A stretch of DNA of 64,000 bases from an uncultured Polaribacter sp. GTDB lineage: Bacteria; Bacteroidota; Bacteroidia; Flavobacteriales; Flavobacteriaceae. The translations under genes were made by a program, and so were the position numbers. The notes under the pieces were generated by a model. The model was not told the DNA's origin and made no database searches. It worked only from the letters and a program-made list of their open reading frames with translations. The stretch lies in NCBI GenBank assembly GCA_943788865.1, contig CALSRX010000001.1, forward strand, positions 124,001 to 188,000. The letters are read 5' to 3'. Every line of letters starts with the position of its first letter. Positions within the stretch are counted from its first letter, which is position 1. Shown piece after piece: positions 1 through 64,000 of the stretch.

Positions 1-365
1 ACTTTTGCAATGCTTCAATTTTAAAAATCATAAAAAATGACAAGAAAAACATATTCTTGTTTGCCTCTTTACAATCAGAAATAGGAAAAGAAATCACTCA
101 ACACTTTAATATTGATACAAATTTAATAGATTCAATTATTTTAGTTGAATCTAAAACAAGCTTCGCGATTAAATCTACTGCAGCTTTAAAAATTGCAAAA
201 CAGTTTGGTGGTTTATGGTGGCTTTTTCAATTTTTTTGGATTTTGCCAACATCCTTCAGAGATTTCTTTTACGATTATATTGCAAAAAACAGATACAAAT
301 GGTTTGGAAAAAAAGAAAGTTGCATGATACCAACTCCAGAAATAAAATCTAAATTCATCGACTAA
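1..365 (+). CDS. DCC-family thiol-disulfide oxidoreductase-like protein (DUF393), 5' end missing
   Basis: The gene runs into the left edge. The reading frame is open from base 3 and starts with residues FCNAS, the remains of the DxxCxxC motif that gives the DCC family its name. The rest matches the family layout: an F-A-S-L-Q-S-E segment, a middle stretch SIILVES, then the aromatic GGLWWLFQFFWILP region and a C-terminal YDYIAKNRYKWFGKK tail. The TTG at 57 lies inside the conserved domain and is not a real start. The stop overlaps the next ATG by one base (TAATG), so the two genes are probably co-transcribed. The family is thioredoxin-like and redox-related, but its substrate is unknown. Confidence 0.8.
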   Translation, partial: FCNASILKIIKNDKKNIFLFASLQSEIGKEITQHFNIDTNLIDSIILVESKTSFAIKSTAALKIAKQFGGLWWLFQFFWILPTSFRDFFYDYIAKNRYKWFGKKESCMIPTPEIKSKFID

Positions 366-1012
366 TGAAAAACATACACTGTGTAATTTTTGATATGGAT
401 GGAGTTATCATTGACTCTGAATTACTGCATAAAAAAGCTTATTACGAAACTTTTGTTTCTTTAGGTTTAGAAGTATCAGAAGGATTGTATAAAACCTTAA
501 CTGGTTCTTCTACAATCAATGCTTTTCAAAAATTAGTAGCACATTTTAATTTGAATGAAGATCCAAATGAGTTGGTACTACAAAAAAGAAAACGCTATGT
601 AAACTTCTTTGAAAATGATCCAACGTTGCATTTAGTAAAAGGTGTTGAAGAAATTATTCATTATTTCTATGATAAAGGAATCACATTGATTTTAGCCTCT
701 TCTTCTGCCATGATAAATATTGATCGTGTTTTTAATCGGTTTCATTTAAACCAATATTTTACTGCAAAAATTAGTGGAGCAGATTTAACAGCCTCTAAAC
801 CACATCCTGAAATTTTTGAAAAAGCAGCTGTATTAGGAAATACTCCAAAAGAAAATTGTATTGTTATTGAAGATTCTGACAATGGTGTTAAAGCAGCTAA
901 TGATGCTGGTATCTTTGTTTTTGGATATAGAAATCCGTTAGCAGCAGATCAAACTCTTGAAAATGCTGACAAAATCATTACTGATTTCAGTGAATTGAAA
1001 AAATATATTTAA
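365..1012 (+). CDS. HAD-superfamily phosphatase, beta-phosphoglucomutase-like
   Basis: The protein has 215 residues, the normal size for a subfamily IA HAD hydrolase. Motif I is DMDGVIIDS near residue 10 (nucleophile and acid aspartates), motif II is in LASSSAM near residue 113, motif III is the lysine in ASKPHPEIF, and motif IV is EDSDNGVKAANDAG, which holds the Mg-binding acids. A helical cap sits between motifs I and II, as in beta-phosphoglucomutases and small phosphosugar phosphatases. It probably dephosphorylates or isomerises a small phosphorylated sugar; the exact substrate cannot be read from sequence. It is coupled to the upstream DCC gene by a one-base overlap. Confidence 0.88.
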   Translation: MKNIHCVIFDMDGVIIDSELLHKKAYYETFVSLGLEVSEGLYKTLTGSSTINAFQKLVAHFNLNEDPNELVLQKRKRYVNFFENDPTLHLVKGVEEIIHYFYDKGITLILASSSAMINIDRVFNRFHLNQYFTAKISGADLTASKPHPEIFEKAAVLGNTPKENCIVIEDSDNGVKAANDAGIFVFGYRNPLAADQTLENADKIITDFSELKKYI

Positions 1013-1038
1013 TTTTTAAAAATAAAAGAATAAATAAT

Positions 1039-1072
1039 TTGTTGTTTTTATTATTAATCGTAATATTGCAAT
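1039..1072 (+). promoter_or_regulatory. ars operon promoter with overlapping candidate ArsR operator
   Basis: TTG at 1039-1041, 19 bases, then TAATATTG at 1061-1068 resembles the flavobacterial promoter TTG-N17-23-TAnnTTTG with one mismatch. The imperfect palindrome ATCGTAATATTGCAAT (1057-1072, 12 of 16 positions symmetric) covers the -7 box and reaches the arsR start codon at 1071. ArsR dimers bind such dyads, so repressor bound here would block polymerase directly. The -7 box is so close to the ATG that the message would be leaderless or nearly so. Confidence 0.55.
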
Positions 1073-1424
1073 GAAACAATTAATAGTTAAAATGGGTTTA
1101 GCAAAAACAGAAATTTTTACAGAAGATCAAAATCAAATTGCCTTATTTGCAAAAGTATTTGGACATCCAGCAAGAGTAGCCATACTACAACATTTATTTA
1201 AAATAGATACGTGTGTTTGTGGAGATTTGGTAACAGAAATAAAGCTAGCACAACCAACAATATCACAACATTTAAAAGAATTAAAGTTATTAGGATTGAT
1301 TAAAGGAAATGTTGAAGGAACACGTGTTTGTTATTGTATTGACTCAGAAAATTGGACAACAATGAAAGAAGTAATGTTTCAATTTTTAAATCAAGACATA
1401 TTAGAAAAACAAGGCTGTTGTTAA
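1071..1424 (+). CDS. arsR: ArsR/SmtB-family metalloregulator
   Basis: A 117-residue winged-helix repressor. The recognition helix is in QPTISQHLKELKLLGLI (about 61-77) and the wing follows at EGTRVCYC. Cysteines 48 and 50 in TCVCGDL lie at the helix position where As(III)-sensing ArsR proteins bind metal, and two more end the chain (CC at 116-117). It should repress its own operon until arsenite or antimonite binds. It is the first gene of the ars operon and is preceded by a promoter with a palindrome over the start codon. Confidence 0.92.
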   Translation: MKQLIVKMGLAKTEIFTEDQNQIALFAKVFGHPARVAILQHLFKIDTCVCGDLVTEIKLAQPTISQHLKELKLLGLIKGNVEGTRVCYCIDSENWTTMKEVMFQFLNQDILEKQGCC

Positions 1425-1454
1425 TATAAAAATTAGAAAAAAATAAATCAGATC

Positions 1455-1919
1455 ATGAAATTATCAGAAATAAAATCAGTATTAAATACCCTAGAAACCA
1501 TAGCGTTTCAATTGCCAAACGGACAATTAGTTCCAAATCATTTTCATGTTACAGAAATAGGTAAGATTACAAAAAACTTTATCGATTGTGGAGGAACAAT
1601 TCGCAAAGAAGAAGTTGTTAATTTTCAACTTTGGGATGCTAACGATTACGATCATAGATTACATCCAGAGAAGCTGGTACATATCATCAACCTTTCAGAA
1701 AAGGTTTTAGAAATTGACGATTTAGAAATAGAAGTAGAATATCAAGGGCAAACTATTGAGAAGTTTGGATTAGATTTCGACGGGAAAAACTTTTTATTAA
1801 CAACCAAACAAACAGATTGTTTGGCAAGAGGTAAATGTGAAGTTCCTTCAAAACCTAAAATGAAAATTGCTGAGCTTCAATCGGCTAATAGCTGCTCTCC
1901 AGGCAGTGGATGTTGCTAA
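1455..1919 (+). CDS. DUF6428 family protein of the ars operon
   Basis: A 154-residue cytoplasmic protein that matches the DUF6428 type seen between arsR and arsC in Bacteroidota. It opens with MKLSEIKSVLNTLETIAFQLP, contains HFHVTEIG and FIDCGGTIR blocks, and ends in a flexible tail with CSPGSGCC. The tail cysteines and an internal TDCLARGKCEV pair suggest thiol chemistry or trivalent arsenic binding, but no function is established. It lies 30 bases after arsR and is followed closely by the arsenate-reductase-like gene, so it should be induced with them. Confidence 0.8.
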   Translation: MKLSEIKSVLNTLETIAFQLPNGQLVPNHFHVTEIGKITKNFIDCGGTIRKEEVVNFQLWDANDYDHRLHPEKLVHIINLSEKVLEIDDLEIEVEYQGQTIEKFGLDFDGKNFLLTTKQTDCLARGKCEVPSKPKMKIAELQSANSCSPGSGCC

Positions 1920-1939
1920 TTTTAAAAACACCTGTTAAA

Positions 1940-2560
1940 ATGGCTTTATTTACTAAAATTGATGAAATTATTTCAACATTAGATCTTGAAACAATTACAA
2001 ACCAACGAAAAGAGACTTTACAACCTTTGGTTGATTATCTCAAAATGAAAATGAATGACAACAAAAAAATTCGTTTGAATTTTATTTGTACACATAATTC
2101 CCGTAGAAGTCATTTATCACAAGTTTGGGCGCAAACCATGGCACATCATTTCAATATTAAAAATGTTTTTTGTTATTCAGCTGGCACGGAAGCTACAGCA
2201 GTCTTTCCAATGATTATTGAAACGCTACAAAATTCAGGCTTTAAAATTAAAAAGCAATCAGAAAACATCAATCCAATTTACAACATCAAGTATTCTGAGA
2301 GCGAATCCCCTATTGTTGGTTTTTCAAAAACAATAGATTCAGATTTTAATCCTACATCAGAATTTGCTGCAATTATGACCTGCTCTCAAGCTGATGAAGA
2401 TTGTCCGTTTATTCACGGTGCAGAAAAACGAATTCCGATTCCTTTTGAGGACCCTAAGGTATTTGACAACACTCCACAACAAAAGGAAAAATACAATGAA
2501 AGAAGCTTGCAAATAGCTACAGAACTATTTTATGTTTTTTCTCAAATAACTCAGAAATAA
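1940..2560 (+). CDS. Low-molecular-weight phosphatase / arsenate reductase-like protein
   Basis: The 206-residue protein carries the phosphatase P-loop CTHNSRRS (Cys50, Arg56), the hallmark of the LMW protein-tyrosine-phosphatase and thioredoxin-type ArsC fold, with a general-acid region around FEDPKVFD near the C-terminus. In this operon its likely job is reduction of arsenate to arsenite for the ACR3 pump. An upstream ATG at 1910 would overlap the DUF6428 gene by 10 bases and add ten poorly conserved residues, so I prefer the ATG at 1940. The stop overlaps the acr3 start by one base. The protein is longer than classical ArsC (about 140 residues), as is usual in Bacteroidota. Confidence 0.82.
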
Positions 2561-3594
2561 TGGCAACCAAAAAATTAAGTTTTCTTGACAAAAATCTCAC
2601 ATTGTGGATTTTTATAGCAATGTCTATTGGTATTGGACTAGGATATTTTATGCCCTCATTTCCAAATATTATTAACTCCTTTAGTAATGGAACAACCAAT
2701 ATTCCTATTGCAATAGGGTTGATTTTAATGATGTATCCACCTTTAGCAAAAGTGAATTATGCACTCTTACCTAAAGTTTTTAGGAATACTAAAATCTTAT
2801 CTATTTCACTACTCTTAAATTGGATAATAGGTCCAATACTGATGTTTATTTTAGCAATTACATTTTTAAGAGAATATCCAGAATACATGGTTGGCTTAAT
2901 ATTGATCGGATTGGCTAGATGTATTGCAATGGTGTTGGTTTGGAACGATTTAGCAGAAGGAAGTAGCGAATATGGAGCTGGATTGGTGGCATTGAATAGT
3001 ATATTTCAAGTGTTTGCATATTCGTTCTATGCATGGATTTTTATTACCATTCTTCCTCCCTACTTTGGATTTGAAGGCGCTATTGTAGCTATTTCAATTG
3101 GAACAATTGCAGAAAGTGTCGCTATTTATCTAGGAATCCCTTTTGTATTAGGGATTTTAAGTCGCCTTGTTTTAGTGAAAATAAAAAGTGAAAAATGGTA
3201 TACAGAAAAGTTTATACCTACTATTTCTCCAATTACCTTAATTGCTTTGTTATCTACAATAGTAATCATGTTTTCTTTAAAAGGCGAATTGATTGTGCAA
3301 ATTCCAATGGATGTGTTGATTATTGCCGTACCATTACTCATCTATTTTACGTTGATGTTTATCATTGGGTTTTTCGTTACAAAAGCAACTGGAGCAGCAT
3401 ATGATAAAACTGCTTCTGTAGCATTTACAGCAGCTGGAAATAATTTTGAATTAGCTATTGCTGTTGCGATTGCAGTTTTTGGTTTAAATTCTGGACAAGC
3501 TTTTGCAGGAGTAATTGGGCCTTTAGTTGAAGTACCTGCACTAATTTTATTGGTTCGGGTTTCTTTTTGGCTGCGAAAAAAATATTACAACTAA
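2560..3594 (+). CDS. acr3: ACR3-family arsenite efflux transporter
   Basis: A 344-residue inner-membrane protein with about ten hydrophobic segments. [13 protein letters not shown] near residues 117-129 holds the conserved cysteine (Cys121) essential in ACR3 permeases, and [16 protein letters not shown] near residue 300 is the second family signature with its conserved acidic residue. It exports arsenite, and often antimonite, using the proton motive force. It is the last gene of the ars operon, translationally coupled to the phosphatase gene (TAATG). Length and topology are normal. Confidence 0.94.
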
Positions 3595-3607
3595 TTATAG
3601 GCAAAAA

Positions 3608-4768
3608 CTACTTTAAGCTTTTTAAAATAAAGTCTACTGTTTTGCTTGTATTGTTGTTTTGCAAATAAGAATCTGTATAATGTTTTGATTTTACAGCGTA
3701 TCCTTTATCAATCATATACTGAATATCATCAACAAATTCTAGTGAAACTTTTCCGGTTAATAGCAATCCTAGATCTTTTCCCTTTTTGTAATAATCATAG
3801 ATTTTTTTCAGTCCGGTTAAATACAAATAATCTTTTGTAAAACCTCCACCTCTATGTGCTCGTATAGAAATATAAAATGCCTCTTCTCTTTCTAAATCGT
3901 AATCGTTGTGTAACATTCTAAATGTTCTAGAAAAAGAATATCCTTTTGCTAAACTATCAACAGCTAAAACTCGATATGCTAATTCTTTTAAACGTTTTAC
4001 TGTTAGATTTCCAGACATGTATTCACTAAAAACTGCTAAACCTTCCTGAGTTTCTTCGTTATTTGGAAAACCGTGAGAAAATATTTTTAACGGATGCAAT
4101 AAACCATTCATTGTGGTTACCATATGCACACCAATTTCGTGATTAGTTAATACATTAATTTCGTTGTCAGAAAAAACATGATTCTCGTTTAAAACCAACG
4201 CTTTAATACTGTTAGAAACCATTGCAATCGCTCCCATTGTAGAGGAGTTTTTTATTTCGTAAGTAAAATCGTATTTTTTAGAATATTCTCTAAAAAAATG
4301 AGCAGATTCACTTGCTGTATATTGAGGCTTAAAAATGTCTGAATGTGCATCTTCACTCTCAAAATGAAGAATGAATTTTGCATTTTCTACATCCTGTTCT
4401 GTGGGTGTTCCGAAAGAATGTAAACTATTGTAATAGAATTTTTTACCTTTTCCAATTGTTTCTATACATTGAATTAAACCTGAGTAAAAATAAATGATAT
4501 CTTCATATATTTCTCTTAACCGTTCATCTTCAATTTTATCTATTGATTGAGTAAAAAACTCTTTATGCAATTTAAATTTATCAAAATCTCTTTTAGGATA
4601 TTTAAAGCTTGGATCTGTAAGGTATTTAGAGTTAAAAAACTTTTCTTTTTCCGATTCGATATTAATTGGATTCACATAGTTTAACAACTCGATTTTCTTT
4701 ACAAGCTCATCTATATGATTGTCTATCTCAAAAAGGGTTTTATTTTTTACCTGGGTCTCGTTCATCAT
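3608..4768 (-). CDS. QEGLA-motif metallopeptidase-like protein (DUF1704, MATCAP relative)
   Basis: The 386-residue protein carries both landmarks of the DUF1704/TIGR02421 family: NHEIGVH (HExxxH, His210, Glu211, His215) and ETQEGLA (241-245), with a later RAHRGGGFTKD block. The family is often annotated as flavohemoglobin expression-modulating, and its eukaryotic relatives (KIAA0895/MATCAP) are zinc tyrosine carboxypeptidases, so a zinc carboxypeptidase role is plausible here. No signal peptide is visible, so it is cytoplasmic. It is the last gene of a leftward cluster with an amidohydrolase, a sulfurtransferase and an ATP-grasp ligase, which suggests it trims a small peptide-like compound. 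The bacterial substrate is not known to me. Confidence 0.85.
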   Translation of the reverse strand: MMNETQVKNKTLFEIDNHIDELVKKIELLNYVNPINIESEKEKFFNSKYLTDPSFKYPKRDFDKFKLHKEFFTQSIDKIEDERLREIYEDIIYFYSGLIQCIETIGKGKKFYYNSLHSFGTPTEQDVENAKFILHFESEDAHSDIFKPQYTASESAHFFREYSKKYDFTYEIKNSSTMGAIAMVSNSIKALVLNENHVFSDNEINVLTNHEIGVHMVTTMNGLLHPLKIFSHGFPNNEETQEGLAVFSEYMSGNLTVKRLKELAYRVLAVDSLAKGYSFSRTFRMLHNDYDLEREEAFYISIRAHRGGGFTKDYLYLTGLKKIYDYYKKGKDLGLLLTGKVSLEFVDDIQYMIDKGYAVKSKHYTDSYLQNNNTSKTVDFILKSLK

Positions 4769-4798
4769 AAATCAATATCTAAAAATAGCATCACAAAA

Positions 4799-5644
4799 TT
4801 ACAATTTATGCGCTTTATAAAAAGCTTCTGCATGGTTTTTTAATTCGCTTTTCAAATAATTTTCAACAGCAGAAACTACTTCTGGAAACATAATTTGTTC
4901 TAACTCATCACAATATATTTTAGCAATTTCTGTTGCCAAGACTAAAGTATTCTTAAAATTTTGAGTGATGTACTTTAAGAAATACCCGTTCCCTTGAAAA
5001 GTGTCATTGATTTTTGAAGTAGATGTAATTCCGTTTGGCAAGGGTGTTTTTTCTAAAATTGCCCTCCAAGATTCAACTTCTTTACCAAATCGATTGTTAT
5101 CTATATTTGAAGTCCCTAAATTCCAAGTTGGCACTTCTCTATCCCAACGTTTCCAATTGTATGAATGCATATCATAAACAACACAAACACCAAATTTTTC
5201 TTCTAATTTTGCAATCAATGCATGCACAACTTTATAAAAATTTGTATGTTTTTGCATACTCTTTTCATGCATTTTCTTAGGTAATGGATTTTTCCAAAGT
5301 TGTTTTCCCCAAGCATCTGTATAAATTGCGGTTTCTGGAGTTCTATTTAAATCGTATTCGAATCTAGAATCCATTGCGGCAATTAGAATTGGATGCGATT
5401 TTACCATTTCTTTGGTTGCTGGATCTTCTTCAAACCAACGATCATATGCTGTATGCAAACAATTGCCCCATAATTCTTTTCTAAATTGATGACCATCATG
5501 AACGGCTCCACATGCATAAGGAACATATTCATCAATCTTTATGGTAAAAGAATAATCATTAGAAACAGCTTCAAATGTTTCTTCTCGATCAATTTTTTGG
5601 ATGATCTCTTCAATTGATAATTTTAACATACGATTATTTTTCAA
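4799..5644 (-). CDS. N-formylglutamate amidohydrolase family protein
   Basis: The 281-residue protein matches the HutG-like N-formylglutamate amidohydrolase fold: a His-rich entry HDGHQFRKELWG, AMDSRFEYDLNR, and VYDMHSYNWKR, which supply the zinc and carboxylate-binding residues. Typical members release glutamate from N-formylglutamate, but no other histidine-degradation gene is near, so a different amide may be the substrate. It starts 11 bases inside the end of the sulfurtransferase gene; a second ATG at 5629 would remove the overlap and is equally plausible. The QEGLA gene follows after 30 bases. Confidence 0.87.
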   Translation of the reverse strand: MKNNRMLKLSIEEIIQKIDREETFEAVSNDYSFTIKIDEYVPYACGAVHDGHQFRKELWGNCLHTAYDRWFEEDPATKEMVKSHPILIAAMDSRFEYDLNRTPETAIYTDAWGKQLWKNPLPKKMHEKSMQKHTNFYKVVHALIAKLEEKFGVCVVYDMHSYNWKRWDREVPTWNLGTSNIDNNRFGKEVESWRAILEKTPLPNGITSTSKINDTFQGNGYFLKYITQNFKNTLVLATEIAKIYCDELEQIMFPEVVSAVENYLKSELKNHAEAFYKAHKL

Positions 5645-6485
5645 TTGGCAAATGTGTTAAACTACCCCATTCTGTCCATGATCCATCATAAACAGCCATT
5701 TCTTTATAACCAGCAATAGAAGCTCCTAAAGCTAAAACACAAGCTGTAATTCCAGAACCACAAGAAAAAATCATTTCTATAGAATCTGGATTGACCTCTT
5801 TAAATAATTGCTCTAAATCTTCCTTCGATTTTAATTCTGTATTGTTCAAAAGTGATGAGAAAGGCAAATTTGTAGATGTTGGTATATGACCACTTCTTAT
5901 TTCTTTTCTTGGCTCGGGTTCAGTTGCGTTAAATCTTCCTTTAGAGCGAGCATCAACAACTTGTTTTGATCGATTTTTAACTGACTCTAAAACAATCTCT
6001 GAATCAATCAGCTTTTCTGGTTCAAAACTTGCTTTAAAATTGCCTAATTCAACATCTTGGATTTGTTTTTTCTCTATTGGATAATTTGCTTTTTTCCAAG
6101 CTGGAAAACCGCCGTCTAAAACAGCAATATTAGTATAACCCATTGTTCTAAACAACCACCAAACTCTAGGGGAAGAATAAACTCCGTGATCATCATAAAC
6201 AACAATACAAGAAGTATTATTTATCCCTAATTTTCTAGCTTCATTTTCAAAATCTTTCGGTGGTAATGCTGTGTTTGGAAATACTGCCCCTTGCATAGAA
6301 AACACCTTTTTTAAGTCAAAAAAATGGGCATTCGGAAGTTGATATTCATTAAAAACACCATCCGTTTCATGCAAACTAACTTTAGCTATAGTACCATCTA
6401 AAACTATTAAATTGGTTGCATCTTTATGTTGATACAACCAATTTACAGAAACCAATGATTTTTCTATTTGTAATAAATCATCCAT
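5634..6485 (-). CDS. Thiosulfate/3-mercaptopyruvate sulfurtransferase (tandem rhodanese)
   Basis: The 283-residue protein has two rhodanese domains. The N-terminal one is inactive and contains VYDDHGVYSSPRVWWLFRTMGY. The C-terminal one carries the catalytic loop CGSGITA (Cys242), and CGSG(V/I)TA is the loop type of 3-mercaptopyruvate sulfurtransferases. It transfers sulfane sulfur to thiol acceptors in the cytoplasm. The gene is 16 bases after the ATP-grasp ligase and overlaps the amidohydrolase, so the sulfur transfer may belong to the same pathway. Confidence 0.92.
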   Translation of the reverse strand: MDDLLQIEKSLVSVNWLYQHKDATNLIVLDGTIAKVSLHETDGVFNEYQLPNAHFFDLKKVFSMQGAVFPNTALPPKDFENEARKLGINNTSCIVVYDDHGVYSSPRVWWLFRTMGYTNIAVLDGGFPAWKKANYPIEKKQIQDVELGNFKASFEPEKLIDSEIVLESVKNRSKQVVDARSKGRFNATEPEPRKEIRSGHIPTSTNLPFSSLLNNTELKSKEDLEQLFKEVNPDSIEMIFSCGSGITACVLALGASIAGYKEMAVYDGSWTEWGSLTHLPIEK

Positions 6486-6501
6486 TAATTTTAGTTGAAA
6501 A

Positions 6502-7536
6502 TTAAGCTTGTTCTACTTTCTTTTTTAAATCTGTCATTCTTCTAAAAGCTGCATTTTTCTCTAAAATTTTACTTTCTAAAAAATCAACTACTTTTTCTTG
6601 AAGCTTTAATTTATATACTTTATTAATATAGGTAATTCCACCTGGACTCATTACATTAACTTCAACCAACTTACCGCCAATTACATCAATACCCACAAAA
6701 AACAACCCATCTTTTACTAGTTTTGGTCCAATTTTTTCACATAATTTTTTTTCTTGTTTGGTGAGTTTATGTTTTTGAACACTTCCTCCTGCTGAGACAT
6801 TTGAACGATGGTCTTTTTCTCCAGGAACTCTTCTCATTGCTCCAATTGGTAATCCGTTAAGCAATAAAATTCTAACGTCTCCTTTATCAGCTCCTTCTAT
6901 ATATTCTTGTAAAATTACATAATCAGAATTCCCATCTCCTTTATTGATATAAAAATCTAACAACGAATTAATATTTCCCATTGCAGACTTTTCTATTAAA
7001 ATAACTCCAGAACCTCCAAAACCATTTAGTGGTTTTAAAATCATTTTATCTGAATTAGATTCTTCAATCATTTTTATTAAATACTCTTTATTTTTAGAGA
7101 CATGAGTAACAGGAATAATTTCATTATTTGGATCTTCAAAAACAGCTGTGTATAATTTGTTGTTTGCTACTCGCATTCCTTGTACAGAATTAATCACAAC
7201 TACATCATCTTTAACAGAATCTAAAAAGTTTAACATCAAAGGATCTAAAGGTGGTTCTGCTCTCATAAAAATGGCATCAAAACCAGCTAATGGAAGCATT
7301 TCTTCTCTAGTTGAGGCTTTATTGTAAAAGGATTTAAGGCTCACCGGAATTTTATCCATTCTATTAATAATGGTACAAAACGCATTTGTTACACTATTTC
7401 TTATGGTTAAATTTGCAGGAGTACAAATGGCTACACCGTGACCTCTTTTTGCACATTCATGAATTATCGCTAAGGAAGTATCATTTTCTGGTGATTTGAT
7501 ATCTTCCCATGGATACATTAAAAAACAAATATTCAT
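6502..7536 (-). CDS. Glutathione synthetase-like ATP-grasp ligase
   Basis: The 344-residue protein has the three parts of bacterial glutathione synthetase: an N-terminal pre-ATP-grasp domain (MNICFLMYPWEDI...), the glycine-rich KPLNGFGGSGVILIE that grips ATP near residue 165, and the metal-binding end GIDVIGGKLVEVNVMSPGG. The family ligates glycine or a similar amine to a gamma-glutamyl peptide. No gamma-glutamylcysteine synthetase gene is present in the window, so the product may not be glutathione. It lies 26 bases after the symporter and heads the tight group ligase, sulfurtransferase, amidohydrolase, QEGLA peptidase. Confidence 0.86.
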   Translation of the reverse strand: MNICFLMYPWEDIKSPENDTSLAIIHECAKRGHGVAICTPANLTIRNSVTNAFCTIINRMDKIPVSLKSFYNKASTREEMLPLAGFDAIFMRAEPPLDPLMLNFLDSVKDDVVVINSVQGMRVANNKLYTAVFEDPNNEIIPVTHVSKNKEYLIKMIEESNSDKMILKPLNGFGGSGVILIEKSAMGNINSLLDFYINKGDGNSDYVILQEYIEGADKGDVRILLLNGLPIGAMRRVPGEKDHRSNVSAGGSVQKHKLTKQEKKLCEKIGPKLVKDGLFFVGIDVIGGKLVEVNVMSPGGITYINKVYKLKLQEKVVDFLESKILEKNAAFRRMTDLKKKVEQA

Positions 7537-7562
7537 TATAGATAAAATTAGTTCGTTCTTAT

Positions 7563-8870
7563 TTATTTAACTTCTTTGTAATTATCGTCCCAATCCTGCA
7601 CATGTGGCTCGCCTAATTTTCCAACTGATTTTGCTACCAACATAGAAACTGCAGCATCTCCAGTTACATTTACAATAGTTCTACACATATCGAGAGGTCT
7701 ATCAACAGCAAAGATCAATGCCAAACCAGCTTCTGGAATTCCAGCATATCCTAATACACCAACTAACATTACCATTCCTGCACCAGGTACAGCAGCAGAA
7801 CCAATAGAGGCTAATGTTGCTGTTGCAATAATTCCTAACTGCGTAGAAAATGCTAAATCCATTCCAAATGCTTGTGCAATAAATACAGCAGCAACTGCTT
7901 GGTATAAACTGGTTCCATCCATATTAATTGTTGCGCCAATTGGCAATACAAAACTTGCTACTTCTTCTTCTACACCAATATGCTCTGTAACTCTTTCCAT
8001 TGTAACTGGTAAAGTTGCTGCACTCGAACTAGTAGAAAAAGCTAATAATTGTGCTGGTGACATTGCTTTCATAAAAAAGCTTGGGGTTTTCTTTGTAAAA
8101 ACCACTACTAAAATATTGTAAATTATTATCATTATAAATAAACCACCAACTACAGTAATGGCATACCAACCCAGTGCTTTAAATAAATCTAAACTTGGCG
8201 ATTCTACAACTAAAGCAGCCAATAATGCAAAAACTCCATAAGGCGCTGCCAACATAATTAAATCTACCATTTTGAGTATGACTTCATTAAATCCATCAAA
8301 AAATTTCTTTACCGTTGCTCCTTTTTCTTCCGGAATTAAAATCAATCCAATTCCAAAAAACATAGCAAAAAAGATTACTTGTAACATATTTGTATTACTT
8401 GTTGAAGCTGCAAAAATATTTTCTGGAACTAAATCAACCAGGGCTTGTAATGGGCCACCTTGTTTTTGTCTGGCAGCTTCATCTTTGTATTTTGTTGTAT
8501 CTGTACTATAACTTTCTACCATTTCGGTTCTCGTAGATTCGGTAATTTGTTTCCCTGGTTTTATAATGTTTACAAGTACCAATCCTATAGAAACGGCTAT
8601 TACAGTTGTTACCAGATAAATACCAATTGTTCGCCCTCCCATTTTAGAAAGTTTAGAAATATCTCTTAAATCTGAAACCCCTTTAATCAATGCAGCTAAA
8701 ATAAGTGGTATTGCAATTAATTTTAATGAGTTGATGAAGATGGTTCCAAATGGTTTTATCCAATCTTTGATAAAATCTTTTCCAAAATCAAAATTTGTCA
8801 TAATCAGAGCAAAAACAACTCCTAACAACATTCCCAATAGTATTTTCCAGTGTAGTGCTAATTTTTTCAT
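7563..8870 (-). CDS. Dicarboxylate/amino acid:cation symporter (DAACS, GltP/GltT type)
   Basis: The 435-residue inner-membrane protein has the glutamate transporter hallmarks: the serine-rich hairpin FSTSSSAATLPVT, the NMDGT sodium/substrate motif, the second hairpin with SIGSAAVPGAG, and DRPLDMCRTIVNVTGD in the last helix, where Asp and Arg recognise acidic amino acids. It should import glutamate or aspartate with Na+ or H+. The CDRT-like position reads CRT, consistent with acidic substrates. Only 26 bases separate it from the ATP-grasp gene, so it may feed glutamate into the cluster downstream. Confidence 0.93.
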   Translation of the reverse strand: MKKLALHWKILLGMLLGVVFALIMTNFDFGKDFIKDWIKPFGTIFINSLKLIAIPLILAALIKGVSDLRDISKLSKMGGRTIGIYLVTTVIAVSIGLVLVNIIKPGKQITESTRTEMVESYSTDTTKYKDEAARQKQGGPLQALVDLVPENIFAASTSNTNMLQVIFFAMFFGIGLILIPEEKGATVKKFFDGFNEVILKMVDLIMLAAPYGVFALLAALVVESPSLDLFKALGWYAITVVGGLFIMIIIYNILVVVFTKKTPSFFMKAMSPAQLLAFSTSSSAATLPVTMERVTEHIGVEEEVASFVLPIGATINMDGTSLYQAVAAVFIAQAFGMDLAFSTQLGIIATATLASIGSAAVPGAGMVMLVGVLGYAGIPEAGLALIFAVDRPLDMCRTIVNVTGDAAVSMLVAKSVGKLGEPHVQDWDDNYKEVK

Positions 8871-8895
8871 TTAGTAGAATTATAATTATAGTTTT

Positions 8896-8927
8896 GAAAG
8901 GTAAAAAAAATTAAAACCATCATCCAA
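8896..8927 (-). promoter_or_regulatory. Candidate promoter of the symporter/ATP-grasp cluster
   Basis: On the minus strand TTG (8925-8927), 21 bases, then TACCTTTC (8896-8903) fits TTG-N17-23-TAnnTTTG with a single mismatch in the last base. It lies 26 bases upstream of the symporter start codon. It would drive all five leftward genes if no internal promoter intervenes. Confidence 0.4.
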
Positions 8928-8987
8928 ATTTCTTGGCGTTAATTTGAATTCTACTCCTATAAATTTTATATAACTAGAATCATGTTG

Positions 8988-8995
8988 TATTTTTG
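8988..8995 (+). promoter_or_regulatory. -7 promoter box upstream of the DUF6787-like gene
   Basis: TATTTTTG matches TAnnTTTG exactly and is 17 bases before the ATG at 9013. No TTG is found at the usual 17-23 base spacing, so only the -7 element is supported. Confidence 0.45.
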
Positions 8996-9012
8996 CCGCA
9001 TATTTTTTAAAA

Positions 9013-9327
9013 ATGGAAAAATTAAAAAAACGCTGGGGATTAACTTCTAATTGGCAAGTTTGTATAATTTTACTAGTGTTTTCTATTACTGGCTATACAT
9101 CTTTAGTCATTGCAAAACCTATTTTAAGTTTGATTGGATTAGAGCAATCAAATACAAATCCTTGGATTTATAGACCCTTAAGAGTGTTGTTAATCTTTCC
9201 TTTTTATCAAATTTTAATTGTACTTTATGGTTGGCTATTCGGGCAATTTCGTTTTTTTTGGAATTTTGAAAAGAAAATGTTGAGTAGATTGGGTTTTAAA
9301 TGGCTTTTTAAAAACGAAGAAAAATAA
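9013..9327 (+). CDS. Small membrane protein, DUF6787-like
   Basis: The 104-residue protein has two hydrophobic segments (about residues 15-40 and 55-78) and ends with FWNFEKKMLSRLGF, a pattern I associate with the DUF6787 family of Bacteroidota, which older annotations mislabel as lipoprotein transferases. No catalytic motif is visible. The stop overlaps the next gene's ATG by one base (TAATG), so it is co-translated with the NUDIX hydrolase. Its function is unknown. Confidence 0.7.
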   Translation: MEKLKKRWGLTSNWQVCIILLVFSITGYTSLVIAKPILSLIGLEQSNTNPWIYRPLRVLLIFPFYQILIVLYGWLFGQFRFFWNFEKKMLSRLGFKWLFKNEEK

Positions 9328-9953
9328 TGGATTTTAGTTCATTTATTAACAATATCAATCATATAAAAACTGCAGAAATTGGAGGTTTAGCATCTCAATT
9401 TAGATTGGCTCCAAAAATGCGATTGAATTACAATGCTGAAAAAATTGCGGCTAGCAACCCTAAAAAAGCTGCTGTTTTGGCATTGTTTTACCCAAACAAA
9501 AAAGGTGAAACTTGTTTTTTACTAACACAAAGAGCCAGCTACAAAGGAACCCATTCTGCACAGATAAGTTTCCCTGGAGGAAAAATTGAACAATCTGACA
9601 AAAATCTAAAAGAAACAGCTTTAAGAGAGACTTTTGAAGAAGTTGGAATTTTAAAAGAAAATATAACTGTTATTAGAGAAATTACAGATGTTTACATACC
9701 GCCAAGTAATTTTTTAGCAACACCTTTTATTGCATTTACTAAAGAAAAACCAGTTTTTAACACAAATCATGAAGTAGATCATACCATTGAAGTTTTATTA
9801 AAAGATCTCTTAGATGATACTAATATTGCATCAATAAATATTTCAACTTCCTATGCAAAAAATATTGATGTACCTTGCTTTAAATTAAACAATTATATAG
9901 TTTGGGGAGCAACTGCTATGATTTTAAACGAAATTAAAGAATTATTAAAATAG
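9327..9953 (+). CDS. NUDIX hydrolase, CoA pyrophosphatase type
   Basis: The 208-residue protein has the NUDIX box in the order GGKIEQSDKNLKETALRETFEEVGI (key Gly, Glu, Arg-Glu, Glu-Glu residues present) near residue 87. The segment LLTQRASYKGTHSAQISFPGGK matches the UPF0035 extension (LLTxRxxxLxxHxGQxxFPGG) that marks CoA pyrophosphatases such as NudL. It probably cleaves CoA or acyl-CoA to 4'-phosphopantetheine and 3',5'-ADP. The acyltransferase downstream would fit a role in acyl-CoA balance. Confidence 0.88.
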   Translation: MDFSSFINNINHIKTAEIGGLASQFRLAPKMRLNYNAEKIAASNPKKAAVLALFYPNKKGETCFLLTQRASYKGTHSAQISFPGGKIEQSDKNLKETALRETFEEVGILKENITVIREITDVYIPPSNFLATPFIAFTKEKPVFNTNHEVDHTIEVLLKDLLDDTNIASINISTSYAKNIDVPCFKLNNYIVWGATAMILNEIKELLK

Positions 9954-10017
9954 TGAGTTACTATATTCTTTTGTACTTTCGCAATCAACTAACTAGTAAA
10001 AATTAAACCAATTATTA

Positions 10018-10824
10018 ATGCCTTTATTTAAGAGAAATCCTTTTGGACATATTTTGTTTATCAAAAAATGGATTATTCGAATTTTTGGTGTAATCTCTCA
10101 TGGTAGATACAGACGATTTAATAATTTACACATAAAAGGTTCTGAAATTTTAAGAAATTTACCAGAAAACAATGTGCTTTTTATTTCAAATCATCAAACC
10201 TATTTTGCAGATGTTGCTGCAATGTTTCATGTATTTAATGCTGCCTTAAAAGGAAGAGTTGATAATATTAAAAATATTGGTTATATCTGGAATCCTAAAT
10301 TAAACATGTATTTTGTTGCAGCCGGAGAAACAATGCGCGATGGTTTATTACCAAAATTATTTGCCTATGCAGGTTCTGTTTCTATTGATAGAACATGGAG
10401 AAGTGATGGAAAGAATGTAAACAGACAAGTAAAAATGTCTGATGTTTCTAATATTGGAAAAGCGTTAAATGATGGTTGGGTGATTACGTTTCCACAAGGA
10501 ACTACTACTCCATTTAAACCAATTAGAAGAGGAACAGCTCATATCATAAAAAAACATAAACCCATTGTTATTCCAATAGTTATTGATGGTTTTAGACGTT
10601 CTTTTGATAAAAAAGGGTTGGCAATAAAAAAGCGTAATGTGTTACAATCTATGGTTATTAAAGAGCCTTTAGAGATTGATTATGACAATGAAGATATACC
10701 AGAAATTATTAAAAAAATTGAATTTGCTATTGAGCAACATCATTCGTTTTTAAAAGTATTATCACCAGAAGAATACGCAAAAAATGAAGATGAATTAAAT
10801 AAAAAACGAGAGTTTTGGAGCTAA
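10018..10824 (+). CDS. 1-acyl-sn-glycerol-3-phosphate acyltransferase family (PlsC-like)
   Basis: The 268-residue protein has the acyltransferase motif I NHQTYFAD (NHx4D) near residue 58 and a block III FPQGTTTPFKPIRRG near residue 160. Canonical PlsC has FPEGTR; the Glu-to-Gln change and TTT variant seem common in the Bacteroidota branch of the family. It transfers an acyl chain to lysophosphatidic acid or a related acceptor at the inner membrane. It ends at a strong terminator hairpin, so it closes this rightward operon. Confidence 0.85.
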   Translation: MPLFKRNPFGHILFIKKWIIRIFGVISHGRYRRFNNLHIKGSEILRNLPENNVLFISNHQTYFADVAAMFHVFNAALKGRVDNIKNIGYIWNPKLNMYFVAAGETMRDGLLPKLFAYAGSVSIDRTWRSDGKNVNRQVKMSDVSNIGKALNDGWVITFPQGTTTPFKPIRRGTAHIIKKHKPIVIPIVIDGFRRSFDKKGLAIKKRNVLQSMVIKEPLEIDYDNEDIPEIIKKIEFAIEQHHSFLKVLSPEEYAKNEDELNKKREFWS

Positions 10825-10856
10825 AAAAAGCAGCAAGAAATGTTGCTGCTTTTTTT
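10824..10856. terminator. Bidirectional terminator between plsC-like gene and dps
   Basis: AGCAGCAA and TTGCTGCT pair around a short loop. An A-run precedes the stem and a T-run follows, so it can end transcription from both convergent genes. Confidence 0.85.
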
Positions 10857-10873
10857 AACTAAATTGATTTTTA

Positions 10874-11347
10874 CTACTTTCCTAACCAAGCATTCATCAT
10901 CCAAATTGTTTTTTCCTGCTCTGCTATAAAATCACTCATCATAGAATTTGTCCCTTCGTCATTTGCATCACCAGAAATCTCTAAAATTATTCTTTCTATG
11001 GCGATCAATTCAGAAATCGAAATCACAATTAATTCAACTGCTTCAATATCATTAGATATGTTTTTTGCTACAGGTACTTTTGCTAAAGCGGTATATTCTT
11101 CGAAAGTATGCAATGGTTTTCCTTGCAACGTTAGAATTCGCTCTGCTATCATATCAATTTTTAATTGCGAATCGTTATAAAATTCTTCGAACTTTACATG
11201 TAGTTCAAAAAAATTCTTTCCTTTGATATTCCAGTGCAATCCTCTTAAACTTTGGTAATACACTTGAAAGTTAGCCAATAACACATTTAAATCATTCGCA
11301 ATTTTTATTGTTTTCTCTTTGTCTAATCCTAAAATCATTGTGTTCAT
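10874..11347 (-). CDS. dps: Dps-family ferritin-like DNA protection protein
   Basis: The 157-residue protein matches Dps in length and motifs: LRGLHWNIKGKNFFELHVKFEEFYNDSQLKIDMIAERI carries the His, Asp and Glu ligands of the inter-subunit ferroxidase centre (about residues 35-70). It forms a dodecamer that oxidises and stores iron using peroxide and shields DNA. It is divergently transcribed from oxyR across 104 bases, so peroxide induction through OxyR is very likely. The second ATG three codons in (11338) is an alternative start. Confidence 0.94.
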   Translation of the reverse strand: MNTMILGLDKEKTIKIANDLNVLLANFQVYYQSLRGLHWNIKGKNFFELHVKFEEFYNDSQLKIDMIAERILTLQGKPLHTFEEYTALAKVPVAKNISNDIEAVELIVISISELIAIERIILEISGDANDEGTNSMMSDFIAEQEKTIWMMNAWLGK

Positions 11348-11411
11348 TGTTATTCTGTTTTTTTGTTCACCCCAAAATTACAATAAGATTCTGCAGAAAA
11401 ACTATAAATAT

Positions 11412-11449
11412 TATTGATGCTTTTAATATCTTTATCAAAAATATTGATG
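11412..11449. promoter_or_regulatory. Candidate OxyR/LysR-type binding region between dps and oxyR
   Basis: The octamer TATTGATG occurs twice in the same orientation (11412-11419 and 11442-11449), 30 bases apart or about three helical turns. The second copy is part of the dyad ATCAA-AAATA-TTGAT (11434-11448), which has the T-N11-A form of LysR-family sites. It ends three bases before the oxyR ATG. The region is AT-rich, so chance similarity is possible. Confidence 0.4.
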
Positions 11450-11451
11450 AA

Positions 11452-12393
11452 ATGACTATTACACAATTAAAATACGTGCTTTCTGTTGCAGAATATCAAA
11501 ATTTTACAATCGCTGCAGAACACAGTTTTGTTACACAGCCAACACTAAGCATGCAAATACAAAAACTTGAAGACGAACTGAATGCCAAAATATTTAATCG
11601 ATCTACAAAACCAATTGAGTTAACAGATATCGGTAAAAAAATTGTTGAACAAGCAAAAATTATTGTTGATGAAAGTACAAGAATCATAGATATTATACAT
11701 CAGCAAAAAGGGTATATAGGAGGTGAATTTAAACTGGGAATTATCCCTACCATTATGCCTACATTATTGCCGATGTTCTTAAACAATTTTACAAAAAAAT
11801 ATCCAAAAGTAAAATTAATCATAGAAGAATTAACAACAGAAGAAATTATCAGAAAACTAACCGATGGGCATATAGATGCAGGCATTGCTGCTACTCCTTT
11901 AGAAAATGAAGCGATTAAAGAAAGACCGTTATATTACGAGCCTTTTGTTGGTTTGATTCCAGAAAATCACCGTCTTTTTAAAGAAAAAATGATCAATACA
12001 AATGAATTAGAAATGGATGATATTTTGTTATTAGAAGATGGGCATTGTTTTAAAGAGAGCGTTATTAACTTGTGTAGAACTTATAAAACTGATAATAAGA
12101 AATCGTTTCAATTGGCAAGCGGAAGTTTTGATACACTGATAAAATTAACCAAAGAAGGTTTAGGCATGACCTTACTACCTTATTTACATACACTAGACTT
12201 AAATGATGTAGACAAAAGTCACCTGCGCGAATTTATTAGTCCACCACCAGCAAGAGAAGTGAGTTTAATTTACCATAAGTCTCAATTAAAAATGCAATTA
12301 ATAGAAGCATTAAAAAATACAATTGATGGTGTTATTAGAGGCGCTATTTCTTTTTCTGATGTTAAAATTATCAGTCCGCTGCAAAAGAAATAA
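11452..12393 (+). CDS. oxyR: Hydrogen-peroxide sensor/activator OxyR (LysR family)
   Basis: From the ATG at 11452 the protein has 313 residues and begins MTITQLKYVLSVAEYQNF, the standard LysR winged-helix start; the longer frame back to 11308 would run into dps and is rejected. The regulatory domain contains LLEDGHCFKESVINLC, with cysteines 199 and 208, the same two positions that form the redox disulfide in E. coli OxyR. It therefore senses H2O2 directly and should activate dps and other defence genes. It is divergent from dps and ends near a repeat hairpin and a terminator. Confidence 0.94.
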   Translation: MTITQLKYVLSVAEYQNFTIAAEHSFVTQPTLSMQIQKLEDELNAKIFNRSTKPIELTDIGKKIVEQAKIIVDESTRIIDIIHQQKGYIGGEFKLGIIPTIMPTLLPMFLNNFTKKYPKVKLIIEELTTEEIIRKLTDGHIDAGIAATPLENEAIKERPLYYEPFVGLIPENHRLFKEKMINTNELEMDDILLLEDGHCFKESVINLCRTYKTDNKKSFQLASGSFDTLIKLTKEGLGMTLLPYLHTLDLNDVDKSHLREFISPPPAREVSLIYHKSQLKMQLIEALKNTIDGVIRGAISFSDVKIISPLQKK

Positions 12394-12408
12394 ATCTTTT
12401 TGCTTGTT

Positions 12409-12450
12409 CGAGCGGAGTCGAGAACTCATAAATCCTTTCGACTCCGCTCG
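12409..12450. repeat. Interspersed inverted-repeat element (13-bp perfect arms)
   Basis: CGAGCGGAGTCGA (12409-12421) and TCGACTCCGCTCG (12438-12450) are exact reverse complements around a 16-base loop. The GC-rich arms stand out against the AT-rich surroundings and resemble dispersed REP-like elements of Bacteroidota genomes. A related sequence occurs at 52905-52945. It is not followed by a T-run and lies before the true terminator. Confidence 0.7.
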
Positions 12451-12472
12451 GGGTGACATTAGATAAATAAGT

Positions 12473-12507
12473 ATAAAAAAAGGGAGCTAATTAGCTCCCT
12501 TTTTTTT
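12473..12507. terminator. Bidirectional terminator between oxyR and the ABC-F gene
   Basis: The 20-base perfect palindrome AGGGAGCTAATTAGCTCCCT (12481-12500) is flanked by an A-run and a T-run. It lies three bases from the end of the leftward ABC-F gene and serves both converging transcripts. Confidence 0.88.
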
Positions 12508-12510
12508 GGG

Positions 12511-14166
<1,656 letters not shown>

Positions 14167-14281
14167 TTAAAGGGAGTTTTTGCCTTTTTTACTTTTAAAA
14201 AAGAATAAAACTCCATAATTTATCATGATTTTTTTTGAATACTTTAACAACGAATTAACAAGTTTTTAGCGAATGTATATG

Positions 14282-14289
14282 TAATTTTG
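14282..14289 (+). promoter_or_regulatory. -7 promoter box of the thioredoxin-like lipoprotein gene
   Basis: TAATTTTG matches TAnnTTTG, 21 bases before the ATG at 14311. No clear -33 TTG is present. Confidence 0.4.
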
Positions 14290-14310
14290 ATGTTGAGTTA
14301 AAACGAATAA

Positions 14311-15699
14311 ATGAATAGGTTTTTTAAATATTGTTTTTTAATTGTAGCCATTGTTTTTATTGGTAGTTGTACTACTTCAAATAAAGAACAGCTAACCTAT
14401 TTTGGAGGTAAAATAATTCATCCCAAAACTGATTTTGTTTTACTGTATAAAAATGAACAATTAATTGATAGTTTATTTTTAGACAAAGAAGATAAATTTA
14501 TAGGAAGCTTTAAAAACTTTGAAGAAGGTTTTTATTACTTCTTACATGGAAATGAAAACCAATACATCTATTTTGAACCAAAAGATAGTATTTCTATTCG
14601 TTTAAATACTTGGGATTTTGATGAATCATTAGTTTTTAGCGGGATTGGCGCAGAAAAGAACAATATTTTAATTGATTATTTCTTAGAAAATGAAAAAGAG
14701 CGTTATAATCATACAATTTATTCTTTTTACAGTCTAAAACCAGAGAGTTTTAAAGTAAAATTAGATTCGTTATTGAGTTTAAGACAAAATAAAATTGATG
14801 ATTTTAAATCTAGACAACTAAATCTACCTAAAAATTATTCTAAAATTTTAGATATAATAGCAAAATATCCTATTTATAATAGATTTGAAAGTTACCCTGC
14901 TAGATATAAAGATATTCATAAAGCAAATCAGTTCCCTACTTTAGATGCTAAGTTTTACTCATACAGAGAAAATATTGATTTAAACAATGGCGATTTAATG
15001 TATTTGAGACCTTACACTCAATATATTGTAAACAGGCTTTATAACAATATTTATGATCAAGGATATTCAAGTAAATCAAATGAATTTACAATTGCATTGT
15101 TAAATACCGTTAATGAAAACATTAAAAGTGAAAAATTAAAAAACACTTTTTTAAGACAAATGATTATCAATGACTTCTTAGATAAATCAACTTGCAACAT
15201 AAATAAAGAGGCTTTTTATACTTACTTTAAATTAAGCACAAACATTGAAGATAAAAAGGAAGTTCAACGTTTATTGAATGATGTAAAAAAATTACATGGC
15301 GGTAACCAATTACCAGTATTTGAAGTGTCAGATTACAACAAAACTAAACATAAAATAACGACTATTTCTAAAAATAAGAATACTGTTATTTATATTTGGA
15401 ATCCTGGTTATATTAGTAGAGAATATCTTGCTTCTAGAATTAATTATTTATTAAAAGAATTCCCGAAACTTAATTTTATTGGCGTAAAAATTTCTTCTGA
15501 CTCTTTTCAAAAACCTATAAAAGGAGTAGATATTAAACAACAATTTTTTATCAATTCAGATAGTAAAGCAAACGATTTTTTATCAAGTGAACTACCAAGA
15601 ACTTTATTAGTTAATAAAAAAGGAAAAATAGTTAACGGCTATGCTTCTATCAACAGCTCTAAAATAGTTAAACAACTAAAGGCTTTACAAAAAGAGTAA
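14311..15699 (+). CDS. Lipoprotein with C-terminal thioredoxin-like domain lacking CxxC
   Basis: The 462-residue protein begins with a lipoprotein signal (LIVAIVFIGSC, lipobox Cys at about 20). The middle is helical and unlike anything I can name. The last 130 residues follow the TlpA/thioredoxin layout: a strand NTVIYIWNPGYISREY where active members have an FWATWCGPC-like segment, then KLNFIGVKISSD, and a cis-proline-like LPRTLLVNKKGKIVNGYAS. Because WNPGYIS replaces WCxxC it cannot do disulfide exchange; a binding or chaperone role is more likely. It stands alone with its own promoter-like box. Confidence 0.75.
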   Translation: MNRFFKYCFLIVAIVFIGSCTTSNKEQLTYFGGKIIHPKTDFVLLYKNEQLIDSLFLDKEDKFIGSFKNFEEGFYYFLHGNENQYIYFEPKDSISIRLNTWDFDESLVFSGIGAEKNNILIDYFLENEKERYNHTIYSFYSLKPESFKVKLDSLLSLRQNKIDDFKSRQLNLPKNYSKILDIIAKYPIYNRFESYPARYKDIHKANQFPTLDAKFYSYRENIDLNNGDLMYLRPYTQYIVNRLYNNIYDQGYSSKSNEFTIALLNTVNENIKSEKLKNTFLRQMIINDFLDKSTCNINKEAFYTYFKLSTNIEDKKEVQRLLNDVKKLHGGNQLPVFEVSDYNKTKHKITTISKNKNTVIYIWNPGYISREYLASRINYLLKEFPKLNFIGVKISSDSFQKPIKGVDIKQQFFINSDSKANDFLSSELPRTLLVNKKGKIVNGYASINSSKIVKQLKALQKE

Positions 15700-15728
15700 T
15701 TTGTTAAGGCTATCAATTAAATTTTCAC

Positions 15729-15868
15729 TACCTTTGCACCCTTTAAACCCAAGGTGGGTTTAAACACGTAGATTGTTAATACCCAGTTATTCGTATTCAC
15801 ATCTATTGCGAAATTTATAAACCGAGTTTACAGATACTGGCGTCTGTGAATTCACAATTGTTCACAGC
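15729..15868 (+). promoter_or_regulatory. Promoter box and structured 5' leader of the DEAD-box helicase gene
   Basis: TACCTTTG (15729-15736) matches the -7 box, giving a leader of about 130 bases. It contains a stem TTTAAACCC-AAGGT-GGGTTTAAA (15742-15764). Next to the start codon is the palindrome TGTGAATTCACA (15845-15856), followed by a second TTCACA (15861-15866). TGTGAA can pair with either TTCACA copy, and the second choice ends three bases before the ATG. This suggests a cold-responsive or autoregulated leader. Confidence 0.5.
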
Positions 15869-17716
15869 ATGTCAACATTTATAGAGTTGGGGCTTAGAGA
15901 AGAAATCTCTAAAGCCTTAACTGATTTGGGTTATGAAAACCCTACAGTAATTCAAGAAAAAGCAATTCCACAACTAATTGCATCTACACAAGATTTAAAA
16001 GCTTTTGCACAAACCGGAACCGGTAAAACTGCGGCTTTTAGTTTGCCTATTTTACAACAATTAGATGTAAATAGTAAAGAAACTCAAGCAATCATTTTAT
16101 CTCCAACAAGAGAACTAGCCGTTCAAATTGGTAAAAATATTGAAGAGTTTGCTAAATACATAAAAGGTGTAAGAACTACAACCGTTTATGGTGGTGCAAA
16201 TATCGATGAGCAAATCCGTTCATTGAAAAAAGGGTCACAAATAGTAGTAGGTACTCCAGGAAGAACCGTAGATTTAATTAAGCGTAGAGCTTTAAAGTTA
16301 GGAAGCATTCGTTGGATTGTTTTAGATGAAGCCGACGAAATGTTAAATATGGGGTTCAAAGATGAATTGGATCAAGTATTAGAAGTTACTCCAAAAGAAA
16401 AACAAACCTTACTGTTTTCTGCTACCTTTCCTAAAGAAGTTGAAGCGATCGCTAAAAACTATATGCACAAGCCTATAGAAATTACTTCCGGTCAAAAAAA
16501 CGAAGGTTCTGATGATGTAAGTCATGAGTATTATGTAGTAAACGAGCGTACTCGTTACGAGGCACTAAAAAGAATTGCAGATGTTAATACAGACATCTAC
16601 GCGATTGTTTTTTGTAGAACACGTAGAGAAACACAAGAAGTTGCTAATAACTTAATTAAAGATGGTTATAGCGCTGATGCTTTGCATGGTGACTTGTCTC
16701 AAGGACAACGTGATGGTGTGATGGATAAATTCAGAAAGAAAAGCATTCAAATATTAGTAGCAACAGATGTTGCTGCACGTGGATTGGATGTTACAGAATT
16801 AACACATGTCATTAATCACAAATTACCTGATCAGATAGAAAACTATACACATAGGTCTGGAAGAACAGGTAGAGCTGGTAAAAAAGGTATTTCGATTGCC
16901 TTGGTAAACAGTAAAGAAAAAGGGAAATTACGTCCGATTGAAAGAATCATCAATAAGAAATTCATTCAAACGAATATCCCTAGTGGAAAAGAGATTTGCC
17001 AAAATCAGTTAATGCACTTGATTGACAAAGTGCAAAATGCAGAAGTAAACACCAGTCAGATTGAAGAGTTTTTACCAAGTATTTACGAAAAATTAGAAGG
17101 TTTAGACAGAGAACAATTGATCCAAAAATTTGTATCGTTAGAGTTCAATACGTTCTTAGCCTATTACGAAAATGCCAAAGACTTAAACGATTTAGCTTCA
17201 TCTAGAGGAGATTCTAGAGATTCTGTTGGAAGAGTAAGACCAAGAGATGAAAACATGACGCGTTTCTTTATCAACTTAGGAAGAAAAGACGATTTAAATC
17301 CTGCACGATTGATTGGTTTAATTAACGAACAACGTATTACAGATAATATAGAAATTGGTGCCATTGATATTTTAGATACTTTCTCGTTTTTTGAGTTGGA
17401 TAAAAACTTTGAAGGGCAAACGTTAACAGCTTTTGAAGAAAATGAACCTGAGTTTAACGGACGTGGGGTAAATATAGAAATTACTAAAAAAGAGCGCACT
17501 GGTGGCGGAAGAGGTCGTGGTGGTGCAAGAGGAGGGAAAAGATCTCCTTCTGGATCTGAAGGCGGTGGCTTTGGAAGAAAACGTAGTGATAGAAGCTCTT
17601 CTCCAAGAAGAAGTAGTTCTTCTGATAGAAAACCAAGAGCTGGTGGAGACAGACCAGACAGAGGTACTGCAGATAAAAAAACGGGCGGATTCGGTAGAAG
17701 ACGTAGAGAAAGTTAA
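15869..17716 (+). CDS. DEAD-box RNA helicase with C-terminal RNA-binding domain (CsdA/DeaD type)
   Basis: The 615-residue protein has the full helicase core: AQTGTGKT (motif I), PTRELA, GTPGR, DEAD (VLDEADEM), SATFP, FCRTRRE and HRSGRTGRAG. After the core comes a DbpA-type RNA-binding domain, with TRFFINLGRKDDLNPARLIGLI near residue 475, and a basic Gly/Arg/Ser-rich tail (ERTGGGRGRGGARGG onward). It unwinds structured RNA in ribosome assembly and mRNA decay, especially in the cold. The ATG at 15869 follows a structured leader, and a strong terminator follows the gene. Confidence 0.94.
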   Translation: MSTFIELGLREEISKALTDLGYENPTVIQEKAIPQLIASTQDLKAFAQTGTGKTAAFSLPILQQLDVNSKETQAIILSPTRELAVQIGKNIEEFAKYIKGVRTTTVYGGANIDEQIRSLKKGSQIVVGTPGRTVDLIKRRALKLGSIRWIVLDEADEMLNMGFKDELDQVLEVTPKEKQTLLFSATFPKEVEAIAKNYMHKPIEITSGQKNEGSDDVSHEYYVVNERTRYEALKRIADVNTDIYAIVFCRTRRETQEVANNLIKDGYSADALHGDLSQGQRDGVMDKFRKKSIQILVATDVAARGLDVTELTHVINHKLPDQIENYTHRSGRTGRAGKKGISIALVNSKEKGKLRPIERIINKKFIQTNIPSGKEICQNQLMHLIDKVQNAEVNTSQIEEFLPSIYEKLEGLDREQLIQKFVSLEFNTFLAYYENAKDLNDLASSRGDSRDSVGRVRPRDENMTRFFINLGRKDDLNPARLIGLINEQRITDNIEIGAIDILDTFSFFELDKNFEGQTLTAFEENEPEFNGRGVNIEITKKERTGGGRGRGGARGGKRSPSGSEGGGFGRKRSDRSSSPRRSSSSDRKPRAGGDRPDRGTADKKTGGFGRRRRES

Positions 17717-17738
17717 AAAACACCTTATATAAAACAAA

Positions 17739-17767
17739 AGCGCATCTAACAACGATGCGCTTTTTTT
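17739..17767 (+). terminator. Terminator of the DEAD-box helicase gene
   Basis: AGCGCATC (17739-17746) pairs with GATGCGCT (17754-17761) around a 7-base loop, followed by seven T residues. Confidence 0.9.
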
Positions 17768-17794
17768 GTGTCTATATTTTGTTATATTTGAATA

Positions 17795-17911
17795 GAAAAA
17801 CAGATAAAAAAGAAGGTTATCCTAAAATAATAATCAATAAACGAGAACTTTGTTCTCTATATAACCCAATTAAGATAAAAAAAGCCTCAAACAGTGTTTG
17901 AGGCTTTTTTT
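17795..17911 (+). ncRNA. Candidate small RNA between two terminators
   Basis: An exact -7 box, TATATTTG (17783-17790), follows the helicase terminator. Downstream are a nested stem, GGTTAT (17815-17820) with ATAACC (17861-17866), an inner hairpin GAGAAC-TTT-GTTCTC (17843-17857), and a final T-rich terminator hairpin (17876-17911). No credible reading frame fits. The arrangement of promoter box, folded body and terminator in about 117 bases is what an intergenic sRNA looks like. No -33 TTG is seen at normal spacing. Confidence 0.4.
17876..17911. terminator. Bidirectional terminator hairpin
   Basis: AAGCCTCAAACA and TGTTTGAGGCTT pair almost completely, flanked by an A-run and a T-run. It ends the leftward aminotransferase-family gene and would also end a rightward sRNA. 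Confidence 0.88.
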
Positions 17912-17928
17912 ATCTATTCTTTAAACTA

Positions 17929-19200
17929 CTATTCTTTCATAATAGAAGCAGCAATTCTTTTATAGGTTCCGTTTTCTAATTTGGTTCTAATTCCAGAAAA
18001 TGCTGAAATCGTTTCATCAATATCTTCTTGAGTATGAGTAGCCGTCGGAATCAATCTTAAAATGATCAATCCTTTAGGAATTACAGGGTATACGACAATA
18101 GAACAAAAAACACCATAATTTTCTCTTAAATCGTTTACCATAGCCATTGCTTCTGGTATATCACCTTTTAAGAACACAGGTGTAATACACGTTTGGGTAT
18201 TTCCTAAGTCAAAACCAGCATCTTTTAAACCACTTTGTAACGCATTGGTGTTTTTCCAAAGTTTTGTTTTTAATTCTGGCATTGTACGCAACATATCTAA
18301 ACGTTTTAACGCTCCCTTTACCATTGCCATTGGCAATGATTTTGCAAACATTTGAGAACGCATGTTGTATTGTAAATACTGAATTACATCTTTATCACCC
18401 GCAAAGAAAGCACCGATACCAGCCATTGATTTTGCAAAGGTTGCAAAATAAATATCTATATCGTCTTGAACTCCTTGCTCAAAACCGGTTCCTTTTCCGT
18501 CTCTTCCCAAGGTTCCAAATCCATGAGCATCATCTACTAACAAACGGAAATTATATTTTTCTTTTAAAGCAACAATTTCTTTTAATTTTCCTTGTTGCCC
18601 TCGCATTCCAAAAACACCTTCAGAAATCACTAAAATTCCGCCACCAGTTTCAGCAGCCATTTTTGTTGCTCTTTTTAAGTTTTTTTCACAGCTTTCTATA
18701 TCGTTGTGTTTAAAAACAAAACGTTTTCCTGCATGCAAACGAACCCCATCAATAATACATGCGTGGGTGTCCATATCATATACAATAATATCGTTTTTAG
18801 TAACCAACGCATCAATGGCAGAAACCATTCCTTGATAACCAAAATTCACCAAATATGCAGCTTCTTTCTCAACAAAATCAGCACATTCTTTTTCTAATTG
18901 TTCATGAAAAACAGTGTGACCTGACATCATTCTTGCACCCATCGGATATGCCATTCCGTGTTCTGAAGCAGCTGCTCCATCAACCTTTAACACTTCTGGA
19001 TGATTTGCCAAGCCTAAATAATCATTAATACTCCACGTAATAACTTTCTTTCCATTAAAAGACATTCTGTTAGAAATAGGTCCTTCTAATTTTGGAAAAA
19101 CATAATAGCCTTCTGCCTTGTCGGCCCATTTCCCTAAGGGACCTTTATCACCTTTTATTCTTTCAAATAAATCTTTCGTCATGTATTTTTTTATCTTCAA
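17929..19200 (-). CDS. PLP-dependent alpha-oxoamine synthase (candidate cysteate/serine acyltransferase)
   Basis: The 423-residue fold type I PLP enzyme belongs to the alpha-oxoamine synthases (serine palmitoyltransferase, KBL, BioF). Seen motifs are TWSINDYLGLANHPEV, LLVDDAHGFGTLG (PLP-binding Asp and His) and TFAKSMAGIGAFFAG with the catalytic lysine. Members condense an amino acid with an acyl thioester with loss of CO2. The next gene upstream is a cysteine-synthase-like enzyme, and no biotin or threonine genes are nearby, so a sulfonolipid role (cysteate plus fatty acyl to 3-ketocapnine) is the best guess. Serine palmitoyltransferase is the main alternative. About 100 bases separate the pair. 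Confidence 0.78.
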   Translation of the reverse strand: MKIKKYMTKDLFERIKGDKGPLGKWADKAEGYYVFPKLEGPISNRMSFNGKKVITWSINDYLGLANHPEVLKVDGAAASEHGMAYPMGARMMSGHTVFHEQLEKECADFVEKEAAYLVNFGYQGMVSAIDALVTKNDIIVYDMDTHACIIDGVRLHAGKRFVFKHNDIESCEKNLKRATKMAAETGGGILVISEGVFGMRGQQGKLKEIVALKEKYNFRLLVDDAHGFGTLGRDGKGTGFEQGVQDDIDIYFATFAKSMAGIGAFFAGDKDVIQYLQYNMRSQMFAKSLPMAMVKGALKRLDMLRTMPELKTKLWKNTNALQSGLKDAGFDLGNTQTCITPVFLKGDIPEAMAMVNDLRENYGVFCSIVVYPVIPKGLIILRLIPTATHTQEDIDETISAFSGIRTKLENGTYKRIAASIMKE

Positions 19201-19299
19201 AATTGAGAATGCAAATTAAATGCTTTTTTGGGAGTTAATCAAATAAATAAGCATCTGAATAAAAGGTGTTGTATAATAAAATGTAAAGAAATAGAACGT

Positions 19300-20298
19300 T
19301 TATTCTAAAAACCCTTGTTTTTGCATCCAAGCATAACTATAAATTTTATTCATGTATCTAGATCCATGATCTGGAAAAACCAACACAACAAAACTGTCTT
19401 TGGTAAACAAATTTTTAGTGTTGTATTGCACAGTGGCTTGCATTACCGCTCCACTTGTATAGCCCGCAAAAATACCTTCTTCAGTTACAATTTCTCTTGC
19501 TTTAACTGCGGCATCTTTGTCGGTTACTTTTTCGTATTGATCAATAACATTGAAATGGGTTGCAGTTGGAATCAAGTTCTTGCCCATACCTTCAATTCTG
19601 TAGGGATAAATTGCGTCTTCATCAATTTCACCTGTTTCATGAAATGCCTTTAAAATAGATCCATAAGCATCGACTCCTAAAATTTTAATTGACGGATTTT
19701 GCTCTTTTAAGTATTTACCAATTCCCGATATGGTTCCTCCTGTTCCACTTGCAACAACTACATGAGTTACTTTACCTTCAGTTTGTTTCCAAATTTCTGG
19801 ACCTGTAGAATGGTAGTGTGCTTCGCAATTTAACTGGTTAAAGTATTGATTGATATAAATAGAATTGGGTGTTTCTTTATGGATTCTTTTTGCAACTTCA
19901 TAATAAGAACGAGGATCATCTGCGGCAACATTTGCCGGACATAAATGCACCTCTGCTCCCATTATCTTTAACATATCAATTTTATCCTCAGACGTTTTAG
20001 AACTTACAGCCAAAATACATTTATAACCTTTCACCATAGAAATCATTGCCAATGAAAAACCTGTATTTCCAGAAGTTGTTTCTACAATAGTATCTCCTGG
20101 CTGAATCAACCCTTTTCTTTCAGCATTTTCAATAATATATGTGGCAATTCTGTCTTTTGCCGAATGTCCTGGATTGAAAGATTCTAATTTTGCAAAATAA
20201 GAGCCTTTTAACTGATTTGTGATGTTGTTTAACTGAACCAATGGCGTTTGACCAACTAGTTCTAAGATATTTTTATTTGTTTGCTGATTTCTCGTCAT
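19300..20298 (-). CDS. Cysteine synthase/cystathionine beta-synthase-like PLP enzyme (candidate cysteate synthase)
   Basis: The 332-residue fold type II enzyme has the PLP lysine in [11 protein letters not shown] (about 42-52), the TTSGNTG phosphate-cradle loop and [14 protein letters not shown]. It lacks the regulatory CBS domains of eukaryotic cystathionine synthases. The family performs beta-replacement on serine derivatives with a sulfur nucleophile. Beside the oxoamine synthase, sulfite as nucleophile (giving cysteate for sulfonolipids) is an attractive reading; ordinary cysteine synthesis is the conservative one. The start overlaps the S9 peptidase stop by one base. Confidence 0.82.
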
Positions 20299-22463
20299 TA
20301 TTCAATTTTATCCTCTAAATCTAAAATAAAAGAATATTCTCTAGCCACTTCTTTTAAGGCGTCAAATCTACCTGAGGCACCGCCATGACCAGCTTCCATA
20401 TTTGTTTGCAATAATAAAACATTCTCGTCTGTTTTATATTCTCTTAATTTTGCAATCCATTTTGCAGGCTCCCAATACTGTACTTGACTATCCCAATAAC
20501 CTGTTGTAATTAACATATTTGGATATGCTTGTGCTTTTACTTGATCGTAAGGAGAATAACTTTTTATGTAATCGTAATATTCTTTGTTCTTCGGATTTCC
20601 CCACTCATCAAATTCACCCGTAGTTAAAGGAATGCTTTCGTCTAACATGGTAGAAATAACATCTACAAACGGAACTTGAGCTATAATTCCGTTGTACAAT
20701 TCAGGGTTCATATTTACAATTGCACCCATTAACAATCCGCCAGCAGAACCACCCATTGCATATAAATGATTTGCAGAGGTATACGTATGTTCTATCAAAA
20801 ACTTAGAACAATCAACAAAATCGTTGAAGGTGTTTTTCTTGTTCAGTAATTTTCCGTCTTCATACCAATTTCTTCCTAAATATTCGCTCCCTCTAATATG
20901 AGCGATTCCAAAGACAAATCCTCTATCTAACAAACTTAATCGCACTGTGCTAAAACCGTCAGACATCGTTGCGCCATAAGAACCATAAGCATACAACAAC
21001 AAAGGGGTGTTTTCATTTAACTCGGTATCTTTTCTGTGCACCAAAGAAACTGCAACTTTCTTTCCGTCTCTAGCTGTTACCCAAACACGCTTACTGGTAT
21101 AGTTGTTTTTATCAAATGTTCCTCCCAGAACTTCTTGCTCTTTTTTAATTTCTTTTGCTTTTGTACTCATGTTAAAATCAACCACCGTACTAGGTGTTGT
21201 CATTGAATTGTATGAGTATCGAATGGTATTCGTATCAAAATCTGAATTGGAATGTACGCTTGCAGAATACGTTTCTTCATCAAAAGGCAAATAATAATCT
21301 TTTGTATCGTCCCAACGTTTTATTCTAATTTTATTCAAACCGTTGTTACGTTCTTCTAACACCAAGAAGTTTTTAAAAATCGACATGTCTTCTAATAAAG
21401 TATCTTCTCTATGCGGAATTACATCTGTCCAATTTTCTTTGGATGTTTTAGTAACCGGAGTTTTCATTAACTTAAAGTTGATGGCTCCATCTTTGTTGGT
21501 TCTTATGTAAAAATGATCGTTGTAATGCGCAATGTCATATTCTAAATTACGCTCTCTCTTTTGAATTGTTTGAAAGGTTCCATTAGGAGTATCTGCATCT
21601 AAAAATTGATATTCAGATGAAACCGTACTATACGATCCAATAATGATGTATTTGTTTGATTTTGATTTAGTTACAAAAGTCCCGAAAGTATCATCACTTT
21701 CATGAAAAACTTCAACGTCATCAGATTCAGAGGTCCCTAAAACATGTTTGTATATTTTATAGCTACGTAAAGAAACAGGATCTTTTTTGGTATAAAACAA
21801 GGTTTTGTTGTCATTTGCCCAAACCGAACCACCATTTGTATTGGTTATAACATCGTCATAAACTTTACCGGTTTTCAAGTTCTTGATATGAAGTACATAC
21901 TGCCTTCTACTTATAGTATCAACCGAAAAAGCTACTAGTTCGTTATTTGGACTCACATTTAATCCGCCTAATTGAAAATAATCGTGCCCTTCAGCTAATT
22001 CATTCACGTTAAAAAGCAATGCTTCTTCAGCATCTAAAGACTCTTTCTTACGCGTATAAATTGGATATTGTTGTCCTTTTTCATACTTCGTAATGTAAAA
22101 ATAACCGTTCTTTTTATATGGAACTGACTCGTCATCTTCTTTGATACGAGACTTCATTTCTTCAAATAAAGAAGATTGAAAATCGTTGGTATGTGCAGTA
22201 ATTTGGTTGTAATAATCGTTCTCTGCATTTAAAAAATCGAGAACTTTAGTAGTTTGCTCGTCTTTTATTTTGGCGTTTTTTTGCTCGTCAGACAAACGCA
22301 TCCAAAAATAATTGTCAATTCTAATATCGCCATGGGTTTCTATTTCTGTAGGAATCTTAATTGCTACCGGCGGTTTTATATCTTTATTATTCATGGAATC
22401 GTTTTTACAAGCGCTTGCAAAAATAAGACTAAAAGCCGTAGTACAAAATAATATCTTTCTCAT
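20298..22463 (-). CDS. S9-family prolyl oligopeptidase (oligopeptidase B type)
   Basis: The 721-residue protein starts with a lipoprotein-type signal ([11 protein letters not shown], Cys at 19), an N-terminal beta-propeller (about 70-430) and an alpha/beta hydrolase domain. The nucleophile is in MGGSAGGLL near residue 568, and the catalytic His is in EAGHGG near 695. [18 protein letters not shown]-like residues ([10 protein letters not shown]) are typical of oligopeptidase B, which cuts after basic residues. It is probably anchored in the periplasm. It is translationally coupled to the PLP enzyme downstream, an odd pairing that may be only positional. Confidence 0.9.
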
Positions 22464-22494
22464 TTTTTAAATTTTTTTGTATCTGTGAAAATAC

Positions 22495-22502
22495 TAAATT
22501 TG
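22495..22502 (+). promoter_or_regulatory. -7 promoter box of the YbaB gene
   Basis: TAAATTTG matches TAnnTTTG, 24 bases before the ATG at 22527, with a TTG 15 bases upstream (22477-22479), slightly short of usual spacing. It also shows that the in-frame ATG at 22485 is too early. Confidence 0.5.
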
Positions 22503-22526
22503 TGGCAGATACTAAATTATAGAATT

Positions 22527-22850
22527 ATGTTTGGAGATATGTCTGGAATGATGAGTAAACTAAAAGAAGCTCAACAAAAAGTAGAAGAAACAAAAGCGCG
22601 ATTGAACCATGTGTTGATTGATGAAAAATCTGTAAATGGAAAAATACAGGTAACCATTACTGCAAATAGAGAAATTAAAGCTGTTCAAATAGATGAAAGC
22701 TTGCTTAATAATAAAGAAGAATTAGAAGATTATTTAATTGTTACCTTAAACAACGCTATTAAAAAAGCTACAGAAATAAACGAGCAAGAACTAGCGATTG
22801 CTGCAAAAAGTGGTATGCCAACTATTCCAGGAATGGATTTATTTAAATAA
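22527..22850 (+). CDS. YbaB/EbfC-family nucleoid-associated protein
   Basis: From the ATG at 22527 the protein has 107 residues, the normal YbaB size, and begins [26 protein letters not shown], the coiled N-terminal helix of the family. The rest shows the [26 protein letters not shown] strand pattern and ends [12 protein letters not shown]. It forms DNA-binding dimers. The frame reaches back to 22485, but that ATG is upstream of the promoter box. It is followed by two small membrane protein genes. Confidence 0.9.
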
Positions 22851-22856
22851 AAATTA

Positions 22857-23144
22857 ATGTTTATACAAACTGAAGATTACTTGATACCTTGTTTAAACAA
22901 AAAGCTTTTTGGAGTTGAATGTTTAGGGTGTGGTTTTCAACGTTCAGTTTTGCATCTACTAAGAGGTGAATTTGCAGAAGCTTTTCATCTCTATCCGGCA
23001 ATATATACTTTATTGTTATTTTTGATTTTTATCATTCTTAACTTAAAGTTTAAATTTAAACACAGAAAAAAAATCATTCAAATCCTAGCAATCATCAACA
23101 TCTTAGTGATTGTTATTAGTTATATCATAAAAATAAATTCTTAA
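22857..23144 (+). CDS. DUF2752 membrane protein
   Basis: The 95-residue protein carries the DUF2752 core C-L-G-C-G-F-Q-R near residue 24 with LLRGEFAEAFHLYP after it, equivalent to the family's CPGCGxTRA...LRGxxxxAxxxNP. Two hydrophobic segments follow. The function is unknown. It starts 7 bases after the YbaB stop and is 2 bases from the CCC-motif gene, a pairing I regard as typical of Flavobacteriaceae. Confidence 0.85.
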   Translation: MFIQTEDYLIPCLNKKLFGVECLGCGFQRSVLHLLRGEFAEAFHLYPAIYTLLLFLIFIILNLKFKFKHRKKIIQILAIINILVIVISYIIKINS

Positions 23145-23145
23145 T

Positions 23146-23460
23146 ATGGAAAAACAACCTTTACAATACTCAACACTCATCTATATTTTAGCCATCATAT
23201 CTTTACCTCTTTGCTGTTGTGGTGGATTTGGAATTATTACTGCAGGTATAGCTTTTTTTATAGCTAGATCTGAATTGAATAAATTTTATGACAACCCAGA
23301 TGCCTATTCAAATCAAGACAATATTTATACAGGAAAAATTATCGCTTTGGTGGTGCTAATTATCAACGCCTTGTATATGATGTATGTAGCTTATAGCATT
23401 TACACAATTGGCTGGAGCGAATTAATGCGACAGTCTGAAGAGATAATGAAAACTTATTAA
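23146..23460 (+). CDS. CCC-motif membrane protein
   Basis: The 104-residue protein has the family signature in its first membrane segment, LPLCCCGGFGIITAGIAFFIARSEL, and a second membrane helix around residues 65-85. It is a small inner-membrane protein of unknown function that commonly accompanies DUF2752 in this bacterial family. A strong terminator follows directly. Confidence 0.85.
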   Translation: MEKQPLQYSTLIYILAIISLPLCCCGGFGIITAGIAFFIARSELNKFYDNPDAYSNQDNIYTGKIIALVVLIINALYMMYVAYSIYTIGWSELMRQSEEIMKTY

Positions 23461-23464
23461 AAAC

Positions 23465-23496
23465 AAAAAAGGAGTGAAAATTTTCGCTCCTTTTTT
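23465..23496. terminator. Bidirectional terminator
   Basis: GGAGTGAAAA and TTTTCGCTCC (23471-23490) pair with one G-T wobble and no real loop beyond the AAAATTTT core; A-run before and T-run after. It separates the CCC-motif gene from leftward rocD. Confidence 0.82.
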
Positions 23497-23519
23497 ATGC
23501 TCAAATATTCAAGTCTATT

Positions 23520-24800
23520 TTATTTATTAAATGTCGAAATGGTTGTTTTTATAATAGAAATACAATCTAACAACTGTTCTTCATTCATTACCAAAGGTGG
23601 TGCAAAACGAATGATATTACCATGAGTTGGTTTTGCTAACAAACCATTGTCTCTTAATTTGATACAAATATCCCAAGCGGTTGAACTTTCTTCTGTATCA
23701 TTGATTAATATAGCATTTAACAAGCCTTTACCTCTTACAGATTTAACCAAATCATTGTGCTTTGCAAATTCAGTTAGTTCAGCTCTAAAAATTTCACCTA
23801 ATTTAAAAGCGTTTTCAGCTAAATTTTCTTCTTGCACGACTTCTAATGCTGCTATTGCTACTGCAGCAGCAATTGGGTTTCCTCCAAAAGTAGAACCGTG
23901 ATTTCCTGGTTTGATAACATTCATAATATGATCATTTGCCAACACCGCTGAAACAGGATAGGCTCCTCCTGAAAGTGCTTTTCCTAAAATTAAAATGTCT
24001 ACTTTAATTTCTGGTTCTCCAGAACAATTTTTATCAGCACAAGAACAGTTTCCACAAGTTGCTAACAAACGACCAGTTCTTGCTATTCCTGTTTGCACTT
24101 CATCTGCAATAAATAACACATTGTGTTTTTCACACAACGCTTTAGCAGCTGCTAAATATCCTTCAGAAGGCACATACACTCCTGCTTCTCCTTGAATAGG
24201 TTCCACTAAAAATGCAGCAATATTTTTACTAGAATTTAAAACAGCTTCCAATGCTTGTAAATTATCGTATTCTATTTTAATAAATCCATCTGTAAATGGA
24301 CCAAAATTAGTACGTGCTACAGCATCATTAGAAAAAGATATGATTGTTGTAGTTCTTCCATGAAAATTGTTTTCACACACAATAATTTGCGCTTCATTTT
24401 CTGCAATTCCTTTTACTTCATAAGCCCATTTTCTTGAAATTTTCAAAGCAGTTTCTACAGCTTCTGCCCCCGTATTCATGGGTAATAATTTATCAAAACC
24501 AAAAAGTTCTGTTGCAAATTTTTCATACTTCCCAAGCATATCATTATAAAATGCCCTAGAAGTTAAGGTCAATGTTTTTGCTTGTTGCACCATTGCTCCT
24601 ACAATTTTAGGGTGACAATGTCCTTGATTTACTGCAGAATACGCCGATAAAAAATCGTAATACTTTTTACCTTCTACATCCCAAACATATACGCCTTCTC
24701 CTCTACTCAGTACCACTGGAAGTGGATGATAATTGTGTGCTCCGTACTTGTTTTCTAATTCGATCGCTTGTTGCGAAGTTAATTGGTCTAAAACAGCCAT
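23520..24800 (-). CDS. rocD: Ornithine--oxo-acid aminotransferase
   Basis: The 426-residue class III aminotransferase matches ornithine aminotransferase: [27 protein letters not shown] at the start, [32 protein letters not shown] and [17 protein letters not shown] with the PLP lysine. It converts ornithine and 2-oxoglutarate to glutamate semialdehyde and glutamate. Odd feature: before the PLP-lysine strand is a cysteine-rich insert, [11 protein letters not shown], four Cys in eleven residues (about 24021-24063). It could bind metal or act as a redox switch. The gene is monocistronic. Confidence 0.93.
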
Positions 24801-25061
24801 TTTAAAATAATTTTTAATTTATAAAAAACTATTCCTCTTCTACCTTTATCCTTTCGAAGAGTTCGAAAATTCAGCGTGGGAAAGAAATCACCCCTAAAAG
24901 AGTTGCAAATTACTAAATATTCGTTTGCAAATAAAAACTTATTCAGACATTTTTCCCGAAAGTGATGAAATTTGAATTTCTAGTTGTTTATCTCTATAAA
25001 TTATATTTCTTGCTTTTTAAAGATAATTAAAATAATTAGGCTAAAATCTTTGGGCGATTAT

Positions 25062-25069
25062 TATTTTTG
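25062..25069 (+). promoter_or_regulatory. -7 promoter box of rlmD, almost touching the start codon
   Basis: TATTTTTG matches TAnnTTTG and ends four bases before the ATG at 25074. Transcription would begin at or beside the start codon, so the rlmD message is probably leaderless. This also rules out the in-frame ATG at 24984. Confidence 0.5.
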
Positions 25070-25073
25070 CAGC

Positions 25074-26483
25074 ATGAGTAGAAGAAATAAAAGACAGATT
25101 TTTGAAAATATTGAAGTGATTGATGCTGGTGCTAGAGGGAAAACTGTAGCCAAAGCTCCAGATGGAAGGGTAATTTTCTTAACAAATACAGTTCCTGGTG
25201 ATGTTGTTGATATAGAAACAGGCAGAAAAAGAAAAGCCTATTACGAAGGAAAAGCAATCCATTTTCATACACTATCTGATAAAAGAACAACACCTGTTTG
25301 CGAGCATTTCGAATATTGTGGCGGTTGTAAATGGCAACATATGAAATATAAAGACCAGTTGTTTTACAAAGAAAAAGAAGTAACTCAGAATTTAGTTCGA
25401 ATCGGGCATTTAGAATTGCCAGAAATTACGCCAATTTTAGGCTGTAATAAAACCTATTTTTATAGAAATAAAATGGAATTTTCTTTTTCTTCTAATCGTT
25501 GGTTGACCTATGAAGAAATAAATTCTGAAGAAGAAATTGATCGTAAAAATGCTTTAGGGTTTCACATTTCTGGAATGTGGGATAAAATTTTAGACATTAA
25601 TACCTGTCATTTACAAGAAGATCCGTCAAACGAAATTAGAAATGCCATTAAAGAGTTTGCCATAAAAAATGACATTGCTTTTTTTAATCCAAGAGAGCAA
25701 GATGGTTTGTTGCGAACGATGATGTTGCGTATTGTTTCTACATCAGAAATCATGTTGGTTATTCAGTTTTACAAAGAAGACAAAACAAAACGTGAGTTAT
25801 TATTAAACTTCATTACAGAAAGATTTCCAAAAATTACTTCATTGCAATATGTTATCAACGGAAAAGCAAATGACACCATTTACGATCAAGAAGTAGTTTT
25901 GTATGCTGGGAGAGATCATATCTTTGAAGAAATGGAAGGCTTGCGTTTTAAAATTAACGCAAAATCTTTTTACCAAACCAATTCAGAACAAGCTTATGAA
26001 TTATACAAAATCACGAGAGATTTTGCTGGTTTAAGTGGCTCAGAAATTGTGTATGATTTATATACAGGAACTGGAACCATAGCACAATTTGTTTCTAAAA
26101 AAGCGGCTAAAGTAGTGGGTGTAGAATCTGTGCCTGAAGCCATAGAAGATGCAAAAAAGAATGCCAAACTCAATGCTATTGATAATTGTGAGTTTTATGT
26201 TGGTGATATGAAAGATGTATTTACATCAGAGTTTATCAAACAACACGGAAAACCAGATGTTATTATTACCGATCCACCAAGAGATGGTATGCATAAAAAA
26301 GTGGTAGAACAAATTATAGCTATTGCTCCAAAACGAGTGGTGTATGTAAGTTGTAATTCTGCAACACAAGCAAGAGATTTAGCATTGATGAAAGAACATT
26401 ACAAAATTGTAAAAACTCAAGCAGTTGATATGTTTCCACAAACACATCATGTAGAAAATGTTGTACTTTTGGAATTGATTTAA
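25074..26483 (+). CDS. rlmD: 23S rRNA (uracil-C5) methyltransferase RlmD
   Basis: From 25074 the protein has 469 residues with an N-terminal TRAM domain (IDAGARGKTVAKAPDGRVIFL...VPGD), four iron-sulfur cysteines beginning C-E-H-F-E-Y-C-G-G-C near residue 74, and a SAM-binding domain with YDLYTGTGTIAQF, DPPRDGMHKKV and the catalytic VYVSCNSATQARDL. It methylates a uracil of 23S rRNA at C5. It is followed 6 bases later by the DUF6452/DUF6048 pair, a conserved flavobacterial operon. Confidence 0.93.
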   Translation: MSRRNKRQIFENIEVIDAGARGKTVAKAPDGRVIFLTNTVPGDVVDIETGRKRKAYYEGKAIHFHTLSDKRTTPVCEHFEYCGGCKWQHMKYKDQLFYKEKEVTQNLVRIGHLELPEITPILGCNKTYFYRNKMEFSFSSNRWLTYEEINSEEEIDRKNALGFHISGMWDKILDINTCHLQEDPSNEIRNAIKEFAIKNDIAFFNPREQDGLLRTMMLRIVSTSEIMLVIQFYKEDKTKRELLLNFITERFPKITSLQYVINGKANDTIYDQEVVLYAGRDHIFEEMEGLRFKINAKSFYQTNSEQAYELYKITRDFAGLSGSEIVYDLYTGTGTIAQFVSKKAAKVVGVESVPEAIEDAKKNAKLNAIDNCEFYVGDMKDVFTSEFIKQHGKPDVIITDPPRDGMHKKVVEQIIAIAPKRVVYVSCNSATQARDLALMKEHYKIVKTQAVDMFPQTHHVENVVLLELI

Positions 26484-26489
26484 TTTTTT

Positions 26490-26972
26490 ATGAAAAAAAA
26501 TAGCATCTATATTTTATTTTTAGCATTGGTATTTACTGCCTGTGAAAAAGATGATATCTGTTTGTCTCCGACAACGCCAAAATTAGTAGTGCGCTTTTAC
26601 GATAATGCAAATCAAACTGCTTTAAAAAGCGTAGAACGATTGTCTATTTGGGCTGATGGAAAGGATACTTTATCAATTTATAAAAGTGTTTCATTAGATT
26701 CTGTTACAATTCCATTAAATGTAAATACAACACAAACTATTTATCATTTAAAAACGAATACTGTAGATGGTAATAAGGCAAACAACCTTATAAATACAAT
26801 TACTATAAATTACACAACAACAGAAGAATATATTTCGCGTTCTTGTGGTTTTAAAACCATTTTTAACAACGTAACTATTTCTTCTAATAATGGTTGGATT
26901 CAATCTTTTACGCCAACATCTTTAACTAAAATTGACACTCAAACAAGCGCGCATGTTAAAATATATCATTAG
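26490..26972 (+). CDS. DUF6452 family lipoprotein
   Basis: The 160-residue protein has a lipoprotein signal (LFLALVFTAC, Cys about 18) followed by EKDDICLSPTTPKLVVRFYD, the DUF6452 opening. The remainder is beta-rich, with TINYTTTEEYISRSCGFKTIFNN. It is probably on the outer membrane. It overlaps the downstream DUF6048 gene by 20 bases and is always seen beside it in my recollection of Flavobacteriaceae genomes. The role is unknown; a partnership with the barrel-like DUF6048 protein is likely. Confidence 0.85.
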   Translation: MKKNSIYILFLALVFTACEKDDICLSPTTPKLVVRFYDNANQTALKSVERLSIWADGKDTLSIYKSVSLDSVTIPLNVNTTQTIYHLKTNTVDGNKANNLINTITINYTTTEEYISRSCGFKTIFNNVTISSNNGWIQSFTPTSLTKIDTQTSAHVKIYH

Positions 26973-27639
26973 TTTTTGTTTGTTCATTACTTCACTAAGT
27001 AATGTTGCTCAAGAAAAAGAAGCTTTAGATACTGTTTCTAATAAAACCGCTTATGGGTTACGATTGGGAATAGACATTAGCAAACCGATTATGGGAGTGA
27101 TAGATTCAAATTCGAGCGGATTAGAATTTGTAGCAGATTATAGAATTACAAAAAATTGGTACATCGCAGCAGAATTTGGTACTCAAGAAGAAATTACGGT
27201 AGAAGATTACACCAACTCAACTTCAAAAGGATCTTTTTATAAAATCGGAGTTAATTACAATGCCTATGATAATTGGTTGGATATGAATAACGAAATCTTT
27301 GTAGGTTTTAGATATGCAACTAGTGCTTTTGAGCAAACGTTGAATAGTTTTAGATCTAATACAGGTAGCGATTATTTTTCTGGCAATCCCGTTACAACAC
27401 CAATAACCACAAAAGAGTTAACTGCACATTGGACAGAATTTGTTTTAGGAATAAAAGTAGAAACCTTTAAGAATTTATTTTTAGGCTTTAGTTTCTCCTA
27501 TAAAATTATGCTTAGTGTAGACCAACCAACAAATTTCAAAACCTTGTATGTACCTGGATTTAACAGAGTTTTTGAAACAGAAACGGGTTTTGGCTTTAAC
27601 TATACCATTTCTTATACAATTCCATTTATTAGCAAGTAA
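26953..27639 (+). CDS. DUF6048 family outer-membrane beta-barrel-like protein
   Basis: The start at 26953 gives a 228-residue protein with a clear signal peptide (MLKYIISFCLFITSLSNVAQ); the frame extends to 26932, which adds MTLKQAR and spoils the signal. After cleavage the sequence alternates polar and hydrophobic residues in strands ending with aromatic residues, with a final FGFNYTISYTIPF, as in outer-membrane barrels. It matches DUF6048. Its overlap with the DUF6452 gene suggests translational coupling. Confidence 0.85.
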   Translation: MLKYIISFCLFITSLSNVAQEKEALDTVSNKTAYGLRLGIDISKPIMGVIDSNSSGLEFVADYRITKNWYIAAEFGTQEEITVEDYTNSTSKGSFYKIGVNYNAYDNWLDMNNEIFVGFRYATSAFEQTLNSFRSNTGSDYFSGNPVTTPITTKELTAHWTEFVLGIKVETFKNLFLGFSFSYKIMLSVDQPTNFKTLYVPGFNRVFETETGFGFNYTISYTIPFISK

Positions 27640-27698
27640 TCCTTTGTTTATTCCTTGTTTTTATTAACTTTATCTTCCTTTATTAAAATTTATTTAAA

Positions 27699-28646
27699 AT
27701 GAATAAAATACCTAGTGTTAATTTGGCCGATTTTTTGTCGGATGACATTCACAGAAAACAAAAATTCATACAAGAAATAGGACACGCCTATGAAAACATA
27801 GGTTTTGTTGCTTTAAAAGGACACTTTTTAGACGACACTTTAGTTGACGATTTGTACAAAGAAGTCAAAAACTTTTTTGATTTACCTACCGAGGTGAAAG
27901 AGAAATATGAAATTCCGGGTATTGGTGGTCAACGTGGTTATGTGTCTTTTGGTAAAGAAAGCGCTAAAGGTAAAAAAGAAGGAGATTTAAAAGAGTTTTG
28001 GCATTTTGGTCAATATGTAGATGCAGATTCTAAATACGCAAAAGAATATCCAGAAAATATAGTTGTAGAAGAGTTACCTAGATTTAATGAAATAGGAAAA
28101 CAAACCTATAAGATGTTAGAAAAAACAGCCAAATATGTATTGCGCTCTTTGTCTTTACATTTAGGCCTCGAAGAAAACTATTTTGATGAATATATCGAAA
28201 ACGGAAATAGTATTCTACGCCCTATTCATTATCCGCCAATACAAACCGAACCAAAAGGTGCAGAAAGAGCTGCAGCCCACGGAGATATCAATTTAATCAC
28301 TTTGTTAATGGGAGCACAAGGAAAAGGATTGCAAGTTCAAAATCATCATGGAGATTGGATTGATGCAGTTGCAGAACCAGATGAATTGATGATTAATGTT
28401 GGTGATATGCTATCAAGACATAGCAATAACAAATTAAAATCTACCATCCATAGAGTGACAAATCCGCCAAAAGAATTGTGGGGAACATCGCGTTATTCAA
28501 TTCCGTTTTTTATGCATCCTATAAGTGATATGAAATTAGATGTGTTAGAAAGTTGTATTGATGCTAAAAACCCAAAACAATTTGATGATATTACAGCGGG
28601 TGAGTTTTTAAATGAACGTTTGAAAGAATTAGGTCTGATTAAATAA
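27699..28646 (+). CDS. 2-oxoglutarate/Fe(II) dioxygenase, isopenicillin N synthase-like
   Basis: The 315-residue protein has the full iron site of the family: His and Asp in AAHGDINLITLL (near residue 193), His in KSTIHRVTNP (near 250), and the 2-oxoglutarate Arg with Ser in SRYSIPFF (near 268). The N-terminal domain (GFVALKGHFLDDTLVDDLY) is the DIOX_N type. It oxidises a small molecule in the cytoplasm, with the substrate unknown. The next gene is 26 bases away. Confidence 0.9.
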   Translation: MNKIPSVNLADFLSDDIHRKQKFIQEIGHAYENIGFVALKGHFLDDTLVDDLYKEVKNFFDLPTEVKEKYEIPGIGGQRGYVSFGKESAKGKKEGDLKEFWHFGQYVDADSKYAKEYPENIVVEELPRFNEIGKQTYKMLEKTAKYVLRSLSLHLGLEENYFDEYIENGNSILRPIHYPPIQTEPKGAERAAAHGDINLITLLMGAQGKGLQVQNHHGDWIDAVAEPDELMINVGDMLSRHSNNKLKSTIHRVTNPPKELWGTSRYSIPFFMHPISDMKLDVLESCIDAKNPKQFDDITAGEFLNERLKELGLIK

Positions 28647-28672
28647 TCTAACTAAAAAATAGGCAACAAAAA

Positions 28673-28996
28673 ATGGACTTAAAAGATCAACTTAAAAATT
28701 TATTCCCTGAACACGAAGAGATTCCAGAAGAGATTGAAGAAAAATCAACTATTTGGTTACAAGATGATCCGATAATTTGTAAGTATGAAAAGAGAAAAGG
28801 AAAACCCATTACTATTTTAGAAGGGTATACTGGAGCAACATCAGACTTTAAAATATTAGCAAAAGAAATTAAGACAAAACTTTCTGTAGGTGGAAGTTTT
28901 AAAGATGATAAAATTATTATTCAAGGTGATTATAGAGATCGAATAATGACTCTATTAAAAGAAAAAGGGTTTAACGTAAAACGCGTTGGTGGATAA
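28673..28996 (+). CDS. SUI1/eIF1-like translation factor (YciH type)
   Basis: The 107-residue protein carries the SUI1 core: KYEKRKGKPITILEGYTGATSDFKILAKEIKTKLSVGGSFKDDKIIIQGDYRDRI (about 38-92). The LEGYTG and VGGSFKDD segments are the decoding-site contacts in eIF1. Bacterial YciH proteins can screen initiation complexes or act under stress. The short sequence TAACG-CAAAA-CGTTA follows at the stop codon. Confidence 0.9.
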   Translation: MDLKDQLKNLFPEHEEIPEEIEEKSTIWLQDDPIICKYEKRKGKPITILEGYTGATSDFKILAKEIKTKLSVGGSFKDDKIIIQGDYRDRIMTLLKEKGFNVKRVGG

Positions 28997-29056
28997 CGCA
29001 AAACGTTAAAACAACACAACTAGAAAATAAAAGAACTATAGCATCGTTTTTTAATT

Positions 29057-30004
29057 ATGAAAACTTCAATTTTACACATTACAAATGGTGATAGCACTAC
29101 AAACTATCTAAAGAAACTTAACTTTCAAGGAGATTTTATAACCTGGAGAGAAATACTCTGCGAAGGCAAAACGAGTACAGATGTTGGTAGTGAACATTTT
29201 TGGAAATCTAGATTCGATTTTTTAAAACAATCATATAAAGTTACCAAAAAGCAATTTATAGATTTAACACTTAAAGAATATCGAAATTTATGTAATCACA
29301 AATCGCAAGAAGAAATTGTATTGTGGTTTGAGTACGATTTGTTTTGTCAAATAAACATGATTGCTGTTATCTGTTGGTTAAAACGTTATAGAAAAGGTAG
29401 AAAAATATCATTGGTCTGTAGTGGAGAAGTTAAAGGAAGTAACAAATTACTTGGTTTAGCAGAACTTACTGAAAAACAACTTAAAACTCAGTATCAGAAC
29501 AAAACAGAACTAACTATTGATGATATAGAATATGCAGATTATGTTTGGCAATTGTATTGCTCAGACAACCCAATTAAGTTACAAAACGTTTATCAATATC
29601 AACAAAACACAACTTTTAAGTATTTAATAGATAGTTTATTAGTGCACCTACAACGCTTCCCTTCTATAGGAAACGGATTAAACAATGTTGAAAATAGCAT
29701 TCTAGACATTACTGTAAATTCAGCCTTAAACTCACAAGATGAATTGATTCGCAAACTATTACAACAAGAAAATCAATACGGGTTTGGAGATCTTCAATAC
29801 AAAAAACAGGTCAATGATTTAAAAGATTATTTTTCTTCATTTTCACCAGTAAAATTGAATAAAACAGGAATAAAAGTACAGCAACAGTTATTAAACACCT
29901 ATGCCAATATGAGAAATGATTTCTCGTTTTTAGGAGGGGCAAAAAAATACAATTTCTTATACGACGACACTACACAAAAGTTGTTGAAAATTACCTCTTT
30001 ATGA
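29057..30004 (+). CDS. DUF1835 domain protein
   Basis: The 315-residue protein begins MKTSILHITNGDSTTNYLKKL and contains FQGDFITWREILCEGKT and EEIVLWFEYDLFCQINMI, the DUF1835 pattern. A second half (LLQRFPSIGNGLNNVENSILD) is typical of the associated C-terminal region. There are no membrane segments. Its stop overlaps the nucleoside phosphorylase start by four bases (ATGA). The biochemical role is unknown. Confidence 0.85.
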   Translation: MKTSILHITNGDSTTNYLKKLNFQGDFITWREILCEGKTSTDVGSEHFWKSRFDFLKQSYKVTKKQFIDLTLKEYRNLCNHKSQEEIVLWFEYDLFCQINMIAVICWLKRYRKGRKISLVCSGEVKGSNKLLGLAELTEKQLKTQYQNKTELTIDDIEYADYVWQLYCSDNPIKLQNVYQYQQNTTFKYLIDSLLVHLQRFPSIGNGLNNVENSILDITVNSALNSQDELIRKLLQQENQYGFGDLQYKKQVNDLKDYFSSFSPVKLNKTGIKVQQQLLNTYANMRNDFSFLGGAKKYNFLYDDTTQKLLKITSL

Positions 30005-30867
30005 TACAAGAATCAGAATTGATTTTAAATCCAGATGGAAGCGTTTATCATTTAAATTTACATCCAGAAAATATTGCCTCTGACATCATTTTTGTGGGCG
30101 ATCAAGATCGTGTGGACAAGGTGACTAAACATTTTGATGTGGTTGAATTCACTACACAAAAGCGCGAATTTAAGACTTCAACAGGGGTTTATAAAGGAAA
30201 ACGATTAACTGTACTCTCAACCGGAATTGGGCCAGATAATATCGATATTGTGATGAACGAGTTGGATGCTTTGGTGAATATCAATCTAAAAACGAGGCAA
30301 CCAAAAAAAACACTTACCAAATTAAATATTGTTCGCATTGGAACTTCTGGTTCTTTGCAGTCAGATATTCCTGTAGATAGCTTTGTAATTGGTTCTCATG
30401 GACTGGATTTAAACGGAATGCTACACTCCTATCAAATTGATGCTATTTCTAATTTAGAAGTAGAAAACGCTTTTATAAGCCATACCAATTGGAGTAACAA
30501 AAAAGCACATCCAATTTTAGTAGAAAATAGTTTAGAACTAGAAAATAAATTAATTTCTGAAAAAGTATTCAAAGGAATTACAGCAACAGCTGGAGGTTTT
30601 TATGGACCGCAAGGAAGAGTTCTTCGATTGCCATTAGAAGACAAGAACCTAAATCATAAAATTGATAGTTTTAATTTCAACGGAATTAGAATTACCAATT
30701 TAGAAATGGAAACTTCTGCTATTTATGGATTGTCTAAGTTATTAGGTCACCATGCTTGTTCTTTGAATGCAATTATTGCCAATAGAGCAAATGGTACCTT
30801 TAGCAAAGATCCAGGAAAAGTTGTGGCCGATTTAATTGTGTATACATTGAATAAATTAGCTGAATAG
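30001..30867 (+). CDS. Nucleoside (uridine-type) phosphorylase family protein
   Basis: The 288-residue protein matches the NP-I family: FVGDQDRVDKV near residue 31, LSTGIGPDNIDIVMNEL (phosphate and ribose contacts), IVRIGTSGSLQ and the ribose-binding NLEMETSAIYGL. It splits a nucleoside with phosphate into base and ribose-1-phosphate. It is translationally coupled to DUF1835, and the binding-protein gene begins one base after its stop. The AGGFYGPQGR segment is of the uridine phosphorylase type. Confidence 0.88.
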   Translation: MIQESELILNPDGSVYHLNLHPENIASDIIFVGDQDRVDKVTKHFDVVEFTTQKREFKTSTGVYKGKRLTVLSTGIGPDNIDIVMNELDALVNINLKTRQPKKTLTKLNIVRIGTSGSLQSDIPVDSFVIGSHGLDLNGMLHSYQIDAISNLEVENAFISHTNWSNKKAHPILVENSLELENKLISEKVFKGITATAGGFYGPQGRVLRLPLEDKNLNHKIDSFNFNGIRITNLEMETSAIYGLSKLLGHHACSLNAIIANRANGTFSKDPGKVVADLIVYTLNKLAE

Positions 30868-31719
30868 ATGGTTAACATCACTATTGGCGGCGTTCCAGAA
30901 CACTTTAATTACCCTTGGTATCTAACGTTAAAAAATAAAGAATATACAAAACACAATATCAATTTACGTTGGAAAGATTTTCCTGGTGGAACAGTAGAAA
31001 TGAACGCTGCCCTTCGAAATGCAGAAATTGATATTGCCATTATTTTAACCGAAGGAATCATCAAAGATATCGGCGAAGGGAATCCTTCTAAGATTGTTCA
31101 AACTTTTGTTAAGAGTCCTTTGGTATGGGGAATTCATGTAGCAAACAACTCTTCTTTTCAGCAAATTTCAGATTTAGAACATGCAACCATAGCTATTAGT
31201 AGATTTGGTTCTGGATCGCATTTAATGGCTATTGTAAATGCCTATAACCAGGGTTGGGATTTGAATACCTTACAGTTTAAAGTTGTGGGTGATTTAGAAG
31301 GAGGAATTGATGCATTGACAAAAGGTGAAGCAGATTATTTTATGTGGGAGCATTTTACAACAAAACCTTTCGTTGATGATGCTACTTTTAGAAGAATTGG
31401 AGACTGTCCTACTCCATGGCCTTGTTTTGTAATTGCTGTGAGAAATGAAATTTTAGAGAAGCACTTAGAAGTGATAAAAACTATTTTAACTATTATCAAC
31501 AAAGAAACGACTGGTTTTAAACAACTAAAAAACATTGATGCAATTCTTTCTAAACGCTATCAACAGAAATTAGAAGATGTTCAGAAATGGTTGTCAATTA
31601 CAGAATGGGAGAGCAAAAATCAAATCTCTAAAGAGTTCATTGAAGACATACAGAATAAAATGATTACTTTTAAAGTAATCAGCTCTAAAGTTAAAGTAAA
31701 TGCTAAAAAATTTATTTAA
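30868..31719 (+). CDS. Cytoplasmic periplasmic-binding-protein-like (PBP2 fold) protein
   Basis: The 283-residue protein has the layout of a type 2 substrate-binding protein: GGVPEHFNYPWYL at the N-terminus, EIDIAIILTEG, IAISRFGSGSHLMA and EADYFMWEHFTTKP. There is no signal peptide and no membrane segment, and no ABC transporter gene is adjacent. This resembles the Ca3427-like proteins, soluble PBP2-fold proteins with an unknown or enzymatic role. It follows the nucleoside phosphorylase with no gap, so it may bind or process a nucleoside-derived compound. Confidence 0.78.
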   Translation: MVNITIGGVPEHFNYPWYLTLKNKEYTKHNINLRWKDFPGGTVEMNAALRNAEIDIAIILTEGIIKDIGEGNPSKIVQTFVKSPLVWGIHVANNSSFQQISDLEHATIAISRFGSGSHLMAIVNAYNQGWDLNTLQFKVVGDLEGGIDALTKGEADYFMWEHFTTKPFVDDATFRRIGDCPTPWPCFVIAVRNEILEKHLEVIKTILTIINKETTGFKQLKNIDAILSKRYQQKLEDVQKWLSITEWESKNQISKEFIEDIQNKMITFKVISSKVKVNAKKFI

Positions 31720-31734
31720 AATAAATCAATTCCC

Positions 31735-32229
31735 ATGAAAAGAATAATTTGTCTTTCCAATATACTTGTATTTGTTAGTTTACTAATTACAACTACTCTT
31801 TTTGCTCAAACCTCTATCAATAAAAAAGATATTGTTGGTGTTTGGAAAACAGTTGATGACGAAACAGGAAGAACCAAATCACACATCGAAATTTTTAAAA
31901 AAGGCGCAAAATATCATGGTAAAATAATTAAACTACTTGACCCAGAAACATTAAAAAATAGTGGAAAAGAACGCTTTGAAGATATCAAATGTGATCAATG
32001 CCCTGCTGATTATGGCATAAATCAACCTCTTATAGGGCTAGAAATTGTTAAAAACATGCAGCAAAAGAGAAGTAAATATGCTGGAGGAAGTATTATTGAC
32101 CCTAAAAAAGGAAAAGTATATACCTGTACAATTTGGATGGATGATTCAGATAAAGCGGGAAACACTCTAAAGGTTCGTGGTTGGGTAGCCATGTTTTATA
32201 GAACTCAAACCTGGTATAGAGTTAAATAA
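31735..32229 (+). CDS. Secreted DUF2147 protein
   Basis: The 164-residue protein has a signal peptide (NILVFVSLLITTTLFAQ). DUF2147 features follow: DIVGVWKTVDDETGRTKSHIEIF, DIKCDQCPAD, GGSIIDPKKGKVYTCTIWMD and the end LKVRGWVAMFYRTQTWYRV. The family is a small lipocalin-like periplasmic barrel of unknown ligand. It starts 15 bases after the binding-protein gene and may be the last gene of that operon. Confidence 0.88.
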   Translation: MKRIICLSNILVFVSLLITTTLFAQTSINKKDIVGVWKTVDDETGRTKSHIEIFKKGAKYHGKIIKLLDPETLKNSGKERFEDIKCDQCPADYGINQPLIGLEIVKNMQQKRSKYAGGSIIDPKKGKVYTCTIWMDDSDKAGNTLKVRGWVAMFYRTQTWYRVK

Positions 32230-32263
32230 GTAAAAATAAATATTTCAAGAAGTAATTGGCGAG

Positions 32264-32290
32264 GCACAAAATAAAATCATCTTATTGTGC
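32264..32290. other. Stem-loop downstream of the DUF2147 gene
   Basis: GCACAA-A-ATAA pairs with TTATTGTGC apart from one bulged A. No T-run follows, so it is at best a weak or Rho-assisted end of transcription or an mRNA-stabilising hairpin. Confidence 0.35.
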
Positions 32291-32366
32291 GTTATAATCT
32301 AGAAGTGTGAAATTAGGAAGTTCATTAAAAATTTGTACATTTAGCTTTTTAAAATTTTAGTTTAAA

Positions 32367-32531
32367 ATGAAAAAAGTCATATTTATTGCAATTTGTACAG
32401 TAGGAATTTTGAGTATCACATCATGTAGAAGTACTTCAGCTAGCTGTGGTTTAGCAGAAAACACATCAACGAAACAAACTCAACAAAACTTTCAATTTAC
32501 TAATGTTGTTGCTATTGCAACGGCTAGGTAG
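32367..32531 (+). CDS. Tiny lipoprotein, 54 residues
   Basis: The frame starts with MKKVIFIAICTVGILSITSC, a textbook lipoprotein signal with the lipobox Cys at residue 20, followed by a short Ser/Thr/Gln-rich tail with one more Cys and the end NVVAIATAR. A terminator follows 25 bases later, so the transcript has its own end. I do not recognise a family. Its conserved-looking signal and terminator argue that it is real. Confidence 0.6.
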   Translation: MKKVIFIAICTVGILSITSCRSTSASCGLAENTSTKQTQQNFQFTNVVAIATAR

Positions 32532-32556
32532 TTGACAGTCTTATTCAAATTCAATG

Positions 32557-32580
32557 AATCCGCTTTTTAAGCGGATTTTT
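32557..32580. terminator. Terminator between the tiny lipoprotein gene and ung
   Basis: AATCCGCTT (32557-32565) and AAGCGGATT (32569-32577) are perfect arms around TTT, followed by T residues. It ends the rightward transcript and lies at the ung stop codon. Confidence 0.85.
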
Positions 32581-32581
32581 G

Positions 32582-33247
32582 TTACCAATCAATTGTTGAT
32601 TTGCCCAAACTCTCTAAGAACTCATTTGTTTTAGAAAAATGCTTATTTCCAAACCAATAACCACGGTTTGCACTTAATGGAGATGGATGACCTGAGGTTA
32701 AAATCTTGTGTTTTTTTGCATCAATTTTTTTTCCTTTTTTTTGTGCAAATCCACCCCAAAGTAAAAAAACAACTCCCTCTTTTTTTTCAGATATTTTTGA
32801 AATTACTGCATCTGTAAATGTTTCCCATCCTTGTTTCTGATGACTTCCAGCTTCATGTGCTCTTACGGTTAATGTTGCATTTAATAACAAAACTCCTTGT
32901 GTTGCCCAATAAGATAAATCACCAGAAATGGGCACTGGCTTTTGAATATCAGATTCTAATTCTTTGAAAATATTGAGTAAAGAAGGTGGATGTTTCATTC
33001 CGTCATGAACAGAAAAACACAAACCATTTGCTTGTCCAACTCCGTGATAAGGATCTTGTCCGATAATTACTACTTTTAAGTCATTAAATGAGCAAGCAGC
33101 AAAAGCAGCAAAAATGTCTTTTTCTACAGGAAAACAAGCTGTTTTATTGTATTCATCTTTTACAAAATTGACCAAACTTCTAAAATAAGGTTTATCAAAT
33201 TCTGATTGTAAAATATTTTTCCACGAATCAGCAATATTTAGCTGCAT
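32582..33247 (-). CDS. ung: Uracil-DNA glycosylase (family 1)
   Basis: The 221-residue protein has the family 1 active sites: GQDPYHGVGQANGLCFSV (catalytic Asp, near residue 63), LLLNATLTV and the leucine loop HPSPLSANRGYWFGNKHF near residue 187. It removes uracil from DNA as the first step of base excision repair. It is divergent from mutS2 with only 37 bases between the start codons. Confidence 0.96.
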   Translation of the reverse strand: MQLNIADSWKNILQSEFDKPYFRSLVNFVKDEYNKTACFPVEKDIFAAFAACSFNDLKVVIIGQDPYHGVGQANGLCFSVHDGMKHPPSLLNIFKELESDIQKPVPISGDLSYWATQGVLLLNATLTVRAHEAGSHQKQGWETFTDAVISKISEKKEGVVFLLWGGFAQKKGKKIDAKKHKILTSGHPSPLSANRGYWFGNKHFSKTNEFLESLGKSTIDW

Positions 33248-33254
33248 ACTTTCT

Positions 33255-33279
33255 TATTTTTGCTTTATAATCAAAGATA
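33255..33279. promoter_or_regulatory. Face-to-face -7 boxes of mutS2 and ung
   Basis: On the plus strand TATTTTTG (33255-33262) and on the minus strand TATCTTTG (33272-33279) both match TAnnTTTG. Their predicted start points nearly coincide (about 33266-33268), so only one polymerase could occupy the region at a time. No clear -33 TTG is seen for either. Confidence 0.45.
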
Positions 33280-33284
33280 GTATT

Positions 33285-35489
33285 TTGTCTAAAAATATTT
33301 CAGAAAAAACAATACAAGATTTAGAGTTTCCTACAGTTTTAGAACATGTAGCAACCTATTGTATTTCTACCTTAGGTAAAGCTGCTGTTATACAGATCAA
33401 ACCTATTGAAGATTCTGAATTACTCAAAGAAGAATTAAATTTAGTCAATGAATATGTTTCTTCATTTATTAGTGAAAACAAAATACCAAATCACGGTTTT
33501 GAAGATATTTCTCAAGAAATTTTCACTTTAAATATTGAAAATAGCTTTTTAGAAGCCAGTGCATTTTTAAAGATTGCTGGGGTTTCTGAAACAGTAAATG
33601 AATTATTTATATTCTTTAAAAAATTTGAGTCTTATTTCCCAACCTTACAACACATCAGTCAAGAAATTGAATTCACCTCAAGCATATCAAATGCAATTCA
33701 TAAAATTATTACCTCTTACGGGGAAGTAGCTAATAATGCTTCTCCTCAATTAAAAGAAATTAGAAAAGACATTGCTAAAATACGAGGGAAAATTGGTGAA
33801 AGTTTTACAAGAGATTTAAGCAAATATGCAGCAGCTGGTTTTTTAGATGACATTAGAGAGTCTGTACTAGACAATCATAGAGTTTTGGCAGTATTAGCCA
33901 TGCACAGACGAAAAGTAAAAGGAAACTTTTTAGGTGCTTCGAAGTCTGGAAATATCGTTTATATAGCGCCACAAGCAACATTAAATTACGATCGTGAATT
34001 ACAAAACCTAATCTATGAGGAGCAACAAGAGGTAACAAAAATATTGAAAGAATTAGCTTCTGAAATTAAACCATTTGTTCCGTTGTTACATTCTTATTTA
34101 CAGTTTCTAACCCATTTAGATGTTATTGCTGCTAAAGCAAAATATGGACACAGTTTACATGCCGTTTTACCTAAAATTACTTCTGAAAAGAAGATTCATT
34201 TTATAAAAGCATATCATCCGATTTTATGGAAAAAGAATCAAAAAAACACTATTGAAACGGTTCCTCAATCTATTACTTTAAACGAAAAACAGCAAATCAT
34301 CGTAATTTCTGGCCCGAATGCAGGCGGAAAAAGTATCACTTTAAAAACCATCGGATTGTTACAAGTAATGTTGCAAAGCGGCTTGTTAATTCCGGTTGAC
34401 GAAGGTAGTGAGACCTATATTTTTGACACTGTTTTAACCGATATTGGAGATAATCAATCTATTGAAAATCAATTAAGTACTTATAGTTATCGTTTAAAAA
34501 ACATGCGCTATTTTTTACGGAAATGTAATAAGAATACCTTGTTTTTAATCGATGAGTTTGGTACCGGTTCTGATCCTGAATTAGGAGGTGCTTTGGCAGA
34601 AATTTTCTTAGAAGAGTTTTACAACAAAAAGGCATTCGGAATAATTACTACCCACTACTCTAATTTAAAAGTATTGGCAAACGAATTAGAAAATGTTACC
34701 AATGCTAACATGCAATTTAACGAACGTACATTAGAGCCTTTATACAAGTTGTATGTTGGACAAGCTGGAAGCTCATTTACCTTTGAAGTTGCTCAGAAAA
34801 ACGGAATACCATTTAGCATCATTAACCAAGCAAAAAAACGTGTTGAAACTGAAAAAATCAGGTTAGACAAAACCATTTCTAAACTACAAAAAGAACGCAA
34901 TCGGTTACAAAAAAATTCTGATAGCTTAGAAAGACAGCAATCAAAAGGGAAAGAGCACATTGATAGTTTACAAGAAAAAGAACAAAAAATTCAAGATAAA
35001 TTAGCCGATTTTCAAGAGCTGTATGACAGCAATCAAAAAATGTTAACCATTGGAAGAAAAGTAAATGAGCTCTTAAATCATTATTTACAGACAAATAACA
35101 AAAAATTGTTGAATGCTGAATTGCAAAAGTGGATTGCTGCAGAAAAAACGAAATATTTAAAGAAGAATCCACCTAAGCCAAAAACCAAGGCAGAAAAGAT
35201 GTCTGCAAAAATTGTTGAGAAAAAGAAGCAGGAAGTTATTCAACAAGTAGAAAAAGAAGTCTTACAAAAAGTGGTTGAAGTTCGTAAAGAAAAGAAAGTT
35301 GAAGCTACAAAAATTGCAAAAGCAAAAGCAGAATACGTCTTTAAAATAAACGATCGAGTTCGATTAGTAGACGGTAATGCTGTTGGCACCATTGATAAAA
35401 TTGAAAAGAATAACGTTTTTATCAATTATGGAATGTTTACAACCAAAGCAAAAGTTGAACAGTTAGAATTGGTTGAAAAAGGGAAATAA
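33285..35489 (+). CDS. mutS2: MutS2-type ATPase without the Smr domain
   Basis: The 734-residue protein starts at a TTG, right after a matching promoter box; no upstream ATG is available. The MutS ATPase has Walker A SGPNAGGKS (near residue 344) and Walker B FLIDEFGTGSDPELGG, then a long coiled coil and a KOW-like end (INDRVRLVDGNAVGTIDKIEKNNVFINYGMFTTKAKVEQLELV). Bacillus MutS2 continues about 80 residues with a C-terminal Smr nuclease domain; here the chain stops after the KOW-like part. It may act in recombination control or, as in Bacillus, on collided ribosomes. Confidence 0.9.
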   Translation: MSKNISEKTIQDLEFPTVLEHVATYCISTLGKAAVIQIKPIEDSELLKEELNLVNEYVSSFISENKIPNHGFEDISQEIFTLNIENSFLEASAFLKIAGVSETVNELFIFFKKFESYFPTLQHISQEIEFTSSISNAIHKIITSYGEVANNASPQLKEIRKDIAKIRGKIGESFTRDLSKYAAAGFLDDIRESVLDNHRVLAVLAMHRRKVKGNFLGASKSGNIVYIAPQATLNYDRELQNLIYEEQQEVTKILKELASEIKPFVPLLHSYLQFLTHLDVIAAKAKYGHSLHAVLPKITSEKKIHFIKAYHPILWKKNQKNTIETVPQSITLNEKQQIIVISGPNAGGKSITLKTIGLLQVMLQSGLLIPVDEGSETYIFDTVLTDIGDNQSIENQLSTYSYRLKNMRYFLRKCNKNTLFLIDEFGTGSDPELGGALAEIFLEEFYNKKAFGIITTHYSNLKVLANELENVTNANMQFNERTLEPLYKLYVGQAGSSFTFEVAQKNGIPFSIINQAKKRVETEKIRLDKTISKLQKERNRLQKNSDSLERQQSKGKEHIDSLQEKEQKIQDKLADFQELYDSNQKMLTIGRKVNELLNHYLQTNNKKLLNAELQKWIAAEKTKYLKKNPPKPKTKAEKMSAKIVEKKKQEVIQQVEKEVLQKVVEVRKEKKVEATKIAKAKAEYVFKINDRVRLVDGNAVGTIDKIEKNNVFINYGMFTTKAKVEQLELVEKGK

Positions 35490-35491
35490 GA

Positions 35492-35850
35492 TTAACTATG
35501 GGCTTTACATCTCCCTGAAGGATTTCTTGTTTTTCCCAAACACTTTACCATTTTTCTTGATTGAAGAACAGTATTTTATTGCAGTAGCATTTGTAGCAGT
35601 AGAATTTTTGTCTTTGACTTTATCAAATGTAGGTTTTTTTGGAATACAAACTTTACACTCTAAATACCCTTTCTCTTTAGCTTTTTTTAAAGTTATTTCT
35701 GTGTACGATTTTGGTAGTAAATTACATTCTTTTTTATGATACTTAGCACCTTTTTCGGCTTTTTTGGTTATATATACTTTAGTATCACTTTCTGTATTAG
35801 AGTAAAAAAATATCCCTGTAAAAAATTAAAATGATTTTTAGTACTTTCAT
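35492..35850 (-). pseudogene. Frameshifted gene for a secreted Cys/His-rich protein
   Basis: An ATG at 35850 opens a signal peptide (MKVLKIILIF), but the frame breaks after ten codons in a T6 run (35820-35825 on the plus strand). Reading on with one T less gives TGIFFYSNTESDTKVYI and KYHKKECNLLPKS...ISL-type helix...GYLECKVCIPKK, a KYHxxxC/CxxC zinc-binding-like domain. Near the end the frame breaks again at an AAA run (about 35538); one change restores KCLGKTRNPSGRCKAHS, the SGxCxxH ending of DUF5763-like proteins, with a stop at 35492. Two homopolymer shifts suggest a pseudogene or sequencing error. The gene converges on mutS2. Confidence 0.65.
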
Positions 35851-36056
35851 AATTAAATATTCTTGTTTCAGATTAATTTATTATTCAAAACAACATTGCT
35901 AATATACATTTTTTTATATAAATACAACTTAGTTTACTGATTTACTTCGTTATAGTGTTAGAAACAGTAAAATCTCTATCAATCAAAAAAAAGAAACACA
36001 TCCTTAAAAATCAATACTTTACTTACCGAAAAAGCACTGATAAAAAAGTGATGTAA

Positions 36057-36089
36057 TTGGTTCTATTTCAAATATTATGAATAGGTTTG
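36057..36089 (+). promoter_or_regulatory. Promoter of the J-domain/KTSC gene
   Basis: TTG (36057-36059), 22 bases, then TAGGTTTG (36082-36089) fits the flavobacterial promoter exactly, 24 bases before the ATG. Between the frameshifted gene's start (35850) and this promoter, about 200 AT-rich bases, I see nothing else. Confidence 0.6.
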
Positions 36090-36113
36090 CACTCCAATTT
36101 GAAAAACTAGTAA

Positions 36114-36560
36114 ATGAAACGTATCAATCAATACAAAAAGCTTTTTAATGTAGAAGGCGCTATCGATTTAAAAGAACTAAAATCTACTTATAGAGGTTTA
36201 GTAAAACAATGGCATCCAGATAAGTTTCAAGACGAAGAAGAAAAGGAAATTGCAGAAATTGAAAGTACTAAAATTATTGATGGCTATCATTTTTTAGTAA
36301 GCATTGCTCCAGAAACAAAAGCTGCTAACTTAGTAGATTATACAACAACAATTACAGAATTTCAAGTTGCAGACTGGTATCATAAAAGCATGTTATTGGA
36401 AGTTACTTTTACCGATGGCAATACCTATGAGTATTTTGGTGTTAATAAGATTTTATTCGGAAAATTTATAAACGCAAAATCAATTAACAACTTTGGTAAA
36501 AGAAATATTTTCAATTCTTTTACCTACAGAAAATCTAAGAAAGCAGCTGTAATGGCTTAA
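36114..36560 (+). CDS. J-domain protein with C-terminal KTSC domain
   Basis: The 148-residue protein has a J domain at residues 1-65 with the HPD triad in KQWHPDKF, though the helix I region is short. The second half is a KTSC domain: KSMLLEVTFTDGNTYEYFGVNKILFGKFINAKSINNFGKRNIFNSF. The J domain would stimulate a DnaK-type chaperone, while KTSC may bind RNA or a ribosomal surface by analogy; the target is unknown. It has its own well-matched promoter. Confidence 0.85.
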   Translation: MKRINQYKKLFNVEGAIDLKELKSTYRGLVKQWHPDKFQDEEEKEIAEIESTKIIDGYHFLVSIAPETKAANLVDYTTTITEFQVADWYHKSMLLEVTFTDGNTYEYFGVNKILFGKFINAKSINNFGKRNIFNSFTYRKSKKAAVMA

Positions 36561-36597
36561 AGTATAGTGTGGATTGTGAAATTTTAAAACTTACTTA

Positions 36598-36822
36598 TCA
36601 CTCAAATTGCTTCATTTCTGTATCATAAAACTCACCTGCTTTATCCATTAAATCTGCCAATTCTGTAGCAATATCTTCTTCATTTTCTCCAGATAAATCT
36701 TCGAACCATTCTACTTCATCATCTTTTAAGTTGATTAAAAAACGTGGATATTCTGTGTGTAAGACAAAAATATCATCCGGAAAATTGCTGTTGTCTGCCA
36801 ATAAAAATTTAGGTAATTCCAT
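36598..36822 (-). CDS. Conserved small acidic protein of unknown function
   Basis: The 74-residue protein is strongly acidic and begins MELPKFLLADNSNFPDDIFVLHTEYPRFLINLKDDEVEW, with a helical second half (EEDIATELADLMDKAGEFYD). No signal or membrane segment is visible and I cannot assign a family. It lies 3 bases after the MATE transporter gene on the same strand, so it is probably co-transcribed with it. Confidence 0.7.
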   Translation of the reverse strand: MELPKFLLADNSNFPDDIFVLHTEYPRFLINLKDDEVEWFEDLSGENEEDIATELADLMDKAGEFYDTEMKQFE

Positions 36823-36825
36823 AGT

Positions 36826-38202
36826 TTATGCTTTTTCTCTAATGAGTTTTAAAGTTAAATAATTAAAACGAATATATAATAAAATGGCGGCTGTTGACAA
36901 TCCAGCTAACAAGCCAAGCCAAATTCCGAAACTACCCAATTGTTCTTCTTTTCCAAAATAAAAACTCACAGGAAAGCCAATCAACCAATACGAAATAAAA
37001 GTAATGATTGTTGGAATTTTCACATCTTGCAATCCACGTAATGCGCCTAAAACTACAACCTGAATACTATCAGAAATCTGAAAAATGGCTGCAGCTATTA
37101 ATAATTGAGCTGCAATGGAAACCACCTCCATATTATCAGTTAGGTTTTGCACATCATTATAATCTAAATAGATTTTAGGCAATTGTTTGTGGAATAAAAA
37201 GAAGATTGTTCCAAAGAAAATTGCCAACAAAATTGCCATAAAAAAGATTGAAAAGGCAATTCTTCTTAGTTCTTTATAATTGTGTAATCCTTTTTGATTT
37301 CCAACTCTGACCATAGAAGCAACACTTAGCCCCATTGCAACCATAAACGTCATAGAAGATAAATTCAATGCTATTTGATTTGCTGCTTGCGGATTTTTTC
37401 CCAGCAAACCACTCAACCAAATTGCCGCTGTAAAAATAGCTACTTCAAAAAACATTTGCATTGCACTTGGGGCACCCAAACTGATCAATTTTCGAATCAT
37501 TAAGGTGTCCAATACAAAAAACTTAATATTGGTTACCAAACGTTTAGAGCGTTCTTTGATTGCTAATAACCTCCATAAGTAAGCAACCATAACAAAACGA
37601 GAAAGTAAAGTACCATAAGCGGCTCCTACCATTCCCATTTCTGGAAAACCAAATTTCCCAAAAATCAATACATAGTTTAAAACCACATTTACAATATTAG
37701 CAATCAAAGTAGCATACATTGGATATTTGGTCATAGACATTCCGTCACTAAATTGTTTCAATGCTTGAAAAACAACTAAGGGAATTAATGAAAAAGCAAC
37801 TAGGTTTAAATACGGAATTGCCAATTCTACAACCTCAGCGGGTTGCTCCATTAAATACATTAATGGTTTGGCAAAAAACACCAACAAGAACAATGCAACT
37901 CCTAAAACTGTACACAAAAACAATCCGTGTTTAAAAGTAGATTTTGCTTGTTTAAAATTATTTGCCGAATCTGCTTCTGCAATTAATGGGGTTATTGCGG
38001 TAGAGAAACCAATTCCTAGAGACATGGCAATAAACATAAAACTGTTTCCTAAAGAAACTGCCGCCAATTCTGCTGTTCCTAATTGGCCAACCATTATATT
38101 ATCTACAAAACTAACAAAGGTATGTCCTAACATCCCTAGCATTACAGGGGCAGCAAGTTTCCAATTGTACTTAAATTCTGAAGTGTATAAAGAAATATTC
38201 AA
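36826..38202 (-). CDS. MATE-family efflux transporter
   Basis: The 458-residue membrane protein has twelve predicted helices in two homologous halves. MLGHTFVSFVDNIMVGQLGTAELAAVSLGNS at the N-terminus and GAPSAMQMFFEVAIFTAAIWLSGLLG in the middle are the two MATE repeats. It exports cationic drugs or metabolites with Na+ or H+. The small acidic gene follows it in the same operon. Confidence 0.93.
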   Translation of the reverse strand: MNISLYTSEFKYNWKLAAPVMLGMLGHTFVSFVDNIMVGQLGTAELAAVSLGNSFMFIAMSLGIGFSTAITPLIAEADSANNFKQAKSTFKHGLFLCTVLGVALFLLVFFAKPLMYLMEQPAEVVELAIPYLNLVAFSLIPLVVFQALKQFSDGMSMTKYPMYATLIANIVNVVLNYVLIFGKFGFPEMGMVGAAYGTLLSRFVMVAYLWRLLAIKERSKRLVTNIKFFVLDTLMIRKLISLGAPSAMQMFFEVAIFTAAIWLSGLLGKNPQAANQIALNLSSMTFMVAMGLSVASMVRVGNQKGLHNYKELRRIAFSIFFMAILLAIFFGTIFFLFHKQLPKIYLDYNDVQNLTDNMEVVSIAAQLLIAAAIFQISDSIQVVVLGALRGLQDVKIPTIITFISYWLIGFPVSFYFGKEEQLGSFGIWLGLLAGLSTAAILLYIRFNYLTLKLIREKA

Positions 38203-38308
38203 GAAAATTGATCGTTGATTTTATCAAGGCAAAGATATTCATAATAATTGAAGTTTATCGTCAATCATATTAACAAAATCCCTACATAAATATTTCATTA
38301 AAAAACTG

Positions 38309-38316
38309 TACTTTTG
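38309..38316 (+). promoter_or_regulatory. -7 promoter box of the dgkA-ftsK operon
   Basis: TACTTTTG matches TAnnTTTG, 51 bases before the dgkA ATG. No TTG is present at normal spacing. Confidence 0.4.
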
Positions 38317-38367
38317 AGCTTCAACAATTTTTATTAGAGTTAAACATTAATTAAGAATTATTTTTAA

Positions 38368-38748
38368 ATGAAAAATCCAAATGATGGTTTTTTAAAAGGA
38401 AGACTTAGAAGTATAAAGTATGCATTAAAAGGAATGTGGTTACTTTTAAAAACAGAAGACAGTATCAAAACTCAATTTTGTTTAGGAATCATATCGCTAG
38501 CTATTGGAATTTATTTTGATATTTCTGCAACTGAATGGATGTTTCAATTAATTGTTATTGCACTTGTTTTAGTTGCTGAAGCTTGTAATACAGCACTAGA
38601 AAAAATGGCAGATTTTGTGCATCCAGAATATCATGAAAAGATAGGTTTTATTAAAGATATTGCTGCTGGAGCTCCAAGTTTTGCTGCTATATTCGCAATA
38701 ATTGTTACCGGAATTATATACGTTCCTAAAATCTTAGAGTTATTCTAA
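38368..38748 (+). CDS. dgkA: Prokaryotic diacylglycerol/undecaprenol kinase (DgkA)
   Basis: The 126-residue protein has three membrane helices and the DgkA signature EACNTALEKMADFVHPEYHEKIGFIKDIAAGA (about 72-104) with its catalytic and metal-binding Glu and Asp residues. It phosphorylates a lipid alcohol with ATP; in many bacteria outside the Enterobacteria the substrate is undecaprenol. It precedes ftsK by 42 bases. Confidence 0.92.
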   Translation: MKNPNDGFLKGRLRSIKYALKGMWLLLKTEDSIKTQFCLGIISLAIGIYFDISATEWMFQLIVIALVLVAEACNTALEKMADFVHPEYHEKIGFIKDIAAGAPSFAAIFAIIVTGIIYVPKILELF

Positions 38749-38790
38749 GCAAATACTTATATTTACATTTTTACAATCTACACCTAATTA

Positions 38791-41223
38791 ATGGCTAAAA
38801 AAGCAAAAACGACAAAGCAAAAAACAGAGAAAAAACTTAAGTTTCAAAAAACAAAAGCGTTTTTTAACAATAGGCAAACACATACTGTTTTTGGTTTGTT
38901 TTTAACATTGTTTTCTGTTTTTTTAATCATTGCATTTTTTTCATTCTTTTTTTCTTGGCAAGCAGACCAAAGTACATTAACTCAATTTACTGATAGAGCT
39001 GTTGAAACAAAAAATCTTCTAGGAAAAGTTGGAGCAATTTTAAGTAACTTTTTTATTTATGAAGGTTTTGGTATTGCAGCATTTATTATTCCTGTATTAC
39101 TTTTTATCAGTGGTTTATATTGGCTTTCTAAAATGCCTTTTAGAAGAGTAGTTAAAACATGGAACTGGGGCTTGTTGGTAATGCTTTGGTTTTCGATAAC
39201 CTTAGGCTTTGTGCCAGACAAATTTGTTGTACTAGCCGGAGTTATCGGTTTAGAAATTAACGAATACCTACAAACTTTTTTAGGAAAAACAGGATTAACA
39301 CTGGCATTAAGCTTTCTGTTTTTAACCTACATTATTATCCGTTTTAAAGTAACACCAGAAAGTGTTTTATCTAAATTTAGAACGAAGAAAAAAGACATTT
39401 CTGAAGAAGAAAATGTTGAGGAACCTATTGAAGAACCTGTTATTGAAAACGAATTTATACTAGAAAACTCAACAGAAAAAAAATCAGAATTTGAAAAATC
39501 TGTAACAAATTTACAACCTACAATTAGCAATTTTTATAATGTAAAAACTACCAATAACAAAGAAGATAAAGATGAGAGTTTGCTTGATGTTGTTTTAAAA
39601 AATGAAACAACAGACGCTGAAGAAACTCATGAGAAAGAAGTTCAAATAGATATTGAAAAAACCGAAGAAGAAGAGCATTCTACAGAAAATTTATCTGAAA
39701 AACTAGTAAAAGATTTTGGAGAATTTGATCCTACTTTAGAGTTAGGAAACTATAAATTTCCAACCTTTAATTTATTAAAACAATACAACGAAAGCATTTC
39801 TATAGATCCAGATGAGCTAGAGGCTAATAAGAATAAAATTCTAGAAACGCTTAAGAATTATAAAATCGGAATTGCAAAAATTAAAGCAACCGTTGGACCA
39901 ACAATTACTTTGTATGAAATTGTTCCTGATGCTGGTGTTCGGATTTCAAAAATTAAAAACTTAGAAGACGATATTGCGTTATCATTATCGGCATTAGGTA
40001 TTCGTATCATCGCTCCTATCCCTGGAAAAGGAACTATCGGAATTGAGGTACCGAATAAAAAAGCAACCATTGTTTCGATGCATTCTGTAATTTCTTCAAA
40101 GAAGTTTCAAGAATCTCCGATGGAACTCCCTATTGCTTTAGGGAAAACCATTTCTAACGAAACTTTTGTAGTTGATTTAGCAAAAATGCCACACTTATTA
40201 ATGGCTGGTGCAACAGGTCAAGGAAAATCTGTTGGATTAAATGCTGTATTAACATCCTTATTATACAAAAAACATCCCGCAGAAGTTAAGTTTGTATTGG
40301 TAGATCCAAAGAAAGTAGAACTGACATTATTTAATAAAATTGAGCGTCATTATTTAGCAAAATTGCCTGATAGTGAGGAAGCAATCATTACAGACACAAC
40401 CAAAGTAATCAATACACTTAATTCGTTGTGTATAGAAATGGATAATCGTTATGACTTGCTTAAAACCGCAATGGTTCGTAACATCAAAGAATACAACGTA
40501 AAATTTAAAGCACGTAAGTTAAATCCGAATGAAGGACATCAATTTTTGCCATATATTGTATTGGTGATTGATGAATTTGCCGATTTAATCATGACAGCCG
40601 GTAAAGAAGTAGAAACTCCAATTGCGCGTTTGGCACAATTAGCCCGTGCCATCGGTATTCATTTAATTGTTGCTACCCAACGTCCGTCTGTAAATGTAAT
40701 TACTGGAATTATCAAAGCAAATTTCCCTGCAAGAATTGCGTTTAGAGTAACTTCAAAAATAGACTCTAGAACCATTTTAGATGCAGGTGGCGCAGATCAA
40801 TTAATTGGTCGTGGAGATTTATTATATACAGCCGGTAATGATATTGATAGAATTCAATGTGCTTTTGTAGATACCCCAGAAGTTGATAAAATTACCGACT
40901 TTATTGGTTCGCAAAGAGCGTATCCAGAGGCCTACTTATTACCTGAATATGTTGGTGAGGAAGCTGGCACAAATCTTGATATTGACATAGAAGATAGGGA
41001 TAAATTATTCAGAGAAGCTGCAGAAATAATTGTTACGGCACAACAAGGATCAGCTTCTTTATTACAGCGAAAATTAAAATTAGGATACAACAGAGCAGGA
41101 AGATTAATTGATCAACTAGAAGCTGCAGGAATTGTAGGTGGATTTGAAGGAAGTAAAGCTAGACAAGTTTTAGTTTCAGACTTAGTTGCATTAGATCAAT
41201 TACTAGAAAACGAACAAAATTAG
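38791..41223 (+). CDS. ftsK: DNA translocase FtsK
   Basis: The 810-residue protein has four N-terminal membrane helices (about 33-185), a highly charged linker rich in Glu (about 190-310), a translocase motor with Walker A GATGQGKSVGLNA (near residue 470) and Walker B VLVIDEFADLI, and a C-terminal winged-helix gamma domain (QQGSASLLQRKLKLGYNRAGRLIDQLEAAGIV) that reads KOPS-like polarity sequences. It clears chromosome termini from the septum and activates XerCD. It starts the ftsK-lolA-lptF/G-ribB series. Confidence 0.95.
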   Translation: MAKKAKTTKQKTEKKLKFQKTKAFFNNRQTHTVFGLFLTLFSVFLIIAFFSFFFSWQADQSTLTQFTDRAVETKNLLGKVGAILSNFFIYEGFGIAAFIIPVLLFISGLYWLSKMPFRRVVKTWNWGLLVMLWFSITLGFVPDKFVVLAGVIGLEINEYLQTFLGKTGLTLALSFLFLTYIIIRFKVTPESVLSKFRTKKKDISEEENVEEPIEEPVIENEFILENSTEKKSEFEKSVTNLQPTISNFYNVKTTNNKEDKDESLLDVVLKNETTDAEETHEKEVQIDIEKTEEEEHSTENLSEKLVKDFGEFDPTLELGNYKFPTFNLLKQYNESISIDPDELEANKNKILETLKNYKIGIAKIKATVGPTITLYEIVPDAGVRISKIKNLEDDIALSLSALGIRIIAPIPGKGTIGIEVPNKKATIVSMHSVISSKKFQESPMELPIALGKTISNETFVVDLAKMPHLLMAGATGQGKSVGLNAVLTSLLYKKHPAEVKFVLVDPKKVELTLFNKIERHYLAKLPDSEEAIITDTTKVINTLNSLCIEMDNRYDLLKTAMVRNIKEYNVKFKARKLNPNEGHQFLPYIVLVIDEFADLIMTAGKEVETPIARLAQLARAIGIHLIVATQRPSVNVITGIIKANFPARIAFRVTSKIDSRTILDAGGADQLIGRGDLLYTAGNDIDRIQCAFVDTPEVDKITDFIGSQRAYPEAYLLPEYVGEEAGTNLDIDIEDRDKLFREAAEIIVTAQQGSASLLQRKLKLGYNRAGRLIDQLEAAGIVGGFEGSKARQVLVSDLVALDQLLENEQN

Positions 41224-41234
41224 GATTAAATTCA

Positions 41235-41894
41235 ATGAAAAAAATAACATCATATTTCTTACTCTTCTTTATAGGGGTTTCAATACAAGGTTTTGCCCAA
41301 GACAAAACAGCCGAAAATTTACTACATGAGGTTTCTACAAAAATGACTTCTTATACAAATATGGAAATTGCATTTACCACAAGTTTGAGTAATGCTGATG
41401 CCGGAATTGAAGAAGGTGATGAACCTCCTATGAAAGGAAACATTATTTTAGAAGGCGAAAAATACAGCTTAGATTATATTGGAAACAGCTTTATTTTTGA
41501 CGGAAAAAAATTATATGTTATAAATCATGACGAAAAAGAAATTGCAATCAATGATGGTGATTTTGATACTGATGATGGATTTATCTATCCGTCTAAATTA
41601 TTAACTTTTTACAAAGAAGGATACACCTTTAAATTAGGTAAAACAACAACTGTAAAAGGAAAAAAAATTCAGTTTGTAGAACTAACCCCGATTGATAGTG
41701 ATTCTGATATTGTAAAGGTTGAGTTAGGAATTGAGTTAGAAACAAAACATATTTACAAGTTAATTCAGACTGGAGCAAATTCTTCTAAAACCACATTTAC
41801 AATCACTTCTTTAAAAAGCAATCAAAACTTACAAAAAAACACTTTTGTTTTTAATAGAGAAAGCTATTTAAAAAAGCACTATAGTATTGATTAA
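41235..41894 (+). CDS. LolA-like outer-membrane lipoprotein carrier
   Basis: The 219-residue protein has a signal peptide (MKKITSYFLLFFIGVSIQGFAQ) and the LolA pattern: LLHEVSTKMTSYTNMEIAFTTS, GNIILEGEKYSLDY, FDGKKLYVINHDEKE and YPSKLLTFYKEGYTF. It carries lipoproteins through the periplasm. It lies 11 bases after ftsK and 23 before the LptF/G gene, both being envelope assembly functions. Confidence 0.88.
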   Translation: MKKITSYFLLFFIGVSIQGFAQDKTAENLLHEVSTKMTSYTNMEIAFTTSLSNADAGIEEGDEPPMKGNIILEGEKYSLDYIGNSFIFDGKKLYVINHDEKEIAINDGDFDTDDGFIYPSKLLTFYKEGYTFKLGKTTTVKGKKIQFVELTPIDSDSDIVKVELGIELETKHIYKLIQTGANSSKTTFTITSLKSNQNLQKNTFVFNRESYLKKHYSID

Positions 41895-41917
41895 TACTTT
41901 TTTACAGTAAACTTTTT

Positions 41918-43348
41918 ATGAGAATACTAGACAAATACATATTAAAAAGTTTTCTAAAGCCTTTTGTTGCTACTTTTTTAATTGTATTGTTTGTTTTGGT
42001 TATGCAAACCTTATGGCTAGCTTTCGAAGACATTGCCGGTAAAGGAATTGATATTCTTTTTATCTTAAAATTTCTCTTTTACACTGCACTTATTGTAACA
42101 CCACAAGCATTGCCAATTGGCGTATTACTTTCTTCAATTATGGCTCTGGGTAATTTCTCTGAAAACTATGAGTTTGCAGCGTCAAAATCTGCTGGAGTTT
42201 CCTTACAGCGACTAATAAGACCTTTAATACTCTTAACCATTGTTTTAAGTTTTGTTAATTTCTTGTTTTTAAACAACATATATCCGTATGCAATGTTTAA
42301 ACAAAAAAATTTATACCTAAATATCAAAAAGCAAAAACCTGCAATGTCTTTAATTCCGGGTGGATTTAATACAGATATTCCTGGTTATCAAATTAAGTTT
42401 GATGAGAAATATGGAGAAAATGATGACTTGTTAAAAAATGTCATGATTTATGATTTGTCTGAAAAAAAATGGAATAAAAAGATTATAACGGCCGAAAAAG
42501 GGAAAATTATTAATAAAGAAGGTAGCAAATACATGACGTTGGTTTTATACAATGGCCAACTATTTGAAGAATATTTAACTGTAAAGACTGAAAAAAACAT
42601 GCCAGCTTCTACTGCAAGTTTTAAAGAATATTCTATTATTATTACCATGCCAGATGATGCTTTATTAGAAGAAGAAAACCTTAAGGGGCTTCATAGCATG
42701 AAAACTTTAGGTAAATTAAGAGATACCATTCCTTTTTACAATGATGACTTTAGAGAATATGTAAAAGGAAGAGCGAAAAGCTTTTATATAAATGTAGATG
42801 CTAAAAAATTAGTTTCAGCAAAAAATGACTCAATAATTTCGAAATTACAGCCAGAAGTTCTAAACAATTTTGATGAAAGAACGCAATTACGTTTAGTCAA
42901 TTCTTCAATTTCAAAAAACAAAACCGCTTTAGATATTATTCAAAATAAAAAAGCAACTTTTAAATTTAAAAGGAAGGTTTTAAATGTCTATGAAACAGAG
43001 TATTACAATAGAATTGCTTTTTCATTATCGTGTTTAATTCTTTTTTTTATTGGCGCTCCTTTAGGGTCTATCATCAGAAAAGGAGGATTTGGTTTGCCAA
43101 TGATTTTAGCAATATCAATTTATGTGCTCTACTTTTTCACCAATACTTTTGGAAGAAACTTAGCAGAAGAAAGTTCAATTACTGCCTTTTTAGGATCTTG
43201 GGTGTCTGCAATTTTAATGGTGCCCATAGCCTTTTTATTAACAAGAAGAGCAACAAAAGATATGGGATTATTTAATATTGATGTATTTTTGCAGCCAATT
43301 ACAACTTTTTTCAAAAAAATAATGTCTAAAAAAGACAATCAGATATAA
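41918..43348 (+). CDS. LptF/LptG-family lipopolysaccharide export permease
   Basis: The 476-residue protein has membrane helices at about 15-35, 52-80 and 98-122 (MRILDKYILKSFLKPFVATFLIVLFVLVMQ...), a large periplasmic beta-jellyroll domain (about 130-340), and three C-terminal helices. This is the LptF/G layout; with LptB it extracts LPS from the inner membrane. Only one such permease is in the window. The stop overlaps the ribB start by one base. Confidence 0.9.
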   Translation: MRILDKYILKSFLKPFVATFLIVLFVLVMQTLWLAFEDIAGKGIDILFILKFLFYTALIVTPQALPIGVLLSSIMALGNFSENYEFAASKSAGVSLQRLIRPLILLTIVLSFVNFLFLNNIYPYAMFKQKNLYLNIKKQKPAMSLIPGGFNTDIPGYQIKFDEKYGENDDLLKNVMIYDLSEKKWNKKIITAEKGKIINKEGSKYMTLVLYNGQLFEEYLTVKTEKNMPASTASFKEYSIIITMPDDALLEEENLKGLHSMKTLGKLRDTIPFYNDDFREYVKGRAKSFYINVDAKKLVSAKNDSIISKLQPEVLNNFDERTQLRLVNSSISKNKTALDIIQNKKATFKFKRKVLNVYETEYYNRIAFSLSCLILFFIGAPLGSIIRKGGFGLPMILAISIYVLYFFTNTFGRNLAEESSITAFLGSWVSAILMVPIAFLLTRRATKDMGLFNIDVFLQPITTFFKKIMSKKDNQI

Positions 43349-44493
43349 TGGAGCATACTAAAACAGAAAACAACATACAGCTAGATTCAATTGCTGAAGC
43401 TATTGAAGATATTCGCAACGGAAAAGTAATTATTGTTGTGGATGATGAAGACAGAGAAAATGAAGGAGATTTTGTTGCAGCCGCTGAAAAAGTAACTCCA
43501 GAAATGATTAATTTCATGGCAATGCATGGACGTGGTTTAATTTGTGTGCCAATCACAGAAGAACGCAGTAAAGAATTGCAATTAGGAATGATGGTAAACA
43601 ACAATACCGATCCGATGGAAACTGCTTTTACTGTTTCTGTAGATTTAAAAGGTAATGGTGTAACAACTGGAATTTCTGCAAAAGACAGGGCATTAACTAT
43701 CAAAGCCATTATCAACCCAAAAACAAAACCTTTTGATTTAGCAAGACCAGGGCATATTTTTCCCTTAAAAGCAAAAGAAGGTGGCGTATTACGTAGAACT
43801 GGGCATACAGAAGCTGCTATAGATTTTGCACGCTTAGCGGGTTCAGAACCAGCTGGAGTTATTGTAGAAATCATGAATGAAGACGGAACAATGGCACGTT
43901 TACCTCAGCTGATGAAAGTTGCTAAAAAGTTTGATTTAAAAATTGTTTCTATTGAAGATTTAGTTGCGTATAGAATGGAACACGATTCTTTAATTGAAAA
44001 GAAAGAAGATTTTGATATTGAAACTCGTTTCGGCACCTTTAGATTAAGAGCTTATCAACAAACCACAAACAATCAAGTACATTTGGCGTTAACCAAGGGT
44101 GCATGGAAAGAGAACGAGCCTGTTATTACAAGGGTAAATTCTACCTTAGTCAACAACGATATTTTAGGAACCTTAACCAACAATGCTGATAAAAAATTAG
44201 ACATGATGTTTAAAACCATCACCGATGCTGGTAAAGGAGCTATTTTATTTATCAATCAACAAAATCAGTCTCAAAACTTATTACATCGTTTAGATATTTT
44301 AAAAGAATCGCAATCTAGAGGTGAAATGAAAGCGCCACAAATAAAAATGGACAGTAAAGATTTTGGAATTGGTGCACAAATCTTACACGATTTAAACATT
44401 CATAAAATTAGATTGGTTTCTAATACCACCCAAGAAAAACGTGTGGGTATGATTGGTTATGGTTTGGAAATTGTAGAGTATGTAAAGTATTAA
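43348..44493 (+). CDS. ribB: 3,4-dihydroxy-2-butanone-4-phosphate synthase with a decayed GTP cyclohydrolase II domain
   Basis: The 381-residue protein is a RibBA-type fusion. The RibB half is intact: VVDDEDRENEGDFVAAAE, MAMHGRGLICVPI and GHTEAAIDFARLAG supply the active-site acids, Arg and His. In the RibA half the RVHSEC...LRCDCG zinc motif of GTP cyclohydrolase II is replaced by TRVNSTLVNNDILGTLTNNADKK, with no cysteine, so this half cannot bind zinc. The protein should make only dihydroxybutanone phosphate for riboflavin, and a separate RibA must exist elsewhere. It is coupled to the LptF/G gene by a one-base overlap. Confidence 0.93.
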   Translation: MEHTKTENNIQLDSIAEAIEDIRNGKVIIVVDDEDRENEGDFVAAAEKVTPEMINFMAMHGRGLICVPITEERSKELQLGMMVNNNTDPMETAFTVSVDLKGNGVTTGISAKDRALTIKAIINPKTKPFDLARPGHIFPLKAKEGGVLRRTGHTEAAIDFARLAGSEPAGVIVEIMNEDGTMARLPQLMKVAKKFDLKIVSIEDLVAYRMEHDSLIEKKEDFDIETRFGTFRLRAYQQTTNNQVHLALTKGAWKENEPVITRVNSTLVNNDILGTLTNNADKKLDMMFKTITDAGKGAILFINQQNQSQNLLHRLDILKESQSRGEMKAPQIKMDSKDFGIGAQILHDLNIHKIRLVSNTTQEKRVGMIGYGLEIVEYVKY

Positions 44494-44499
44494 AAAAAC

Positions 44500-44601
44500 T
44501 TACCTCCTCTTCTCGTAAGCTCTAATAAAAAGTAAAGCCCATAGAATTACAAAAGCAAAAATAAAAAAGGAAAAATATAATATTATTTTATTTATCTCCA
44601 T
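44500..44601 (-). CDS. Single-helix membrane microprotein, 33 residues
   Basis: The frame begins MEINKIILYFSFFIFAF, continues as one hydrophobic helix (about residues 6-26) and ends in the positively charged RAYEKRR, giving a predicted inner-membrane protein with a cytosolic tail. Its ATG lies inside the last codons of the 62-residue gene upstream, in another frame, a 14-base overlap that suggests coupling. It is too short for normal gene finders. Unknown function. Confidence 0.45.
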   Translation of the reverse strand: MEINKIILYFSFFIFAFVILWALLFIRAYEKRR

Positions 44602-44776
44602 TCATTATTGTATTAAAGAATATTAATAGGCCTATCAACATTGGAGCCCATAAACCAACAAAAATTCCATGTAACTGATCACCTCTTAAAAAAAGATACT
44701 CAGCAAAAATTATTATTACTAAACAAACTAATAAAATTGCTAAGTTTAAAGTTCCAATTTTTTTTAAAAACTTCAT
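44588..44776 (-). CDS. Small two-helix membrane protein, 62 residues
   Basis: The protein begins MKFLKKIGTLNLAILLVCLVIIIFAEY, then GLWAPMLIGLLIFFNTIMNGDK, giving two membrane segments (about 12-28 and 38-56). No family recognised. It follows pepE by 24 bases on the same strand and overlaps the 33-residue frame at its end, so the three may form one transcript. Confidence 0.65.
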   Translation of the reverse strand: MKFLKKIGTLNLAILLVCLVIIIFAEYLFLRGDQLHGIFVGLWAPMLIGLLIFFNTIMNGDK

Positions 44777-44800
44777 AAAGTCAGATTTAGGTTAAAAGTA

Positions 44801-45499
44801 TTAAATAATTTTTGAACCACTTTGCTTTTCTACAGGTTCTTTATCTTTTTCAAAAAATCTTGCAGAGAGTTCTCCTTTAACAACAACAGAATTGCCTAAA
44901 ACTTCCAACCAAGAACCTTCTCTTAATCCCAACACAGGTGTGTCATTAAAAACATGAAACTCATGAATTCGAGTTTCTCTAGTTTCTCCCATATGTGTAG
45001 AACCTTCAACAGGATCTAAATAATGTGCATTGATATTAAAAGGAATAAATGCTAAGGTTTTAAAGCTTGGTGGATATACAATAGGCATGTCATTGGTATT
45101 CATCATACTTACACCACAAATATTACTTCCCGCGCTCGTTCCTAAATAAGGTGTTCCGTTTTCTACAACTTCCTGTAAAATATCAAAAATAGCTTGTTTA
45201 TACAGCTGGTTTACAAGTTCAAATGTATTTCCTCCGCCAGTAAAAATAGCTTCAGCATTTAAGATAGCTTCCTTCGGATTCTCAAATTCATGAATTCCTT
45301 TTACATCGATGTTAATGGTATTAAAAGCCGCTCTTGCTTTTGCTGTATACTCATCGTACGAAATTCCGCTTGGTCTAGCATACGGAATAAAAAGCATATT
45401 TTTAACGTTTGTAAAATGGGTAGAAAGTATTGGTAATAAATATTCTAAGTATCCACTACCGTGGATGGTTGAGGTACTTGCTATAATGAGTTTTTTCAT
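44801..45499 (-). CDS. pepE: Dipeptidase E (peptidase S51)
   Basis: The 232-residue protein has the S51 fold: FTGGGNTFELVNQL, then the nucleophile in YLGTSAGSNICG (Ser near residue 121), and THMGETRETRIHEFH with the catalytic His. It cleaves N-terminal aspartyl dipeptides in the cytoplasm. Length matches Salmonella PepE. Confidence 0.93.
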   Translation of the reverse strand: MKKLIIASTSTIHGSGYLEYLLPILSTHFTNVKNMLFIPYARPSGISYDEYTAKARAAFNTINIDVKGIHEFENPKEAILNAEAIFTGGGNTFELVNQLYKQAIFDILQEVVENGTPYLGTSAGSNICGVSMMNTNDMPIVYPPSFKTLAFIPFNINAHYLDPVEGSTHMGETRETRIHEFHVFNDTPVLGLREGSWLEVLGNSVVVKGELSARFFEKDKEPVEKQSGSKII

Positions 45500-45724
45500 G
45501 TTTCAAAAATAAAGAATCTAAAATTAGTACATCAAAAAATAGGCAAACATTTCTTAGCATATTGCAATCCGCTCAGAATAGAAGAGCTGTATAAAAAAAT
45601 AAGCACCTTGATATTCTTAAAATTTTGTTAAAAGAAAGTAAATCATACTTACTTATCTTAGAAAACAATAAATAATTTGTGTAACAAAGTTTATTTGTTC
45701 AAATTTACATACAATAACTACTTC

Positions 45725-46222
45725 ATGAGAACAAAAAAGCTTCTGCTACTATTTTTAATAGTTCCTCTTTTTGCTTTTACAGCACATAAATATTATTTGA
45801 GTTTAACTCAAATAGAATACAATTCTAAAAATAAATCTGTAGAAGTAATTATCAATGTTTTTATTGATGATATTGAAACAGCGCTTACTAAGATTCATGA
45901 TAAAAAGTTTGAGTTAGATACTGAAAAAGAATTTGCAGATATAGATACTTACTTTTTTGACTATTTAAAAAAGAACGTAAAATTTAAACTAGATGGTAAA
46001 GCGTATGACTATAGTTATATTGGCAAAGAATATGATGGAGATGTGGTTTTTTTCTATTTAGAAATAAAAAATGTACCTGCATTAAAAGAAATAGAAATTA
46101 ACAATACCATTTTATTGAAACATTTTCCGGAGCAACAAAATTTGGTAAAATCGAAAGTAAATAAAAAGTACAAAAGTCTTTTACTCACTAAAAAAGAACA
46201 AACAGGCACTTTAAAATATTAA
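45725..46222 (+). CDS. DUF6702 family protein
   Basis: From the ATG at 45725 the protein has 165 residues with a signal sequence MRTKKLLLLFLIVPLFAFTAHKYYLSLTQIEYN. The H-K-Y-Y-L-S-L-T-Q-I-E-Y-N block is the DUF6702 signature. The frame also opens at 45677, but that would bury the signal peptide. The M1 peptidase gene follows 32 bases later, a linkage I consider conserved in Flavobacteriaceae. Probably a periplasmic accessory of unknown function. Confidence 0.83.
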   Translation: MRTKKLLLLFLIVPLFAFTAHKYYLSLTQIEYNSKNKSVEVIINVFIDDIETALTKIHDKKFELDTEKEFADIDTYFFDYLKKNVKFKLDGKAYDYSYIGKEYDGDVVFFYLEIKNVPALKEIEINNTILLKHFPEQQNLVKSKVNKKYKSLLLTKKEQTGTLKY

Positions 46223-46254
46223 TATAAATCACTAATTCAACAAAACCCAACATT

Positions 46255-48378
46255 ATGAAAAAAATCGGTTTACTAGTTCTCTCACTAGTATTTGTTGCAG
46301 CTTCTTCTTTTGCACAAGAGAAGAAAACCCAACAAGGGCACACAAATCAGAACAAGTTTAAACAACTTAAAGATGTTCTAGCAACACCTACAAGTCAAAG
46401 AACAGCTTCTGGAGCGCCAGGAAAAAAATACACTCAACAAAAAGTTGATTATGTAATGGATATCGTTTTAGATGACGATAAAGAAACAATTACTGGAAGT
46501 GAAACTATCACGTATCACAACAATTCTGAAGATGAATTGGCGTATTTATGGTTACAATTAGACCAAAATATGCGTGCTGCAGATTCTAAAACTCCAGATA
46601 TCAATCCGAATAGAATTCCGAAAGGACTTTCTAAAGACAGATATGATAAAACATACGAAGAGCAGCCTTTTGATGGTGGATTTAAAATTATGAGCGTTAC
46701 GAATGTAGACGGTAGTAATTTATCACACACTATCAATCAAACAATGATGCGAATCAACTTAGCAAAACCTTTAGGAGCTGGAGAAAGTTTTCAGTTTAAA
46801 ATTAAATGGTGGTACAAAATCAACAACCACAGAACTCAAGGTGGAAGATCTGGTTTTGAACATTTTCCTGACGGAAACAACAACTATGTAATTGCACAAT
46901 TCTTTCCAAGGTTATGTGTATACGATAACGTAGAAGGATGGCAAAATGACCAATTCTGGGGAAGAAGTGAATTCGCACTAGAATTTGGAGATTATACGGT
47001 AAACATTACAACACCAGATGACCATATGTTAGGTGCAACTGGACGTTTAATGAACGAAAGTGAAGTACTTACTAAAACACAACTAAGAAGGTTAGCACAA
47101 GCTAAAAAATCTTATAAAGACCCGGTAGTAATTCATACGCAAGAAGAAGCAACTAAAATTGAAAAAAGCAGATCTAAGAAAACAAAAACTTGGAAATTCT
47201 TCGCAGAAAATGTTAGAGATTATGCATTTGCTACTTCTAGAAAATTTATTTGGGACGGAATGGCTGTAGATATTAATGGTAAAACAGTAATGGCATATTC
47301 TTATTATTCTAGAGAAGCAAATTCATTATACGGAGATCACTCTACAAGAGCAGCTGCTCAAACATTAAAAACATATTCAAAATATACTTTTGATTACCCT
47401 TATCACAAAGCAATTTCTGTAGATGGACAAATGGGAATGGAATATCCAATGATTGCATTTAATCCTGGAAGACCAAACGCAGACGGAACTTATACAGATA
47501 GAATGAAGTACAGAATGTTAGGTACAACGATTCATGAAGTTGGACATAACTTTTTTCCAATGATTGTAAACTCAGATGAGCGTCAATGGACCTGGATGGA
47601 TGAAGGTTTAAACTCTTTCGTGCAAATGTTAGCTATGAGAGATTATGAAAAAGATTATCCACTAGGAAGAGGTTTACCTAAAAACATTGTGCCTTATATG
47701 TCTGGTGATCAATCTAGAATTGCTCCTATCATGTCTAAAGGAGACAATGTATACAGTTTTGGTGCAAACGCTTATGCAAAACCTGCAACAGCTTTATGGA
47801 TTTTACGTGAAACCATTATGGGACACGAATTATTCGATCACGCTTTTAGAACGTATTCTCAACGTTGGATGTTTAAACACCCTACTCCTGCAGACTTCTT
47901 TAGATCTATGGAAGATGCATCAGCAATGGATTTAGATTGGTTTTGGAGAGGATGGTTTTACACAACTGATGTAACAGACATCGGAATTAAAAATGTTAAA
48001 AAATTCTACGCAAAACCTGGAAGTGATCGTGTAGACTTCGTAGAAGATACAACAGAAGGAGCTAGTTTCAAAAAAGGAAAAGGAGCAAATTCTAAATATT
48101 TTTATGAAGTTACTTTTGATAAACCAGGCGGATTGGTAATGCCAATTATTGTTGAGTTTACCTATAAAGACGGAACGAAAGGCAGAAAAACATATCCTGC
48201 TCAAATTTGGAGATTGAATGACAAAGAGGTTACAAAAGCCATTCATTCTGACAAAGAAATCATAAACATCACAGTAGATCCTGATTTAGAAACTGCAGAT
48301 GTAGATATGACAAATAATAGCTGGCCAAAGAAACAAGACAATAAGTTTGGTAAGTTTAAAAACAAAGTAAAAGGATAA
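46255..48378 (+). CDS. Secreted M1-family metallopeptidase, copy 1
   Basis: The 707-residue protein has a signal peptide (MKKIGLLVLSLVFVAASSFAQ), an N-terminal beta domain, and the M1 zinc site HEVGH (427-431) with the third ligand Glu450 exactly 18 residues on. The exopeptidase motif GAMEN appears as MGMEYPM (393-399), so the substrate N-terminus site differs from classical aminopeptidase N. It probably trims peptides in the periplasm or outside. A second copy of similar sequence follows after its own terminator. Confidence 0.92.
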   Translation: MKKIGLLVLSLVFVAASSFAQEKKTQQGHTNQNKFKQLKDVLATPTSQRTASGAPGKKYTQQKVDYVMDIVLDDDKETITGSETITYHNNSEDELAYLWLQLDQNMRAADSKTPDINPNRIPKGLSKDRYDKTYEEQPFDGGFKIMSVTNVDGSNLSHTINQTMMRINLAKPLGAGESFQFKIKWWYKINNHRTQGGRSGFEHFPDGNNNYVIAQFFPRLCVYDNVEGWQNDQFWGRSEFALEFGDYTVNITTPDDHMLGATGRLMNESEVLTKTQLRRLAQAKKSYKDPVVIHTQEEATKIEKSRSKKTKTWKFFAENVRDYAFATSRKFIWDGMAVDINGKTVMAYSYYSREANSLYGDHSTRAAAQTLKTYSKYTFDYPYHKAISVDGQMGMEYPMIAFNPGRPNADGTYTDRMKYRMLGTTIHEVGHNFFPMIVNSDERQWTWMDEGLNSFVQMLAMRDYEKDYPLGRGLPKNIVPYMSGDQSRIAPIMSKGDNVYSFGANAYAKPATALWILRETIMGHELFDHAFRTYSQRWMFKHPTPADFFRSMEDASAMDLDWFWRGWFYTTDVTDIGIKNVKKFYAKPGSDRVDFVEDTTEGASFKKGKGANSKYFYEVTFDKPGGLVMPIIVEFTYKDGTKGRKTYPAQIWRLNDKEVTKAIHSDKEIINITVDPDLETADVDMTNNSWPKKQDNKFGKFKNKVKG

Positions 48379-48402
48379 GAAATTATTCAATTAAAACTCA
48401 TA

Positions 48403-48434
48403 AGAGGCACTATAATTATATAGTGCCTCTTTTT
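48403..48434 (+). terminator. Terminator between the two M1 peptidase genes
   Basis: AGAGGCACTATA (48403-48414) and TATAGTGCCTCT (48419-48430) are perfect arms around ATTA, followed by a T-run. The second peptidase therefore needs its own promoter. Confidence 0.9.
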
Positions 48435-48540
48435 GTTTTTACTAAAAGTATGTTAAATAAAATTTGTAAATTAGTACTCATAATAGAATATGATTACTTT
48501 TCGTAATTAATTAAACAAATCAATACAAATTTTACACACA

Positions 48541-50751
48541 ATGAAAAAAATCGGATTACTCCTATTTTCTATTTTCTTTGTAGTTGCTTCTGGGTTTGCC
48601 CAAGACAATACTAAAAAGAAAACTCAAAAAGGACATACAGACCAAAACAAGTTCAGACAGATGAAAGATTTATTGGCTACGCCAAATACTGTTCATACTG
48701 CTTCTGGAACTCCAGGACATGAATATTCACAACAAAAAGTGGATTATGTAATGGACATTCGTTTAGATGAAAACGACAATCGTATTTACGGAGACGAAAC
48801 AATTACGTATCATAACAATTCTAAAGATCATTTAGAATATTTATGGGTACAGTTAGACCAAAACATGAGAGCAGATGACTCTAAAACACCTGATGCTATT
48901 TCTGGAGGAGCCTCAGCATTCATTACACCTGATAACTACAAGAAGACCTACATGAAAGAAGGCAAAGGTTTTGGACATAAAATTGAATTAGTTGAAAGCA
49001 ATGGAAAACCATTATCGCATTTTATCAATAGAACAATGATGCGTATCAATATGCCAAAAGCATTAGCTCCAGGAGGTACTTTTAAGTTTAGAATCAAGTG
49101 GAATTATAAAATTAATGATATTAACAAAGATGGTGGTCGTTCTGGTTTAGAAACGTTTCCTGACGGAAACAACAACTATACCATTGCACAGTTTTTTCCA
49201 CGTTTAGCAGTATATAACAATGTAGAAGGATGGCAAAACATGCAGTTCTGGGGAAGAAGTGAGTTCGCTTTAGAATTTGGTGATTATGATGTTAAATTAA
49301 CTGTACCAGCAGATCATATTGTAGATGCAACTGGAGAATTACAGAACGAAAAAGATGTTTTAACAAAAACACAACAAAGACGTTGGGAACAAGCAAGAAA
49401 ATCTTTTAAAGACCCTGTAATTATTGTGACTCAAAAAGAAGCAGAAAAAACAGAAAAAGGACGTTCTAAAAAAATGAAAACTTGGCATTTTAATGCTAAG
49501 AGAGTTCGTGATTTTGCTTTTGCAACTTCTCGTAAATATATTTGGGATGCAATGGCAACCAATGTAAATGGTAAAACTGTAATGGCTGTTTCATTATATC
49601 CAAAAGAAGGAAATCCTTTATGGGAAGAGCACTCTACAAGAGCGGTTGCTAATACGTTAATTGAGTATTCAAAATTAACTTTTGATTATCCTTATAGCAA
49701 AGCAATTTCTGTACATTCAGAAAGACAAGGAATGGAATATCCAATGATTTGTTTCAACTTTGGTCGTCCAAATCCAGACGGAACCTATTCAGACAGAACT
49801 AAAAAAGGGATGATTGGCGTTATTACACACGAAGTAGGTCACAACTTTTTTCCAATGATTGTAAACTCTGATGAGCGTCAATGGACTTGGATGGATGAAG
49901 GTGTCAATTCTTTTGTAGAAATTTTAGCAGAATTAAAATACGACCCAGTATTGTTTGCTATTAATCCAGCAAAAAACATTACAAGATATATGGGTGGAGA
50001 TCAATCTAACATCTCTCCTATCATGTCTCAAGGAGATTATGTAAAGCAATTTGGACCAAATGCGTATTCTAAACCAGCTGCTGGTTTATACATGTTAAGA
50101 AAAACGATTATGGGTCCAGAATTATTTGATCATGCATTTAGAACCTATTCTCAACGTTGGATGTTTAAGCACCCAACACCAGCAGATTTCTTTAGAACAA
50201 TGGAAGATGCTTCTGGTATGGATTTAGACTGGTTCTGGAGAGGTTGGTTTTATACAACTGACGTAACAGACATCGGTGTTAAATCTGTAAAGCCATTATA
50301 TGTTACAGACAAACAAAGTGATCAAATTAAAAACATCATTAAAACAAACGCTGCGGCTAAAGATTATTTTGATAGCTTAGGAGAATTAGTTTATATTACT
50401 GATAAAAAAGAAGACGCCAATGCAAATGCATTAACTAAGCATGTAAAAGATGGAAAAAAGATTCCTACTTATATGTATCAAGTAGAATTTGAAAAACCGG
50501 GCGGATTGGTAATGCCAATTATTGTGGAGCTAACTTATGCAGATGGAACCACAGAAAGAAAAACGTTTCCAGCTCAAATTTGGATGAAAAATGACAATGT
50601 TGCGACTAGAGTTTTCGCTTCTTCACAAGAAATTAAGAGCATTGTAGTTGACCCTGATTTTGAAACAGCAGATGTAGATACTTCTAACAATAGCTGGCCT
50701 AAAAAAGAAGAAACAAAGTTTGATCAAATGAAAAAGAAAGTAAAAGGATAA
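48541..50751 (+). CDS. Secreted M1-family metallopeptidase, copy 2
   Basis: The 736-residue paralog has the same signal-peptide type, the zinc site HEVGHNFFPMIVNSDERQWTWMDE and QGMEYPM. Long stretches, such as HAFRTYSQRWMFKHPTPADFF, are identical to copy 1. It is 29 residues longer, mainly through an insertion with KQSDQIKNIIKTNAAAKDYF before the C-terminal strand domain. The pair is a tandem duplication that has diverged, perhaps to different peptide lengths. Both end near DVxxNNSWPKK. Confidence 0.92.
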   Translation: MKKIGLLLFSIFFVVASGFAQDNTKKKTQKGHTDQNKFRQMKDLLATPNTVHTASGTPGHEYSQQKVDYVMDIRLDENDNRIYGDETITYHNNSKDHLEYLWVQLDQNMRADDSKTPDAISGGASAFITPDNYKKTYMKEGKGFGHKIELVESNGKPLSHFINRTMMRINMPKALAPGGTFKFRIKWNYKINDINKDGGRSGLETFPDGNNNYTIAQFFPRLAVYNNVEGWQNMQFWGRSEFALEFGDYDVKLTVPADHIVDATGELQNEKDVLTKTQQRRWEQARKSFKDPVIIVTQKEAEKTEKGRSKKMKTWHFNAKRVRDFAFATSRKYIWDAMATNVNGKTVMAVSLYPKEGNPLWEEHSTRAVANTLIEYSKLTFDYPYSKAISVHSERQGMEYPMICFNFGRPNPDGTYSDRTKKGMIGVITHEVGHNFFPMIVNSDERQWTWMDEGVNSFVEILAELKYDPVLFAINPAKNITRYMGGDQSNISPIMSQGDYVKQFGPNAYSKPAAGLYMLRKTIMGPELFDHAFRTYSQRWMFKHPTPADFFRTMEDASGMDLDWFWRGWFYTTDVTDIGVKSVKPLYVTDKQSDQIKNIIKTNAAAKDYFDSLGELVYITDKKEDANANALTKHVKDGKKIPTYMYQVEFEKPGGLVMPIIVELTYADGTTERKTFPAQIWMKNDNVATRVFASSQEIKSIVVDPDFETADVDTSNNSWPKKEETKFDQMKKKVKG

Positions 50752-50769
50752 ACCTTTTTTTATAAAGCT

Positions 50770-50799
50770 AAAAGCCCAATCTTACGATTGGGCTTTTTT
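50770..50799 (+). terminator. Terminator after M1 peptidase copy 2
   Basis: AAGCCCAATC (50772-50781) and GATTGGGCTT (50786-50795) pair around TTAC, with T residues after. Confidence 0.9.
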
Positions 50800-50841
50800 A
50801 ATACAATCGTTTTATGATATATGAATTAGAGTATTGATGAA

Positions 50842-50976
50842 ATGTATTCTGTTTTTGGGTTATTAAACATTTTTGATAATGTATTGTTTGTAGCTTCGTA
50901 CGATTTTACAACTTCAAAAATTAATCAAATAAACGATAATGGTTCTATGGAAGTAGTAATCAAATATATTTTCTAG
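50842..50976 (+). pseudogene. C-terminal remnant of a PorP/SprF-type outer-membrane protein
   Basis: A 44-codon frame ends in DNVLFVASYDFTTSKINQI followed by NGSMEVVIKYIF. This matches how PorP/SprF proteins of the type IX secretion and gliding system end (SYDxxxSxL...GSxEIxLxY, terminal aromatic). Everything upstream is missing; a stop precedes the ATG by five codons. The following 170 bases to 51148 hold AT-rich DNA with no further frame or motif I can support. Confidence 0.5.
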
Positions 50977-51148
50977 CTGTAAAGTTATATTCCTTTTTTA
51001 ATTAAAAAAATGTGATTTTGATAGTTTCTTGTAAAAGAGATTTTTAGCAATTATGGAAGTATTAAATTAAAAAAACAAATACCGTTTCAAAGGTTTTATT
51101 AAGTTATTTTTTATATTTTAGTCATATAATTTAATCATTTTCCCCCAG

Positions 51149-51703
51149 ATGATTGCCCTAGAAAAACACATTAAAGTAGTTATACTTTTAAGTATGCTAT
51201 TTAATTATTGTAATGTAACTTCTCAAGAAAAGCTCTCTTTTGGCTTTTATCAAGATGCAAGATTATTGTTATTAGGCGACAACCACACCAATCCAAGAGG
51301 AACCATAGACATTATTTTTAACCTACAATTTCAGAGCTCACAAAAAAAACATGGCTATTTTATTTTCTTTCCAGAATTTGAAAATGCAAATATTAGTGAT
51401 TCATCTCTCAGAAGATTTTCTTTAAATGCAGGGTTTACGTTTAATAAATTACAGCGATTATATCGTTACTTAAAAAAGTTTGAAGCTACTTCTACAATTG
51501 GCTTTGGAGTTTTAGATCGTTTTGGAACAAAAACCAACAACTGGTCTATAAATGCCAATTTAGTATATAAGCTAAATGATAGAATTAAACTAGGGTTTAA
51601 CAATCAGTTTATGCAAAGAACAGATCTAAAGTTTAAATATCAAAAAAACGTTGTACGCCATAGTTTTCATTTCGGCATACAAGTCAACTTGTTTCAATTG
51701 TAG
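51149..51703 (+). CDS. Predicted outer-membrane beta-barrel protein, family not recognised
   Basis: The 184-residue protein has a signal peptide (VVILLSMLFNYCNVTSQ) and then alternating strands: RGTIDIIFNLQF, YFIFFPEFENANISD, SINANLVYKLNDRIKLGFNNQF, ending in FHFGIQVNLFQL. The pattern fits a small barrel of about eight strands in the outer membrane. I do not recognise the family. It converges on lgt with 5 bases between. Confidence 0.7.
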   Translation: MIALEKHIKVVILLSMLFNYCNVTSQEKLSFGFYQDARLLLLGDNHTNPRGTIDIIFNLQFQSSQKKHGYFIFFPEFENANISDSSLRRFSLNAGFTFNKLQRLYRYLKKFEATSTIGFGVLDRFGTKTNNWSINANLVYKLNDRIKLGFNNQFMQRTDLKFKYQKNVVRHSFHFGIQVNLFQL

Positions 51704-51708
51704 TGGCC

Positions 51709-52560
51709 TTATTTTTTATTCTTTCTAAAAATAAGAACCAATCCTATAAGTACCAATGGAATACTCAACACCTGTCCTGTATTCAATGAATTAAAAACCC
51801 AGTCTTCTCTTCCATCTACTTGAGCTTCTTTCAAAAATTCGATCACAAAACGCAAAGACCATAACACAACAAAGAAAATTCCAAATAAATATCCTGATTT
51901 CTCTTTTGCATCGGTTTTCCAATACATTCTCCAAAGAACAATGAATAAGATTAAATAACTAAATGCTTCGTATAATTGTGTTGGATGTCTTGGAACTGTT
52001 TCTCCAGCACTTTTAAAAATAACTCCAAAACTACTTCCTGTTGGTTTTCCGTAAATTTCAGAATTGAAAAAGTTTCCCATTCTAATAAAAAACCCAGCTA
52101 AAGCCACCATAATTCCCATTCTGTCTAAAATAAATAAGAACGGTTTATCAATTATTTTTTTACTGTAAAAATACAGCGCAGAAATAATCCCGATTGCAGC
52201 ACCATGACTAGCAAAACCGGTAAATCCTGTAAACTGCCATCCTTTAATCAGTCCGAATATTGCAGAAGAATTTGGATTTTCTTTAAAGGGTAAAACAATT
52301 TCTAATAAATGATGTTGGTAATAATCCCAGCTATAAAAAAACACATCTCCTAAACGCATTCCTACCAACATAGAAATGAATGTGTACATAAATAGAGCAT
52401 CTAATTTTTCAACAGGAACCTTATCTTCAATAAAGATTTTCTTCATCAATCGCAATCCTAAAATAAAAGCAATGACAAACATTAAACTGTACCATCTAAC
52501 GACAAAAAATCCTAAATCGATGCCTAATGATGGGTCCCAAACTATTGATAAAAATTTCAT
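51709..52560 (-). CDS. lgt: Prolipoprotein diacylglyceryl transferase
   Basis: The 283-residue inner-membrane enzyme has the Lgt signature GFFIRMGNFFNSEIYGKPT (catalytic Arg, Asn and Glu, about 156-174), a HxxHPTQLYEA-type RHPTQLYEA, and seven helices. It attaches diacylglycerol to the lipobox cysteine of pre-lipoproteins, which matters in a genome so rich in lipoproteins. The start at 52560 is supported by MKFLSIVWDPSLGIDLG. Confidence 0.95.
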   Translation of the reverse strand: MKFLSIVWDPSLGIDLGFFVVRWYSLMFVIAFILGLRLMKKIFIEDKVPVEKLDALFMYTFISMLVGMRLGDVFFYSWDYYQHHLLEIVLPFKENPNSSAIFGLIKGWQFTGFTGFASHGAAIGIISALYFYSKKIIDKPFLFILDRMGIMVALAGFFIRMGNFFNSEIYGKPTGSSFGVIFKSAGETVPRHPTQLYEAFSYLILFIVLWRMYWKTDAKEKSGYLFGIFFVVLWSLRFVIEFLKEAQVDGREDWVFNSLNTGQVLSIPLVLIGLVLIFRKNKK

Positions 52561-52610
52561 ACTTTATGTTTTTTGTCATAGTAAACAAAGTGAAACAAAC
52601 TGTTAATCTT

Positions 52611-52650
52611 AATGAGATTACTTCGTCGTTTCTCCTCGTAATGACGATTA
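52611..52650. repeat. Interspersed repeat of the TTCGTCGTTTCTCCTCG type
   Basis: The stretch GAGATTACTTCGTCGTTTC followed by CTCGTAATGACG resembles short dispersed elements with the pattern TGCTTCGTCGTTCCTCCTCGCAATGACG that are common in bacterial intergenic DNA. It has short complementary ends (ATTAC/GTAAT) and contains no gene. Confidence 0.5.
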
Positions 52651-52651
52651 T

Positions 52652-52885
52652 TTATTCTTTTTTTTCTGGAACGGGGTCATACCCTTGTCCGCCCCAAGGA
52701 TGACAACTAAAAATTCTCTTAATTGCCAACCAACCACCAGTAAACAAACCATGTTTTTGCAAGGCTTCTACTGTATAATGCGAACAGGTAGGTGAATATC
52801 TACATGTTGATGGCGTATAAGGAGAAATGGCTGTTTGATAAAAACGGACTAATAGAATAAACGGATATACAAGAATCTTTTTCAT
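52652..52885 (-). CDS. yidD: Membrane protein insertion efficiency factor YidD
   Basis: The 77-residue protein matches YidD fully: [32 protein letters not shown] and the end [21 protein letters not shown]. It is an amphipathic helix protein on the inner membrane that helps YidC. The ATG and a nearby lgt give an envelope-assembly neighbourhood. Confidence 0.95.
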
Positions 52886-52904
52886 TTGCTGTGATTGAGA
52901 TTTC

Positions 52905-52945
52905 TCGCCAGAGCTTGTACTGAGTGAAGTCGAAGTGCTCGAAAT
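52905..52945. repeat. Interspersed repeat related to the one at 12409
   Basis: GAGCTTGTACTGAGTGAAG followed by TCGAAGTGCTCGAAATAACAA carries the TCGA core and flanking GAGC/GCTC arms of the REP-like element seen at 12409-12450, in a more decayed form. No reading frame crosses it. Confidence 0.5.
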
Positions 52946-52968
52946 AACAACCCGTTGATACTCTGAAA

Positions 52969-53000
52969 TTCGTAATTTATAATTTTCAATTCGTAATTAT
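52969..53000. repeat. Direct repeat AATTCGTAATT, two copies
   Basis: AATTCGTAATT occurs at 52969-52979 and 52990-53000, 21 bases apart, just before the cysS stop codon. Similar AT-rich repeats are widespread in flavobacterial intergenic DNA. Confidence 0.6.
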
Positions 53001-53003
53001 TTA

Positions 53004-54485
53004 TTAGTTGATTGAAAAGGTGGTCCCTTCTCTCCCATCTTTTAATTGGATTCCTAGTGCCAATAACTCATCTCTAATTTGATCAGACAAAGCCCAATCT
53101 TTATTGTCTCTTGCTTCTTTTCGCAGTTTAATTAACAACGCTACTACTCCATCAATCTTATCTGAGCTATCTTGTTTGGTTTCATTGGTCAATCCCATTA
53201 CATCAAAAACAAAGGCATGCATTGTTTTTTGTAAAACAGCCAAATCATCAGCTGTAATAGTTGCTTTCTGTTCTTTTAATTGATTGATGATTTTAACCGC
53301 TTCAAACAAATGCGCAATTAAAATTGGTGTATTAAAATCATCGTTCATAGCATCATAACATTGCTGTTTCCAACTAGCTATATCTACAGAAGATGTTTTG
53401 CTCGTTTGAATATTTTGCAATGAATTTACAGCATCCATCAATTTATAATACCCTTTTTCTGATGCTTCTAATGCATCACTAGAAAAGTCTAAAATACTTC
53501 TATAATGCGCCTGCATATTGAAAAAACGAACTACACTTGGCGCAAAGGCTTTACTTAAGATGTTATTATTACCTGTTAAAATCTCATTAGGTAACACAAA
53601 GTTTCCTGTAGATTTTGCCATTTTTTGGCTATTTAACAATAGCATATTGGCATGCATCCAATAATTTACTGGCTTTTCTCCAGAGCAAGTTTGCGACTGT
53701 GCAATTTCACATTCGTGATGTGGAAATTTTAAATCCATTCCACCTCCATGAATATCAAATTGTTCTCCTAAGTATTTTGTGCTCATTACCGAACATTCTA
53801 AATGCCAACCCGGAAAACCATCTGACCAAGGCGAAGGCCAACGCATAATATGACGTTCATCGGCTCTTTTCCAAAGTGCAAAATCTTGTGGATTCTTTTT
53901 ATCCGATTGTCCGTCTAAGGTTCTGGTATTGTGAATGGCATCTTCCATTTTACGCCCAGAAAGAATTCCGTAATTATTTCCTTTTTCGTTATACGCCAAA
54001 ACATCAAAATACACAGAACCATTTACTTCATAAGCAAAACCTTTCTCCATGATCTCTTTAATCATTTCAATTTGTTCTACAATATGACCCGTAGCTGTTG
54101 GTTCTATACTTGGTGGTAAAAAATTGTATTTCTCTAGGGTTTCATGAAAGTCTAAGGTGTAACGTTGTACAACTTCCATAGGCTCTATTTCTTCTATGCG
54201 TGCTTTTTTAGAAATTCTATCTTCTCCTTCATCAGCATCATTTTCTAAATGACCCGCATCGGTAATGTTACGGACATATCGTACTTTGTATCCTAAATGC
54301 AAAAAATAACGAAACACCATGTCAAACGACATAAATGTTCTTACGTTTCCTAAATGAACATTGCTATAAACAGTAGGCCCACAAACATACATGCCTACAC
54401 GACCTTCTGTAAGTGGTTTAAAAAGCTCTTTGCTTTTGCTAAGTGAATTGTAAATTTTAAGCTGATTCTCTTTATAGATTTCCAT
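53004..54485 (-). CDS. cysS: Cysteine--tRNA ligase
   Basis: The 493-residue class I synthetase has the HIGH-equivalent in [18 protein letters not shown], the zinc ligands in GWHLECS and [10 protein letters not shown], and KMAKSTGNF as the KMSKS loop (near residue 277). The C-terminal domain has the anticodon-binding helix set ([22 protein letters not shown]). It charges tRNA-Cys and is an essential housekeeping enzyme. It is transcribed in the same direction as the sigma-factor gene upstream, with 110 bases between. Confidence 0.96.
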
Positions 54486-54595
54486 TTATGAATATGCATT
54501 TATAGAAATGTAAAGATAGGGAGTTTTGCGGAAAGAGAAAATCAGAATTTGTTAGAAGTTTGATAAAATAAAAAGTAGTTCTGTAACCAAATATA

Positions 54596-55135
54596 TTATT
54601 GTTTTTTAATGGTGATTTTACTTTGATTTCCCTTAATGTCAACACTACTATTCTTTAAATAAAATTTACCGTTTAAGGTAAAATCCTTAGAAATAGTCTT
54701 ATTCGTTTTCACTTTATCAGCCTGTAAAATTTGAAGCTTTTCTTTTAAATTCTTAATGGCGTTTGCAATAAATTCTGCTTGCAAACTCTGAGAAACACTC
54801 CAATCATCATTTTCTTCTACTCGCTCGTACACCTCTTCATTTATAGAAACAATTTCTAATTTTCGTTTCTTTAACCAATCCAAACTATTGTTAATTACAA
54901 TTCGTTTTAACCAAGCTCCAAAACTAACTTCTCCTTTAAAAGAATGGATGTTCTGAAATGCTTTGATAAATGAATCTTGCATGATATCTTCTGCCACAAA
55001 AGAATCTTTTACATACCTATTTGCGATGGCACACATAGCTTTGCAGTATAAATCATACAAGCGCATTTGTGCTTTTGCATCATTGTTTTTACAAGCATCA
55101 ATTAAATGATTGTGTAATTCTTTTGTTTGATTCAT
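54596..55135 (-). CDS. ECF sigma factor truncated before region 4 and fused to a foreign tail
   Basis: Residues 1-130 are a normal ECF sigma region 2: LYDLYCKAMCAIANRYVKDSFVAEDIMQDSFIKAFQNIHSFKGEVSFGAWLKRIVINNSLDWLKKRK. A usual protein continues with region 4, the helix-turn-helix that binds the -35 element. Here, after KNLKEK (about 133; DNA 54736), the chain becomes LQILQADKVKTNKTISKDFT..., a beta-strand-like lysine-rich tail unrelated to sigma factors. The reading frame is unbroken, so an in-frame deletion has joined the start of this gene to the end of a neighbouring one. It likely cannot recognise promoters normally. Confidence 0.8.
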   Translation of the reverse strand: MNQTKELHNHLIDACKNNDAKAQMRLYDLYCKAMCAIANRYVKDSFVAEDIMQDSFIKAFQNIHSFKGEVSFGAWLKRIVINNSLDWLKKRKLEIVSINEEVYERVEENDDWSVSQSLQAEFIANAIKNLKEKLQILQADKVKTNKTISKDFTLNGKFYLKNSSVDIKGNQSKITIKKQ

Positions 55136-55234
55136 TATTGATTAATTACCCTAAAGACGAACCTTTTTTCGCTGTGTTGCAAAATGCTATTAATTTATTC
55201 CTAAATTTACACATATTATTTTTTCAACGCTACT

Positions 55235-56305
55235 ATGGCTCTCAAAAAAAAATCTGCACTTCAAGAAAAACAAGGCGTTCTTCAGCCAGAAACTACCAAT
55301 AGTTCTGCTGCACAACAAATTAAAAAAAGCAGAAGTAAACAATTTTCTGTAGATGATTTTGTAACAAAAATTATTGCGGGAGACATTCCTTTTTTAAGCA
55401 GAGCAATTACTTTGGTAGAAAGCACCAATGCAGCACATCAAGAAAAAGCCAACCAAATTTTAGAACGTTGTTTGCCTTATGCAAATACATCTGTTAGAAT
55501 CGGAATTACCGGTGTACCAGGGGTTGGTAAAAGTACCTTTATAGAAAGTTATGGCAAACACTTAACCCAGCAAGGAAAAAAAGTGGCGGTCTTGGCTATA
55601 GACCCAACAAGCTCTGTAAACAAAGGAAGTATTTTAGGCGATAAAACCCGCATGGAAGAATTGGTAACAGATGCAAACGCGTTTATTAGACCTTCGCCTT
55701 CAGGAACGTCTTTAGGAGGTGTGGCACAAAAAACACGCGAATCTATTATTTTGTGCGAAGCAGCAGGTTTTGATACCATTATAATAGAAACAGTGGGCGT
55801 TGGACAATCAGAAACGGCGGTACATTCTATGGTAGATTTCTTTTTGTTGCTAAAAATTGCTGGTGCTGGCGATGAACTGCAAGGCATAAAAAGAGGAATT
55901 ATAGAAATGGCAGATGCCATAGTAATTAACAAAGCAGACGGAGACAATGTGCAAAATGCCAAGATTGCGAAAACAGAATTTAACAGAGCCTTGCATTTGT
56001 ATCCTCCAAAAGAAAGTACGTGGCAGCCAAAAGTACTAACCTGTAGTGCTATAGAACACAGTGGAATTACCGAAATAGACAGCATGATTTCTGAATACAT
56101 GCAACTAACTACAAAAAACCACTATTTTACAAAACGCAGAAACGAGCAAAACATGTATTGGTTAAAAACCAGCATAGAACAACAATTAAAAGAAGCATTT
56201 TACAGCAATAAAAAAGTTGCCAAACAATTAGAAAAAGAAATAGAAAAATTAGAAGAAGGGAACACCACACCCTTTAATGCTGCCAAGCGGTTGTTAAAAT
56301 TATAA
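55235..56305 (+). CDS. meaB: MeaB/ArgK-type GTPase of methylmalonyl-CoA mutase
   Basis: The 356-residue P-loop GTPase has GVPGVGKST (about 92-100), the DPTSSVNKGSILGDKTRM switch region, ETVGVGQSE and the base-specific NKADG. This family protects and loads cobalamin-dependent methylmalonyl-CoA mutase. The mutase subunits are not in the window. It is divergent from the truncated sigma gene with 99 bases between. Confidence 0.93.
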   Translation: MALKKKSALQEKQGVLQPETTNSSAAQQIKKSRSKQFSVDDFVTKIIAGDIPFLSRAITLVESTNAAHQEKANQILERCLPYANTSVRIGITGVPGVGKSTFIESYGKHLTQQGKKVAVLAIDPTSSVNKGSILGDKTRMEELVTDANAFIRPSPSGTSLGGVAQKTRESIILCEAAGFDTIIIETVGVGQSETAVHSMVDFFLLLKIAGAGDELQGIKRGIIEMADAIVINKADGDNVQNAKIAKTEFNRALHLYPPKESTWQPKVLTCSAIEHSGITEIDSMISEYMQLTTKNHYFTKRRNEQNMYWLKTSIEQQLKEAFYSNKKVAKQLEKEIEKLEEGNTTPFNAAKRLLKL

Positions 56306-56413
56306 CTTTATTTAAAAAATAAACTGTAATTTTAAACCGAATACACAACCAAAAAGTAACTTTATCCGGAAAATGGAACGGGATAACAGGATAAAATGTA
56401 ATTATATAACCAG

Positions 56414-57126
56414 TTATGGGCAAGTTTAAACGACATAGTAGACAAACAAGAGAGCCACCGAAAAACGGAAACGACTCATCATAACAGCATAAATTTGCTG
56501 ACTGAAAAATAGTGGAGACTAGGAACCACTATAAAAACGGGGCATATTCTGAAAAGCCTTACGAGTAGGAGAAATGTTAAATTCAAATAAAATGAAAAAA
56601 GTAATGACAATTTTCGGAGCAATGTTTATTGCTTCAGTAATTCTGACAAGTTGTAGTAATTATGGGAAAGAGAAGAACTTTAATGGTGTACAACTTTTTT
56701 ATACTTCTAATATCACTGAAACAGAAGCTAATTCAATGGGTAATTATTTAATAGAAAGTGAGTTTGCCGATGGCGAGGAAAAAACAGTGCAATTAAATAA
56801 ATCTGGTAATACATACGAGTTTAGAATGGTTGTTAAAAAAGGAATTGAACAAGACTCGGAATACACGGAGTTAGGTAAGTTAATGGCTGCGGAAATTTCA
56901 TCTGAAGTATTTAATGGAGGGCAGGTTGACGTCCATTTTTGTGATGAAAACCTTAAGACTCTCAAAGTATTACCGATGTCTACATACTAACTAACCAGCC
57001 CATAACAGCGTGTATAAGAAATAGCGGGTTCAGTGCTAAATCAAAGGTCTGTGCTTTTAATAAAAGTAAGTACCAGCTTGAAAGTAAAGTGCTTTTTAAT
57101 CCGCTACTTCTCATACACGCAAAACG
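56414..57126 (+). mobile_element. Candidate integron-type gene cassette (713 bp) with one lipoprotein gene
   Basis: The presumed cassette begins right after the G of GTTATGGGC (56413-56421) and ends at the G of ACGTTGGC (G at 57126). GTTATGGGC is the exact reverse complement of GCCCATAAC (56998-57006), which begins the terminal hairpin. In integron cassettes the first bases of the cassette and the left core of its attC site must be complementary in the circular form, because recombination splits the attC at G^TT. It carries one gene in the expected orientation. No integrase gene or attI is seen, so it would be an array-less relic. Confidence 0.5.
56574..56990 (+). CDS. Lipoprotein of unknown family, carried in the candidate cassette
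   Basis: The 138-residue product (start 56574, or 132 residues from the ATG at 56592) has a lipoprotein signal with VILTSC as lipobox and a beta-rich body (FNGVQLFYTSNITETEANSMGNYLI...VDVHFCDENLKTLKV). I do not recognise it. AGGAG at 56566 precedes the first ATG closely. The gene sits alone inside a 713-base cassette-like unit and has no obvious promoter, which would fit cassette genes that depend on upstream transcription. Confidence 0.7.
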   Translation: MLNSNKMKKVMTIFGAMFIASVILTSCSNYGKEKNFNGVQLFYTSNITETEANSMGNYLIESEFADGEEKTVQLNKSGNTYEFRMVVKKGIEQDSEYTELGKLMAAEISSEVFNGGQVDVHFCDENLKTLKVLPMSTY

Positions 57127-57131
57127 TTGGC
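56998..57131. repeat. Candidate attC-like hairpin site
   Basis: Left core GCCCATAAC (56998-57006), right core ACGTTGGC (57124-57131). Between them 57008-57030 and 57098-57120 form 21 pairs including one G-T wobble, interrupted by two mismatches, around a 67-base loop; GCGTGTAT pairs perfectly with ATACACGC. The layout (outer conserved cores, inner imperfect palindrome with few unpaired bases) is that of an attC recombination site. Confidence 0.55.
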
Positions 57132-57178
57132 AAACATTTTGACCCGTCCTGAATAAAGGCTACATAATTTTAAACATT

Positions 57179-58189
57179 ATGAAAAAAAACATCACTAAAA
57201 AACCTGTCTTTACTTCAAGCAGACAGGTTAAATTTACCTTTGGGCTAACTCACATGGTTGCTGTGGGGATTTTAATTCTCATTATTTCTAGTTGTGCTCC
57301 TAAAGAGCAATCATCTAATCCCTATTTAAAAGCTAAAAACGGATACATACAAGTAGAAGGTGGAAAAATTTGGTACGCAATAACTGGAGAAGGCAACAGC
57401 GCTCCGTTACTGAATCTTCATGGTGGGCCTGGTGGTACAAGTAGTTTTAACTTGTCTGAAATTGCTGAAGAGCGACCAGTAATTGTATTTGATCAATTAG
57501 GAAATGGAAGGTCTGACCATCATAAAGACACTACCCTACTTAAAGTAGATAAACTTGTTGAACAAGTTCGTGCGGTTAAAAACGAATTAAAGTTGAATGA
57601 ATTTTATTTATCTGGAGGATCTTGGGGTACTGCCTTGGCTCTTGAGTACTATAATAAATACCCTGAAGGTATAAAAGGACTTATATTTAACAGTCCTTAT
57701 TTTAGTACCAAAATTTGGACTGCAGATGCAGACATTCTTGTAGCTGGATTACCAGACTCTATTCAAACTGCTATCAAAATTGCTGAAGCTGACAGTCTTT
57801 TTAACACGGATTCGTACGAAAATGCCAACAAAGTTTTTGCAAAAAAACATGGAAGAAGAACCGAATATAAAAAGCACCCATATGATACCCTAAAATACAA
57901 ACGCGATCGATTTATATACAACTATATGTGGGGTCCGAGTGAGTTTACTTCAACAGGAACACTAAGAAATTACGACATCCATGAAGCCCTTAAAGACATT
58001 ACAGTACCCGTATTATTTACTACTGGAGAATTTGATGAAGCGAGACCGCAGACGGTAAAGAAATTCAAATATATGGTTCCGAATTCAACCTTTGTAATCA
58101 TTGAAGGAGCCGGACATGCTACTTCTAATGATAATCGACCAGCGTTGATTGCTGCCATCAAACAGTTTTTGAAGAATCGAAAGAAATAG
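57179..58189 (+). CDS. Alpha/beta hydrolase of the proline iminopeptidase (S33) family, lipoprotein
   Basis: The 336-residue protein has an N-terminal hydrophobic anchor with LILIISSC as a likely lipobox (Cys about 39), after a basic Lys-rich leader. The catalytic parts are HGGPGG (oxyanion region), the nucleophile elbow GGSWGTALA (Ser near 143), Asp in FTTGEFDEARP and His in EGAGHAT near 320. It should cleave N-terminal proline or a similar peptide outside the inner membrane. It follows the attC-like site by about 50 bases, so it may be the next cassette cargo. Confidence 0.87.
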   Translation: MKKNITKKPVFTSSRQVKFTFGLTHMVAVGILILIISSCAPKEQSSNPYLKAKNGYIQVEGGKIWYAITGEGNSAPLLNLHGGPGGTSSFNLSEIAEERPVIVFDQLGNGRSDHHKDTTLLKVDKLVEQVRAVKNELKLNEFYLSGGSWGTALALEYYNKYPEGIKGLIFNSPYFSTKIWTADADILVAGLPDSIQTAIKIAEADSLFNTDSYENANKVFAKKHGRRTEYKKHPYDTLKYKRDRFIYNYMWGPSEFTSTGTLRNYDIHEALKDITVPVLFTTGEFDEARPQTVKKFKYMVPNSTFVIIEGAGHATSNDNRPALIAAIKQFLKNRKK

Positions 58190-58448
58190 AAATACAAGTA
58201 AACAGAACGAATGTATAAAGCCACCTATTAGAAATTACTTGTTCTTAACTACTATGTATTTTTCTGTATTCGTTTTATTTTTGTTAAATTAGGTTCTTAA
58301 AACACCGAATATGGTATATAAATTGTGTGCTTACATTTCAATTTAACCTGTATTCATATTTCAAAAAAAGAGACATTTGTTCAAAAAATTAAGAGACAAA
58401 CAACCTATTTTATAATTTTAAAATAATAGTAACTAATTTAAAAACAAC

Positions 58449-59378
58449 ATGAAGACACTCAATAAAAACAACTACAAACATTTTGGGATTATTTTATTAA
58501 TACTTATTGTAATTGCATGTAAAACTGATCAAAAGCAAAACAACGTTATTGAAGTAATTACAAGAAGTATGAATTTCCAAACAGCAGACACTATAAAATC
58601 TGGATGGAATACCTTCGCTTATAAAAACCTTTCTGGTGAAGTACACTTTTTTATAATGGATAAATTACCTTCTGACTCCATTGTTGAGAGTGATATTAAA
58701 GATCATTTGTTGCCTCCATTTGATGACGGCATGAGGTTTTTAATTGAAGGAAAAGCAGATAGCGCCATGGTTTCTTTTGGTAAAATACCAACTTGGTTCA
58801 ATGATGTAAAACGATATGGTGGTACAGGGTTAATATCACCAGGTAAAACAGCAATCTCAACGATCAATCTAAAGCCTGGAAAATATATGATGGAATGTTA
58901 CGTAAAAGCTATTAATGGCGAGTGGCATACATCACATGGTATGTGGAAATTTATAACCGTAGTTGATGAAACTACAAATTTTTCTCCTACTGAAGCAGAT
59001 CATACTATTAGCGTATCTAGTACGAATGGATATGTTTTTGATGCGCAACCTAAATTAGGAAAAAATAGGTTTAAAGTAGAGTTCATTGATCAAGTTCCCC
59101 ATGAGCATTTTAATGGTCATGATGTTAATTTAATTAAATATGATGCTTCCGCAAACATTGATTCTTTAGTTTAATGGATGAATTGGATGAACCCTACAGG
59201 GTTAAGAACACCTACACCAAAAGGGTTTACTTTTTTGGTTGGAATGAACAATTGTGAAGCTGGCGAAAAAGGTTATTTTGAAGTAGATTTAGAGTCTGGT
59301 AACTATCTTTTAATTTCTGAAACACCAAATGCAGATAAAAAAGGCATACTTAAAACCTTTGTTGTGAATGATAAGTAA
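58449..59378 (+). pseudogene. Lipoprotein gene interrupted by an in-frame TAA
   Basis: A lipoprotein frame (IILLILIVIAC, Cys about 24) runs 241 codons, ends at TAA (59172-59174), and resumes in the same frame: WMNWMNPTGLRTP...GMNNCEAGEKGYFEVDLESGNYLLI to 59378. The join is seamless, so a single base change (for example CAA or AAA to TAA) disrupted a gene of about 309 residues. The body looks like a beta-sandwich cupredoxin-like protein (GTGLISPGKTAISTINLKPGKYMMECYVKAINGEWHTSHGM). Unless read through, only the first part is made. Confidence 0.7.
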
Positions 59379-59383
59379 GGGTT

Positions 59384-59417
59384 GCGTAACAAAAGGGTAT
59401 AAACAAAAACGTTAGCT
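59384..59417. repeat. Short attC-like remnant
   Basis: GCGTAAC (59384-59390) followed by AAAAACGTTAGCT (59405-59417) resembles the two core ends of the attC-like site at 56998-57131 with the inner palindrome lost. Only short matches are present. Confidence 0.3.
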
Positions 59418-59479
59418 TTCCTTATTACCTTTCCAGTAACCCATGATAAAACTCTTTACAGTAACATAAAAGACTAGAG

Positions 59480-60541
59480 ATGAACAAATTTAAATTCTTA
59501 ATACTTGCATTGCTTGTTTCATTTCAAGGAGTTGCTCAAACATTCTCTGTTGATGCAGATCGTTTAATAACGAAGGTTTTTGAAGAAAATGGATCTGGAG
59601 GAATTGCTCTGGTTGTTAAAGAAGGCAACGTATTGTATAGAAAAGCTTTTGGAATGGCTGATATGGAACTGCAAGTAAAAATGACACCAAACAATATCAT
59701 TAGAATTGGTTCTATCAGCAAACAGTTTACAGCATCTGCTATACTTAAATTGATGGAAGAAGGCAAACTTACATTACAAGATCAAATCACAAAATACATT
59801 CCAGATTATCCAACGAAGGGACACGCAATAACCATTGAGCATTTACTTACCCATACTTCTGGGATCAAAGATTTTACTCAAATGAAAACATGGACCTCTG
59901 ATTTAAAAAAAATGCAGTATTCTCCAAAAGAAAAAATTGATTTCTTTAAAAACGAACCTATGGATTTTGCTCCTGGAGAAAACTATAAATACAACAATTC
60001 GGGGTATGTACTTTTAGGGTATATTATTGAAGTTGTTTCAAAAATGAAATATGCTGAATATATTGATACCTATTTTTTTAAACCCCTAAAAATGAATAAT
60101 TCGTTTTATGGATCAACATCAAACATTATAAAAAATAGAGCCAAAGGCTACAAAAAACAAAATAGAACCTATAAAAATGCCGATTTTTTAGACATGTCAA
60201 ATCCTTATGCAGCAGGAGCATTAATAAGTAATGTAGATGATTTGTATGCTTGGAATAATGCAGTGCTAAATTATAAAGTTTTATCTAAAGCTTCTTTAAA
60301 GAAAGCGCATAGTCCTTATAGATTAAATAACGGAAAATATACTCAATATGGTTATGGTTGGAATGTACAAGACATAGAAAATAATTCAGCGATATCACAT
60401 AGTGGGGGTATTACAGGATTTCTTACTTTTTCATTATACCTCCCAGAAAAAGATATTTTTGTTGCAGTATTTTCTAACTGTACGTGTAAAAACCCACGTC
60501 AGACTGCAATTAATCTAACAAAGCTAGCACTTAACAATTAA
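59480..60541 (+). CDS. Secreted serine hydrolase (beta-lactamase class C/DD-peptidase family)
   Basis: The 353-residue protein has a signal peptide (LILALLVSFQGVAQ), the nucleophile motif S-I-S-K (GSISKQF, near residue 79), Y-x-N in YNNSGYVLLGY (near 176) and HSGGITGF in place of KTG. These are the three motifs of serine beta-lactamase-like hydrolases and esterases. In this environment a peptidase or esterase function is more likely than resistance. Confidence 0.9.
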   Translation: MNKFKFLILALLVSFQGVAQTFSVDADRLITKVFEENGSGGIALVVKEGNVLYRKAFGMADMELQVKMTPNNIIRIGSISKQFTASAILKLMEEGKLTLQDQITKYIPDYPTKGHAITIEHLLTHTSGIKDFTQMKTWTSDLKKMQYSPKEKIDFFKNEPMDFAPGENYKYNNSGYVLLGYIIEVVSKMKYAEYIDTYFFKPLKMNNSFYGSTSNIIKNRAKGYKKQNRTYKNADFLDMSNPYAAGALISNVDDLYAWNNAVLNYKVLSKASLKKAHSPYRLNNGKYTQYGYGWNVQDIENNSAISHSGGITGFLTFSLYLPEKDIFVAVFSNCTCKNPRQTAINLTKLALNN

Positions 60542-60662
60542 ACTCATTTAAAAATCATCCTAGATTCTCCCATCTTCTTGTTTTATTTACTAAATTAGTT
60601 CTAGCCAACGGAACAGAACTATCCAAAATTATGTTGATAATCAAATCCAAAATTAAAAGAAT

Positions 60663-61853
60663 ATGAGATTTTTAATACTACTATTTCTTGTTTTAGTATC
60701 CTGTAAAACTTCACCTGAAAAAAAAGAGAAATCTAAGACTTATGAAGAAATTCATGCCAATGCAATTGTGGTAGATACCCATAACGATATCTTAATGAAA
60801 GCTGTTGACAACGGAATAGTTTTCGATAAAGATCTTACTGGAACAACACATAGCGACCTTGCAAGGTGGAAAAAAGGTGGTTTAGACGTTCAAGTGTTTT
60901 CTGTGTATTGTGATGGTGCAGCAAAAAATCCATATGCCTACGCTAATAGAGAAATGGATAGCCTTGATGCTGTGGTAACTCGTAACCCAGGGAAGATTGT
61001 TAAAGTGGCAAATTCTAAAGAAATGATGGATGCTGTAAAAAATCATAAAATTGCGGCAATGTTTGGTGTAGAAGGTGGCCATATGATAGAAGATGATCTA
61101 ACGAAGCTAGAAGCACTATACAAGCGCGGTGCGCGATATTTAACCTTAACGCATAACGTTGCGCCAAGTTGGGCAACAAGTGCCGCAGACGAAACTACAA
61201 ACCCTAATTTGGTTCAAAAAGGATTAACAGCTTTTGGAAAACAAGTTGTACAACGTATGAATGAACTTGGAATGATGGTAGATGTGAGTCATGTTGGCGA
61301 ACAGACTTTTAAAGATGTCATTGCTACCACAACCAAACCAATAATTGCTTCACACAGTTCCGTGTATAATCTTGTAGCAAGTCGTAGAAATTTAAAAGAT
61401 GATCAAATAAAAGCAATTGCCAAAAATGGTGGTGTAATTATGGTGAATTTTCACCCAGGTTTTATCGATCCTAAGTTTGACACAAAAGAAAGTGATTTTC
61501 TAAAAAAGCATGCTAAAGAAAGTGATGCTCTAAAAAAAAGTGGGTTGGATGATTGGAATGTATTGGATGCTTTGTATAAAAAATACAATACAGAAGTACA
61601 AGCATTAAGACCGCCTTTATCGATGCTTATGAATCATTTTGATTACATTGTTAAGCTTGTTGGTGTAGATTACGTAGGTCTTGGTTCTGACTTTGACGGA
61701 ATTAATTTGACCCCAAAACAATTAGACGATGTAACTACTTATCCAATAATTACAAAAGCATTGGTAGATAGAGGATACAACGAAAAAGATATTGTTAAAA
61801 TTCTTGGAAGTAATTTTATACGTGTTTTAAAAGCAAATGAAGTAAATAACTAA
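60663..61853 (+). CDS. Membrane dipeptidase (M19 renal dipeptidase family), lipoprotein
   Basis: The 396-residue protein has a lipoprotein signal (FLVLVSC, Cys about 14), then the M19 zinc ligands in VVDTHNDIL (near 40), Glu in GVEGGHMIED (near 139), His in VDVSHVGE and SHSSVYNLVASRRN, and Asp in GLGSDFDGI. It hydrolyses dipeptides in the periplasm. It continues the hydrolase-rich accessory segment and might finish peptides made by the M1 and S33 enzymes. Confidence 0.93.
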   Translation: MRFLILLFLVLVSCKTSPEKKEKSKTYEEIHANAIVVDTHNDILMKAVDNGIVFDKDLTGTTHSDLARWKKGGLDVQVFSVYCDGAAKNPYAYANREMDSLDAVVTRNPGKIVKVANSKEMMDAVKNHKIAAMFGVEGGHMIEDDLTKLEALYKRGARYLTLTHNVAPSWATSAADETTNPNLVQKGLTAFGKQVVQRMNELGMMVDVSHVGEQTFKDVIATTTKPIIASHSSVYNLVASRRNLKDDQIKAIAKNGGVIMVNFHPGFIDPKFDTKESDFLKKHAKESDALKKSGLDDWNVLDALYKKYNTEVQALRPPLSMLMNHFDYIVKLVGVDYVGLGSDFDGINLTPKQLDDVTTYPIITKALVDRGYNEKDIVKILGSNFIRVLKANEVNN

Positions 61854-61919
61854 CCTCTTTTAAAAAAGTAAACAAAAAATTTACACAATACATTTCTTTA
61901 CTTCATCTTACAAAATTGA

Positions 61920-61927
61920 TATCTTTG
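61920..61927 (+). promoter_or_regulatory. -7 promoter box of the sulfatase gene
   Basis: TATCTTTG matches TAnnTTTG, 18 bases before the ATG at 61946. It rules out the TTG at 61916 as start codon. Confidence 0.45.
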
Positions 61928-61945
61928 CTTTTTCTAAAAGACAAA

Positions 61946-63946
61946 ATGCAACAAAGAATACCTAATTATATAAAATACATTTTTGTACAACTCTTTGCTA
62001 TTGCACTATTTGCTTTTCTTTTTAGAATTGCTTTCTATTTCTTTTTTGCACAATTAAATTCTGTTTCTACATCAGAAATTCAGCAAGCATTTGGTTTGGG
62101 AATTCGATTTGATATCAAACTAGCAACATTGGTGGTTTTTCCAATGGCTATCTTATTATTTATTATCAATCAACGTTTTTTTAAAAACACCATTTATAAA
62201 AAAATTAGTACCCTATATTTTACTGTTTTCTATTTGGTACTCGCCTTGTTTTACTTGGTAGATTTTGGTTATTATGATTATTTAAACATCCGTTTAGATG
62301 CTGCTTCGTTGCGTTTTTTAAGTAATTTAGATATTTCTACCCAGGTATTGTTTGAAAGTTACCCTGTGTATAAAGGCTTATTTGGATTGCTTATTTTAGG
62401 AATAATAATTTACAAACTCAACGCGTTTATCTATAAAAAATTTGCAGTTGCCACCACTCCAATTTCTAAAAAAAGAAAAGCCTTTTTTATTGTGGTTCCT
62501 TTTTTCATATTGGCATTTGGCATATACAACAGCTTTACACATTATCCGTTGCGCTGGAGTCAGGCATTTTTTTCTAAAAATCAGGCTGTAAATCAGTTTG
62601 CGTTAAATCCTATTTTATATTTCTACGACAGTTTTGCTTTTAGAAGCACTGGTTTTGATTTAGAAAAAACAAAAAAATATTATCCTGCAGTTGCAAACCA
62701 ACTTGGATTGACAAAAGATTCATTAAGTTTTCAAAGAGAATTTATTAAGGTTGACTCAGTTAAGGTAAAACCTAATGTAGTTATTGTAATGTTAGAATCT
62801 GTTGGTGTGGCTCCAATGAGTTATTTTGGAAACCCTGTTAATACTACTCCAAAAATGGATAGTATTTTAAACTATAGTACGCTTTTTTCTAACTTTTATA
62901 TCCATAAAACAGGAACAGCAGCAAGTGTTTTTGCAAGTATTACAGGTTTGCCAGATGTAGATAATGTAGAAACTGCATCACGTAATCCAATGATTATAGA
63001 TCAACGTATTATTTTTGATCAGTTTAAGGGGTATGAAAAATTGTATTTTTTAGGGGGAAGTGCAAATTGGGCAAACATTCGTGGTGTTTTTCAATCTAAC
63101 ATTACTGATTTAATAATCTTTGAAGAAGGGAGTTATCAGGAAGAAAACAGAGCTGATGTTTGGGGAATTGATGATTATGAGCTTTTTAAAGAAGCTGATA
63201 AAGAATTGCAAAAATTACAGCAACAAAACAAGCCTTTTATTGCTTATATTCAGACAGCAACCAATCACATGCCGTTTACCGTACCTGATGAAAAAGAAAA
63301 CTACAGGCCTTTAAAAGAAAACGAAATAAACAAAGAGGCTTTGAACAAATCCGGTTTTAAATCGGTAGCTCAAATCAATGCTCTTCGCTATTTAGATTTT
63401 AATGTTGATGTGTTTTTAAGACGTGCAAAAGAAGCTGGTTATTATGATAATACCATATTTTTATTCTTTGGAGATCATAATACAAAAATGAACAAATCTG
63501 ATTATTTATCAACCAATGATTTTGAGTTTGACACAGAATTGTATCATGTTCCTTTTTTTATCCACGCACCAAAATTTACTGAACCCAAAATCATATCAAA
63601 GTTCACAAAAATAGTAGATATTGTTCCAACTGCAGCAAGTTTAGCTAATATCAACTATACAAATTTCACCTTAGGCTCTAATGCATTAGATTCTGTACAA
63701 TCGACAGATTTTGCTTTTATCTATAAAATGATCAATGGCGAACCAGCTATAGGATTACTAAAAGACAAGTATTACTATACACTAACTACAGTTTCCAATA
63801 TTGTTAATTTGTATGATTTTAATGGAAAAGATTTGACCGATATTAAAAAAGACCATCCGATTGTTGCCAAACAAATGGATAGCCTTTTAAGAGGGTATTA
63901 TAACGCTACAAAGTATTTGTATTACAACAACAAAAAAACTAAGTAG
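61946..63946 (+). CDS. LtaS-like membrane sulfatase/phosphoglycerol transferase
   Basis: From the ATG at 61946 the protein has 666 residues: five membrane helices (residues about 10-200) and an extracellular sulfatase-fold domain. KPNVVIVMLES begins the domain, TGTAASVFASITGLPD has the threonine nucleophile of lipoteichoic acid synthase type, and FFGDHNTKM holds the metal-binding Asp and His. The family transfers glycerol-phosphate or phosphoethanolamine-like groups to envelope polymers; in Gram-negatives the substrate is often unknown. The stop codon overlaps a minus-strand frame. Confidence 0.9.
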   Translation: MQQRIPNYIKYIFVQLFAIALFAFLFRIAFYFFFAQLNSVSTSEIQQAFGLGIRFDIKLATLVVFPMAILLFIINQRFFKNTIYKKISTLYFTVFYLVLALFYLVDFGYYDYLNIRLDAASLRFLSNLDISTQVLFESYPVYKGLFGLLILGIIIYKLNAFIYKKFAVATTPISKKRKAFFIVVPFFILAFGIYNSFTHYPLRWSQAFFSKNQAVNQFALNPILYFYDSFAFRSTGFDLEKTKKYYPAVANQLGLTKDSLSFQREFIKVDSVKVKPNVVIVMLESVGVAPMSYFGNPVNTTPKMDSILNYSTLFSNFYIHKTGTAASVFASITGLPDVDNVETASRNPMIIDQRIIFDQFKGYEKLYFLGGSANWANIRGVFQSNITDLIIFEEGSYQEENRADVWGIDDYELFKEADKELQKLQQQNKPFIAYIQTATNHMPFTVPDEKENYRPLKENEINKEALNKSGFKSVAQINALRYLDFNVDVFLRRAKEAGYYDNTIFLFFGDHNTKMNKSDYLSTNDFEFDTELYHVPFFIHAPKFTEPKIISKFTKIVDIVPTAASLANINYTNFTLGSNALDSVQSTDFAFIYKMINGEPAIGLLKDKYYYTLTTVSNIVNLYDFNGKDLTDIKKDHPIVAKQMDSLLRGYYNATKYLYYNNKKTK

Positions 63947-64000
63947 CAACTATTTTTCTTGCTAAAAATTCTTCTAACTTAAAGGCATAACAGCCCAAAA
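63939..64000 (-). CDS. C-terminal end of an unknown leftward gene
   Basis: The minus-strand frame is open from the right edge and encodes LGCYAFKLEEFLARKIVAT before a TAG at 63939-63941, overlapping the sulfatase end by 8 bases. The 19 residues look like a helical protein end. The family cannot be judged from this. Confidence 0.45.
   Translation of the reverse strand, partial: LGCYAFKLEEFLARKIVAT

Follow-up and report, generated by a model that had tools for sequence, protein, structure and literature searches.

The putative cassette and its parts

The 64,000-nucleotide stretch of DNA analysed here (the window) comes from an uncultured Polaribacter whose assembled genome comprises 2.37 Mb in 5 contigs and is 91.6% complete. 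A GTPase gene (55235–56305), presumably of the MeaB/ArgK kind, lies 5′ of an attI-like landing site on the plus strand (56350–56413) that repeats elsewhere in the genome and that we call family A. This site contains an inverted repeat (TTATCCGG, 56362–56369, and CGGGATAA, 56379–56386), then ATATAAC (56404–56410), CA and G^TT, and the flank ends at G56413. What we read as a gene cassette follows on the same strand (56414–57126), from the TT past the inferred cut (G^TT) to the last G preceding the next TT; the position of this cut in the window is inferred from empty and filled sites of a second family, family B, described below. Within the cassette, cmscan finds a DUF805 RNA motif (RF03081; 56507–56575, plus strand) at 77.1 bits, above the gathering cut-off of 51.1, so that membership in this RNA family is met, and we presume that it forms the 5′ leader of the cassette gene. 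That gene, an open reading frame at 56592–56990 (plus strand; an alternative longer start is possible at 56574), encodes a 132-residue lipoprotein-like protein of unknown function, for which we found no Pfam match (E ≤ 0.01), no NCBIfam match above cut-off and, own copies apart, no homologue among the loci compared. The unit closes with an attC-like hairpin (56998–57131, plus strand) that comprises the core R″ GCCCATAAC, two long arms and the core R′ GTTGGC.

At the junction of landing site and cassette, GTTATGGGC (56413–56421) is the exact reverse complement, over 9 bases, of GCCCATAAC in the hairpin (56998–57006); over ten bases the match is 9/10. An initial annotation, made from the sequence alone, had pointed to this complementarity and to the ACGTTGGC with which the hairpin ends (57124–57131), and both observations hold, as does its remark that the window is without an integrase. 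The hairpin folds better than shuffled sequences on both strands (z −3.1 for the top and −3.7 for the bottom strand). Our covariance model R1, built from 35 hairpins including this one (alignment A3, for which 18 of the 53 rows of A2 were dropped by hand as badly aligned or redundant), scores it, as one of its own training rows, at 112 bits on the bottom strand, and finds no further hairpin in the window. We also considered as a second cassette the unit from 57127, which encodes an alpha/beta hydrolase, and rejected it: there are two partial R″ matches within 7 kb, neither of which precedes a recognisable hairpin.

BLASTN with the window hairpin, with at most 4 candidates scored per genome, gave matches at E ≤ 0.001 in 69 of 199 genomes of the family, our own included. 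The best matches outside our genome, at 87–88% identity, lie in three other genera (G111, G099 and G085), which suggests that cassettes move between genera. At the same place in a further genome, G321, we find the same 5′ flank, a neighbour gene 97% identical to ours and a different cassette start; the contig stops about 97 bases past the landing site.

Hairpins, cores and integrase loci

R1 finds 13 hairpins in our genome at E ≤ 1.3e-5 and one more at 0.29, on all five contigs; four of the 13 are training rows, and 12 score at least 70 bits. Nine lie at family-B sites, two at family-A sites (the window and C2:39k, where C2 is a contig), one behind an integrase gene and one (C2:190k) without a recognised site. 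The split core recurs elsewhere in the genome: start and hairpin agree at 10/10 for C2:39k and C2:123k, at 9/10 for C3, C2:206k and C4:699k, and at 8/10 for C4:21k. The cassettes encode different genes. The one at C2:39k (L010:3424–3846) codes for a VOC protein with a sub-threshold likeness to fosfomycin thiol transferases (best score 38 bits, cut-off 180), and at C5:365k (L011, minus strand) a family-A site is followed by a seemingly broken cassette with a degraded hairpin of 24.7 bits. Three DUF805 RNAs in the genome are above cut-off (L009:4253–4322, L008:3734–3805 and the one in the window); all lie in cassettes near their starts, and this RNA may be a cassette-borne leader that lets cassettes regulate themselves. 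The idea that it is instead part of the recombination site was rejected: it also occurs outside cassettes, for example in gene clusters of G002, and R1 finds no hairpin in these loci outside cassettes (L054 and L055).

A tyrosine recombinase gene lies on contig C3 (L009:4513–5676, minus strand), followed by TATATAACTA^GTT and then by a cassette that starts with GTTTGCATTA, continues with a DUF805 RNA and a gene, and closes with a hairpin. The R″ of this hairpin, TAATGCCAAC, matches the cassette start at 9/10, and this is the only cassette behind the integrase in our genome. The initial annotation had described the window cassette as lone and the system as perhaps relic or integrase-free. The cassette is actually one of about a dozen placed singly in the genome, and the recombinase on C3 removes the integrase-free alternative; present movement in the species is not shown. 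It had proposed looking for IntI-type recombinases; the one on C3 is a tyrosine recombinase that has both an attI-like core and a cassette next to its gene, and the IntI-specific domain is missing from it. Any of three outcomes would have refuted that annotation (no second copy of the hairpin in related genomes, no integrase in the species, or a hairpin conserved at one locus only in all strains). Given the further hairpins in our genome and across the family, the C3 recombinase and the other cassette start in G321, all three fail, which supports the earlier reading as largely right but too modest.

Matches to our recombinase at E ≤ 1e-100 occur in 50 of 116 same-genus genomes. In our reading of the 30 best same-genus loci, 28 have ATATAAC-N2-GTT after the recombinase stop codon (L180 has GCT for GTT, and L181 is without the core), with a distance from stop codon to core of mostly 18–27 bases, and of 24 in 15 loci. 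Among 80 named loci, the best 26 (L239–L264, L239 being a duplicate of G303) all show the same core; their genera include Hanstruepera, Winogradskyella, Aurantibacter, Subsaximicrobium, Lutibacter, Bizionia, Christiangramia, Mesonia, Psychroflexus, Xanthomarina and Zunongwangia. The first cassette's R″ matches at 9 or 10 of 10 within 4 kb in 17 of these 26, and 6 of the remaining 9 have fewer than 200 contig bases left. For the other 54 named loci, 14 had no ORF and were left out, and 40 are without this form of core, as are five same-genus loci with recombinases about 40% identical to ours (L234–L238). Some of the 40, with 35–39% identical recombinases, still precede arrays with matching cores (L267, a Chitinophaga MAG; L275, Flavobacterium limicola; L301, Xanthomarina), and the bases after the stop codon in L236 are those of L268, from Polaribacter vadi, which has ATATACGAGTT and three hairpins; this points to Polaribacter as the probable genus. 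Loci L227, L228 and L230–L233 were excluded for lack of an integrase ORF.

Three side observations concern these loci and their spread. One genome (G001) has two very similar integrases about 110 kb apart (L214 and L215), each with its own attI and array. In L173, L176, L191, L193 and L195 the integrase gene stops only 150–620 bases short of where the contig does. Assemblies that break at repeated hairpins would give this picture, and arrays in short-read genomes may stay hidden. Finally, Winogradskyella phage Peternella_1 (L437:3257–4133) has three hairpins of the R1 family, of which one is strong (81.6 bits) and two are weaker, and a plasmid of Chryseobacterium sp. SNU WT5 has one after a sulfite exporter gene (L436:2147–2273) and, elsewhere, a 40% identical recombinase; routes for transfer therefore exist.

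To count hairpins in arrays we used a script that looks for AAC...GTT with pairing arms and makes no use of the bases beyond AAC and GTT; hairpins were counted only at a stem score of at least 28 and a size of 112–128, and neighbours only if less than 4 kb apart. It finds 289 hairpins after integrases in 95 loci, versus 6 in the reversed sequence (760,946 bases), and the size from AAC to GTT is 120–123 in 258 of them. R′ matches the R″ of the next hairpin at 9 or 10 of 10 in 148 of 217 neighbouring pairs, versus 3.4% of random pairs, and the two cores of the same hairpin match in only 18/289; in the 69 pairs below 9 of 10, missed hairpins, false hairpins and decay were not separated. The geometry that the initial annotation had likened to the split core of integron attC sites is thus found both in other cassettes of our genome and in the arrays of relatives and is, as far as sequence comparison can tell, that of cassettes that were circular before insertion.

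The arms also indicate which strand is kept. Among the mismatches in 271 different hairpins, 697 are A·C on the gene strand, which on the bottom strand are G·T wobbles, versus 43 that are G·T on the gene strand; this lean is seen in 61 of 62 loci, and 266 of the 289 hairpins are more stable on the bottom strand. Double changes occur in 15 of the 16 stem pairs in the alignment of 35 hairpins. To judge from this conservation alone, the hairpin is maintained as a fold of the bottom DNA strand, like that of attC. These numbers bear directly on the possibility that the hairpin is a transcribed element of the lipoprotein gene, either a terminator or a structured RNA, and that the matching ends are a by-product. 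Its position directly 3′ of the stop codon, with the DUF805 RNA upstream, is what such an element would have, but in a conserved RNA the wobble bias should run the other way, and the mostly sense-strand A·C mismatches are not kept as RNA pairs. Cassette start and hairpin core, moreover, change together, and the window hairpin matches no Rfam family up to E = 5, so we give this explanation practically no credence.

Dispersed landing sites

The flanks of other cassettes in our genome define the family-B site, which is about 78 bp long and has the form ...TTGTTTCTAAACT..ATAACTTCGCTAACT.CTGATATAAATCATTAAAACG..T.ATATCA....^TTAGCGAAAC. From 11 sites of our genome we built a sequence model of family B (R2), so that its hits on these 11 are by construction; it matched 13 of 36 genomes, all of them within the 22 same-genus genomes, with 97 matches in total (13 in our genome, 15 in G020, 17 in G015 and 13 in G001 among them). 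We read 47 of the 97: 13/13 in our genome, 14/15 in G020, 9/13 in G001, 8/17 in G015 and 3/6 in G021. One downstream hairpin at E ≤ 0.01 is present at 29 of the 47 sites (20 of 34 outside our genome), in the same orientation in all 29, and no site has two within the 5–6.5 kb read. A cassette start complementary to the downstream hairpin sits at the site end in 23 of the 29, and in 22 the flank past the hairpin is complementary to the R″ of the site at 6 or 7 of 7 bases, the other 7 being lower or unscorable. Seven family-B sites look empty, four flagged by script (L411, L413, L399 and L420) and three by our own reading (L400, L401 and L434); another 11 of the 47 are neither clearly filled nor empty, some of them starting like a cassette without a recognised hairpin. 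Our genome has 9 filled, 2 empty and 2 unclear sites.

Comparison of orthologous places supplies the junctions. L411, in our genome, is empty, whereas its G020 orthologue L402 holds about 1.0 kb extra between flanks that are 72–82% identical; the insert starts at ...TTAAAG^TTAGCAAAC and ends at ...CTCG^TTAGCGAATC, with the junctions at G^TT, and the left half of the L402 site has some 20 additional bases. The upstream neighbourhood of L363 is 81–86% identical in G020, G021 and G001, and these four genomes have four cassette starts there; the right flanks agree only in pairs. For L359/L398 and L008/L404, flanks on both sides are conserved (85–88%) and the contents differ, with no hairpin recognised in L404. 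It remains conceivable that the cassettes are real but fixed, the scattered copies being old relics that no longer move in this lineage. The single cassette behind our integrase and the broken look of C5:365k would fit such relics, but different starts at one place in four genomes, empty and filled alleles elsewhere (although between species) and the high scores of 12 of the 13 hairpins would not, and we regard this possibility as unlikely without setting it aside.

The same sites speak to whether the units could be other transposable elements (MITE or IS200-like) that are moved by a transposase, with the nearby recombinase incidental. Scattered single copies with hairpin ends are, as a matter of general knowledge, also typical of small transposons, and a recombinase of this family is missing from some genomes whose sites are filled. 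Here, however, only one end of the unit bears a hairpin, the genes differ between the cassettes of our genome, units enter a conserved site at N^TT, and arrays begin behind a recombinase gene; although transposases were not searched for, we find this origin extremely unlikely.

Two of the empty sites have strong single-strand folds (z −3.6 to −6.0) in which the halves of the R core are paired. An insertion separates these halves, and our inference is that filling a site ends its use as a substrate; this would explain, but has not been shown to explain, why there is one cassette per site. A search for empty mini-sites in a selection of loci gave two chance-like matches, and a genome-wide pattern search gave 12 matches versus 2 in the control.

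The family-A site in the window, with its inverted repeat and then ATATAACCA^G, is unlike family B. It is repeated in our genome at C2:39.3k and C5:365k and resembles the attI beside the integrase of G278, where a copy sits no more than about 100 bp past the integrase gene; in the genus, 20 of 116 genomes have it at E ≤ 0.01, and 7 of these reach E < 1e-8. We saw no family-A copy without a cassette, and that family A takes cassettes like family B is inferred. Among 30 loci searched by way of the neighbour gene, three (L159, L162 and L166, in G270, G305 and G015) have a family-B site at that place.

Taken together, we consider it very probable that the gene cassette in the window is mobile and belongs to an integron-like recombination system of Bacteroidia, in which the C3 recombinase would join cassettes at G^TT. 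In the mechanism that we infer, the tyrosine recombinase coded on C3 would recognise the bottom strand of the attC-like hairpin, and a circular cassette, composed of gene and hairpin, would be joined to an attI-like site by exchange at G^TT; once inserted, it would show the R′ core at its start and the hairpin at its end. Many relatives have their cassettes stacked behind the attI beside the integrase gene, and our genome has most of its cassettes singly, one to each dispersed landing site. Split-core complementarity, arrays behind the integrase, bottom-strand conservation and empty as well as filled sites are seen in the genomes compared, all at the level of sequence; that the C3 integrase does the recombination work is inferred without a recombination assay, and that folded single-stranded DNA is the form used is likewise inferred.

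The recombinase and comparison with known systems

By our tally over the 22 same-genus genomes, a recombinase reaching E ≤ 1e-70 occurs in 11 of the 13 genomes that have family-B sites and in 3 of the 9 that have none. The two exceptions, G015 and G004, weigh against the simple reading. G015, a 99% complete assembly of 2 contigs, carries 17 family-B sites (L166 and L424–L431 are among its loci), several of them filled, and a best recombinase match at E 5.9e-28, the level at which Xer-like proteins also match; G004 has 4 family-B sites and a best match at 1.5e-30; and G321, 85% complete, has five family-A sites and no recombinase match at 1e-20. In these three the integrase may have been lost, it may act from elsewhere, or another recombinase may be at work; our own reading is loss after insertion.

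Sequence and predicted fold place the recombinase in the Xer/IntI kind (the model of the L239 protein has pLDDT 83 and pTM 0.54). A profile of 21 integrases aligns to IntI4 (2A3V) at 9–182 and 242–317; between these blocks IntI4 has 59 residues versus 16 in the recombinase, and the gap covers the IntI-specific part. Against TIGR02249, our recombinase leaves positions 180–237 unmatched and misses the cut-off, so the IntI-specific domain is not met, and a pattern for IntI spacing gives 100 residues in the canonical L319 versus 58 (only 1 of 12 canonical proteins was usable, so that we rely on the profile alignment). At the N-terminus, about 90 extra residues precede the core-binding domain (L009 residues 1–90); they are present in aligned relatives, have no Pfam match and, in the model of the L239 relative, are predicted to form strands and helices. 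A likeness of this stretch to a HARP-type domain was considered and dropped. Our tree groups the six IntI rows in a clade of their own, on a long branch whose position relative to the recombinase clade is unsure.

An ordinary integron cassette, with canonical IntI and canonical attC, could have landed in the window without any special flavobacterial system: the geometry and bottom-strand bias are as in attC, and other classes of the phylum often have canonical IntI (105 of 395 genomes of the phylum are above the TIGR02249 cut-off). Among the matches listed, however, only one (G369) belongs to the same class and none to the same order or family. The canonical core consensus is not met either, GTTRRRY fitting only 19/289 R′ cores and RYYYAAC 17/289 (GTTR fits 285/289), and R1 has no match in 12 canonical IntI loci with flanks of about 1.5 kb, which is a short test. 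We judge such a landing very unlikely, and because the IntI-specific domain is absent and GTTRRRY cores are few, we do not file the system we favour, the integron-like one of Bacteroidia, as a canonical integron.

We found no prior description of such a system, which does not exclude one, since subscription journals and preprints were not covered. Bacteroidota are among the phyla with integrons (PMC8618304), one complete integron, in Salinibacter ruber, is named for Bacteroidetes proper (PMC9024848), IntI is identified by a profile of its specific domain (PMC9668308) or intI selected by the additional domain (PMC2426708), and attC models cover 11 taxa, none of them Bacteroidetes (PMC8352920). 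With one Bacteroidetes integron named and IntI sought by its special domain, a cassette system present in many flavobacteria would then have gone unnoticed. The IntI insertion is also described as not fully conserved in an integron-like subgroup yet essential to the working of integrons (PMC8138268), and its absence from our integrase speaks against the explanation that we favour. Polaribacter phage P12002L has an attC that was tested with IntI1 (PMC9892861); we do not use it as proof, since R1 finds no match in this phage up to E = 1 and its sites thus look to be of another type.

A broader interpretation is that Bacteroidia have their own integron line, driven by recombinases without the IntI-specific domain, and that, in this genus, the integron is chromosome-wide, with cassettes entering singly at a repeated family of sites that would fold as a mini-attC only while empty and would be inactivated by the insertion itself; this may well be right, but we hold it only tentatively and do not quite lean towards it. 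The integron-like cassette system as such would call into question whether cassette recombination depends on the extra domain, and would show clean one-by-one insertion of genes at many reserved chromosomal places.

Among known systems, XerA and other Xer recombinases (NF040815; 5HXY, 4A8E) give the best sequence and fold matches to the recombinase family, but the family scores below the NF040815 cut-off (201 and 217 versus 220 bits) and adjoins attI and arrays. Cassettes inserted outside the integron recall insertion at attG (Loot et al. 2024, Nat Microbiol, a reference in PMC11023631), where attG are reportedly simple genomic sites; the sites described here are instead a conserved family of about 78 bp that folds like a small attC, and none that we read has two hairpins. 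CALINs, attC clusters without an integrase (the term follows PMC9024848), likewise have attC-bearing cassettes away from an integrase gene, whereas here single cassettes lie in repeated sites and the integrase is elsewhere in the genome. The chromosomal integron shares the integrase beside attI, cassettes of a gene plus terminal hairpin, split R cores, G^TT and the bottom-strand hairpin; it differs in that the recombinase here is without the IntI-specific domain and has about 90 extra N-terminal residues, that R cores are rarely GTTRRRY, that many single cassettes lie outside an array and that the integrase points the same way as the cassettes. Of the canonical features, an attI beside the integrase is met in 28/30 same-genus loci and in 26/26 of L239–L264, and a cassette array with complementary starts is met in relatives, our own genome having one cassette. 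That the window holds a gene cassette of an integron-like system is well supported by sequence comparison, with the mechanism itself inferred; though not a canonical integron, the system would work like one.
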